From the IMG/VR virus record IMGVR_UViG_3300033979_000007, positions 1 to 42,667 of that record: a stretch of DNA of 42,667 nt, one strand, 5' to 3'. The position numbers and the translations under genes are program-made. The stretch is from a virus. Positions 1-42,667 of the stretch are shown piece by piece. How positions within the stretch are numbered: position 1 is the first letter of the stretch; every line of letters starts with the position of its first letter. The notes beneath the pieces were generated by a model. It was not told the DNA's origin and ran no database searches. It worked only from the letters and a program-made list of their open reading frames with translations.

Positions 1-441
1 CGGCCAATACGTTAACGTTAGCAGACAAAGAGATATTATTAGCATTAGCAGCAGCAAATGTGGCGGCCAATACGTTAACGTTAGCAGACAAAGAGATATT
101 ATTAGCATTAGCAGCAGCAAATGTGGCGGCCAATACGTTAACGTTAGCAGACAAAGAGATATTATTAGCATTAGCAGCAGCAAATGTGGCGGCCAATACG
201 TTAACGTTAGCAGACAAAGAGATATTATTAGCATTAGCAGCAGCAAATGTGGCAGCCAAGGTATTGACGTTTGCAGACAAAGAGATATTATTAGCATTAG
301 CAGCAGCAAATGTGGCAGCCAAGGTATTGACGTTTGCAGACAAAGAGATATTATTAGCATTAGCAGCAGCAAATGTGGCAGCCAAGGTATTGACGTTTGC
401 AGACAAAGATATAGCATTTGTATTTGCTGCTATATAAGCAA
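1..441 (-). repeat. 63-bp tandem repeat array in fibre gene
   Basis: Seven 63-bp units begin at 1, 64, 127, 190, 253, 316 and 379. The first four are identical base for base, units 5 and 6 are identical to each other, and unit 7 has diverged. Each encodes 21 residues (AATFAAANANNISLSANVNV plus L), which is exactly three heptads. Hydrophobic or Asn residues sit at the a/d positions (F, A, N, L, V, L), as expected for a trimeric coiled-coil shaft. The array continues beyond the left edge. Confidence 0.95.
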
Positions 442-1669
442 CGTTAAGGGCACCATATGCGGTTACGGGAGCAGCATATGTATAGATAGCACCATCATCA
501 ATGATTCTGTTCCATACAATACTTGTTGTGTTTAGGGTATCAGTGATCTTGATATTGGTGTCGTATAGTTTACCACCATTAGTTGTACCAGCATCAACAG
601 CAACCATTGCGGAAGCAATATCACCAATAACATCAGCGTCAGCGGATCTTGCCCATGCTGTTGCTGAAACTACATAAAGACCATTCTGGTTTGCTAATGT
701 TTGATCTTTTACTAGAACTCTATTGCCTGCTGAGACAGCAACACCGTCAATCGTTTGTGTTCCATATAATGCAATATTAGCGGTTGTTGCCGCAGTTACG
801 GATCTCTTAACGAACGCACTTGGCAAGTTTTCTAGAGTTAGATTTGTAATTAATCCTGCTATCAAGTTTACGTTAGCAGACAAAGAAATGTTATTGGCAT
901 TAGCAGCAGCAAAGGTGGCGGCCAAGGTATTGACGTTAGCAGATAATGTCTGGCTATTAGATACAAAAGATGCAGCCAAGGTATTGACGTTAGCAGATAA
1001 TGTCTGGCTATTAGATACAAAAGATGCAGCCAAGGTATTGACGTTAGCAGATAATGTCTGGCTATTAGATACAAAAGATGCAGCCAAGGTATTGACGTTA
1101 GCAGACAAAGAAATGTTATTGGCATTAGCAGCAGCAAATGTGGCAGCCAATACGTTAACGTTAGCAGACAAAGAGATATTATTAGCATTAGCAGCAGCAA
1201 ATGTGGCAGCCAATACGTTAACGTTAGCAGATAGTGTGACCGCATTTGCATTACTAGCGACGATTGCAGCAATAACGTTTGTACCACCAACAGTAAGATT
1301 GGGTAGAGAGATATTAGCACCACCAGCGACATCTAACTTATAATTACTTGAGTTACCTGCTGCGGTACCAATGCCAACGTTACCATAATACTGGCCGAGT
1401 GTAATCTGTTGTGAAGCAACATTGACCTCGATTAGCGGTAGTCCAGATACATCGTTAACTGAAAAGATAGTGTTTGATAGATCATTTGTGATTGAGAACA
1501 ACTGACCAGCAGTACCTTCAAATGACAGTGTACCATTTGCTGTTGGATATACAACTAATTCGATGTCAGTGTTATTCGTTGAATCTCCACCAGAAAACAC
1601 GATTGTTGGATCACCGGTTGTTGATCCTGTGTTTGGTGTGATAACTATGTTCTTATAAGTATTAGCCAT
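1..1669 (-). CDS. Long tail fibre protein, N-terminal part (runs off left edge)
   Basis: This minus-strand gene starts at the ATG at 1669-1667 and stays open to base 1, so its C-terminus lies outside the window. The translation begins MANTYKNIVITPNTGSTTG. It has a VGIGTAAG...YKLDVAG fibre motif near 1330-1385, then a coiled-coil region built from 21- and 18-residue repeats. A globular module beginning FVKRS-like (about 445-846) follows, then a second run of 21-residue repeats (1-441). Such proteins form trimeric fibres that contact the host surface. It is the last gene of the leftward fibre cluster, 25 bases after the LamG gene. The ATG is preceded by a weak TAGGAT ribosome site and a TATAAATA motif. 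The repeats and the FVKRS module closely match the 1907-residue fibre at 3721-9444, so one is probably a partial duplicate of the other. The fibre role is a family inference; the receptor is unknown. Confidence 0.85.
   Translation of the reverse strand, partial: MANTYKNIVITPNTGSTTGDPTIVFSGGDSTNNTDIELVVYPTANGTLSFEGTAGQLFSITNDLSNTIFSVNDVSGLPLIEVNVASQQITLGQYYGNVGIGTAAGNSSNYKLDVAGGANISLPNLTVGGTNVIAAIVASNANAVTLSANVNVLAATFAAANANNISLSANVNVLAATFAAANANNISLSANVNTLAASFVSNSQTLSANVNTLAASFVSNSQTLSANVNTLAASFVSNSQTLSANVNTLAATFAAANANNISLSANVNLIAGLITNLTLENLPSAFVKRSVTAATTANIALYGTQTIDGVAVSAGNRVLVKDQTLANQNGLYVVSATAWARSADADVIGDIASAMVAVDAGTTNGGKLYDTNIKITDTLNTTSIVWNRIIDDGAIYTYAAPVTAYGALNVAYIAANTNAISLSANVNTLAATFAAANANNISLSANVNTLAATFAAANANNISLSANVNTLAATFAAANANNISLSANVNVLAATFAAANANNISLSANVNVLAATFAAANANNISLSANVNVLAATFAAANANNISLSANVNVLA
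445..846 (-). repeat. Duplicated fibre module A, copy 1
   Basis: This stretch encodes a module containing TIDGVAVSAGNRVLVKDQT and the NGLYVV, DAGTTNGGKLY and DDGAIYTYAAP segments. It is a close copy (most bases match by eye) of 6465-6880 in the 1907-residue fibre. In both places it is flanked by NVNTLAA coiled-coil repeats. It is known as a recurrent globular insert of phage fibres. Confidence 0.85.
861..1240 (-). repeat. Mixed 63-bp / 54-bp repeat array
   Basis: One diverged 63-bp-type unit (861-917) is followed by three 54-bp units at 918, 972 and 1026, then two 63-bp units at 1080 and 1143 and a partial unit. The three 54-bp units are nearly identical and encode an 18-residue repeat (SFVSNSQTLSANVNTLAA). 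The 18-residue period fits one heptad plus one hendecad, whereas the 63-bp unit is three heptads. Both occur in the same shaft. Confidence 0.9.
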
Positions 1670-1691
1670 TTGATCCTATCTCTGTTCTGAC

Positions 1692-1699
1692 TATTTATA
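1692..1699 (-). promoter_or_regulatory. T4-late-like promoter motif TATAAATA
   Basis: The minus strand reads TATAAATA, an exact match to the T4 late promoter -10 element read by gp55. It lies 23 bases upstream of the ATG at 1669, with a short leader that keeps the ribosome site. The stop codon of the preceding LamG gene lies inside the motif. Chance occurrence in AT-rich DNA cannot be excluded. Confidence 0.5.
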
Positions 1700-3053
1700 T
1701 ATTGTATCTGCCACGAAGTGCAATAAAATTTTGTTCGATCTCAGATGCTGACAATGTGCGATTGTATATCTTAACATTAGATACACTACCTTTAAACGGA
1801 TACCAAGGCGCTGTACCATTGTTACCACTATTGCCATCACCGATCATGAACTTGTATGGGTAGTCTGTGACTGAACCTGCATAAGATACTGATCCAGTTT
1901 CATTACCATTTATATATATTTTCATGGTGGTATTGACACCATCATATGACGTTGTAAATGCTGTATGATACCAGGTGTTAGTTGTCAATCCACCGGATGA
2001 TAATGTTTTTTGTGTACCACCAATAGCGATTGAGAAAAATAAAGAATTGCCATTATAGAAACTGAAATATGGTAGAAATCTTCCCATGAACATATTAAAG
2101 GTGTTCAGGTTCTGAGAGCAATTTACCCATGCTTCCCATGTAGCATTGTTGCCAAATGACACTGTATTGGTAGTAACAACACAACTATTAGCACCAAGAT
2201 TTCCGTCAAATGTCATATAACCAGCGGAATTGTGTGGATCAACACTGTTCAATACAGATCCATGATTAGATCCTATCATATCATACCATTCTGAACCAAC
2301 TCCTGCAATTAGATCAGCAATAGTTGGTTGAGAACCATCACACAAATCAATTCTTGGTTGATAGAACTGCTGATTGGTTGTAGTAATAGTAGAGTAGAAT
2401 AGATATGCTCTATGAATTGTTTTTGTATTTGTTGGCTTCCACACCCAGTCACCTTGGTTAGGCGAACCTTGGAACTTAGTTCCTGATGTGTTCCATAAGC
2501 CACTGTCTGTGTGAACGCTTCCTGTTCCACTATTGGCAGGAAAAACATGGCCGACAACTAGCATCCATTCGTTGTTTGCAATACTCGCTGGCCAACCGCC
2601 CGCTGAAAAATAGGGGTTAGTGCTTACTGATGCTGTGTTTGCTCTTAATAGAACACCGTCATTACCAAGCCCAGCATTGATTCCATATAGGCCCATATAG
2701 TAACTACCATCACCAATATTCTTTCTGCGTAGCCATACTGAAAATCTGTATAGTTGAGAAGAATCAATTGACACGTAAGGACTGCTGAATCCACCATCAG
2801 CGTCACTCGTAGCGTCATTAGATGGAGAATCCCAGACAAGCGTAGTAACACCAAAAGGACCTGTGTCTAGTATTCTTTGATTTTCTGATACAGAACCATT
2901 GTATGAGAATGTAGTGGTGCCACCTGTCCCTAACGTCCAGTCGCTAAGATCAAGAAGGTTCTTATATCCTCTTGCTGATCTATTAGTATTAGCAGCGTCC
3001 CAGTAACTTACTAGTCCATTAGTGACTATAGATGGTGAATGTCCTAGTGCCAT
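1695..3053 (-). CDS. LamG (concanavalin-like) structural protein with inserted domain
   Basis: This 452-residue protein most likely binds carbohydrate or packs against fibres on the virion. Its start, NGLVSYWDAANTNR at about residues 12-25, is a LamG-like first strand. The matching continuation (EWYDMIGSNHGS) appears only around residue 253. The region between, with a YRFSVWLRR strand, looks like a separate CBM-type jelly roll. The C-terminal half has usual LamG features: TFDG, TWEAWVN, TWYHTAFT, KIYINGNETG and FKGSVSNVKIYNRTLSASEI. It shares its architecture with the adjacent 222-residue gene, to which it is joined by a TAATG overlap at 3053. No signal peptide or membrane segment is seen. 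The LamG call is from motif recognition; the ligand is unknown. Confidence 0.8.
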   Translation of the reverse strand: MALGHSPSIVTNGLVSYWDAANTNRSARGYKNLLDLSDWTLGTGGTTTFSYNGSVSENQRILDTGPFGVTTLVWDSPSNDATSDADGGFSSPYVSIDSSQLYRFSVWLRRKNIGDGSYYMGLYGINAGLGNDGVLLRANTASVSTNPYFSAGGWPASIANNEWMLVVGHVFPANSGTGSVHTDSGLWNTSGTKFQGSPNQGDWVWKPTNTKTIHRAYLFYSTITTTNQQFYQPRIDLCDGSQPTIADLIAGVGSEWYDMIGSNHGSVLNSVDPHNSAGYMTFDGNLGANSCVVTTNTVSFGNNATWEAWVNCSQNLNTFNMFMGRFLPYFSFYNGNSLFFSIAIGGTQKTLSSGGLTTNTWYHTAFTTSYDGVNTTMKIYINGNETGSVSYAGSVTDYPYKFMIGDGNSGNNGTAPWYPFKGSVSNVKIYNRTLSASEIEQNFIALRGRYNI

Positions 3054-3721
3054 TATAAACCATATCTCCCCTTGTATGCATTGTAATATGCGGAGATTTG
3101 TGATGGTGTTAGTTCAACATTCCATAAACCAATTTTTGATAAGGTGCATGGAGCATAATAGCCTGAATAATTTGCTATCGTAGCACCCGATGGATTGTTC
3201 AATGTGCCTGTATATGTAGAGGTAGAGGCATCCCATAAAGTTCCATTAACATATAGTTTAAGAGTCGATCCAGATGACCAGGATACGACAAAGTGATACC
3301 AGTTACCATAAGTTGCAGTGAACGCTGTTTCGGTTGCGATATTTCCTATTGTTACCAAACTCGCTTGACCAAATACAGAATTATCAAAAAATTTAGTGCC
3401 TGTGATGATATAATCAAGAGAGAATAGAGTTGTTGTTGCACCTGCATTACTACCAGTGATTTTGGCAAAGGTGCTCGTAGTAAAAGCAGTCATACCGGTG
3501 GTGCCTGCTATACTGGCTATGTCACCATATTGATTAGTTCCGTTAAAAGTCAATGCACCACTACTGTATGTTGGTGCATTAGACAGTGTAGCGTTGTTAC
3601 CATTACCAGATAAATCATACCAGGTTGATCCACTACCGGGATAACTGGTAGTTGTATAGGCGTCTAGGTCTACAAGTAACCCCTGTGCTAGTATTTTAGA
3701 TGGTCCATAGGTTACTGCCAT
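3053..3721 (-). CDS. LamG (concanavalin-like) structural protein
   Basis: This 222-residue protein is essentially one LamG/concanavalin-type domain. It shows GLLVDLDAY, then TWYDLSGNGNNATLSN, LTFNGTNQYGDI, WYHFVVSW, KLYVNGTLWDAS and a final SKIGLWNVELTPSQISAYYNAYKGRYGL. This is the minimal form of the fold whose neighbour carries a large insertion; the ends match the neighbour (KIYNRTLSASEIEQNFIALRGRYNI). Such single-domain proteins are common in T4-like phage fibre loci and are presumed to be adhesin or decoration subunits. It overlaps both neighbours by one base (TAATG at 3053 and 3721), so translation is probably coupled to the large fibre gene before it. Confidence 0.82.
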   Translation of the reverse strand: MAVTYGPSKILAQGLLVDLDAYTTTSYPGSGSTWYDLSGNGNNATLSNAPTYSSGALTFNGTNQYGDIASIAGTTGMTAFTTSTFAKITGSNAGATTTLFSLDYIITGTKFFDNSVFGQASLVTIGNIATETAFTATYGNWYHFVVSWSSGSTLKLYVNGTLWDASTSTYTGTLNNPSGATIANYSGYYAPCTLSKIGLWNVELTPSQISAYYNAYKGRYGL

Positions 3722-6700
3722 TATTCCTCATACTCCACAACTAGTTTATCAACGTCCTTACGTTCTGCATATACATGATAGAAGCAATAAGGCTGTGTAT
3801 GGTTTTCCGTATCAATATGAATCTTCAAGCCATCAATATCAGAAACATATAGATTCTGACTATGACCGATAGCAGTTAGATTGACTGTGATGGTATCTAG
3901 ATCAACTAGACCTTCCCAGTAATCTGGCAGATTAATAACTTTCTCACCATCTAGTTTACCACGAACATAGACACCGTTTTCTGGACCTTCTAGCGATCCA
4001 TAACGTAGTTTCATACCAGGCTTAGTTGGGTGCTTAATTTCGAACGACTTAGTTACAGCATATAGACCACCGGTAATTCTAAAGTTACCAGTTGCAGATG
4101 AAAGTTCCGCTACAATGGTTGGTGTGGTGGATGTGCCACCACCTGCTTCCCATGTCCAACCATAACCAGCAGTATTTTCAACAAATGATCTTCTAGCCCA
4201 AGATGTGACATACGTACCTGTTGGAGCGGTGACCGTTGCTGTCCAACCTTGTCCAGCACCAGCGGGTGCCATGTAGTCTTGCCATGCTGTATATGTTGGA
4301 GAATACCAGTTAATACCAGTTGATGCAGAAGCAATACGACGCATCTGATGTATGTTACTCACCACATTTGGTGTGTAGATAGGACCATTGACTTCTAGTT
4401 TATATCCGGGTGTTGCGGTACCGATACCAACGTTACCATCAGCACCAAGTGTCATCTTTGTGCTATTGCCAGTGATGAATGATACTGTATTAGATGAATA
4501 AGATCCAAAATAGACTGTGTTAGCAGATGTGGATGGTGTAAATACAGCACTCATAGCACCTTCGAACAGTGCTAGTCCTGGAAGACCAGATGATGAAGAT
4601 GTTGTTGTTACACCAATACCTGCTGCTCCTGATGTGACACCTAGGCGATAAGTAGCACTTGCACCCTGGCCAATACCAACGTTACCATTGTTACCGATAG
4701 ACATTCTGACTGTATTATTGGTACCAAAAACCATAGGTTCTGATTGCGTTTGCCAAACATACATTTGACCAGATATTGGACTACCATAACCAACATATCC
4801 CATCTCAGAACCAGAACTGTTCAAGAATTGTAGATATGCACTTGTGTTAGAGTATGCAGATTGAATACCAACTACGGCAGCCGTTGCAGGAGCAGCATTG
4901 ACATGTAGTCTAGATGTTGGACTAGTGATACCAATTCCAACGTTACCGGTTTCAGTAATTCTCATTACTTCTTGTGGTGTAAACTGCGTATTTGCTGCAA
5001 TTGTCTGTGAACCATTAGCAAAGAACTGAATACCACCAGTTGACATGTTCATTCTAATAGCAGAGCGATATATCGAAGAACTACCATATGAAGAATCATA
5101 TGCATCTGTAAAGGTATTACCCTTCATACCGGTACCTAGAACAAGACCGGATGAACTATATGGGGTCCAGATAGAAGCATAATGTCCTCCACCACCACCC
5201 CAAACAATACCACGACCAGCAGTTCCTGATCCTAAATCGATGACACCAACAGGTGCTGCTGTACCAACACCAAGATTTCCATCGGTGTTAAGAGTCAATG
5301 CATTGTTGAGTGTAGCAACTGCACCGGCCGTTCCTGATGGTGCCAAGTACCATCTATGAGCGCCCGAGTTCATCATATAAGCAGAGGCAACAGCAGATGC
5401 TTTGTAATTAAATACACCAGCAGATGATTCGTATAAATTGAATCCTAAGAATCCAACACCATTAGATGTTGTTGAAATTGATGTATAAGCACCAATATCG
5501 ATTGCTCTTGCTGTTGATACCCATGGGCTTGGTATTACACTAAGTCCTAAGAAACCGTCATTATCCAGTCTTAGTCTTTCGGTCAGTGTTGAACTGTTTC
5601 TGAAAATTAAGTTACCAGCAGTTCCACCTCTATTGAGGTCCACATAGTAATCACTACCACTTTGGGCTAATACTGTGTAGTTTGATGGGTTTCTGAATAC
5701 TAGACCGGCATTTGAAGCATCATAAACTTGCATCCTAAATGATGGCATTGTATTGTTAGTACCAACACTTAGATTGCCAGCGGGAACAAATATATCACCA
5801 TTATATGAAGTGCCAGATGTGTTGGCTAGTTTACCAGCGGTACATGCTGCTAATACTGCTATGTTAGCACCCTGAGTAGCATTGTTACTCACTACAGCAG
5901 CAGCCAATACGTTAACATTGGTTGATAATGAAACTGTATTTGATGTTAGAGTTGCAATATCAGTATTAGATGCAATGTATGTCGTAATAGCGGCATTAGC
6001 ATTACTGGTAAATGCCCAAGCATCGGCTGCTTCTACCCATATTAGAGCAGCATTAGCAGCAGCACTACCACGATTGACTTCTATGCCAGCATTTTCAGTT
6101 GGTGTTATATTGCCTGGTAGATCAGCATTAAGAACTACTAGGTTATCACCAATCAATAGTGTCTGTGTATTGACATATGATTGGGATCCACTAACAGTCA
6201 AACTACCAGTAATAGCAACGTCACCAGAAATGGTACCGCCAGATTTATTATATGCTGCACCAGCCAAAGTGTTAACATTTGCTGCTAAAGTATTAACATT
6301 GGTTGATAGTGATACGGAGTTAGCGTTAGCCAAAACAAATGTAGCAGCCAAGGTATTAACGTTAGCAGACAAAGAAATGTTGTTAGCATTAGCAGCAACA
6401 AAGGTGGCTGCCAAAGTGTTGACGTTTGCTGACAGTGTTTGAGCATTAGTATTAGCAGCCAAGTAAGCAACGTTTAATGCACCATAGGCAGTAATAGGAG
6501 CAGCATACGTATAGATAGCACCGTCATCGATAATTCTATACCAGGTAATGCTTGTTGTGTTTAAGGTGTCAGTTATCTTGATATCATTGTCATAGAGTTT
6601 GCCACCATTAGTTGTACCAGCGTCAACAGCAACCAACGCTGAAGCAATATCACCAATAACATCGGCATCAGCGGATCTTGTCCATGCTGTTGCGGAAACT

Positions 6701-9444
6701 ACATAAAGTCCATTTTGATTTGCGAGTGTTTGGTCTTTGACTAGAACTCTATTGCCTGCGGAAACAGCAACACCATCAATCGTTTGTGTTCCGTATAGAG
6801 CAATGTTAGCAGTTGTGGCTGCTGTTACTGACCTCTTAACGAAAGCGGTCGGTACATTTTCTAGAGTTAGATTGGTGATTGCACCGGCAATAGTATTAAC
6901 ATTGGCAGCCAAAGCAGCGATGTTGGCACCTTGTGTAGCATTATTGGATATAACTGCGGCCGCCAAGATATTAACATTAGCGGACAATGACTGACTATTA
7001 GAGACAAAGGCACCTGCTAGGGTATTGACATTGGCAGATAATGACTGACTATTGGATACAAAGGCAGCAGCCAATGTGTTAACGTTAGATGAAAGCGTAA
7101 CAGCATTAGCGTTAGATGCTACGATAGCAGCAATAACGTTTGTACCGCCGACAACTAGATTTGGTAAAGCGATGTTAGCATTACCGTTGACATGTAGTGA
7201 TGCTGCTGGTGTAGTAACACCGATACCAATATTTCCTGCAAAGTAGTTTTGTCCACCAGCAGAATAAATCGAGTAGTTAGTATTACCACCGGTAATAGCA
7301 TCAATATACAAGCCATATGATGCTGTGATAAAACCACCACCTGTAGTTGTAGAGTTTCTAGCCCAAACAGAATAAGCAGATCCTACAATCGAATTGCTTC
7401 TATTATATGTTCTACCCGCTATGCCAACCATTCTCAACAAATATGATGGGCTATAATGATAAACGTTACCGTATATACCTCTGAGGTCTCCAGTTGCATA
7501 ACCATCTGTGATATTGGAATCTGATGCAATACTACCAAAGAAACCATATCCATAATATGTGTTAGTGGTATTTGCTGTTGGTGCCCATACTCCAGAAAAT
7601 TGTGCGGCCGTAACACTGTCACCATTCAACATCGAATTGGGATTATAACTAAGTGTTGGATATGCTCTTACAGCAAAAACTCTATTCGTTGAATCTGCTG
7701 GATCGATACCGTGTGTTGAGACGACTGTTGTGTCTGGTATCTGCAAATAACCGGATAAACTTGTATTGCCAACAACGTCTAATGTATAAGATGCAGAACT
7801 TGTTCCAATACCTACATTACCAGTTGGGAAGTTTAAATCACCATTAAAAGAAACACCGCTAGTATTTGCGAGTCTATAACTTACTGCCGATGATAAGTTG
7901 GCAGCCAATGATATGTTATTGGCATTAGCAGAAGAAAAGGTACCAGCCAAAGTATTGACGTTAGCGGATAGTGACTGACTATTAGATACGAATGATGCAG
8001 CCAGGGTATTAACATTAGCGGATAGGGATACGTTATTAGCATTAGCGGCAGCAAAGGTAGCAGCCAATACATTAACGTTAGCGGATAGTGACTGACTATT
8101 TGAGATAGTAGCATATGTTGATATAGCAAAATTGTTTGCTGCAAGTCCTACAGTAGCAGCATATCCATTCGATGCATTAGCAACAGAATAAGCGGCATTG
8201 AGAACAGTAAATGCTGAGTTTACTCCTGCATAAGCATTGGTACCAATGGTAACTCCAGAATTTGCCTGGGTATATGTCGTATTAGTAACTTGCCAATTAG
8301 ATGATAGAGAAGCGAATGTTAATCCTAATGAAGAAAATGTAGAATTTGTCAAAGACCAGTTAGCGTTCAGAGAATCAAGTGTTCCATATGTCGCAGCGGC
8401 ATAATTGTTTGCACCTGCTGCTGCATCGTTAACATCTGTTAGAGACGCTACAGTTGAGTATGATCCTAATGTTGTGTTTGATGTGAACTGCCATGCCTCA
8501 GCGGTTTCATTCCATATAAAGGCAGAGTTTGATAATGCACTACCACGGTTAACTTCAATACCAGCATTTTCTGTTGGTGTTATATTTCCTGGAAGATCAG
8601 CATTAAGAGTTAGTAGACTATCACCTATTAGCAGAGTTTGTGTATTGATATAAGACTGATTACCAGAAATCGTAAGATTGCCTGTAATTGAAACGTCGCC
8701 AGAGATCGTACCACCAGTCTTAGGATATGCTGCACCTGCTAAAGTATTCACGTTAGCAGCCAAGGTGTTAACATTGGAAGACAATGAAACGTTGTTGGCA
8801 TTGGCTAAAGCGAATGTAGCAGCCAGAGTGTTAACGTTAGTGGATAGCGATATAGCGTTGGCATTTGCTTGTGAAAAAATATTAGTGAATGTTACATAAG
8901 AAGCAGCCAAGGTGTTAACATTAGCGGATAATGACTGACTATTTGATACGAAAGCAGCAGCCAAGACAGCAATATTTGCTCCTTGGGAAGCGTCATTAGC
9001 AACGACAGCGGCTGCCAAGGTATTGACGTTAGCAGACAGCGATACCGTATTAGCATTAGCAGCAGCAAAGGTGGTTGCCAAGGTATTAACATTAGTGGAT
9101 AATGACTGACTGTTGGATACAAATGATGCAACCAATACATTTACGTTAGTTGATAGCGAGACATTGTTAGCATTAGCAGCAGCAAAGGTGGTTGCCAAGG
9201 TGTTAACATTATCGGATAATGTCTGACTGTTGGCTACGAAAGAACCAGCAAGAGTGTTAACATTAGAGGATAGTGACTGACTATTAGATACAAAAGCCGC
9301 TGCTAGAGTATTGACGTTAGCAGATAGCGATACATCATTTGCTTGTGATGCAACGATAGCAGCGATAACGTTAGTACCACCAACAATCAATATGTTGTTA
9401 TTGACAATAAGACCGTGACGGGCCGTAAACTCTTTATTAGACAC
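3721..9444 (-). CDS. Giant tail fibre protein with VGIGT motifs
   Basis: This 1907-residue fibre begins with FTARHGLIVNNNILIVGGTN and then alternates Asn/Ala-rich coiled-coil repeats (SLSANVNTLAA type) with globular modules. Module B (NADLPGNITPTENAGIEVNR) occurs twice, and module A (TIDGVAVSAGNRVLVKDQT) once. The C-terminal half carries about seven GNVGIGTxxPxxxLxV motifs, a common fibre signature. The last 110 residues, with HPTKPGMKLRYGSLEGPE and LPDYWEGLVDLDTITV, are a conserved C-terminal domain found in fibres that lack S74. The start is a GTG at 9444-9442; an AGGGA ribosome site lies about six bases upstream and no in-frame ATG lies near. It is probably a host-contacting fibre; receptor unknown. 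Confidence 0.88.
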   Translation of the reverse strand: MSNKEFTARHGLIVNNNILIVGGTNVIAAIVASQANDVSLSANVNTLAAAFVSNSQSLSSNVNTLAGSFVANSQTLSDNVNTLATTFAAANANNVSLSTNVNVLVASFVSNSQSLSTNVNTLATTFAAANANTVSLSANVNTLAAAVVANDASQGANIAVLAAAFVSNSQSLSANVNTLAASYVTFTNIFSQANANAISLSTNVNTLAATFALANANNVSLSSNVNTLAANVNTLAGAAYPKTGGTISGDVSITGNLTISGNQSYINTQTLLIGDSLLTLNADLPGNITPTENAGIEVNRGSALSNSAFIWNETAEAWQFTSNTTLGSYSTVASLTDVNDAAAGANNYAAATYGTLDSLNANWSLTNSTFSSLGLTFASLSSNWQVTNTTYTQANSGVTIGTNAYAGVNSAFTVLNAAYSVANASNGYAATVGLAANNFAISTYATISNSQSLSANVNVLAATFAAANANNVSLSANVNTLAASFVSNSQSLSANVNTLAGTFSSANANNISLAANLSSAVSYRLANTSGVSFNGDLNFPTGNVGIGTSSASYTLDVVGNTSLSGYLQIPDTTVVSTHGIDPADSTNRVFAVRAYPTLSYNPNSMLNGDSVTAAQFSGVWAPTANTTNTYYGYGFFGSIASDSNITDGYATGDLRGIYGNVYHYSPSYLLRMVGIAGRTYNRSNSIVGSAYSVWARNSTTTGGGFITASYGLYIDAITGGNTNYSIYSAGGQNYFAGNIGIGVTTPAASLHVNGNANIALPNLVVGGTNVIAAIVASNANAVTLSSNVNTLAAAFVSNSQSLSANVNTLAGAFVSNSQSLSANVNILAAAVISNNATQGANIAALAANVNTIAGAITNLTLENVPTAFVKRSVTAATTANIALYGTQTIDGVAVSAGNRVLVKDQTLANQNGLYVVSATAWTRSADADVIGDIASALVAVDAGTTNGGKLYDNDIKITDTLNTTSITWYRIIDDGAIYTYAAPITAYGALNVAYLAANTNAQTLSANVNTLAATFVAANANNISLSANVNTLAATFVLANANSVSLSTNVNTLAANVNTLAGAAYNKSGGTISGDVAITGSLTVSGSQSYVNTQTLLIGDNLVVLNADLPGNITPTENAGIEVNRGSAAANAALIWVEAADAWAFTSNANAAITTYIASNTDIATLTSNTVSLSTNVNVLAAAVVSNNATQGANIAVLAACTAGKLANTSGTSYNGDIFVPAGNLSVGTNNTMPSFRMQVYDASNAGLVFRNPSNYTVLAQSGSDYYVDLNRGGTAGNLIFRNSSTLTERLRLDNDGFLGLSVIPSPWVSTARAIDIGAYTSISTTSNGVGFLGFNLYESSAGVFNYKASAVASAYMMNSGAHRWYLAPSGTAGAVATLNNALTLNTDGNLGVGTAAPVGVIDLGSGTAGRGIVWGGGGGHYASIWTPYSSSGLVLGTGMKGNTFTDAYDSSYGSSSIYRSAIRMNMSTGGIQFFANGSQTIAANTQFTPQEVMRITETGNVGIGITSPTSRLHVNAAPATAAVVGIQSAYSNTSAYLQFLNSSGSEMGYVGYGSPISGQMYVWQTQSEPMVFGTNNTVRMSIGNNGNVGIGQGASATYRLGVTSGAAGIGVTTTSSSSGLPGLALFEGAMSAVFTPSTSANTVYFGSYSSNTVSFITGNSTKMTLGADGNVGIGTATPGYKLEVNGPIYTPNVVSNIHQMRRIASASTGINWYSPTYTAWQDYMAPAGAGQGWTATVTAPTGTYVTSWARRSFVENTAGYGWTWEAGGGTSTTPTIVAELSSATGNFRITGGLYAVTKSFEIKHPTKPGMKLRYGSLEGPENGVYVRGKLDGEKVINLPDYWEGLVDLDTITVNLTAIGHSQNLYVSDIDGLKIHIDTENHTQPYCFYHVYAERKDVDKLVVEYEE
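5980..6250 (-). repeat. Fibre module B, copy 1
   Basis: Encodes SGDVAITGSLTVSGSQSYV, LLIGDNLVVLNADLPG, TENAGIEVNRG and a closing WAFTSN. It is one of three copies of this module in the window; the others are near 8460-8730 in the same gene and 13880-14130 in the 461-residue fibre. Confidence 0.8.
6465..6880 (-). repeat. Duplicated fibre module A, copy 2
   Basis: This is the counterpart of 445-846. The two share long runs of identical bases over about 400 bp, with mostly third-position differences. That indicates a duplication kept under protein-level selection, or exchange by recombination. Confidence 0.85.
8460..8730 (-). repeat. Fibre module B, copy 2
   Basis: Encodes SGDVSITGNLTISGNQSYI, LLIGDSLLTLNADLPG, TENAGIEVNRG and a closing WQFTSN. 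It is very close to the copy at 5980-6250 and is followed, as there, by coiled-coil or DxxxL-type shaft sequence. Confidence 0.8.
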
Positions 9445-9475
9445 TAGGTTCCCTTTCCCCCAGTTTGTATATTCC

Positions 9476-9483
9476 TATTTATT
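9476..9483 (-). promoter_or_regulatory. T4-late-like promoter motif (AATAAATA)
   Basis: The minus strand reads AATAAATA, seven of eight bases matching TATAAATA, 32 bases upstream of the GTG start of the giant fibre. The stop codon of the preceding 1068-residue gene overlaps the motif. The leader downstream keeps the AGGGA ribosome site. Confidence 0.35.
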
Positions 9484-12400
9484 TATTCGTCGTTCTCACC
9501 ATATTGATAGTGGTAATTGCATAAGTTGGTGTCACGTTTAGTCTAACAGAGCCAGCAACAATAACAGCACTAAAGATACCGAGATTGTCAGTAGTGTAAA
9601 TCGTACCATACTCTGTAACATAAGCGTCTGTACCATCATGAATAAGAGTCACTTGTGTAGTATGATAACTTGTTCCTGATGTCATCGTAATAACATAGTT
9701 GGCAGAACGCCATGATGATGTTGAAAACGAATCTAGAATCTGATCTGTAGCCGAAGATGTTACCAATGAAATCGAATTGACGCTTGAGTTTCCGATTCCG
9801 ATATTGTTTATTACATATACGTCACCAACAAATGTGACACCAGATACGTTTGGTAAAGCACTGTTTGCCTTTGTATAAGAAGCGTTGGTGACTGTCCAAT
9901 TACTATTTATTGAAGCAGATACAGTATTCTGTATGGAAAATTCTGAATTGGTTGCTGCATATGCCGCATTAGCAATACTGGCTGTTAGATTAGAGACTGC
10001 CCAGTTAGATGCTAATGAATCTCTAGCAGTATTAGCAACCAAATATGCAGCATTGGTAACTGACCATAGAGAATTAGCGGAACCAAATGCAAGTATACCA
10101 CCATTAGCAGATGTGTATGCAGCATTAGTTACTGCCCAGTTAGATGCTACTGAACCTAGTGTAGCATATGTAGCAGATGTATAGTTATTTGTCGAAGTAC
10201 CAACATAAGTTGCAAAACTATTAATAGATGCAAATCCTGTTGCTTGTGAGGATTGTGTAGCATATGTTATAGTTGCATAGTTATTACCTGCTGTACCTAC
10301 TGTATTGGCCCAACCATTCGACGAATTAGCAAGAGTTCCTGCATAGTTGTTTGCACCAGCAGCGATGTTTGCTGACAGTATAGATGCATAACTATTAACA
10401 GAAGATCCTACTGAGTTTGACCAGTTGTTTGCACCAACGAAGCCGACATTAGCAGATGTATATGCAGCATTAGCGGCATCATATGCAAAGTGTAATGTGC
10501 TTTGTAGATTCTGAGTTCCGACATAGAATGTGTTTGCTGTTACTCTTTCAGCCTGGAACTTAGCAAAAGCAAATGAAGCATCAGTGGTATCGATGTTGAC
10601 AGCAACATCCGGCTCAGGAACATATCCCTCAAAGACTTTAAATGTGCCATCGGTTGCATCTCTAAAGAAACCAGCATGATGATATGTACCATCATTATAT
10701 CCACCAGAGAAACCTAAGTCAGGATTAATGGCAGCCTTGAAGTATGCTGTGCCACCAGACACGTAAGCACCTGTTTGTGTGCCGGCAATACTAAATGATG
10801 TTGAGTTTGCAGCAGTAACAGTAACATAACCAGATGTATTATATCCAGAAGGATTCATTCCGGTTACACGGACAACACCACCAACAAACATGTTATTATT
10901 AGCAGTATATGTTTGATATGTACCATTACCAGAAGCATTGGTGACAGTATCTATCTGTGCTTCATTTAGATATAATATATTATCTGTAAGGGTTAAGTTT
11001 TGTGCTGCAACTGTTGTTGCAGAACCATATACGAATAGGTTACCTTGAACAGTTAGATTTCTACCAACGCTGATATCTGCACCAACGCTAATATTGTTAG
11101 CAACGATATTACCAGAAACAGTACCACCAGTTAACTGTAGGAATGTATTGTTTGCGTAGTTGTTAGCAGAATTGGCAACATATCCTGAATATGTGTTACC
11201 CGATGAAGCAAGAGTATTTGACCAACCGTTAGATGAATTGGCTACAGTGTAAGCAGCATTGGCTTTAACAAAAGCAGCAATAGCGTTTACTGCTGGACCT
11301 ACAGTGTTTTCGTTAACATTTTCAAATCTACTGTTAGCAGCAACATAACGGATCAGATCACCTTCTGATACACCTCCGTTGAATGATACTAATTCGTCGT
11401 CAGAGAGAGATGAACCACGTTGAACAGCAGCAAAGATCAGACCATTTTGTGCTGACTTGCTGATAACAGTACCAATCTGAACCTTGTTATTAGGTGCAGA
11501 TGGCTTAGTGTTCTGTAGAGCGCCTAGAGCAGATGAACTTACATAGAGAATGTCACCTTCACTAAACATACTGGTGTCGATCTTACGAATCTTACCGTAT
11601 GTTGTAACAAATCCTTCTGATCCGTTTGGAATATCTTCAGTTGCAATACCAAGAATATTCTTAGAGTCGTATGAGTTGTTAGCAATAGCACGACGACCAA
11701 GTAGTTTTCCTGAGTTGCCTACTGTGCCATAATAAGCAACAGAATTGGCATTATAGATTGTTTCGCCAGACTGATTTAGGATTCTTACGTATTGTTCTTG
11801 ACCAACCTGTAGGATTGATTCGCCTGTACCAATATCAAGTGTTTTCTCATCAGGGTTCCATGTTAACTGACCTGCGACTACAGAACCGTTTGCACCAGCA
11901 GTCGCAGTTGTGTTTAGGAAGATACTATTAACAGCGAGGATACTATCATTAACTCTTAGAGAGTTTGAAATGTTTAGTGTACCACCGAATGTGATACCGT
12001 CGGTGTTAGATAGTTTTGTATTAGACCAGTTATTAGCAGAAACAGCAATAGTGTTTGATCGTGCATATGCTTGATACTGCAATGACAAAGCATAACTATT
12101 ACCCGATAGACCGATAGTAGTTGACCAAGAATTGCCGGAAGAAAGACCTGTTATCAATGTTGATTGTGTAGCATATGTGGTATATGCATAAGAGTTTGCG
12201 GCAGATCCTACAATGTTAGCCCAACCGTTGGTAGAATTTGCGGCATAAAATGCAGCATTGGCTGTTTTGAAAACTGGTGATAGATCGGGTGATAGTGCAT
12301 CAGCATAAGCGTTTGCTGACGCACCAACATAGTTTGTATAACTGTTACCAGCAGCAGCAACAATGTTTGCTCTACCGTTTGCTGGTGTTAGATCAGCACC

Positions 12401-12685
12401 AATAGTTAGACTATTGTGTATGACATCGGTTGAGATTGTGATATTCTGACCAGCAGCAATGCTAACGATATCACCAGGAAGTGTTGCTGTTATTATACTT
12501 CCGTTAGAATTGATTGTTCCGAAAAAATTACCACTAGAGATTTGTGCAATCTGTCCAATAACGTTCTTATAGTATATTATACCATCAGCATAGTTAATAG
12601 CAAGTTCGCCGTTGGCTAGATTACCAGCCGCTGGTATCGACCCTGGTGTTGGAGATTTTTTAAGAGCAATTCTTGTGTTGGCCAT
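9479..12685 (-). CDS. Tail fibre protein (1068 residues)
   Basis: The N-terminus, MANTRIALKKSPTPGSIPAA followed by LANGELAINYADGIIYYKN, is a recurring virion-attachment segment of T4-like fibres. Next come shaft repeats of the AAxSYAxxVGxSAN and NWSVTNAAYTxAN type. A beta-rich module has TTYGKIRKIDTSMFSEGDIL (about residue 370). A module with NLTLTDNILYLNEAQ and NPDLGFSGGYNDGTYHHAG carries the FRDATDGTFKVFEGY signature of cyanophage-type fibres. The tail end is beta-rich (YHTTQVTLIHDGTDAYVTEY). It lies between the coiled-coil gene (TAATG overlap at 12685) and the giant fibre. It is a fibre or whisker-like structural protein; the exact position on the virion is not shown by sequence. Confidence 0.85.
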   Translation of the reverse strand: MANTRIALKKSPTPGSIPAAGNLANGELAINYADGIIYYKNVIGQIAQISSGNFFGTINSNGSIITATLPGDIVSIAAGQNITISTDVIHNSLTIGADLTPANGRANIVAAAGNSYTNYVGASANAYADALSPDLSPVFKTANAAFYAANSTNGWANIVGSAANSYAYTTYATQSTLITGLSSGNSWSTTIGLSGNSYALSLQYQAYARSNTIAVSANNWSNTKLSNTDGITFGGTLNISNSLRVNDSILAVNSIFLNTTATAGANGSVVAGQLTWNPDEKTLDIGTGESILQVGQEQYVRILNQSGETIYNANSVAYYGTVGNSGKLLGRRAIANNSYDSKNILGIATEDIPNGSEGFVTTYGKIRKIDTSMFSEGDILYVSSSALGALQNTKPSAPNNKVQIGTVISKSAQNGLIFAAVQRGSSLSDDELVSFNGGVSEGDLIRYVAANSRFENVNENTVGPAVNAIAAFVKANAAYTVANSSNGWSNTLASSGNTYSGYVANSANNYANNTFLQLTGGTVSGNIVANNISVGADISVGRNLTVQGNLFVYGSATTVAAQNLTLTDNILYLNEAQIDTVTNASGNGTYQTYTANNNMFVGGVVRVTGMNPSGYNTSGYVTVTAANSTSFSIAGTQTGAYVSGGTAYFKAAINPDLGFSGGYNDGTYHHAGFFRDATDGTFKVFEGYVPEPDVAVNIDTTDASFAFAKFQAERVTANTFYVGTQNLQSTLHFAYDAANAAYTSANVGFVGANNWSNSVGSSVNSYASILSANIAAGANNYAGTLANSSNGWANTVGTAGNNYATITYATQSSQATGFASINSFATYVGTSTNNYTSATYATLGSVASNWAVTNAAYTSANGGILAFGSANSLWSVTNAAYLVANTARDSLASNWAVSNLTASIANAAYAATNSEFSIQNTVSASINSNWTVTNASYTKANSALPNVSGVTFVGDVYVINNIGIGNSSVNSISLVTSSATDQILDSFSTSSWRSANYVITMTSGTSYHTTQVTLIHDGTDAYVTEYGTIYTTDNLGIFSAVIVAGSVRLNVTPTYAITTINMVRTTNK

Positions 12686-13185
12686 TAGAAGTCGTCAGTC
12701 TCTTTGGTGACTTCCACGTTCATAACAGGAGATGAATCAACTACAGCGGAAGATTTATTATCTTTGTTATTTATGTCTTTCTTATCCGATGCCGCTTTAG
12801 TCTTTTTGTTCAATTTGACTTCTTCTTTTAGTTTTGCTATTTCAATTTTTAGGGAATCACATTCAGTTTCTTTGCGAATGTATTCTTTTTTCATATCATT
12901 GAACTGTGCCGTGATTGTATCTAGATGTGATACCTTTTGCGACATAGCATTGAATTGTTCTTCCCATCTTCTAGCATTGTTGCGTGTAGAATTTAGTTCG
13001 TCTATATCAGTCTCAAAGTTTTTCTTGTTCTGATTAAACTCGTCAATGATCCGATCTTTTTCGGCAATAATATTGTTAGCGATCTTCAACTTAGTTCTTA
13101 GTTGAAGAATCTCGTTTAGATAAGAATGTAAAGTTTCTACAGTCTGTTCAACGAATGTATTGATATATGTTGTTTGATCACTCAT
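12685..13185 (-). CDS. Coiled-coil protein, possible fibre accessory or chaperone
   Basis: I do not recognise a family for this 166-residue protein. Residues 1-115 are almost entirely charged helix with heptad-spaced Leu, Ile and Val (for example TLHSYLNEILQLRTKLKIAN and CDSLKIEIAKLKEEVKLN), so a long coiled coil is very likely. The C-terminal 45 residues are Lys/Asp/Asn/Ser-rich and probably disordered. Having no signal peptide or membrane segment, it should act in the cytoplasm or in the particle. It lies between two fibre genes, sharing a TAATG with the 1068-residue fibre, which suggests a fibre-assembly helper or a connecting rod; that is inference from position only. The ribosome site AAGGA is about eight bases before the ATG. 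Confidence 0.75.
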   Translation of the reverse strand: MSDQTTYINTFVEQTVETLHSYLNEILQLRTKLKIANNIIAEKDRIIDEFNQNKKNFETDIDELNSTRNNARRWEEQFNAMSQKVSHLDTITAQFNDMKKEYIRKETECDSLKIEIAKLKEEVKLNKKTKAASDKKDINNKDNKSSAVVDSSPVMNVEVTKETDDF

Positions 13186-13199
13186 TACAAATTCCTTAT

Positions 13200-14585
13200 T
13201 TAGAATGAACCTCCGTCAAGCATTGCAAATTCTGGTGTGCCTGCTGATGTTGATTGTAGTACCTGTCCTTCAAGTGTAGAAACTGCGACTCTGAGCGAAC
13301 CTGATGAATTGCCGAATAGAACACCGTTGTTGGAGAATGATGTTACACCAGTACCACCATACATGACATCAATAGTATTGGCATTCCATGTACCAGAAGT
13401 TAATGTGCCTACACCAGTAATACCACTATAATCACCTGAAAGTCTTTCTGTTCCTAGTGTTCCAGAAATAATATTTGCTGCATTAGAGAACGTCTGAATC
13501 AACACAGTGTTGGTTTCATTCATGTATGAGTTAGCAGAGAAACCTACATAACCTGCATAGATGTTTGCACTAGCAGCGACGGCCGTTAATTCGTTGTTGA
13601 CAGTTGAGATATAATTGTTACCTGCTGTGGTAACAACATCTATCCAATTGTTGATAGATGATGTGATAGTGTCTGTGTAACTATTTCCAGAAACACCAAC
13701 GTATGTGGCATAGTTATTACCAGCAATAGTATATGCTTCAATGAATGTGTTCGTTGATGTTGTCAGAGCATTAGCAACATTTGCCATATCATAAATGGTA
13801 TTGGTTACTTGCCAATTCGACCAGTTTGAATCTCTAACAATCTCTAAGTCTGTGTTAGATGCAATGTATGTGTTTAATGCTAGTGAGTTGTTACTTGTGA
13901 AGCCCCACTTATTTGCTGCCTCGACCCAGATGATGGTGGCATTACCTTGACGGTTACCACGGTTAACTTCAATACCAGCATTTTCTGTTGGTGACAGATC
14001 ACCGGGTAGATCGGCATTTAGTGTTAGGATATTGTCACCAATTAATAGTGACTGTGTATTAGCATATGTTACTGTACCGCTAACAACTAGACTACCACCA
14101 ATGTTTAAGTCGCCGGTGATATTACCACCATCCATTGTTAGATATACTTCAGAAGCGTGAGCATTTGCTGAAGCAGCGACATATTCTGCGTGAGAGTTGC
14201 TTGAAGCACCCACTAAGTCTGCATATGAGTTTCCAGAAGTGCCAACATATTGTGTATAAGAATTAGATGCATTAACAATAGATGCAGTATATGTTGCAGA
14301 TGCGTTAACGGCATCATATGCTAAGTTTGCTCTATCAAATGCTACGTTTGCTCTAGCAAATGCAACGTTAGAACCGGTTCCACCATTATTTGCTCTATTG
14401 AAAGCATTGATAGTATGATCAAGCCAATACTTACCGCCAATTTCTGTAACATACGCATTGTTTGCTGAACCGATGAATAACTTTTCAGAGTTATATGAAT
14501 ACGCAAGTTCCGCAGTAGCAAGAGATCCGTTGGCAGGTGCTGCTGTCGAACTGGATCTCTTAATTTGGATGATAGTATTAGACAT
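13200..14585 (-). CDS. Tail fibre protein (461 residues)
   Basis: The N-terminus (MSNTIIQIKRSSSTAAPANG, then LATAELAYSYNSEKLFIG) matches the attachment segment of other T4-like fibres and resembles that of the 1068-residue gene. Shaft repeats of the AxSYAxLVGxSSN type follow. Module B lies near residues 150-235 (NADLPGDLSPTENAGIEVNR). The C-terminal region has LGTERLSGDYSGITGVGTLT and GTWNANTIDVMYGGTGVT, typical fibre tip sequences. The last residues are AMLDGGSF, almost the same ending as the preceding 83-residue protein (IINGGTF). The ATG at 14585 is preceded by GGAGGA lying inside the end of the upstream gene. It is a short trimeric fibre by family resemblance. Confidence 0.85.
   Translation of the reverse strand: MSNTIIQIKRSSSTAAPANGSLATAELAYSYNSEKLFIGSANNAYVTEIGGKYWLDHTINAFNRANNGGTGSNVAFARANVAFDRANLAYDAVNASATYTASIVNASNSYTQYVGTSGNSYADLVGASSNSHAEYVAASANAHASEVYLTMDGGNITGDLNIGGSLVVSGTVTYANTQSLLIGDNILTLNADLPGDLSPTENAGIEVNRGNRQGNATIIWVEAANKWGFTSNNSLALNTYIASNTDLEIVRDSNWSNWQVTNTIYDMANVANALTTSTNTFIEAYTIAGNNYATYVGVSGNSYTDTITSSINNWIDVVTTAGNNYISTVNNELTAVAASANIYAGYVGFSANSYMNETNTVLIQTFSNAANIISGTLGTERLSGDYSGITGVGTLTSGTWNANTIDVMYGGTGVTSFSNNGVLFGNSSGSLRVAVSTLEGQVLQSTSAGTPEFAMLDGGSF
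13880..14130 (-). repeat. Fibre module B, copy 3
   Basis: Encodes GDLNIGGSLVVSGTVTYA, LLIGDNILTLNADLPG, TENAGIEVNRG and a closing WGFTSNNS. It is more diverged than the two copies in the giant fibre but in the same order of strands. It shows module sharing between distinct fibre genes. Confidence 0.75.
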
Positions 14586-14586
14586 A

Positions 14587-14838
14587 TCAGAAAGTTCCTC
14601 CGTTTATAATGGGCAATTCTTTAACAATGTATTTTCCACTTGCCTCATCATAAACTAATGTTTCGTTATTACTTGCGTCTGTTGCGTTAACATCTGTCAA
14701 CTGACTTAATGTAGTAATACCACCTGTACCAACAGATGTAGCACCAACAACATTGACAGTTTTAATTTGCTGCTTCTGAGGAGTATTTATAGAAATCCTA
14801 TTCCCAGGATTTGTAATGACTGTTATCTTGTTTCCCAT
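14587..14838 (-). CDS. Small fibre-associated protein with GGTF C-terminus
   Basis: This 83-residue protein has no family I can name with certainty. It starts MGNKITVITNPGNRISINTP and contains TSVGTGGITTLSQLTDVNAT, a segment often seen in fibre and baseplate proteins, then LVYDEASGKYIVKELP. It ends INGGTF, nearly the same as the next gene's DGGSF. It is probably a small structural protein that pairs with the adjacent fibre. The bases encoding its last residues double as the ribosome binding site (GGAGGA) of the next gene, so the two are likely co-translated. It lies in the middle of the fibre operon. No signal peptide, membrane segment or catalytic motif is visible. Confidence 0.75.
   Translation of the reverse strand: MGNKITVITNPGNRISINTPQKQQIKTVNVVGATSVGTGGITTLSQLTDVNATDASNNETLVYDEASGKYIVKELPIINGGTF
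14784..14791 (-). promoter_or_regulatory. TATAAATA motif inside coding sequence
   Basis: An exact T4-late-like TATAAATA on the minus strand lies within the 83-residue gene, about 200 bases upstream of the 461-residue fibre. It encodes part of an ordinary Ser-Ile-Asn-Thr stretch, so it may be coincidental. Confidence 0.25.
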
Positions 14839-14843
14839 TTTTC

Positions 14844-15179
14844 TTACTTTGTTATGGATGGAGTTACAATAACAATACCTTCAATCAATCTTGTATATAC
14901 ACCTGCTGCCTCTGATCTAACATCAAATAGATAAGTTCCTGATCTGAGATTTGCCGTATTTGCAGCAGTCATTGACATCGTGATTTCACCATTGGCAGAA
15001 TCAGTTACGGTGCATACTAAGTTTCCAGATGCATTTTGTGACAGAAGTGACTTTCTCAAAGAACTCGTTACAACATATCCTTGAACGTTCTGATATAGAT
15101 TCGTAACATCGTCCTGTAAGACAACCGTTGAAACAAAGTCTGATCCTTGGTCGATGTATAGTTCTACGTATTCGGTCAT
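14844..15179 (-). CDS. Small beta-sandwich structural protein
   Basis: This 111-residue protein begins with TEYVELYIDQGSDFVSTVVL and has YVVTSSLRKSLL, then ITMSMTAANTANLRSGTYLFDVR and a final RLIEGIVIVTPSITK. This strand pattern is typical of a small Ig-like or BppU-N-like domain widespread beside phage fibre genes: QGSDF, a Tyr-x-Val strand, a SLTAAxTAxL turn, a GxYxFDV strand and an EGxVxVTP end. It probably attaches or decorates fibres at the baseplate. It overlaps the S74 fibre gene by a TAATG at 15179 and is followed after five bases by the 83-residue gene. The domain call is from recognition of pattern, and the exact partner is unknown. Confidence 0.75.
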   Translation of the reverse strand: MTEYVELYIDQGSDFVSTVVLQDDVTNLYQNVQGYVVTSSLRKSLLSQNASGNLVCTVTDSANGEITMSMTAANTANLRSGTYLFDVRSEAAGVYTRLIEGIVIVTPSITK

Positions 15180-16408
15180 TAGTTGCCCTTCTTGAGTTCT
15201 TCAATCTCTCTAGAGAGTTCTTTGATTGCTTCAATTAGAAGTGGAACAACACGTTCGTATTTTACTGCTTTGATTCCATCTTCTCTTGTGGCAACTGCTT
15301 CGGGTAATACTTTTTCTAGTTCCTGAGCAATGACACCGACATCGTGCTTACGTGTAAAGTATCCATCTTCACCACCTCTAGTGGTAAGATAGTCATCATT
15401 CCAATCAAACTCGACACCACTAATAGAGTTAACTTTTGTTAGTGCATTAGGAATTACTGTAACATTATGTTTAAGACTAATATCAGAACTGTAATATCCG
15501 GTAACGTCACCATACACATATAGTCCTTTATCGCTTCCCTGAAATAGAGCGACCGCTGCATTTTTACCATTGTAGACAGTAACGTTTCTGAATTGAGTTG
15601 TACCCCCATTATATCCATTATAGTTAATTGAAACTTGAGCAACACCGTTATAGTTATAACCACCAACAATACGGTCTGCTTCGAGTTGAAGTGAATTAAC
15701 TCCAGAATCAAATCTAAGACTTCCATTAAATATGACACCATCAGTATTAGCAAGGGCACTATTTGCTTTAGCGAAAGCGGGTGTGTTTATTCTCAGAGAA
15801 TATGCATTAGAAGAAACACCGACATAGTTGGCATAGTTATTGGCATTTGATGCTGTTGAGTTTGCCCATGTGTTTGCTCTGGTACCAATAGTATTGGCAT
15901 AAGTGTTAGCATACCCCACTATTACATCAGAATAAGAATTTGCATAAGTACCAATGGTATTTGCCCATGTGTTTGCTCTAACACCGATTGTATTTGCATA
16001 TGAGTTGGCAGCGGTGCTGCCAGAAAGTGTGCCAATCTGCTGAGATGTGTATGAATTTGCAGAGTCACCGACATATTCAGCGTAAGTATTGGCTGATGTT
16101 CCTATACGAACAGACAAAGCATTAGCGGATGTGCCAACAGTATTAGCCCAGTTATTAGATGCACGAGTAGAAGTTATTACTGCATAGTTATTGCCTGCTG
16201 TGCCAACAGTATTAGCCCAAGTATTAGCACCAATAGATGTATTGTATGCTAGTAGATTAGCGGCGTTTGCTTTTGTAAATCCACCAGAAGAATTAGCAAC
16301 ACTGTTATATGTTAAAGTATTTGCCTGATCCAACGCAACAATAATCTGATTTGTTCTGACACGCCATGTATCAAATGTGTCTGTTAGTGCTATGTTTGCT
16401 AATGCCAT
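15179..16408 (-). CDS. Tail fibre with C-terminal S74 intramolecular chaperone domain
   Basis: This 409-residue fibre begins MALANIALTDTFDTWRVRTN, a common start for cyanophage-type fibres. It has a shaft of ANTWANTIGTxANSYA repeats up to about residue 210, then a beta-rich module (DRIVGGYNYNGVAQVSIN). From residue 308 it carries a Peptidase_S74 chaperone domain: SDISLKHNV, then SISGVEFDWND, HDVGVIAQELEKVLPEAV, KAVKYERVVPLLIEAIKEL and a terminal helix. In this family the domain drives trimer assembly and then cuts itself off at the Ser of the SDxxLK motif, with a Ser-Lys pair; both are present here (S308, K313). The mature fibre would therefore be about 307 residues. The ribosome site is weak, so translation may depend on the gene just upstream. 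Confidence 0.92.
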   Translation of the reverse strand: MALANIALTDTFDTWRVRTNQIIVALDQANTLTYNSVANSSGGFTKANAANLLAYNTSIGANTWANTVGTAGNNYAVITSTRASNNWANTVGTSANALSVRIGTSANTYAEYVGDSANSYTSQQIGTLSGSTAANSYANTIGVRANTWANTIGTYANSYSDVIVGYANTYANTIGTRANTWANSTASNANNYANYVGVSSNAYSLRINTPAFAKANSALANTDGVIFNGSLRFDSGVNSLQLEADRIVGGYNYNGVAQVSINYNGYNGGTTQFRNVTVYNGKNAAVALFQGSDKGLYVYGDVTGYYSSDISLKHNVTVIPNALTKVNSISGVEFDWNDDYLTTRGGEDGYFTRKHDVGVIAQELEKVLPEAVATREDGIKAVKYERVVPLLIEAIKELSREIEELKKGN

Positions 16409-16409
16409 T

Positions 16410-16661
16410 TTACTTTACCAGTCCTTTGAGCAATTCTTTGATTTCAGCCATGTCATTCTTCAGTTGTGATATATCTTCTTTCATATTATTTAGTTCGATT
16501 GATTTCATCCGTTTTTTCTTATATGCTTTAAGAGAGTCAATATCCTTATTGATGATAGAGCCTTCCGGGGTTTTGTAGAACCCCGAAACCTCTGTTGGTG
16601 TGTCGATCATCACTTTTTTATCAGGCTCTCTATCAGGATAAAAACATTCTATCAAGTCCAA
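16410..16661 (-). CDS. Small coiled-coil protein upstream of the S74 fibre
   Basis: This 83-residue protein is not one I can assign. The start is a TTG at 16661-16659 with a strong AAGGGG site seven bases upstream that overlaps the stop of the DUF4815 gene. A later ATG (16610) lacks a clear ribosome site. The N-terminal part is polar (FYPDREPDKK, then TPTEVSGFYKTPEGS). The C-terminal 40 residues form a charged heptad helix (IELNNMKEDISQLKNDMAEI), so an oligomeric coiled coil is likely. It lies one base before the S74 fibre, with which it probably works. A perfect 7-bp hairpin (16566-16585) lies in its coding sequence. Confidence 0.72.
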   Translation of the reverse strand: MDLIECFYPDREPDKKVMIDTPTEVSGFYKTPEGSIINKDIDSLKAYKKKRMKSIELNNMKEDISQLKNDMAEIKELLKGLVK

Positions 16662-16672
16662 TTTAACACCCC

Positions 16673-19600
16673 TTATAGTTGTAGAGCGATTGCTCTTAGA
16701 TCAGCAATTCTTGGGAAGATTGCACTACTATCAGACTTTAGTCCAATCTTAATCTGGAACTGTTTGAATCCAGAGAATGTTGTACCGACTGAGTTAGTGT
16801 ATCCAACAATAGGATCTCCAAGATCATTTGTACCAGAATACATACTACTTGGTAGTTTGAAGTTATATTCTCTCCAATCTTTTCTGTTTGATAGTGAAGA
16901 ATAGACTGATGAGTTTAATGGTACTTCAATCCATTGTCTCTGCCAGATTGGTTCAAAATCTTCTGCATTTGAAACACGGACATAAACAATGAAATCAGAG
17001 TTTGATGATGGTGGACGATAAGCAGAGAGAATGATTCTTAGATCCTCTGCATCTTGTCCGTCAGCAAGTGTTACAACTTGAGAGATATACTTATTCTTCA
17101 AACCACCACCAGATGCATTAGTTTCACCGGCTGTATTGGCATTGATCAAGTTTCTGTGATAGATAGAATATGTCTTGCCAACATCAAGAACTGGTGATAG
17201 ATAGTCAGATGTTGTTGATAGTGATACCTTGACTCTGTTTGAAGGTACACTACCATAGGAGCCTATCTCGGTTGATCTTGAATAGATTGCCATCTCATTA
17301 TCATAATCAATATTGGTGCTTGGTGGGACAGCAATGTAGTCCGAAGCGATACCAGTATTGCTTCTAGTTGACATAGCAAAGTCTAGATATGTTCTATTGA
17401 AGTCAATATATCTTGGTTCAAAACGAGTTGTTGCATACACATACTTAGAAATAGTTCCGACTGAGGATGTGTTTGATGAAAGTATTCCTGTTAGAATATC
17501 ATTAGCGGTAAACAATCCATTTGAATCTTTTAGAACTAGTGAAGTTGTGTTCGAAACATTTAGTTTTGACTTAGAACTATAAATCTCACCAGTTGGTGTT
17601 GTCTTTAGTAGAACTGTTGATGTAACTGTTCCATATACAGTACCGTTAGCATTAGCAAAACTTACTGTTTCACCAGCAGTATAACCAGTACCGGATACTT
17701 TATAGTTACCACCACTGATAGATACTACGCTAGTATTAACACCAGAGGTCTGACCAATAACTCTATCACCAACAATGATAACTCTGGATGGTGATGAAAG
17801 ACCTAGTGTATCATTACCGTTGATCATTTCACCGAACCAAGATGTGTTAGCAGAACTTCTTCCAGGATCTGGTAGTTCAATAAACTCTCTTGTTTGGTTA
17901 CCAAGAACAACTTCACCGATAACGTTTGTATCGAATACTGCACGATTGAACTTAACCTTTAAGTCAACTCTAGGAACAGCATCCCAATCTGTATTGTTAT
18001 TGGTTGTGAATAGTGTACCAGTTAGTGGTCTCTCATTTACAGGCTTCTTAGTGATGATATCATTATCACCAAGAACTGAAACATACATGTAATAGTTTGG
18101 ATTAATGCCCTGTGTATGAATAACGAAAGCATATTCGGTATTATTCATCAAGAATACAGGAACTTTAAACTTAACGTTTGTTGCAACTGAACCGTCATCA
18201 GATACATTGACTTCAGAAGTAGTCATGAATACTTCTGAATATGGTACTTGAACAGTTGTGATATTACCAGCATTGTTCATGGCACGAATTTCGAACCAGA
18301 CACCCTTAACAGGATCTTTGCCAGCAAAATAAACATCAACGCTTGATAGGAACATACCTTCATCACCGTATAGAGATACTAGTTTGAAGGAGTATGCCAT
18401 ACATGAACCCATCCATGCTAGTGGATAGTTGACTGAAACACCACCACCAGAGTTTTTTGTTACAACTTTAACATTTGCTAGTTGTGTGTTTGATGTATTG
18501 GCATAGTTTAATACTGCTGTTGTTGATGATGGACCATAATCGATACCATTCTTAACTTCGGTAACGATAGTACCGGTTGACATCACAGTATCTTGTTTAT
18601 ACTGTGTTGTGCCCTGTGAGTAGAAATGTGTCATTGCGGCAGATGTAGCGTCTTTGTCATTTGTAGGACTATCTGTTACAACTACTTCCTTCGTTCCTGT
18701 TCTGAAGGTTTTGCTACCATCAGCAGGTAGTCTTAGAATAGCATATAGGTTACCATCTTCATCAGAATAGAGTTTGTCACCTTCTGTTCCATCTTTCCAT
18801 AAAAGTTTGTTCATTGTGATGGCACCAATTGATGATTCAAGTGATGATGGTACTCCAAGAATACCAAGAGCAGGAGCAGCAGGTGTGATATAATCATTCA
18901 TCAATACACCATCAAAGTAAACAAAATGCTTTGTTGATGCTTTAAGTCCCTTAGCATGAAGGGTAATTGTCTGTGGTCTAATGTCTGCAATAGGAGCAAC
19001 ATTTACAACCTTATCACCTAGACTATGTGTTTCTGTCTGAATACTTTGGAAAGTTTCCTGCATCGATCTAGACAACTGAGTAGTTGTATAGGTCTGATAG
19101 TTGTATGTGTCATTTGTTGTAACATAATTATTGTATGTTGTATCAGTTTTAGTAACAGCAGCATAATTTCTTTCAACAAGTCTCCAACCAACAAAGAAGT
19201 CTGGTTCAATTGACGAGGTAGAATATGCTGGTGAAATGACTGTAGTATTATTACCAACTAGAACCCAACCGTTGTCTACTTTTGTAGAAGAAACCAATAC
19301 CGGTTCTGATTTGGTGACACCGGTAACGTTTGATTCGTATGCACCATATACAACGCTATATGGTGTAATATCTTCGTCTGTAGGACCGAAATAAACTTTC
19401 TGTGCATTTAGACGTTCTGTATTGACCCAATAGTCTGCATCTGGACTTAGGAACAGTTTACCCAAGAACTTATAGACAGTTGTTTCAACGTTTCTGAATG
19501 TGGTTGCATAAGGTTGTTCTGCAATCGTTTCTTCTGTGTGTGGTAGAAGAACTAGATTACCAACTTGAACAGAATTGGTGTTAGAATAAACATCGTAACC

Positions 19601-22600
19601 GATCTGTGCAACGTCACAAATTGGTCTGAGTGATCCTTCCTTAGGATCGTAGCAGATGTGATGATCAGGATTTGCTGCATCAGAGGTTGCGAAACTAGTG
19701 AATGTATCAACGAAGATACCATTCTTGAATCTATCGTTTCCGTTTTCGTCAAGAATTTTAAGATCAGCAGCAGCCTTCTCTAGTAGAGATAGACTGACAT
19801 AGTTTTCTAAATTATCAACACGCTGCTTGATAACACCAATATCTCTCATGGTGTATCTTACATATGATGTTCTTCTAGAATAACATGCCAAGTCTGGTCT
19901 GCGAAGAATACTTGCATAGTTTGGTGATATTGATGGATATGGAGATACATATACTCTAGCACATGACATCAATTCTTCTGGGCAAACAGGAGTTACTGGC
20001 TTGGTTGATGGAGCACCCTTGATTACTCTGAATTGTCCACGAACGTCAACAGCAACAATATCAATTCTTCCTAGATATTTCTGATAATCAAACATCACTG
20101 GTTGAGATTCTGCTGGGATTCTAAGACCATTTGAGTCAGACTGGAAAGTTGTTGGTGCTGCTGTTGGATTTGTTGTTGCACCAGCAACGGTTGTTGCATC
20201 AGCAGCAGTATTTACATATACTGGTCTAAAGTCTAGATAGTTTCTGAGATCGAAACCAATGCCATAACCACTATAATTATAAAGTGGAATCTGGGCAGTT
20301 GTAATCTGGTCTGCTAGTGTGTTAACATCGTTAATTGGATAAGAGTCAACGGAGAAATAACCAACACCTAGTGTATAGTCTGGTTGGAAATAATCCAACT
20401 CAACTAGTAGATAAGTTCCTGATGCTAGAGCAGCCTTAGGTGTAACATAGCCATGACCATAGAAATCATTTCTCTGACCATCATCGATTTCGAAGTCACT
20501 TGTTACATTAGTTCCTTCAGAGGATGATGTGGAGAAGTCAGATGCTTTAGACCAAATGTTTTTGACTTTGAATACATCAGAGAAACCTATGTCATAAGGA
20601 CCGGTCAAGCCATTAGGATGAGTACCACAATTAATCTTGATATATCTGCTTAACTTTAGGTGTTTAGCAACTTCTCTGGCACTTGATCTAGAAACTGTAT
20701 ATGATACAGTACCACTTCTGGATGAAACTAGTGATTCTTTAAGATCAAATGTTAATGAACTTGATGTGGCCACAACTTCTCTTTCCGCACCAGTGGCATA
20801 TCCAACACCTGATAGATCAATCATGTCACCAGCGGTATAAACCTTAACCATAGTGTCACTTGCTAGTGTCGGAAGATTCTGAGTAACAGTTAGAACAGTA
20901 TCACTAGTAATATTATTGATGACATAAACACTACCTGGTGTTCCAGAGAAGCGTAGTTTATCACCAACGTTCAAACGTGTGAATTGTGTTGATGTACCTG
21001 TTAGAGTCTTGGTGCCACCACCAGATACAGTTGTACCTAGGATTGCGATATCAAATGATTCATTGATCGTCAAGAAAATGTCTTGCTTGTCTGCACTTGA
21101 TAGTGTAGTAGATCCGTATGGGAAGAACTCTGTATCAACTGTTTCTGAAACAGCAAAGGTACCACCTGAGGTGATGGTAACATCCTTTGTTCTCTTGAAT
21201 GAGAATGATGTATCAACAGTTCCGTCATACGATCTAATGTTCTTAATGTCGGTTGAGCCGACATGATACAATAGAGGTACAGTTGATTCTTTGATAACTG
21301 CACTACCAGAAGATAGCACAACGTCAGCAACGACGTTTGCCGTTGAAACATTCTTTTTGAATACGCTTCTAACACTAGAGAACGCATTTGTTCCTAGCAT
21401 GTTAACGTCCATTAGATGAACTCTGATTTCACCATTTGCTGTACCAAGTGAACCACTAGTTCCTCTTGAAAGTGATTTTACTTTAGCAGTACCGATTTTG
21501 GTACCAGTAGGACCACCGACTGAACCAACACCGCTAGAAACTCTGGCTTGTGCTGTGTTATAAAGATCGATTGGTGTGCCTAGATTTAGATTCCATGCAC
21601 CAACTGCTTCTTTAACTGTAACATAATTACCTAGTTTAGAACTTACAATCTGTCCATTGATATTAGCATATGTTGTCGCTTTTTCTGCAATGACATGAGT
21701 TGAACCATTGGTGTTAATCTCGTAACCCTTAACATATGCTTTACCCTTTTCGATCTGGTAAGCAAGTAGGTTAGAATCACCACCCTGATCTAGTTTTAGG
21801 TAACCGTCATTTGTTCCATTATTAAGATGTTCTTTAACAACAACGTTAAAACCAGAAACGTAATAGTCACCAGATTCATCACTGGTGCGTCTTGCTAATT
21901 CATCATTGACAATATTATATGTAGGACGTTCTGCAACCTCAGATACGTTGCTATTTCTAATAATGAATAGATTAACGTAATTTGGTGGTGCAGCAGGATC
22001 ATCAATTTCAAGTCTAGTTAGTGTTGGGATAATCTTAAAGCGATCAGCACCTGGTGCTGCATAATTAGATGATTCTAGTGCAGGATCAAGTAGTGTTGCG
22101 TCCTGTGATGCATCAACAATCTGTTCTGTCAATACGAATCCAACCTTACACGTTGGATTAGTTCCGTATCTATCAATAGCGACTGTCTGCTTTGTATGGT
22201 GAATGAAATGTTGCTTACAGAAACGAACACCTTCATTGATTGTGAAGATTGTTCCTAGACCGGTTGGCGCTGTATTACCAACAACTAGAGTGCCGACGTT
22301 TGCAATTAGTGGTTCGTTAGCAGCGAAAACAACTTCACCGGTGTTAGCATTACCTGAACTATAGGTAACATATAGTGTCTTTGGCTTGTCTGTACCTTCA
22401 GCACCGTCTAGGACGAGATTGACGGTTGCTTGAATGCCAGTTACCTGACCTGTTACTACTTGATTCTGAAATAGGCTAATATCAACGTCATTACCGTTTG
22501 TATCTTTATCACCGACTTTAATATAATTTGCACCGAAATCAATATTATATTTACCACCAAGAACCATGCTTCCTTCTTTAAACATATGTTGACCAAACTT

Positions 22601-22807
22601 CTGAATCTGGTCCTGAAGCATAGACTGAATCTGTGTTAGTTCTCTTGATTGAACTGAGAAGCCAGGCTTGAATAGGATTCTGTGATAGTTTTTACCGTCG
22701 TCAAAATCATCATAATAAGGATTTACATTGAAGTTAGTAGTGATAGGGCTTACGTTTGAGTAGTAAAACTCATTGTTAGCATATACATCGGTGCCGTAAT
22801 CAGCCAT
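16673..22807 (-). CDS. Large DUF4815 baseplate/structural protein
   Basis: This 2044-residue protein begins with ADYGTDVYANNEFYYSNVSP. Around residues 30-90 it has YYDDFDDGKNYHRILFKPG, VQSRELTQIQSMLQDQIQKF and HMFKEGSMVLGG, the signature of DUF4815, a family of very large virion proteins in T4-like cyanophages. The middle contains YFQPDYTLGVGYFSVDSYP and the RRTSYVRYTMRDIGVIKQRV and NLENYVSLSLLEKAA segments. The C-terminal half is beta-rich and ends with a jelly-roll-like strand set (SGFKQFQIKIGLKSDSSAIF). It follows gp8 in the wedge order, where T4 has gp9/gp10, so it probably forms the outer baseplate that anchors the fibres. The ATG is preceded by AAGGACG. The outer-wedge role is inferred. 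Confidence 0.85.
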   Translation of the reverse strand: MADYGTDVYANNEFYYSNVSPITTNFNVNPYYDDFDDGKNYHRILFKPGFSVQSRELTQIQSMLQDQIQKFGQHMFKEGSMVLGGKYNIDFGANYIKVGDKDTNGNDVDISLFQNQVVTGQVTGIQATVNLVLDGAEGTDKPKTLYVTYSSGNANTGEVVFAANEPLIANVGTLVVGNTAPTGLGTIFTINEGVRFCKQHFIHHTKQTVAIDRYGTNPTCKVGFVLTEQIVDASQDATLLDPALESSNYAAPGADRFKIIPTLTRLEIDDPAAPPNYVNLFIIRNSNVSEVAERPTYNIVNDELARRTSDESGDYYVSGFNVVVKEHLNNGTNDGYLKLDQGGDSNLLAYQIEKGKAYVKGYEINTNGSTHVIAEKATTYANINGQIVSSKLGNYVTVKEAVGAWNLNLGTPIDLYNTAQARVSSGVGSVGGPTGTKIGTAKVKSLSRGTSGSLGTANGEIRVHLMDVNMLGTNAFSSVRSVFKKNVSTANVVADVVLSSGSAVIKESTVPLLYHVGSTDIKNIRSYDGTVDTSFSFKRTKDVTITSGGTFAVSETVDTEFFPYGSTTLSSADKQDIFLTINESFDIAILGTTVSGGGTKTLTGTSTQFTRLNVGDKLRFSGTPGSVYVINNITSDTVLTVTQNLPTLASDTMVKVYTAGDMIDLSGVGYATGAEREVVATSSSLTFDLKESLVSSRSGTVSYTVSRSSAREVAKHLKLSRYIKINCGTHPNGLTGPYDIGFSDVFKVKNIWSKASDFSTSSSEGTNVTSDFEIDDGQRNDFYGHGYVTPKAALASGTYLLVELDYFQPDYTLGVGYFSVDSYPINDVNTLADQITTAQIPLYNYSGYGIGFDLRNYLDFRPVYVNTAADATTVAGATTNPTAAPTTFQSDSNGLRIPAESQPVMFDYQKYLGRIDIVAVDVRGQFRVIKGAPSTKPVTPVCPEELMSCARVYVSPYPSISPNYASILRRPDLACYSRRTSYVRYTMRDIGVIKQRVDNLENYVSLSLLEKAAADLKILDENGNDRFKNGIFVDTFTSFATSDAANPDHHICYDPKEGSLRPICDVAQIGYDVYSNTNSVQVGNLVLLPHTEETIAEQPYATTFRNVETTVYKFLGKLFLSPDADYWVNTERLNAQKVYFGPTDEDITPYSVVYGAYESNVTGVTKSEPVLVSSTKVDNGWVLVGNNTTVISPAYSTSSIEPDFFVGWRLVERNYAAVTKTDTTYNNYVTTNDTYNYQTYTTTQLSRSMQETFQSIQTETHSLGDKVVNVAPIADIRPQTITLHAKGLKASTKHFVYFDGVLMNDYITPAAPALGILGVPSSLESSIGAITMNKLLWKDGTEGDKLYSDEDGNLYAILRLPADGSKTFRTGTKEVVVTDSPTNDKDATSAAMTHFYSQGTTQYKQDTVMSTGTIVTEVKNGIDYGPSSTTAVLNYANTSNTQLANVKVVTKNSGGGVSVNYPLAWMGSCMAYSFKLVSLYGDEGMFLSSVDVYFAGKDPVKGVWFEIRAMNNAGNITTVQVPYSEVFMTTSEVNVSDDGSVATNVKFKVPVFLMNNTEYAFVIHTQGINPNYYMYVSVLGDNDIITKKPVNERPLTGTLFTTNNNTDWDAVPRVDLKVKFNRAVFDTNVIGEVVLGNQTREFIELPDPGRSSANTSWFGEMINGNDTLGLSSPSRVIIVGDRVIGQTSGVNTSVVSISGGNYKVSGTGYTAGETVSFANANGTVYGTVTSTVLLKTTPTGEIYSSKSKLNVSNTTSLVLKDSNGLFTANDILTGILSSNTSSVGTISKYVYATTRFEPRYIDFNRTYLDFAMSTRSNTGIASDYIAVPPSTNIDYDNEMAIYSRSTEIGSYGSVPSNRVKVSLSTTSDYLSPVLDVGKTYSIYHRNLINANTAGETNASGGGLKNKYISQVVTLADGQDAEDLRIILSAYRPPSSNSDFIVYVRVSNAEDFEPIWQRQWIEVPLNSSVYSSLSNRKDWREYNFKLPSSMYSGTNDLGDPIVGYTNSVGTTFSGFKQFQIKIGLKSDSSAIFPRIADLRAIALQL

Positions 22808-22820
22808 TTAAATCGTCCTT

Positions 22821-24146
22821 TTAGAATTTCAGAATTATTTTGAAGTCCTCGACTTGATCGGAGGACCTCTGGATTGGTGATATATTGTTTATATATAGTA
22901 AGTTTCCGGTATAACGTTTCATTTCAGATGTTTCGACCGAACTCAAGAAACGTGAAGCGGTACTTGTTACACCATTAACCAATTCAGATGATGGTGTACC
23001 TCTTATATTTGACAGTTTTAGAATATTATTTGCAGAGTCCCATTCAACAACATTTCCTGAAAAGGTCGATGCTGCTAGTGATAGTCCCTGATATACAACT
23101 TCATCCTCGATATAATCGACAGATGATCCATTCAATGTAATCTTTGTTAACTGACTGACCGCAGTATTAGACATTGTTTCTGTACCATCATAGATCAATG
23201 GATCTTCAAGCAATGTCACTTGTCTATAGTCATTAGTGGTGACAATCTTACCACCTTCAGATGACTTAACTCTAGTATTGATCAATAGATTAGAACCACC
23301 AAGTTCGGTTAGCGGATCAGAACCATGTCCACCTCTAGGACTAATGATTGCTCTAGCAACCGCACCAGAGCCAGTAGCAGATGAAACAGTAACATTTGCG
23401 TATGTATAATTGATACCAACGTCAGTCATGACGATTGATTCAACGATATTTGATGTTGTGTTGCGAACTGCTATAGCAGCAGCATCAGAACCGTCACCAG
23501 AGATTATTATTGTGATATCGTTGCTTGTGTATGAAGAACCGTGATCGGTTAAAACGATGCTATGAATGCCACCTCTAACAGCATTATTCTGAACGCTCCA
23601 CTGTAGAGAGCCGTCGTTCACTGTTAGTGTCTTAACCGGAATATAATCATCGGTAACGAAACGTAGAATTTCTTCGTTAGATACGGTATACATATACTTC
23701 CAGATATAACCATCTTCTGTTTGAAAGTCTGTGGTTGTTAGAATTGAAATAGGCTTTGATGTTGATTGTGCACCATAGTTATTAGCGATACACTTATAAA
23801 CATTCCAATCATCAGTGACAACAAAAAATTCATTAGTGTCTGACTTGAGAGTTTTTGAATCGAGCGAGTCATCATAAGCAGCATATACTGTTCCTGATGA
23901 CCAATCAAATCTAGGTACAACATGTCTAATGTCATTACCGCTAATCTTCTTAGCAGCAATCATGTTATCCCACACACTATAATATGAGTCAACACTAGTG
24001 TCTGCCTGAACAGGAGATGCTTCATTTGCCCATGCGGTTGACTTACCAAAAGTCAAATAGACGTTTGATGCTGTGGGTTCTGAAACAGATTCTTTAAACT
24101 GTTTAGCGTTGAATACTTGAAGATATTTTGAAAATACGGATGACAA
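22821..24146 (-). CDS. 8: Baseplate wedge protein gp8
   Basis: This is the T4 gp8 homologue: NVYLTFGKSTAWANEASPVQ, then DIRHVVPRFDWSSGTVYAAY, FFVVTDDWNVYKCIANN and EDGYIWKYMYTVSNEEILRF match the cyanophage-type gp8 pattern. It forms a dimer in the wedge, bound to gp10 and gp7. It is 441 residues against 334 in T4. The extra length is largely an inserted Gly-rich module (about residues 190-270, DHGSSYTSNDITIIISGDGS) also seen in gp6 and the gp7-like protein. The start is a TTG at 24146 with GAGAGG seven bases upstream. It follows the gp7-like gene by 23 bases and precedes the DUF4815 gene by 13. Confidence 0.9.
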   Translation of the reverse strand: MSSVFSKYLQVFNAKQFKESVSEPTASNVYLTFGKSTAWANEASPVQADTSVDSYYSVWDNMIAAKKISGNDIRHVVPRFDWSSGTVYAAYDDSLDSKTLKSDTNEFFVVTDDWNVYKCIANNYGAQSTSKPISILTTTDFQTEDGYIWKYMYTVSNEEILRFVTDDYIPVKTLTVNDGSLQWSVQNNAVRGGIHSIVLTDHGSSYTSNDITIIISGDGSDAAAIAVRNTTSNIVESIVMTDVGINYTYANVTVSSATGSGAVARAIISPRGGHGSDPLTELGGSNLLINTRVKSSEGGKIVTTNDYRQVTLLEDPLIYDGTETMSNTAVSQLTKITLNGSSVDYIEDEVVYQGLSLAASTFSGNVVEWDSANNILKLSNIRGTPSSELVNGVTSTASRFLSSVETSEMKRYTGNLLYINNISPIQRSSDQVEDFKIILKF

Positions 24147-24169
24147 GTCGTTTCCTCTCTATTCTTTTA

Positions 24170-27100
24170 CTATTTATGCAATGACACATAAACGTCACCT
24201 GAGTTGTTCGGTAGCAGATTAGATAGATTGCTACTTACGACTACACCAGTGTGCTTGACATTGTAGGTCGAACTATCAGTTATCTTATTGACAGTATAAA
24301 CACCATTAGCAATGCTCTCAAGATTTCCTGAATCAAATAGCATATTAACTGTATTGCCTACGCTGAATCCATGTGATGATCTAGAAATACCAACATTGAC
24401 ATAACCTCTATAGACAGTAACTAGACCATTTGCAGATAGAACATTTGGTGTATTCAATGTCATCGATGATGAACTTGTTACGTTGACTGTATAATATCCA
24501 TTTGATACGTTTGCTGTGTCACCAGTAATGAACCACATATAAACAGAATCATTAGAATTAAAATCATGATCTGTAATGTTTAGGGTAACATCTGATGTCT
24601 TATAGTTTAGACTACCACTAGAAGATACTGGATATCTCGTAGTGATATTGAATGTATTAACTGTGACATCGCTAACTGTGTATAGTGTGTTGGTGACGTT
24701 TCCTGTGTCGCCGCTATATGCATAGATGAATATAGGATCACCATTAGACAATTCATGTGATGTATCGGTGACTACAATCTGATTGAAATAAACATTAGCA
24801 TTACCGGATAGAGAAGATGCTGATGCAATGTTTTTATGTTCAACTGTAAATTGTGTAGCGTTTGCTGATGTTACTGTATAGCGAGTATTAATAAGTGTAG
24901 TGTCGCTGGAGTTAAACTTTAGGTATACATTATCACTAGGAATTAGTCCAGTTGAATTGGCAAAGATTGTAACACTGGGATTGTTTATTGTTACATTACC
25001 GTTTGCTGGATATGCCTTCTTGACAATGTTTAACTTCTTACCAGATAGTGAACCAGTTAGAGCGGGATATAGAACGATAGCATCGGTGTTATTTCCCACA
25101 TACATTATCTGTGCATTAGATGAATCGACATATACAGTGTCACCAACAGCAATAGCAACGTTGGAGTTCTGTGTCCATTGTGATAGTATTGCCCAAGAAT
25201 TTGTAGCACCTGCACCGGTTGACAGTGTTAGGTTAGATGTGATCTGGCTGGTTGAATATAGTGCTGAATTGCCGTTTGCAATAGGAACGATAATATAATC
25301 TAGATTAGCACCACTAACAGTATAACTACCATTGACAACGTTTGAATACATCGATGTGTGGAACTTTAGATATACATTATCACCTTTTACATAGCCATGA
25401 CTGTTCGATTTAAGAACTAGATTTGAATCATATGAATTAAAGGTACCAGTGGTTGATACTTGCACATTATAAGATGCCGGTACTATTCTAGGTGCATATG
25501 TGGCACCCTTAGTCGATACATTATATGTTCCCGACATTGTGATATCATTAGTTGCAACCAAATATGTTGATAGTAGCAACTTAGTATTAGGAACAGCGGC
25601 CTCGGCAGAGAATACTGTAGTGACATTATTTGTATCTGTCAATAGATAATGACCAAACAGTTTCATACCAGCAGGATGTGTTAGATCCTTGATTGATTTT
25701 CTATACTTGTTAATTGGTTCATCAACACGGATAACATAAGAGAAGTTCTGATAATAGTCTCTGTCTTGTAGGAAGTTATATGCACTCAAGAAACCGTCGT
25801 CGTTCAAGAAGCGACCAGGATAACTATATGCACCAGTAACGATTGATGCGGTTGCAATGCCACCAGAACCAGCAGCCATATTGGCTAGATTGATAGTTGG
25901 TGTTGATGTATAACCAGTACCACCAGAGATTAGTTTTAATTCTAGAATCTGACCATAGGTTACTGCCGATGCTACAAGTGTTTCACCATCACCGATAATA
26001 GATGTGACTTTGATATTAGCACCAGAACCTGATCCTGAACTTACTGTGATATTAGGGAAGTTTGCTTGATCGTATCCTGAACCACCGATAGTGTGACCCT
26101 GCATTTGTTTCCAATATACAGATGTAATAGAACCTGTGGCATTAACTGCGGTTACATTAGCAGCAGCACCGACACCATAACAACCAATAGGATTGGTGAA
26201 TACCAATTCATCACCAACAGAATAATCGATGCCACCGTCATATATTTCCATTCTACCAAGAATACCTAGAGAACGAATAGCAGTATTAGATCGAACGTCT
26301 AGTGATGGATTTGAAATATAATGATCACCAGTATTGATAACGTGACTAAGTGTTACAGGACCACAGTTAGAGTAAGTCCAATATGACATTGAATTTTGTA
26401 CCCATTGAGAATATGGGTTGACAATACTGCTGTTTAGATTTGAGTAGCGAACATTATTGATTGCTGTACCAGATTCAAGACTGATCAATGATTTCATAAC
26501 TGAATATGAATTAGGATGATATGTTTCACTTTCATCAACGGTGAATACGTTTGCTGTAGCGTCAACACCACCACCGCCTGTGATTAGAACGGGGTTGCCG
26601 ACTTTGAATCCTGCACCACCATATGCAACACCAATAGATGATAGAGAGCCTTTAGTGACAGATGAAATGATTACTTGTGCACCAGTTCCTCCACCACCCT
26701 CAACAGGAACAGATGAACCTTCAGTATAGCCTGATCCGCGTCCTGCTAGAGAGATGGAAGAAACAACACCAGAAAATAGAGTTCCTGATAGAAAGTAAGT
26801 TACCGCTTCTTCTTCATAAAAGCAGTATATCGTTTCACCGTCAATAAATGACTTATACTCATTAGATAGTTTGAGTTCTTTGACCAACTGTCCTTTATCG
26901 TAATATACATCTACTGCTTCTACGATAGCAGTTGCATCTGATGATTGTCCTTGAATTTTCTTGTTAACAAAGTTAGAATGTGCAGTTGAACTCGATACAT
27001 TGTTAACCTGAACATTACCCAACTTAACTGATTTCTGAATGAACCATTTACCATCTGAGGCTTTTAGAATGTCACGCTTTGGATAATAGAAACTGATTTC

Positions 27101-27442
27101 CTTGTTTAGTAGGATTCTCAATAGAAAGCGAACAGACTTTTCTGAACCTCTAGCACGATAGAAGTCTTTAACATGCTTAGTGATTAGTGTTCTGTCTGCT
27201 TGAATGCCAGCAGGAAGTAATGAAATGAAATTATCATATAACTTCTCAATGAACTGATCTTCTGCATTGTCAATATCTTTGAACTTAGTAAAGTTCTTCG
27301 TTACGTTTAATGTCTGATTGTTTTGCTCTAGGAACTTATAATAGTCCTCTAGAAAGGCAACGAATGTCGTATGATCGTCTTTGACGAACTGTGGAACCTG
27401 TGATGAAACTAGATGTGATGTTTTGTTGTTTGATACAGACAT
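24170..27442 (-). CDS. 7: Baseplate wedge protein, gp7-like
   Basis: This 1090-residue protein occupies the gp7 position between gp6 and gp8 and is close to T4 gp7 (1032 residues) in length. The N-terminus has FVKDDHTTFVAFLEDYYKFL, then LYDNFISLLPAG, KDFYRARGSEKSVRFLLRIL and FYYPKRDILKASDGKW, a conserved domain of T4-like phages with a helix-rich character. Residues about 225-310 and 400-545 carry GSGYTEGSSVPVEGGGGTG-type Gly-rich modules. The C-terminal half consists of repeated beta segments (SNDSVYMWFITGDTANVSNG and relatives). In T4, gp7 bridges the wedge to gp10 and gp8. The homology is by order, size and N-terminal pattern; a sequence-only match to T4 gp7 is weak, so the symbol is provisional. 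It shares TAATG with gp6. Confidence 0.75.
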   Translation of the reverse strand: MSVSNNKTSHLVSSQVPQFVKDDHTTFVAFLEDYYKFLEQNNQTLNVTKNFTKFKDIDNAEDQFIEKLYDNFISLLPAGIQADRTLITKHVKDFYRARGSEKSVRFLLRILLNKEISFYYPKRDILKASDGKWFIQKSVKLGNVQVNNVSSSTAHSNFVNKKIQGQSSDATAIVEAVDVYYDKGQLVKELKLSNEYKSFIDGETIYCFYEEEAVTYFLSGTLFSGVVSSISLAGRGSGYTEGSSVPVEGGGGTGAQVIISSVTKGSLSSIGVAYGGAGFKVGNPVLITGGGGVDATANVFTVDESETYHPNSYSVMKSLISLESGTAINNVRYSNLNSSIVNPYSQWVQNSMSYWTYSNCGPVTLSHVINTGDHYISNPSLDVRSNTAIRSLGILGRMEIYDGGIDYSVGDELVFTNPIGCYGVGAAANVTAVNATGSITSVYWKQMQGHTIGGSGYDQANFPNITVSSGSGSGANIKVTSIIGDGETLVASAVTYGQILELKLISGGTGYTSTPTINLANMAAGSGGIATASIVTGAYSYPGRFLNDDGFLSAYNFLQDRDYYQNFSYVIRVDEPINKYRKSIKDLTHPAGMKLFGHYLLTDTNNVTTVFSAEAAVPNTKLLLSTYLVATNDITMSGTYNVSTKGATYAPRIVPASYNVQVSTTGTFNSYDSNLVLKSNSHGYVKGDNVYLKFHTSMYSNVVNGSYTVSGANLDYIIVPIANGNSALYSTSQITSNLTLSTGAGATNSWAILSQWTQNSNVAIAVGDTVYVDSSNAQIMYVGNNTDAIVLYPALTGSLSGKKLNIVKKAYPANGNVTINNPSVTIFANSTGLIPSDNVYLKFNSSDTTLINTRYTVTSANATQFTVEHKNIASASSLSGNANVYFNQIVVTDTSHELSNGDPIFIYAYSGDTGNVTNTLYTVSDVTVNTFNITTRYPVSSSGSLNYKTSDVTLNITDHDFNSNDSVYMWFITGDTANVSNGYYTVNVTSSSSMTLNTPNVLSANGLVTVYRGYVNVGISRSSHGFSVGNTVNMLFDSGNLESIANGVYTVNKITDSSTYNVKHTGVVVSSNLSNLLPNNSGDVYVSLHK
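24171..24178 (-). promoter_or_regulatory. T4-late-like promoter motif (CATAAATA) before gp8
   Basis: The minus strand reads CATAAATA, seven of eight matching TATAAATA. It lies 25 bases before the TTG of gp8 and leaves a leader that still includes GAGAGG. The final codons and stop (TAG) of the gp7-like gene lie inside the motif. Confidence 0.4.
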
Positions 27443-29520
27443 TATTCAGGAATTACTTCTAGTTGGATGCTTTGATAATTGTTTTCATCAATAGCAATGA
27501 TTCTATTTCTTGATGGATTAATAATGTCACTTGCAGGGATAACATTGACCGTCATAATGTCGTTGTCATAGAAGTCATTGATGCCAATTGCTTGTGGTAA
27601 TAGAGAAGTGATTACAACTTTACCGGTTGTGTAGTCAATTGTTCCTACATTTTCGTTAACGATAACTTTCTCACCGTTAGACTTATAGTAGAATGTTCTT
27701 AGAACACCGTTACGTGCTTCTAGAATTGCTTCAGCAGATGCTTCAGACCCACCACCATCGGTGATTTGAACTGTTGCTCTGGTATAGTTAGTTCCTTTAC
27801 TTGTCACCGTAATGCTGTAAATCTTATTACCAGCGATAGATGCAACTGCTGAGGCACCAGAACCATCACCAATAATGGTTACAGTTGGTGCTGAGTCGAA
27901 ATTCATACCAGGATTAATAATCTTGATTGAATCAATACCGGTGAATGAATCAGGAACTTCTTCGATGAATACGTTTCTATAGACCATAGCATTGTCTAGA
28001 ACTGTGATATATGGATAGGTGTATAGTTTTTCAAGATAAGCACCCTTCATAAGTTTTGTATTATAATTGATATAATAGTTCTTAGACTGCAAAGTTGTCA
28101 ACTGAACACGCTTCTGCATATACACAACAATATCTGAGGCTGTGATAGACTTTTCACAGTTCTCAATGTAGTATTGTAGTCTTGACTTTTTATACTTTGC
28201 TTTGAATGTGTTTAGTTCGTTGTTGCTATAGTTAATAATGGCCTGTCTAACGATTGCCTGGAGTTCTTCTCCGGTCTTAGTTGTTAGAGATGGATTATAT
28301 GTAACCTTACCCTGAATCATTAAGAACACATAATCAGGATCTACGATTTCAGGGATGATAGTTAGAACGTTTCTATTCTCAATTAGTGTATTCTTGATGC
28401 GTTCTTTCTCAAGATTAGAAAGAGCATAGAAGCCACGTGTCTTTAGTGATAGATAGACTTTGCCATAAACAACAGGATCATTATCTTCACCACCCCAAAT
28501 AGAGACTGAATCGATATTATCGTAGTCTTTGGTGATTAGTGATTCATAGTCGTTAACAGTTACGGCTCTGTTCTGTGCTGTGTAGTAATATGGCGCACGG
28601 AAACGAATCTTATCGATGTCTTCCTTGTCAACACCACCATATGATGTTTCTACAGTGGTAACAAGAACACTGTCTCTATAATTAGGACCGCCAATAGGAT
28701 CAGTAAACTTAAACTTTGAAATGTTGTTTGAGACTGCACCAACTGTGTCGAGGTAAGTTGCAATAACAATATTACCGTCTTTTGGTCTATGACCTAGAAC
28801 ACCATCACCGAAGTAGATGGTATACTTGAGTTGATCATCTTCTTCAACAAAGAATACTTTTGAATCACCAGAAATTTCTGTTAGATCAGCAGCAACCTTA
28901 TATTCGATTGTGGTTGTATTAGATGACGATTCTTGAACAGTAACAACAAGACTATCAGTATCAACATTAGCGGATGGAATCTGAAAGCGTCTTGATGTAT
29001 TAATCGAGTCAACTAAGAATTGTTGTGTAACAACCTGCCCCTGTTTAATGAATACATTGGCAAAGTTAAATGAGCCAGCCGACTTGTGTGCGGTATTTGA
29101 ATTAATAGTTACGAATGGGAAATTAACACCGTTCTTATCTTGTCCAACTAGTCTTGTGTATTTGTCTAGTGTGATAACGTTTGTATCACGATCTTCTGTG
29201 GTAGATGGTGTTACGACAATGTTAACCTTAGATAATGAACCGTGTGCTGAACTAGGAACATAATTGATTAGTTTAGCATGTGAAAGGATATTGTTACGAA
29301 CCTGTGCAGTATCTAGGAACGATTCATTAGCAGCCATGTTAAGATAGAAAGAGTTATAATATGTATTGTATGCAAGAACGTCCAATAGAACAGACATACC
29401 AGAACCGTCAAAATCGTAGTCAGTGAATGTGGACTGACTACGAAGAAAGTTTTTTAGATTTTCTTTAATCTTAAAGAAGTCTAGGTCTGCAACTTGGAGT
29501 GTGGTATTAGAAGTTGCCAT
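27442..29520 (-). CDS. 6: Baseplate wedge protein gp6
   Basis: This is the T4 gp6 homologue (692 residues; T4 has 660). It has LDFFKIKENLKNFLRSQSTF, then SGMSVLLDVLAYNTYYNSFY, DTAQVRNNILSHAKLINYVP, YFGDGVLGHRPKDGNIVIA and AQNRAVTVNDYESLITKDY, a standard gp6/gpJ-type core. In the baseplate gp6 forms a ring of dimers that joins the wedges around the hub. A Gly-rich insert lies at about residues 540-605 (PTVTIIGDGSGASAVASIAG, then a GTNYTRATVQITDGG strand). This is the same kind of module as in gp8 and the gp7-like gene. It follows gp25 by four bases and overlaps the next gene by one base. Confidence 0.93.
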   Translation of the reverse strand: MATSNTTLQVADLDFFKIKENLKNFLRSQSTFTDYDFDGSGMSVLLDVLAYNTYYNSFYLNMAANESFLDTAQVRNNILSHAKLINYVPSSAHGSLSKVNIVVTPSTTEDRDTNVITLDKYTRLVGQDKNGVNFPFVTINSNTAHKSAGSFNFANVFIKQGQVVTQQFLVDSINTSRRFQIPSANVDTDSLVVTVQESSSNTTTIEYKVAADLTEISGDSKVFFVEEDDQLKYTIYFGDGVLGHRPKDGNIVIATYLDTVGAVSNNISKFKFTDPIGGPNYRDSVLVTTVETSYGGVDKEDIDKIRFRAPYYYTAQNRAVTVNDYESLITKDYDNIDSVSIWGGEDNDPVVYGKVYLSLKTRGFYALSNLEKERIKNTLIENRNVLTIIPEIVDPDYVFLMIQGKVTYNPSLTTKTGEELQAIVRQAIINYSNNELNTFKAKYKKSRLQYYIENCEKSITASDIVVYMQKRVQLTTLQSKNYYINYNTKLMKGAYLEKLYTYPYITVLDNAMVYRNVFIEEVPDSFTGIDSIKIINPGMNFDSAPTVTIIGDGSGASAVASIAGNKIYSITVTSKGTNYTRATVQITDGGGSEASAEAILEARNGVLRTFYYKSNGEKVIVNENVGTIDYTTGKVVITSLLPQAIGINDFYDNDIMTVNVIPASDIINPSRNRIIAIDENNYQSIQLEVIPE

Positions 29521-29524
29521 ATTA

Positions 29525-29929
29525 TTAACGAACCCTTTCTAGGAATATTGTTGTTAGGACTGGCTGCTCACGGTTCTTAATGACATACATCAGATTAACA
29601 TTGAAACCATTTCTGTCTACATCAAGATCAACTTCAACATTTAAAACAGATACTCTTGGTTCAAAGTTATTTATAACGTCTGTCACAGCAGTCTGTAGTT
29701 GATTAGCCGTAAACTGATCAGCGTTATTAAATAGTGTGTTACGAATATTTGATCCGATATATGATCTGAATGGACGATCATAATAGTTAGTGAAGATCAA
29801 GTTTCTGATTGATCTTTTAATAGCATCATCACCAGATTTAACAACCACATCACTCGTAGTAGGGTGACGCAGGAAGTCTAAATCTAAATCTGTATAGTCG
29901 GGCTGACGATTGATAAATGACTTTGCCAT
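29525..29929 (-). CDS. 25: Baseplate wedge protein gp25
   Basis: This 134-residue protein (T4 gp25: 132) belongs to the gpW/gp25 family. It has the DAIKRSIRNLIFTNYYDRPF strand, RSYIGSNIRNTLFNN, and the diagnostic EPR motif in NNFEPRVSVLNVEVD, then NLMYVIKNREQPVLTTIFLE. In T4 it is part of the gp25-(gp6)2 wedge core and triggers sheath assembly. It lies between the spike gene and gp6, as in other contractile systems, rather than at its T4 location near gp51. The ribosome site AAAAGGA lies upstream of the ATG at 29929. A TATAAATA (29668-29675) occurs inside the coding sequence and is probably fortuitous. Confidence 0.94.
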   Translation of the reverse strand: MAKSFINRQPDYTDLDLDFLRHPTTSDVVVKSGDDAIKRSIRNLIFTNYYDRPFRSYIGSNIRNTLFNNADQFTANQLQTAVTDVINNFEPRVSVLNVEVDLDVDRNGFNVNLMYVIKNREQPVLTTIFLERVR

Positions 29930-29951
29930 AGTAGTCCTTTTAGTATTCCTT

Positions 29952-29959
29952 TATTTATG
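29952..29959 (-). promoter_or_regulatory. T4-late-like promoter motif (CATAAATA) before gp25
   Basis: The minus strand reads CATAAATA, seven of eight matching TATAAATA. It lies 23 bases before the gp25 ATG, with AAAAGGA in the leader. The stop of the spike gene is embedded in the motif. Confidence 0.4.
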
Positions 29960-30866
29960 CCAGTTTACCGATAGACGCTGCATCTGACGAAGCCACTTGT
30001 GGATTGGCAGAAGGTGTTGTCGTTGGTGCACCAGGCTTTGCAGCATTGCTAGCCGTCTGGGCTCCTTCTTGCATACGAATCTCTGCTGCTTGTATTTTCT
30101 TTTGTCCGCTGAAATTCATATGACTATCTGTTCCGCTAATCTTAACTGCACCAGATGAATTGATATCTAGACTTGCTGATTTAATTAGAGTGCCTTGACT
30201 AGACGTTACATCAACTGATCCTGCTCTTGCTTCCATCTTAACAGTCTTTGCGCTTTGTGCTAATTGTGAATTGGTGAATAGAGATAGTTGTTTCTCTGAG
30301 CCAAGATTAAGCGAACCTTTAGAAGAAGCAATAGTGGCATCTTCTCCAGCAGCCATAGCATATGACTTAGCAACCTGTCTTGATTCGCTACCAGCAACCT
30401 TGGTTGTTCTGTTACCACCAATAGCAACGTCCATATTGTTGCGAATAACTGCATTATGACTATCTGCGGTAACATTGTAAGCACCGGTGACTGTCATATT
30501 AACATCACCATGAACAGTCTTATTATAATCACCATACACCATCATTGACCCATGACCTTTAACTGTAAGATCATGTGCACCAGTGACAGTCATTCTATTT
30601 TCACCAAAGATAATATCATATTTACCATGATGTGCAGTTACTTGAACAGAACCATCTGGTAGAAATTGAAATGCTGATCCGCTTCTATGTTGAATAGTCA
30701 TACTCTCTGAACCAGGAGTATCATCGACCATCATAGGTATATTACCAGAGCGTGTCTTGGTGATTAATTGATTGGGGTACTTACCAGCGTTTTTCTTGGT
30801 ACGAGGATCTTTCGCTGATGACCACTTTTGTGGTGTTTCTTTTTTAGGGTTATCGTGTTCTGCCAT
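29955..30866 (-). CDS. 5: Baseplate central spike, gp5-type beta-helix without lysozyme
   Basis: This 303-residue protein matches the C-terminal part of gp5/VgrG spikes. After a basic N-terminus comes a strand set (TRSGNIPMMVDDTPGSESMT, IQHRSGSAFQFLPDGSVQVT). There follow VxVxG-type repeats (MTVTGAHDLTVKGHGSMMVY, DVNMTVTGAYNVTADSHNAV, NMDVAIGGNRTTKVAGSESR), which build the triangular beta-helix that pierces the outer membrane. Residues about 275-303 are a low-complexity Pro/Ala/Ser tail. There is no lysozyme domain, unlike T4 gp5 (575 residues), and the OB-fold seems to be in the preceding gene. It sits between that gene and gp25. I am confident about the spike fold; the symbol 5 is by analogy. 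Confidence 0.85.
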   Translation of the reverse strand: MAEHDNPKKETPQKWSSAKDPRTKKNAGKYPNQLITKTRSGNIPMMVDDTPGSESMTIQHRSGSAFQFLPDGSVQVTAHHGKYDIIFGENRMTVTGAHDLTVKGHGSMMVYGDYNKTVHGDVNMTVTGAYNVTADSHNAVIRNNMDVAIGGNRTTKVAGSESRQVAKSYAMAAGEDATIASSKGSLNLGSEKQLSLFTNSQLAQSAKTVKMEARAGSVDVTSSQGTLIKSASLDINSSGAVKISGTDSHMNFSGQKKIQAAEIRMQEGAQTASNAAKPGAPTTTPSANPQVASSDAASIGKLA

Positions 30867-30875
30867 TATATCCTC

Positions 30876-32192
30876 TTACGACATAAACTTAGAAAGTGGA
30901 TTGCCACCTTGAATTGTTTGCATAACTATACTCTTTAAATCAACATCTTTATTCATGCCTTCCATCAACTGTTTCATTTGTCCTTCAGCATTTGGTGGTA
31001 GACGCTTCATCATATCCATTAGATTAGATATCTTATCACCAAACATATTCTGTCCGCTGCCAGAGCCAGGATTAGAAGATGGATTGCTAAGATTGTTACT
31101 CATATTCTGCTGTGGTGTTGTATTAGAATATTCAGTCTGAATATCACCAGTTGCAGTAATAATAGTATTAGCATTACCCCAGACAGTATTTGATGTAATA
31201 ACTGTATTGGCTAATTTATCTAAGCCAAACAATGTTTCATCATGCTGCAAACGATTAAGAACTTCCATCAAATCTGCTAGACAGGTAACCTGACTGAGTA
31301 GTTCCGCAGCATTATCTAGATATGTTTCATCATGAACACGGAACATTGTGGTAAATGCAGAATGTGTTGAATTTGCATCAAGCCCCTGTGACATTGTAGC
31401 AATACTAGTCAAGGCATCTTGCATTTGTGGGGATAGGTTTTCTTGGATTTGATCCATTCTGTTATAAGAGAGGCTAGTCTGTAACCCTTGTTGACCCTGG
31501 GCACCACCTGCTGCACCACCTCCACCCATGTTACCCATGAGACCTTGAAACATACCACCAAGAGACATGACAGACCCTGGCAAGTTATTCATCATATCCC
31601 CTGTTAGGAGATTAGAGAATTGTTGTTTAGCAGTAGGAACGTTAGTGACTTCGGGTAATTTATAACCAGTTGTTTCGAACATAGAGCCGTGAGAAGGAGT
31701 TCCCTTTAGTAGTGAGTGCTTATGCTTCTTACCTTTTTCTTTAATCTTTTTGACCTTGGCACCCTTTTCAACGGTCTCCTCGATATCTGGTGGAATATTA
31801 ACACCAGTCTCACGATCAAATAGTTCTTGAAAGTATTGAGCACCTAATAGATTCTTACCACCACCTTGGCTGCCCTTGTCATAATTAACAATATCATTAG
31901 CCTGACCAAGAATAACACCACCACTCTGTCCAGGATACTTGAGAAAATATACAAGCGCACCAGGATCCATTACACCTTGAAACGATTGCTGACCTAATGC
32001 AGTTGGTGAGTGCATTAATGGTGAGAACGCTAGATGTTCTTGTTTAACACCTTCTGGGTCCATTGTAGAAGGTAGAATAACTTTTTGATTACCTGAATGA
32101 TCTTTGGGATGATCACCATCTCCTTGTGGATCACCACCAGAAGCGATGACACCTAATTCGATTAAGCCTAGAGGATTATTACTAATGCCCAT
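30876..32192 (-). CDS. Probable OB-fold hub protein (split gp5 N-terminal part)
   Basis: This 438-residue protein shows SPLMHSPTALGQQSFQGVMD followed by PGALVYFLKYPGQSGGVILG and QANDIVN (residues about 55-105). This is the pattern of the OB-fold domain that begins gp5/VgrG proteins (a basic strand, a G-V-x-P turn, a pair of long strands, then I-x-G). A Lys-rich segment (KKIKEKGKKHKHSLL) and a Gly/Met-rich flexible linker (around residue 220) separate it from a helical C-terminal part (TEYSNTTPQQ, FGDKISNLMDMMKRLPPNAE). It lies just before the spike gene, ten bases apart. I infer that it supplies the OB collar that T4 has within gp5; no hydrolase motif is present. It could instead be an unrelated hub-associated protein. 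Confidence 0.6.
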   Translation of the reverse strand: MGISNNPLGLIELGVIASGGDPQGDGDHPKDHSGNQKVILPSTMDPEGVKQEHLAFSPLMHSPTALGQQSFQGVMDPGALVYFLKYPGQSGGVILGQANDIVNYDKGSQGGGKNLLGAQYFQELFDRETGVNIPPDIEETVEKGAKVKKIKEKGKKHKHSLLKGTPSHGSMFETTGYKLPEVTNVPTAKQQFSNLLTGDMMNNLPGSVMSLGGMFQGLMGNMGGGGAAGGAQGQQGLQTSLSYNRMDQIQENLSPQMQDALTSIATMSQGLDANSTHSAFTTMFRVHDETYLDNAAELLSQVTCLADLMEVLNRLQHDETLFGLDKLANTVITSNTVWGNANTIITATGDIQTEYSNTTPQQNMSNNLSNPSSNPGSGSGQNMFGDKISNLMDMMKRLPPNAEGQMKQLMEGMNKDVDLKSIVMQTIQGGNPLSKFMS

Positions 32193-33397
32193 TATACTTC
32201 ACCTCCACCAGCAGTTTGAGCAACGCATTCCATATTAGTAACAGAGAAGCCGCCGAGTTTAATATCGTGAACAAGAGCAGCAATAAGATATTTACCGCTA
32301 CCATATACAAGTTCACCACTTGTTGATTTAGAATTGATCCATTTTAGTTCTATCATCTTGCCAGCGTGTAAGTCTAGATTGCAGGGAACAGTAATTCTTA
32401 GAGCCATCTTGTCTTTATCTAATAGACTCATTCTAGCCTGACGCTTTAATAGATGGCTTTCAGTATCTAAGTTACAACTGTTTCTGTCTTCCGCTGTTGA
32501 CTCATTAGAGAAGCCTTGCTTGTAATTATACTGACCGATACCGCAGTCACAATCTTGTGTGCCACCACGTTGTGTAAAGATTTTGTGCACCATATCCATA
32601 AAGGCACCACTGTTCTGGTCTTTACCTTTATCATCGACACCGTTTAGAATATCTGTTAGATAATCAAAGTCACAGGGGAACGAAAAGTTAATAGCATAGT
32701 CATTATTGGCATATCCAGTTTCATTTTCAATATCGACTTGCTGATATTTCTTAATCACACTACCCTGAGTCATTTTCTTTAATGAGGTAAAATAATGCTT
32801 ACCACCATCTTCGTATGTCATGAAATGCACAAATGATGGATCATCACCATCTAATGCTACGCTTGCTTGTTGTGCAATTACCTGGTAGGGGTGAATGTTC
32901 TCTGCAATATAATCTCTAGCAGGATCAGCAGAATCAACTTGCTTTTCGTTTGCTTCAACACAATGACCCAATACATGCTCAACAATCTCGGAAGGTCTGG
33001 TGCATTTCCATGATTTAGATACAAGACACTTGGCATCCAACAATAGTGTTTCATCACAGGCATGAATAACAAATTCTTCAGTCTGACCTACGTTTGTTGG
33101 CATGAACTTTCTGTCTGCCATTCTATAGACTTTTTGATTAACGCTTAGTGTAGTATTATTAGATTTGAGAGTGAACTTGATGCCACTATTCTTCCACTGA
33201 TCAAAGTCTTTACCGGGAGGATTGTATATCAATGATTGCAACTTAACCGCAGTCTGTGGACTTTGTGTCGTAAGACTTTCGATCATTAGAATTTCTTTAA
33301 TCATAACTCCTTCAAGATTTGATGGTGGTCCATCGATATCGAATGCCTCGACGCTGACTATACCATGTTCTTGGAGTATATTAAAATTTTCTGCCAT
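32192..33397 (-). CDS. 27: Baseplate hub candidate, gp27-like
   Basis: This protein has 401 residues from the ATG at 33397-33395, which sits one base after the gp53 stop. A GTG at 33433 would overlap gp53 by 35 bases, so I prefer the ATG. It begins MAENFNILQEHGIVSVEAFD and contains LKSNNTTLSVNQKVYRMADR, EFVIHACDETLLLDAKCLVS, ENIHPYQVIAQQASVAL, and a C-terminal ITVPCNLDLHAGKMIELKW strand with SGKYLIAALVHDI. The mix of a paired-barrel fold and the size (T4 gp27: 391) fits the gp27/gpD hub family, and it precedes the OB protein and spike as T4 gp27 binds gp5. Sequence similarity to T4 gp27 is not obvious to the eye, so the assignment is from fold pattern and context. Confidence 0.6.
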   Translation of the reverse strand: MAENFNILQEHGIVSVEAFDIDGPPSNLEGVMIKEILMIESLTTQSPQTAVKLQSLIYNPPGKDFDQWKNSGIKFTLKSNNTTLSVNQKVYRMADRKFMPTNVGQTEEFVIHACDETLLLDAKCLVSKSWKCTRPSEIVEHVLGHCVEANEKQVDSADPARDYIAENIHPYQVIAQQASVALDGDDPSFVHFMTYEDGGKHYFTSLKKMTQGSVIKKYQQVDIENETGYANNDYAINFSFPCDFDYLTDILNGVDDKGKDQNSGAFMDMVHKIFTQRGGTQDCDCGIGQYNYKQGFSNESTAEDRNSCNLDTESHLLKRQARMSLLDKDKMALRITVPCNLDLHAGKMIELKWINSKSTSGELVYGSGKYLIAALVHDIKLGGFSVTNMECVAQTAGGGEV

Positions 33398-33398
33398 G

Positions 33399-34121
33399 TT
33401 ACTTTGCGAATCTTCTGAATGATGGATATGCACCAGTTAGAATGTTAAACTCGTCCATTATCTTAGAGTGATATTCTTTTTTGATTACCTTAATCAAACG
33501 TCTATCTTCATTTAGTTGGTGTTCATAGTCATATGCATATACAATCTCACCACTAGTGGTAACTGTTATTGTCTTACCTTCGAAGTCAAATGTTTCCACA
33601 GATTGAACTGCTGCTAAAGAACCAGGGTCACCGAAATGTGGGTTATAATAGTTATAGGGAACATCTAGATTGTTATCAGTAAGTTTAGTACCATTAACTT
33701 CGAATCTTGTTTCTGTCACTACATTATCTGGCTGCAACTCTCTTGTTACTACCATATTGTAGTGATGCACCAATGTTTCTGCGGCCTCGACTGATCCATA
33801 CTTATCGATCAGATAGGTATTAAATGCGTCATAGTTAAGCGGCCACTCAAACTGCGGATCAATGATCTGATTAGCAATAAGAACCATCCAACCAGCACCC
33901 GCATCACCATAAACTTTCTCTGCGACAATCTCTGGTGTTTCACCATCTTCTACTTCAACCACATAATATGAATTGATGTTATTCAATACTTCCCGAATAA
34001 CACGGACACGAAAGAAGATATTGGTAACAGTCTCATAATTGGGGTCAAGCAATGAACGTGTAGGATCATACTTGATCTTAGGTAACTTATCGAAATATGA
34101 ATTGTATGTTAATAATGCCAT
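33399..34121 (-). CDS. 53: Baseplate wedge protein gp53
   Basis: This 240-residue protein (T4 gp53: 196) has the gp53 pattern: LTYNSYFDKLPKIKY, NIFFRVRVIREVLNNINSYY, then DGETPEIVAEKVYGDAGAGW and MVLIANQIIDPQFEWPLNYD, a LysM-like arrangement. The tail is an added strand region (RELQPDNVVTETRFEVNG, ITVTTSGEIVYAYDYEHQLN) and a basic end. In T4, gp53 clamps neighbouring wedges together, completing the closed baseplate around the hub. It lies four bases after the structural gene at 34126-34650 and directly before the hub candidate. Confidence 0.9.
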   Translation of the reverse strand: MALLTYNSYFDKLPKIKYDPTRSLLDPNYETVTNIFFRVRVIREVLNNINSYYVVEVEDGETPEIVAEKVYGDAGAGWMVLIANQIIDPQFEWPLNYDAFNTYLIDKYGSVEAAETLVHHYNMVVTRELQPDNVVTETRFEVNGTKLTDNNLDVPYNYYNPHFGDPGSLAAVQSVETFDFEGKTITVTTSGEIVYAYDYEHQLNEDRRLIKVIKKEYHSKIMDEFNILTGAYPSFRRFAK

Positions 34122-34125
34122 TGCT

Positions 34126-34650
34126 TTATTGGTTAAATACCCAATCCTCTACTGGAAGTTGAATTGCCATATTAAATTCGCTGGGATACACCTCAATAAA
34201 CTTTGATCGAACCTGAGTAAACACGTATCTATGCACACAGGGCATTGCTAACTTCTCTAAACTTGAAAATGCTTTAAGCATATCATAATCAATCATAATC
34301 TTTGTTTGATCGTCGATGACCGCTTCACTTTTAAATCGTAGTAGCATCTCTAGCAATGCTGCTCTGCCACCACTGTTTAGATAGTGAAGATTGATTCCTA
34401 AGAACCCGTTGCTATATCTTTCAATAGGTATACACATTGGGAACTTGTCATACTTAGGCAGATATGATCTACCAATCGGATTATACTTAAAGAAATACAT
34501 ACGACCTAGCATTGCAGTAGAACGACCACGCATGTCATTTGACATAACGATCTTTCTAACTGTCTTTGGGTCTTTTGTTTCGGCTGCTTTCTCAAACAAC
34601 CACTTCTGCATCTCTGCGGAAGTATATTTCTTTTTGCCTTCGTCTGCCAT
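34126..34650 (-). CDS. Conserved T4-like virion protein
   Basis: This 174-residue protein is not one I can assign to a T4 gene number with confidence. The middle, LGRMYFFKYNPIGRSYLPKY, then DKFPMCIPIERYSNGFLGIN and LHYLNSGGRAALLEMLLRF, is a conserved pattern in marine T4-like phages, where it is found between gp4 and gp53 or near DNA end-protection genes. The C-terminal part (YVFTQVRSKFIEVYPSEFNM) continues it. Its position between gp4 (head completion) and gp53 (baseplate) points to a virion role, possibly in head-tail joining or end protection. No membrane segment or catalytic motif is visible. Confidence 0.7.
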   Translation of the reverse strand: MADEGKKKYTSAEMQKWLFEKAAETKDPKTVRKIVMSNDMRGRSTAMLGRMYFFKYNPIGRSYLPKYDKFPMCIPIERYSNGFLGINLHYLNSGGRAALLEMLLRFKSEAVIDDQTKIMIDYDMLKAFSSLEKLAMPCVHRYVFTQVRSKFIEVYPSEFNMAIQLPVEDWVFNQ

Positions 34651-34654
34651 ATGA

Positions 34655-35110
34655 CTATTTATTCTTCTTATTAAACAGTTCTTTTTCGGTTATCAGTTTA
34701 AATTCCCACCCCTTGTGCTGACAATATTTAGATGCAGCATCCCACTTGGCTTGATTCACACCATATGTCATAACCTCATTGAGAAACCTTTTAGTTTGTC
34801 TCTGTGGCTTCTTAGGTACTTGTGTCTGTGCAATAGGCTTAACCTCTAGTAGCATCACCTTAACAGAACCATCTGGTGCTCGTGCTTCAACATAAAAGTC
34901 AGGGAAATATCTATGAACTTTATTATCAACAGGAGACACATAAGGTATAATAATCTCCTCAGATGACCAAGATATAACATTAATATTATCATCTAGTGAA
35001 TCCATTACTCGTTTCTCCCAACCGGAGCGATAGACTATATTGTTTGCATCACCACGATACTTGGAGGGGTTCTTCGGTCTGAAAAAACCCTGTTTGAAAT
35101 TAGTTGCCAT
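34655..35110 (-). CDS. 4: Head completion protein gp4
   Basis: This 151-residue protein (T4 gp4: 150) has the family pattern FKQGFFRPKNPSKYRGD, IVYRSGWEKRVMDSLDDN, VISWSSEEIIIPYVSPVD, HRYFPDFYVEARAP and MLLEVKPIAQTQVPKKP. It has an endonuclease-like fold with D and E/K residues in the PDFYVE...LLEVKP region. In T4, gp4 acts late in head maturation, before tail joining. It is the first gene of the leftward unit, with AGAGG about six bases before the ATG, and it faces gp48 across a 48-base divergent gap. Its stop lies in an AATAAATA. Confidence 0.92.
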   Translation of the reverse strand: MATNFKQGFFRPKNPSKYRGDANNIVYRSGWEKRVMDSLDDNINVISWSSEEIIIPYVSPVDNKVHRYFPDFYVEARAPDGSVKVMLLEVKPIAQTQVPKKPQRQTKRFLNEVMTYGVNQAKWDAASKYCQHKGWEFKLITEKELFNKKNK

Positions 35111-35158
35111 TATATACCTCTGCTAAATATATGTAGCATACTTTTATAGAGGAAACAA
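35111..35158. promoter_or_regulatory. Divergent intergenic region between gp4 and gp48
   Basis: This 48-bp gap separates the leftward and rightward structural units, so promoters for both must lie in or near it. It contains several AT-rich partial matches (CTAAATATAT on plus, TATAAAAG on minus, each six of eight to TATAAATA). AGAGG ribosome sites flank both ends. No single promoter is clear. Confidence 0.35.
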
Positions 35159-35992
35159 ATGAAATCAACTTGGGCAGATACGTTTAACACAATGTTTGGT
35201 GCGGCATCAGATAGTGTATCAGGTGCTATCAATAGGGTTACCGATACAGTATCAGCAGCAGCGAGAGATAAAGCCGTTGCGTTTCTTGAAAGTGCTGGTG
35301 GTGAGAAACAGTATCCATATGATGAAAATAGATTCCCTGAGGATCTTGGTGATGATCAAACGGGACATTATCTAAGAATATCCGTCTATACAGGTGGTGC
35401 ACAAGCAACAGGTTCTCTCGGACTTAACCCACCAAACTATAACGCATATACAGCATATCTGTTTATTCCTGGTGCGGCACCGGGTGAACAAATGCCATTG
35501 ATCTATGATATGAACCATAACTTTACTGATATTAGATTGACAAACATTATCAATGACAGTCTGTTAGGTGTCACCGCTTCACTAGCAACCAGAAGGGCAA
35601 TTAACCCAATGGTTCAGGTTCTCTATAGAAGCAGCAATCTAAGACAGTTTGATTTCTCTTTTCTCATGGTACCACGTAACGAGAAAGAGTCACAGTCTAT
35701 TGAGAATATTGTCAAGAATATTAGAGCATATGCAGCACCAGAGTTTTCAGGACCAGCAGTAATCGCACCAGCAGAATTTCATTTCTCAATTTGGAACAAA
35801 GACACAAGATATCCTAACACACATATACCACTTATTGAAAGATGTGTTATCAGTAAGGTGCAAGCAAACTTTGCACCACCAGGAACATTCTCTACCTTTA
35901 GAAATGGTTACCCAGTCTCATGCTTACTCACATTCTCTGCCACTGAAGTCAGACTCATTGACAGAAGAATGATTAAGGATCAAGGTTTCTAA
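35159..35992 (+). CDS. 48: Baseplate tail-tube cap protein gp48
   Basis: This 277-residue protein (T4 gp48: 364) begins with a helical N-terminus and then YDENRFPEDLGDDQTGHYLR. The core has YTAYLFIPGAAPGEQMPLIY, AINPMVQVLYRSSNLRQFDF, and SFLMVPRNEKESQSIENIVK, then a FHFSIWNKDTRYPNTHIPL strand and SCLLTFSATEVRLIDRRMI. This tube-like fold pattern matches marine T4-like gp48. In T4, gp48 caps the baseplate dome and, with gp54, nucleates tube polymerisation. It opens the plus-strand block, with AGAGGAAAC before its ATG, and the next gene follows after two bases. Confidence 0.8.
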   Translation: MKSTWADTFNTMFGAASDSVSGAINRVTDTVSAAARDKAVAFLESAGGEKQYPYDENRFPEDLGDDQTGHYLRISVYTGGAQATGSLGLNPPNYNAYTAYLFIPGAAPGEQMPLIYDMNHNFTDIRLTNIINDSLLGVTASLATRRAINPMVQVLYRSSNLRQFDFSFLMVPRNEKESQSIENIVKNIRAYAAPEFSGPAVIAPAEFHFSIWNKDTRYPNTHIPLIERCVISKVQANFAPPGTFSTFRNGYPVSCLLTFSATEVRLIDRRMIKDQGF

Positions 35993-35994
35993 TA

Positions 35995-36654
35995 ATGGCA
36001 TCTTTTACCATAGAAAATCCACCTACAAATACTACAATGCTGGACTTCAATGCAGCAATTAATGATCTAGGTGCACCTGCTAAGAACTGTCGATTTGCTA
36101 TTCAGATATTACCTTCGGGTTTAGGTCCGAATGGTCACTTCTTATATAAACTTGGCTATACAAGTATGCTCAAGGACCTCACCTATCTATGTGAAGCGGT
36201 AGAGTTTCCTGGTCGTGGCTTCGAGTTCATCGAATCAAGATATTATGGTCCTTCACAGTTTCTACCATACAACTCAAAGTATAACAACGAGTTTTCTGTT
36301 TCAATCCTAACTAGACAAAAAGCATATGAAAGACAAATGTTTGATGACTGGTTGGAAGTTATTAACCCAACAAACACATTCGACTTTAACTACACAGATG
36401 TTTATTATGCCACGATTAGAGTATTTCAATTAGCAGAAATATCAAATGGTGAAAAGTCACCAACAAGAGGTAAGGCATCATATCTCTGGGAACTTAAACA
36501 AGCATGGCCATTTCAGGTTAATCCACAGCAGGTTACCTGGGCTGATAATGACGTTCTAAGATTGAATATCACATTCACATATAGATACTGGAGTAGACCA
36601 GGAAGAGATGCTATACCTGGAGGTTCACCAATACCTTTGAGTCCAGCAACATAA
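35995..36654 (+). CDS. 54: Tail-tube initiator protein gp54
   Basis: This 219-residue protein (T4 gp54: 320) is a tube-like protein. It contains NCRFAIQILPSGLGPNG, LTYLCEAVEFPGRGFEFIES, NEFSVSILTRQKAYERQMFD, DWLEVINPTNTFDFNYTDVY, then LWELKQAWPFQVNPQQVTWA and LNITFTYRYWSR. This resembles the gp54/gp19 tube family of T4-like phages. In T4 it polymerises on gp48 and starts the inner tube. It is two bases after gp48 and 11 before gp26. The gp48/gp54 order is as in T4. Because it is short, it could be an ordinary tube subunit paralogue, but the context favours gp54. Confidence 0.82.
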   Translation: MASFTIENPPTNTTMLDFNAAINDLGAPAKNCRFAIQILPSGLGPNGHFLYKLGYTSMLKDLTYLCEAVEFPGRGFEFIESRYYGPSQFLPYNSKYNNEFSVSILTRQKAYERQMFDDWLEVINPTNTFDFNYTDVYYATIRVFQLAEISNGEKSPTRGKASYLWELKQAWPFQVNPQQVTWADNDVLRLNITFTYRYWSRPGRDAIPGGSPIPLSPAT

Positions 36655-36665
36655 TGGAGTAAATA

Positions 36666-37424
36666 ATGTCTTTGCCTATTGAAACGAGCAACAAACCGTT
36701 GCCCAAAATTGATGTGCCAGTTTATACAGTAAAGATACCATCGAGTCAGAAAACTATTAAGGTCAGACCATTCAACGTTAAAGAAGAAAAACTTCTACTA
36801 ATGGCAGCAGAGTCTAATAGTGGTGAGGAGATTGTTAGCACGGTTAAGCAAGTGATCAATAACTGTATCGTGAGTGGAACTTTTGATGTAGATAAAGCAC
36901 CATTCTTTGATATCGATTTTTTGTTTATCTTTCTACGTGCTAAGTCTATCGGTGAGTCAGTTGAGATTAATCTTACCTGCCACAATATATTGAATGATGA
37001 AGAAGGAAGAGTTTGTGGTCATACATTCAAGACCAATATGGACATTTCTAATAACGAGATTATCTATAATGATGAAGTAAAAGATGATGTCAAACTAGAT
37101 AAGACCAGTGGTGTCATGATGAAATATCCAAACTATGCACTGATTAAGCAGTTGGATGACACTCCGGACAATGAGAAGAAAACCAAAATTATCATGAACT
37201 CTATTGAACACATATATGATAAAAAGGGTGTGTATTCTGCTAAAGACTATTCATCTAAGGAACTTAAAGATTTCATTGAGGGGCTAACAGAAGAAAACTA
37301 TAAGAAACTGGAATACTATATCGACAACTTCCCTTCTTTCTTAGTTAAGATCGAAGCAGACTGCCCTAAATGTGGCTTTCATCATGTTGTGAGGTATGCA
37401 GATTTCCTAGATTTTTTTCAGTAA
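36666..37424 (+). CDS. 26: Baseplate hub assembly protein, gp26 family
   Basis: This 252-residue protein belongs to the T4 baseplate gp26-type family. The N-terminus has PKIDVPVYTVKIPSSQKTI, then VRPFNVKEEKLLLMAAES and VKQVINNCIVSG, the hallmark of the group (T4 gp26: 208 residues). Two Cys pairs, C105/C117 and C233/C236 (CPKC), look like a zinc site. In T4, gp26 is needed for hub assembly and is not abundant in the particle. The last codons before the stop run over seven T residues, in phase for -1 slippage into the next gene. Confidence 0.87.
   Translation: MSLPIETSNKPLPKIDVPVYTVKIPSSQKTIKVRPFNVKEEKLLLMAAESNSGEEIVSTVKQVINNCIVSGTFDVDKAPFFDIDFLFIFLRAKSIGESVEINLTCHNILNDEEGRVCGHTFKTNMDISNNEIIYNDEVKDDVKLDKTSGVMMKYPNYALIKQLDDTPDNEKKTKIIMNSIEHIYDKKGVYSAKDYSSKELKDFIEGLTEENYKKLEYYIDNFPSFLVKIEADCPKCGFHHVVRYADFLDFFQ
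37412..37418 (+). other. Candidate -1 programmed frameshift site (T TTT TTT)
   Basis: Seven T residues occur in the phase T TTT TTT relative to the gp26 frame: the last base of Asp249, then Phe250 and Phe251. Only one codon (CAG) separates this from the gp26 stop. The -1 frame is open from about 37370 through the whole 75-residue gene to 37654. A shifted product would be about 329 residues. The next gene's ATG has no ribosome site, which supports coupling or shifting. Confidence 0.55.
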
Positions 37425-37426
37425 TA

Positions 37427-37654
37427 ATGGGTCATGACAGACTCGGGAATGTATTTAAAACGAACTTTGCATTGATGCAGCATCATCACTGGAGTTTAAC
37501 AGAACTAGAACAGTTGATGCCGTGGGAAAGATATATCTACCTTGACATGCTAAAACAATTCTTAGATGAACAAGAGAAACTAAGAAAGCAACATGAGCAA
37601 GAACAAAAAGCAAAACTATCGCAACTAGAGCGTCAAGCAAAAATGAGAAGGTAA
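37427..37654 (+). CDS. 51: Small hub-assembly protein, gp51-like
   Basis: This 75-residue protein starts at the ATG at 37427, two bases after the gp26 stop. It contains FKTNFALMQHHHWSLTELEQ and LMPWERYIYLDMLKQFLDEQ, then a charged helix to the end. The PWE-R-Y core and the position after gp26 resemble the small T4 hub catalyst gp51 and its marine T4-like counterparts. No SD sequence lies ahead of the ATG, so translation is coupled to gp26 or the protein is made as a -1 frameshift fusion. It is tightly followed by the lysozyme gene (stop at 37654, ATG at 37655). Role by context: assembly of the baseplate hub. Confidence 0.72.
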   Translation: MGHDRLGNVFKTNFALMQHHHWSLTELEQLMPWERYIYLDMLKQFLDEQEKLRKQHEQEQKAKLSQLERQAKMRR

Positions 37655-39922
37655 ATGGCATTATCCTTTAAACTAACAAAAGCAAACTACGATGCTCTAA
37701 GAAGCATGAGCATGTCACAGAGAATACAAGTAGCCAAGAACGATGAAGTCGGTCAATGGCTCTTGTCTCTAATGTCACCTACTCAATTAGCAGAACTCTT
37801 CCCACTATACTATCAGAGAATGTTACCTGTAGATATATCAGGTTTCGCTAAAGCAATGCCAACGTCAATGACAATGGCCAAGCAAAGAGCAATCGAAGAA
37901 CAGTTACAGAATACGGCTTCTGGAGCATCTGCCGGTGCCAATATGCAAGCAGGTGGATGGAGAAAGAAGTGGCAAGAGAGTATGACTGCTAAGGTTGGTA
38001 AGACACCACCTCCACAATTATCAGAAGAACAGAAAAAGACATATGATGCATTGAAGTCTACACCAATGGCTGTCGATGATCCTCGTGCTAAGATGTTTGC
38101 AGGACTAGATGAAAGTCAATTATCATCTGTTGGTGTTAAAAAGATTACACAAGATGGTAAAGACTTCTTCAAATATACTGCACCAACTGTAAGTGACGAA
38201 GAAGTAAAACGAGCAATCGCAAGTCAAGGCAATTTTGAGCAAAGAGCATCAGCCTTTATGCCAAGATTACAAAAAGATTTGAATATTACAAAAGAACAGG
38301 CAGCGGGTATTATAGGCAGTCTAGGAGGTGAAACTGGTGGGCTAAAAGCAGTTCAAGAATTACATCCAGTAATTCCAGGCAGTAGGGGTGGTTTTGGTTG
38401 GGCTCAATGGACAGGACCAAGACGAGTTGAGTTCGAACAGTTTTCTGCTGCTAGAGGATTAAGTATTACCTCTGATGAAGCAAACTATCAATTTTTGGTG
38501 CATGAACTCAAAGGTAGTGAATCAAAAGCACTTAATCAATTGAAGCAAACTGGCAGCGTCGATGAAGCAGCAAGAGTATTTACTGGTTCAGCAGCCACAG
38601 GCATTGGCTATCTGAGACCTGGAATTGAACACTACGGCTCAAGTATTTCAAAAGCAAGACAGGCATATGGTGCAATAGGTATTACTAATGACTATTCGGA
38701 TAAGTCAATGGAACTTGCTAGAGAAAAACTTATTCGCAATATGGAAGCCAATAGAATTGGTACACTAGCAGAATATACTAATGCAGGACTACCAGCACCA
38801 GGCTCACCAGAAGCCTCAGCAATCGTTGGTGATACTAAAGGTGCTAATGCAGTTGCATCAAAGATTAAAGATCAGTTTGGTAATCTAAGCAACCCACAGT
38901 GCGTTGCTCTAGCAAAAGCGTATGTTGGTTCTAATAGTTCTGTCACAGAATGGCGCCGTGGTTCTAATGTTATGGACGGTACACTAAAGCCAGGAACACC
39001 TATTGCTACATTCATGGATAGAAAAGGCAACCCATCTTCAATGTATGACGGTGGACAAGGTGTCGGTGCACCAGGTAATCACACAACCCACGCTGCTGTC
39101 TTCCTAGACTATCAGAGAGATGGTGCAGGTAAGATTACAGGCATTCGTGTCATGGAGCAATACAAAGGCTCTGGAGGTGCTCATGAACGCACATATCCTG
39201 TCGGTGGCTTCGGTACTAACAATGCTGCTAACTATCACTCTATTAATGATAAGAGTGGTGCACCATTAGGGTCTACTAATCCTATGGTACAAAACGCAGC
39301 AGTTGATCCACCTAAGACACCACTTGCCGATTATACTTCTAAAGTTCCTATGCAGGCTAACCCACCACCTAAACCAGTAGAAGCAAAGCCTGCAAACAAA
39401 GACAATGCACAACCACCTAAACAAGTAAAAGCAAATGCTAAAGGTGGTATTAACAAGATTAACACAGAACAAATCTCAGCATATCCAATCGGTGGTGCTC
39501 AAGGTGATAATGCAGTTGTTGTCAATGCACAGCAGCAACCACTCTTTACAATGAATACTAATGAGAAGATGCTTATTGATCCTAAGAAGGATACGGCACA
39601 GGTTATCCCTGATCAAAAGCCAGATGTGAGCCAGAAGCCAACACAAGATACAGGTGTTATGGATGAATTTAAAGCAGCCATTCAGGAACTTAAAAACGAG
39701 TTCTCACAGAATGATCCTGGCAAGTTTAAGCAACCTGATATGCCTAATAGAGAGACATTCGATAAAGATACACAACAGGGTCATATATTAGATGGTATGA
39801 ATGATTTGTCTAAAGAATGGTATTCAACACCTTCAATGAAACGTGCTGCATTTAGAACAGGTGGTGTTGAGACCGGTGAACCAGTAAGTAACTTCCATTA
39901 TAGTCACGGTAACAGATCATAA
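37655..39922 (+). CDS. Tail protein with phage tail lysozyme and BPSL0067/NlpC-P60-like domains
   Basis: This 755-residue protein carries two probable cell-wall hydrolases. Residues about 190-330 hold a phage tail lysozyme domain: IIGSLGGETGGLK with E226 as likely catalytic Glu, GGFGWAQWTGPRR, and FLVHELKG. Residues about 410-515 hold a BPSL0067-type (CHAP/NlpC-P60-like) domain: NPQCVALAKAYVG with C416, W-R-R-G, IATF, THAAVF with H479, and GIRVMEQYKG. A Pro/Lys-rich linker (about 535-610) and a helical end follow. No signal peptide or membrane segment is seen. It follows the gp51-like gene with no gap, in the position where T4 has gp29. I infer that it is a tail-tip or internal tail protein that opens peptidoglycan at injection, replacing the lysozyme missing from gp5. 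A tape-measure role is possible but unproven. Confidence 0.82.
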   Translation: MALSFKLTKANYDALRSMSMSQRIQVAKNDEVGQWLLSLMSPTQLAELFPLYYQRMLPVDISGFAKAMPTSMTMAKQRAIEEQLQNTASGASAGANMQAGGWRKKWQESMTAKVGKTPPPQLSEEQKKTYDALKSTPMAVDDPRAKMFAGLDESQLSSVGVKKITQDGKDFFKYTAPTVSDEEVKRAIASQGNFEQRASAFMPRLQKDLNITKEQAAGIIGSLGGETGGLKAVQELHPVIPGSRGGFGWAQWTGPRRVEFEQFSAARGLSITSDEANYQFLVHELKGSESKALNQLKQTGSVDEAARVFTGSAATGIGYLRPGIEHYGSSISKARQAYGAIGITNDYSDKSMELAREKLIRNMEANRIGTLAEYTNAGLPAPGSPEASAIVGDTKGANAVASKIKDQFGNLSNPQCVALAKAYVGSNSSVTEWRRGSNVMDGTLKPGTPIATFMDRKGNPSSMYDGGQGVGAPGNHTTHAAVFLDYQRDGAGKITGIRVMEQYKGSGGAHERTYPVGGFGTNNAANYHSINDKSGAPLGSTNPMVQNAAVDPPKTPLADYTSKVPMQANPPPKPVEAKPANKDNAQPPKQVKANAKGGINKINTEQISAYPIGGAQGDNAVVVNAQQQPLFTMNTNEKMLIDPKKDTAQVIPDQKPDVSQKPTQDTGVMDEFKAAIQELKNEFSQNDPGKFKQPDMPNRETFDKDTQQGHILDGMNDLSKEWYSTPSMKRAAFRTGGVETGEPVSNFHYSHGNRS

Positions 39923-39946
39923 AAAAGGGGAGCATTTCTGCTCCCC
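39921..39946 (-). terminator. Intrinsic terminator of gp32 (between convergent genes)
   Basis: A perfect 8-bp stem (GGGGAGCA / TGCTCCCC) with a 4-base loop lies at 39927-39946, followed on the minus strand by six T. This is a classical Rho-independent terminator for gp32, seven bases after its stop. The same hairpin lies five bases after the plus-strand 755-residue gene but has no T run in that direction, so it may only weakly stop that transcript. Confidence 0.9.
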
Positions 39947-39953
39947 AATTCTA

Positions 39954-40886
39954 TTAGTCCTCAGCAAGTTTTCTAAACATTGCTAGATCCTCATCCTCGT
40001 CATCTTCGACAACGGGAGCCTTCTTAGCAACTGGCTTAGACTGGGTGAATGGAACATCATCATCGTCATCAACAACTGGTGACTTCTTAACAACTGCGGT
40101 TGCTACAGTCATAGTTGAGGTACCGGTTGATAGCCCCATAACGTCATCAAGACGCTTCTTCAATTCATCATAAGACTTGAAGTTCTTAGAGTCAACAATC
40201 TCCTTGAGAGAATACTCAGACTTCCAAATTGTTTCCAACTCAGAGTCATCTTCACTCAAAGGACCTGGTGTTAAGAATGTTGATTCATCGTAGTTTGGAA
40301 AACCAGACTGACGGGTCATCTTCAACTTGAATGGTGCACCAGCCCATAGATCGAATGGGTTGACCTTGGCTTCTGACTCAAGGTCTGGGTTCATCATCTT
40401 TGTAATCTTATCAAAGATTTTCTTACCATACTTGAATAGAAATACCTTACCCTCATTCTGTGGGTTCTTAGGATCGTTGATAACCTGAATATTAGAGACA
40501 TAGTGCAGACGACGCTTCTGATCACGAGCCTGCTTACGCTCCGGTGAGTTATCATCACCCGAAGCATTCCACAGAGTGGAGTTATACTCAGAAACAGGAT
40601 CCTTCTGACCTAGAGTCGTTAGGGACTTCTCAATATACCACTTACCAGTGATCTTATTCTGGAAGCCATGGTCCCAATACTGTACCCATGGTAGAGCATC
40701 TTCACCGTCTACTGCTGGGCCAGGAAGAAAGCGAATAACTGCTAGAGCATTACCTGACTTATCAGGGGTAGGCTTCCAATAGTTATCGGTTTCTTTGTTT
40801 TCGTATGTGGGGGTATTGAGTTTGTCCACTTCCTTTAGTAGGTTATCAAAGGACTTAGACTGCTTCTTGAGGTTTGCAAAGTTCAT
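39954..40886 (-). CDS. 32: Single-stranded DNA-binding protein gp32
   Basis: This 310-residue protein (T4 gp32: 301) begins with a basic LAST-like segment (NLKKQSKSFDNLLKEV). The OB core has LAVIRFLPGPAVDGEDALPW, YWDHGF, KRRLHYVSNIQVINDPKNP and EGKVFLFKYGKKIFDKITKM, and the tail is very acidic (EDDEDEDLAMFRKLAED). It coats single-stranded DNA at forks and recombination intermediates; the acidic tail recruits partners such as gp59. Unlike T4 gp32 it has no cysteine at all, so the T4 zinc site is absent. GGAGA precedes the ATG at 40886. It has its own sigma70-like promoter and a strong terminator. Confidence 0.95.
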   Translation of the reverse strand: MNFANLKKQSKSFDNLLKEVDKLNTPTYENKETDNYWKPTPDKSGNALAVIRFLPGPAVDGEDALPWVQYWDHGFQNKITGKWYIEKSLTTLGQKDPVSEYNSTLWNASGDDNSPERKQARDQKRRLHYVSNIQVINDPKNPQNEGKVFLFKYGKKIFDKITKMMNPDLESEAKVNPFDLWAGAPFKLKMTRQSGFPNYDESTFLTPGPLSEDDSELETIWKSEYSLKEIVDSKNFKSYDELKKRLDDVMGLSTGTSTMTVATAVVKKSPVVDDDDDVPFTQSKPVAKKAPVVEDDEDEDLAMFRKLAED

Positions 40887-40928
40887 ATATTTTCTCCGTA
40901 TGTTCGTTGTATAGTCGTATTATCCACA

Positions 40929-40936
40929 TATTCATA
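40929..40936 (-). promoter_or_regulatory. Possible late promoter of gp32 (TATGAATA)
   Basis: The minus strand reads TATGAATA, seven of eight matching TATAAATA, within the gp32 leader, about 43 bases before the ATG. If used, it would give a second, later promoter downstream of the sigma70-like one. It may also be coincidental. Confidence 0.25.
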
Positions 40937-40949
40937 ATATAATGTTTGT

Positions 40950-40978
40950 ATTGTAACAGAAGAATCTCCTTCTGTCAA
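40950..40978 (-). promoter_or_regulatory. Sigma70-type promoter of gp32
   Basis: On the minus strand a perfect -35 TTGACA (40978-40973) and a -10 TACAAT (40955-40950), one base from consensus, are separated by 17 bases. Transcription should start near 40943, giving a leader of about 57 bases before the gp32 ATG at 40886. It is the only near-consensus host-type promoter I found in the window. Confidence 0.88.
40956..40975 (-). promoter_or_regulatory. 20-bp dyad (possible operator) in gp32 promoter spacer
   Basis: A perfect inverted repeat, ACAGAAG-N6-CTTCTGT, fills the spacer of the gp32 promoter, overlapping three bases of the -35 and abutting the -10. A DNA-binding repressor there would compete directly with RNA polymerase. 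The dyad is not in the gp32 transcript, so it would act as DNA. Confidence 0.5.
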
Positions 40979-40989
40979 GTGATATTTAG

Positions 40990-41307
40990 TCACCATTGCA
41001 TAGAAGGATCATTTAGATCCTCCCATTCCCATTTGCTGATGGGATCCTTTCTTTCATCGACAACAGCCTGACACTCAAACTTGACCTCTTGTATTGTCTT
41101 TTCTCCCCATGTGCGACGAGGATTAGCACACATATAGCAACGAGGATTGCCACAGTTCATGGCATGTTTCTTGTGTAACTTGTGCTTATTGTTGTCGTTG
41201 TAATACCCATGATCGTGGGTCTTAGCGATATCAAACTGTCGTTCGATATGTCTGTCTTTCTGTTGAAATCTCTTTTGTCGTTTAGTCTTGGAGTAACTCA
41301 TATCCAT
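40990..41307 (-). CDS. Small Cys/His-rich protein of T4-like phages
   Basis: This is a 105-residue protein. I chose the ATG at 41307 because GGAGA lies seven bases upstream; the next ATG (41301) is too far from it. It is basic and His-rich, with HKLHKKHAMNCGNPRCYMC at residues 42-60. C52, C57 and C60, together with nearby His, could hold zinc. ANPRRTWGEKTIQEVKFE follows. The CGNPxCxMCxNPR element recurs in small proteins of T4-like phages, but I know no demonstrated function. It overlaps the 62-residue gene by 26 bases and lies in the replication cluster between gp59 and gp32, so a nucleic-acid role is possible. Transcribed leftwards with gp59. Confidence 0.75.
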   Translation of the reverse strand: MDMSYSKTKRQKRFQQKDRHIERQFDIAKTHDHGYYNDNNKHKLHKKHAMNCGNPRCYMCANPRRTWGEKTIQEVKFECQAVVDERKDPISKWEWEDLNDPSMQW

Positions 41308-41470
41308 AGATAATCTCCATATAATATAGAACTTCATCTGATGGCAGCCAAATAGTTTGTGTATCTTTACATACTAGAACCATTCGACCTTCTTCATTGA
41401 ATGTTCTAAAGTAATACCCATCTGCAACTTGCAATAGAATATCTGACGCTTTACCCTGTAGAGTTTCCAT
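41282..41470 (-). CDS. Small protein of unknown function
   Basis: This 62-residue protein starts at an ATG that lies 20 bases inside the end of gp59, with a strong AAGGAG seven bases before it. I do not recognise it. It is acidic-neutral with a strand-rich look (LLQVADGYYFRTFNEEGRMV, then LVCKDTQTIWLPSDEVLYYM), perhaps a single small beta fold. The overlap with genes on both sides suggests coupled translation with gp59 and the Cys/His-rich gene. The strong ribosome site argues that it is real. Confidence 0.65.
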   Translation of the reverse strand: METLQGKASDILLQVADGYYFRTFNEEGRMVLVCKDTQTIWLPSDEVLYYMEIIYGYELLQD

Positions 41471-42059
41471 TTACTTTCTCCTTGAGTATGGCTTTGATTC
41501 TATCCGAGTCATACTTTAGGAAGGGTCTATACTTTCGGACTTTCAAAGCAAGTCTTGACCAAATGATATCATCATCTCCTAAGTATTTATCAAACTTATC
41601 AGTATAGGGTATGAAATCATTTAGAATGACCGCAGACTCAAAAGCAATAGATTGACGGAGAGTAAGATTGATAATATGAGGATACTCCCCATCGACAATA
41701 CTAAAAGCACGTTTACAATCGTGTTCAAATACTCTGTCCATGTCATTCTTGAAGATATATGAGAGTGATTGTTGTCGCTTCTGTAACTCATAAAACGCTC
41801 CATGTGCATCTTCCTCAAGCATGTCTGTTATATAATGCCGATCTTCTAAGAAGTTTGCAATGTAGAAGTTTTTCAACTCCTCGGCATTATATAGTTTCGC
41901 AACCTTTTCAAAGAATGCCTTATCGTTACGCTTTAGATATGACTCCTTAGTTGCACGGAGTTTACCGTTCATCTGAAAGAAGTCATACTTAGCACTAGTG
42001 AAATGAGTTCGCAAGGCTAAGAATAACAGATATGCACCATATCCTGAGAAGTGTTTCAT
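41451..42059 (-). CDS. 59: Helicase loader gp59
   Basis: This 202-residue protein (T4 gp59: 217) matches the loader of the gp41 helicase: GYGAYLLFLALRTHFTSAKY, then LKRNDKAFFEKVAKLYNAEE, NFYIANFLEDRHYITDM and QSLSYIFKNDMDRVFEHDCK, and the C-terminal LNDFIPYTDKFDKYLGDDDI. It is an all-helical protein that binds forked DNA and gp32 and places gp41 on it. Its gene lies upstream of gp32 in the same leftward direction. Two small genes lie between them. The ribosome site before the ATG at 42059 is weak. The upstream gene ends eight bases before, so translation may be coupled. Confidence 0.92.
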   Translation of the reverse strand: MKHFSGYGAYLLFLALRTHFTSAKYDFFQMNGKLRATKESYLKRNDKAFFEKVAKLYNAEELKNFYIANFLEDRHYITDMLEEDAHGAFYELQKRQQSLSYIFKNDMDRVFEHDCKRAFSIVDGEYPHIINLTLRQSIAFESAVILNDFIPYTDKFDKYLGDDDIIWSRLALKVRKYRPFLKYDSDRIKAILKEKVNGNSTG

Positions 42060-42067
42060 TTTATCCG

Positions 42068-42667
42068 TTAGATATATGATGAATCGGTACGATAACGCTT
42101 CATGGTATCTTCCATAGTCTGTGCTGTGATACCAGCATCATCTAAGGTCTGCTTATTGATAGTATATTCAGCACCATGAATCAATACTTTGCCGATTGCT
42201 TCCTGTTTCAACTTCTCAAATGATTCACGAATGGCCTCACGGTGAGCATCTAACAGAGTTTTCTTACTGCCATCATCAAGAGTCCAACCTTTGGTAAGAA
42301 AGTTGCTTAGACGATACTGATGGTTCTTACTATTCTGATCATTATTAATCTTGAGGATCTTATTCTTGATACAGTCAAACGTCTCACGGTTGATATAGAG
42401 TTTGTCTTCCGCAGGAACAAATGAAACCTTGCAATGCTTATAGTCAAAGTGACTCAGTAGTTCCTCACGAGTCTTATACTTGGTGAGAATATACTGTGCC
42501 TGTGTCTTAGTGTTATTGATAACATCAAGAATGTTTGTATTGTGCATATAAGACATCATTTCGGAACGTGACCATTCCGTGTCTGCAAAAGGAACATCAT
42601 CAAAGATTGAATTGATAGGTGTGATAGGATTGTAGGCATCCGCCATTGCCTTTTTCGCCGCTTCTTC
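42068..42667 (-). CDS. Unidentified protein in replication cluster (5' end outside window)
   Basis: The reading frame is open to the right edge. A candidate ATG at 42646-42644 gives 192 residues (MADAYNPITPINSIFDDVPF), but no well-placed ribosome site lies ahead of it. The seven codons before it are coding-like (EEAAKKA), so the gene probably begins outside the window. I do not recognise the family. The protein is helical and charged, with EMMSYMHNTNILDVINN, KTREELLSHFDYKHCKVSFV and a final KQTLDDAGITAQTMEDTMKR. It lies eight bases before gp59 in the same direction, so a link to late transcription or replication is possible, but nothing in the sequence proves it. Confidence 0.6.
   Translation of the reverse strand, partial: EEAAKKAMADAYNPITPINSIFDDVPFADTEWSRSEMMSYMHNTNILDVINNTKTQAQYILTKYKTREELLSHFDYKHCKVSFVPAEDKLYINRETFDCIKNKILKINNDQNSKNHQYRLSNFLTKGWTLDDGSKKTLLDAHREAIRESFEKLKQEAIGKVLIHGAEYTINKQTLDDAGITAQTMEDTMKRYRTDSSYI

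Follow-up and report, generated by a model that had tools for sequence, protein, structure and literature searches.

The gp26 gene and the adjoining gp51-like open reading frame (ORF) of an uncultured virus very probably constitute one recoded gene, from which a -1 frameshift yields a short and a long tail assembly chaperone. The stretch of DNA analysed (hereafter the window) comprises the 42,667 nucleotides of IMG/VR record IMGVR_UViG_3300033979_000007, and all the features located below lie on its + strand. The gp26 gene (36666..37424) encodes 252 amino acids and closes with the codons GAT (37410), TTT (37413), TTT (37416), CAG (37419) and TAA (37422..37424), the last being the stop used if no shift takes place. 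Read against these codons, the seven Ts at 37412..37418 form a T TTT TTT slippery heptamer, phased for -1 slippage out of the gp26 frame one codon before its stop. No stop interrupts the -1 frame from 37370 until 37652-37654, and its part downstream of the slip point (37418..37654) provides 78 codons and a stop, so that the predicted slipped product counts 251 + 78 = 329 amino acids, with the junction ...LDFF-SVIMGHD.... By conventional annotation, the gp51-like ORF (37427..37654) starts at an ATG 2 nt past the gp26 stop; no ribosome-site match was found before this ATG, as scored on locus L001, whose gp26 and junction are identical to those of the window. The phase of the T run, the extent of the open frame, a fusion of about 329 residues and the missing ribosome site had all been proposed in a sequence-only reading of this DNA, and each is borne out by the codon reading, the slipped translation and the scoring of the identical junction.

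If the gene is recoded in this way, the majority of ribosomes would end at TAA 37422 and release the 252-residue short chaperone (TAC-N). In a minority, the tRNA-Phe molecules occupying the P and A sites at TTT TTT would re-pair one base upstream, and the -1 frame would then be read to 37654, giving the 329-residue long form (TAC-NC), of which the gp51-like segment forms the C-terminal part (TAC-C). The long form would be the counterpart of lambda gpGT, and the homologue of the gp51 encoded separately in T4-type phages. By analogy, the short form may coat the tape measure, and the long form may recruit tail-tube subunits.

The slip site stands out within the window. It contains the only run of seven Ts in the 42,667 bases, where runs of seven As are absent, and no second in-phase TTTTTTT occurs in the 12,688 codons of 27 ORFs, which contain three in-phase TTTTTT(T/C) and 20 in-phase sites of the general form X XXY YYZ. 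The open -1 frame was rejected as stand-alone evidence, because a -1 frame open for at least 76 codons past the stop is found at 8 of the window's 32 long stop-to-stop frames, with gp26 among the eight.

Both halves of the predicted product belong to recognizable families. gp26 matches PF12322 at 178.2 bits (curated cut-off 24.5; E = 2.4e-52) and phrog_150 (E = 1.2e-57), and the 42,667-base record, possibly a fragment, holds no second PF12322 match. The gp51-like segment matches phrog_634 (E = 1.6e-22) at profile positions 60-120 of 121, and also gives a weak match to the C-terminal part of phrog_150 (E = 0.049).

The fold predicted for gp26 lends modest backing. An AlphaFold2 model based on 35 gp26 sequences reached a mean pLDDT of 90. 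Among solved structures, Foldseek returned no match to this model at E <= 0.001, the first rank being held by the HK97 tail assembly chaperone 2ob9 (probability 0.84, E = 0.43). VIA-align placed 3fgx, which is uncharacterised, at Z 8.2, 2ob9 at Z 7.6 (rmsd 4.9, 86 residues aligned), 3klu (YqbN, a member of an XkdN-like chaperone family) at Z 7.2 and 5ir0 (a PICI-like element protein) at Z 5.3, with a drop to Z 4.2 thereafter; these four rows cover gp26 residues 5-104 only, that is, the N-terminal domain, and according to the warning of the tool a Z below 8 can reflect a common arrangement. The modelled N-terminal domain would thus modestly resemble 2ob9. Predicted viral structures matching gp26 were mainly gp26-type baseplate hub proteins, a ‘baseplate hub assembly catalyst’ of Acinetobacter phage ZZ1 appearing at rank 43, and a sequence search of solved structures with a gp26 profile gave nothing significant among the 17 matches listed (best E = 0.074).

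Another link comes from phage T2. Its gp51 is a separate gene of 249 amino acids on the strand opposite gene 26, which is followed by gene 25. T2 gp26 and T2 gp51 both match PF12322, and T2 gp51 further matches phrog_150 (13-280 of 282) and phrog_634 (2-103). A profile built from the predicted fusions, without L037 because of a stop within its match range, could be aligned to T2 gp51 at residues 103-245, gap-free through the slip point. With a profile restricted to the -1-frame segments, T2 gp51 gives a weak match of 14.2 bits (E-values being calculated for four sequences). From these profile matches and the gap-free alignment through the junction, T2 gp51 looks like a pre-fused long form. The two systems would differ in gene organization: short and long forms are separate genes in T2 and T4, on opposite strands in T2, whereas here they would share a start and be set apart by a frameshift.

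A tblastn search with gp26 detected its relatives, each below 60% identity, in 681 phage records (E <= 1e-5). The sole near-identity match of window positions 35000-42667 in phage records was a short one, in the gp32 gene of the Synechococcus phage S-SRM01 (two records). Judged by its sequence, the window represents an uncultured lineage without a close relative among phage records; an identical gp26 occurs on three other IMG/VR contigs (L001-L003). A first set of 82 loci, made of the best 80 of 121 IMG/VR loci and two annotated cyanophages, displayed an in-phase T TTT TT(T/C) at 79 of its 79 readable loci. With further scans and annotated phages, the set was enlarged to 185 junctions, of which 122 are distinct, or 121 without L180. 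Eight loci without a full junction were dropped (L021, L056, L067, L069, L116, L151, L155 and L169), L197-L203 stand outside the junction counts, and so do T2 and an Acinetobacter phage (L090 and L092), left out because gene 25 comes directly after gp26 in them.

Loss of the heptamer or a stop in the -1 frame among relatives would speak against the frameshift, and the outcome is mostly favourable to it: 109 of the 121 distinct homologous junctions carry an in-phase T TTT TT(T/C/G) together with a -1 frame open for 56-80 residues, and 12 are without the canonical heptamer. Among these 109, the distance from the heptamer start to the stop is exactly 10 nt in 103. L180 (IMGVR_UViG_2974778117_000001, near 2250) was kept out of the counts: it has one T fewer in the run than the 93%-identical L179, which carries its gp26 into the third frame, and the shorter run is either a sequencing error or a real variant.

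The heptamer is also constrained beyond what the protein accounts for. When gp26 was clustered at 70% identity, 41 of the 43 clusters had the heptamer; the two others, L086 (Vibrio K474) and L089 (CBA120 group), have no Phe pair there, and no cluster combines the Phe pair with the loss of the heptamer. Across the 41 clusters, the codon preceding the Phe pair encodes D, S, N, F, R, G or A (three clusters have three Phe codons in a row, the first being counted as F before the pair) and always ends in T (log10 P -8.8, ignoring relatedness among clusters). The first Phe codon is TTT throughout (log10 P -6.7, with the same restriction), against 344 TTT versus 158 TTC elsewhere in gp26, and the second codon varies (TTC 21, TTT 19, TTG 1). 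Since the 41 clusters were recognized by T TTT TT, the T-ending codon and the first TTT hold by construction; the test still has force because the left-out clusters, L086 and L089, lack the Phe pair there. A column-wise test of codon identity covered 27 representatives of the window clade and 25 cyanophage-like ones, analysed separately. The heptamer codons rank 12, 14 and 18 of 167 columns in silent conservation in the former group and 4, 8 and 13 of 170 in the latter, other columns, several of them near the gp26 start, being as silently conserved or more. F250 and F251 are nearly invariant as protein, and the constraint on the heptamer appears to be a nucleotide signal added to that of the protein.

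The best surviving alternative, although an improbable one, is that gp51 is a separate small protein, re-initiated at ATG 37427 after TAA 37422 through translational coupling, the T run being incidental. Stop and start are only 2 nt apart in the window phage, which makes coupled re-initiation possible there; many relatives have a start codon overlapping the stop or just past it, 86 of the 109 heptamer junctions have one among codons 1 to 12 of the -1 frame, and gp51 is a gene of its own in the database annotation of several relatives. However, no ATG, GTG or TTG occurs in these 12 codons at the other 23 junctions, which keep the heptamer, and only two of the 86 show a 4-base Shine-Dalgarno match before the gp51 start. 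On these two counts, the gp51 start codon appears to be dispensable. Moreover, some cyanophage gp51 annotations begin far inside the conserved frame, and a separate gp51 leaves the silent constraint on the heptamer codons unexplained, as it does the gp26-like part included in T2 gp51. A fused product and a re-initiated gp51 could also coexist.

A fused message arising from transcriptional, instead of ribosomal, slippage on the seven Ts is less probable still. The run is indeed the only T7 or A7 of the window, but it reads T6C in 65 of the 122 distinct junctions and T6G in two, and such runs are short for polymerase slippage. The constraint, moreover, has the phase of ribosomal codons: the preceding third base is T, the first Phe codon is TTT and the second codon varies. 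Finally, chance is hardly credible as an explanation: a Phe pair kept near the gp26 end for protein reasons, with a -1 frame open by coincidence, would fit the near-invariance of F250/F251 and the frequency of long open -1 frames in the window, but not the silent conservation of the heptamer codons in two groups, their occurrence in 41 of 43 clusters or the homology of the downstream frame to the T2 gp51 C-terminus.

Several observations nonetheless count against ribosomal frameshifting as the preferred reading. According to a passage of a review (PMC5009743), U UUU UUU is far less shift-prone in Escherichia coli than A AAA AAG, and no conserved downstream structure accompanies it in the clade of the window. 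In the same direction point the 15-nt spacer of a candidate upstream stimulator, GTGAGG, the lack of its AGG codon in 12 of 40 junctions, and the 12 of 121 junctions that are non-canonical.

The candidate stimulator, GTGAGGTA (37389..37396), is a Shine-Dalgarno-like motif lying 15 nt 5' of the heptamer and marked by silent conservation. Of the 27 window-clade representatives, 20 have Arg at this site and all of them encode it by AGG, a codon used for 20 of the 136 Arg residues in the rest of gp26; Val is likewise present in 20, of which 19 use GTG, versus 74 of 475 elsewhere. The two codons rank 2 and 3 of 167 columns in silent conservation. AGG makes up 2.4% of the 374 Arg codons of the window. 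GTGAGGTA or TTGAGGTA, with this rare codon, occupies the same position in the window, L001-L037, L047, L058 and L066, and the L001-L070 group counts 40 distinct junctions, 28 with AGG and 12 lacking an Arg at that place. GTGAGGTA pairs with the anti-Shine-Dalgarno core at -7.0 kcal/mol, p lying between 0.003 and 0.05 for the ten clusters that span L001 to L037. Over the 41 clusters, the Shine-Dalgarno test was mixed: p was below 0.05 in 13, mainly owing to the GTGAGG clusters, it ranged from 0.25 to 1.0 in the window-group clusters L038, L039, L055, L057 and L064, and most cyanophage clusters were individually above 0.1. A Fisher value combined over the clusters takes no account of their relatedness and has no meaning as a probability. 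Many cyanophage-type loci have GAGG at a 9-nt spacer from the heptamer. Stimulation of -1 shifts by a Shine-Dalgarno sequence is described, in a part of PMC6321510, for spacers of 8-11 nt, a range that includes the 9 nt of the cyanophage-type loci and excludes the 15 nt of GTGAGG. In part of the window's clade, GTGAGG may be considered a candidate stimulator of the frameshift. Should the motif be functional, it would make a naturally occurring test case for Shine-Dalgarno stimulation across a long spacer.

Downstream of the heptamer, the sequence-only reading had seen no clear hairpin, and none reaches significance at the window junction (z -1.06 over 45 nt and -0.39 over 80 nt, scored on L001). 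Over the 41 clusters, the mean z is about -1, with 11 clusters below -2 over 45 nt. Strong hairpins 3' of the heptamer (z -3.4 to -5.0 over 45 nt) occur at L075, L079, L081, L082, L107 and L142, which group with cyanophages by sequence; within the window's group, only L007 (z -3.46) passes -3. RNAalifold detected no downstream structure over 23 window-clade junctions, and a downstream stimulatory RNA was rejected for this clade, as no conserved structure was found. For the same 23 junctions, it proposed an upstream helix of five pairs, GAGGT/ATTTC, whose -1.16 is too weak for it to be preferred over Shine-Dalgarno pairing.

The 12 distinct junctions without the canonical heptamer are that of Vibrio K474 and 11 CBA120-like (Ackermannviridae-type) ones. 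All display (A/C)TT TTY at the same position, a single codon ahead of TAA; the same is seen in Vibrio K367, Escherichia YX22, Erwinia phiEa2809, Dickeya Kamild and Pseudomonas Cygsa01. In terms of loci, the non-canonical sites are those of L089, L093, L181-L195 and L198-L200 (Ackermannviridae or CBA120-like), L086 and L197 (Vibrio) and L202 (Pseudomonas). They resemble the slip site of T7 gene 10. The would-be gp51 start codon reads ATG, ATT or ATA in Ackermannviridae, and is thus unconserved there too. Ackermannviridae-type phages possibly use a different slip site.

Taken together, these signals suggest a tentative scheme for the T4-related phages, which might hold in all of its parts but which we would not lean on, namely that the signals recoding the chaperone shift are lineage-specific. 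Much of the window's clade would rely on GTGAGG, with its rare codon and an unusually long 15-nt spacer, without a hairpin. Cyanophage-type relatives would use GAGG at a 9-nt spacer, with a downstream hairpin in several of them. Ackermannviridae and some Vibrio and Pseudomonas phages would shift at the same position on a T7-gene-10-like N NTT TTY, their gp51 start decaying. T4, for its part, would have dispensed with the shift and have two genes instead.

The sequence-only reading had likened the gp26-gp51 pair to the gpG/gpGT chaperones of lambda-type phages, and had known of no such shift in T4. The likeness is supported by the first rank of 2ob9 (albeit at E = 0.43) and by the way T2 gp51 relates to the fusion. 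As in lambda, a short chaperone would be accompanied by a frameshifted long one, and the predicted gp26 N-terminal fold may modestly resemble that of 2ob9 from HK97. The present case differs from lambda in its T TTT TTT slip site, in its PF12322 protein and in that the next gene is only a candidate for the tape measure. As for T4, the remark fits the separate long gene of T2, but such a shift is described in other T4-like phages. Vladimirov, Gautam & Davidson 2022 (Virology 566:9-15) reportedly describe frameshifting as apparently conserved across several T4-like groups, T4 itself relying on separate genes.

This work is the one cited for T4-like tail assembly chaperones in a section of the PRFect paper (PMC10885494), where some T4-like phages are said to have a separate short gene and a longer fused gene instead. 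From the PF12322 matches and the fusion alignment, we infer that the two genes of that section are gp26 and gp51. Likewise, a portion of PMC12846349 names polyT sequences as -1 signals already known from the TAC-N genes of T4-like phages. As far as these excerpts go, a chaperone frameshift is already reported for T4-like phages, so that the window adds a member to a known kind of TAC-N/TAC-NC gene, differing by its uncultured lineage without a close relative among phage records. What is new is this further member and, possibly, the lineage-specific signals.

A recoded gene also accounts for a recurring annotation, the small ‘gp51 baseplate hub assembly catalyst’ found beside gp26 in cyanophages and other T4-like phages. 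The most fitting reading of this small gp51 is not a gene of its own but the C-terminus that a tail assembly chaperone acquires by the shift, and its relation to T2 gp51 ties the latter to a known chaperone mechanism. In the pertinent part of a 2010 comparison of T4-like genomes (PMC3037559), cyanophage gp51 is put at only some 20% of the normal length, its similarity lying in the C-terminal part. No gene is annotated in this frame in CBA120. Aeromonas AS-szw has a canonical T TTT TTC, and its frame start is without ATG. In three cyanophage loci, gp51 is annotated from an internal start deep in the conserved -1 frame (L094, 3256-3393; L095, 3295-3390; L096, 3256-3393), and these starts are likely annotation artefacts of the frameshift.

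The gene following gp51 (37655..39922) encodes 755 amino acids with a phage tail lysozyme domain (PF18013, E = 2.2e-18). No tape-measure family is found among its PHROG matches, and it is possibly the tape-measure-like partner of the chaperones; in phiM12, the second gene past gp51 is annotated as similar to tape measures. Elsewhere in the window, an ORF of 2044 amino acids (16673-22807) matches phrog_358, a phage protein family of unknown function.
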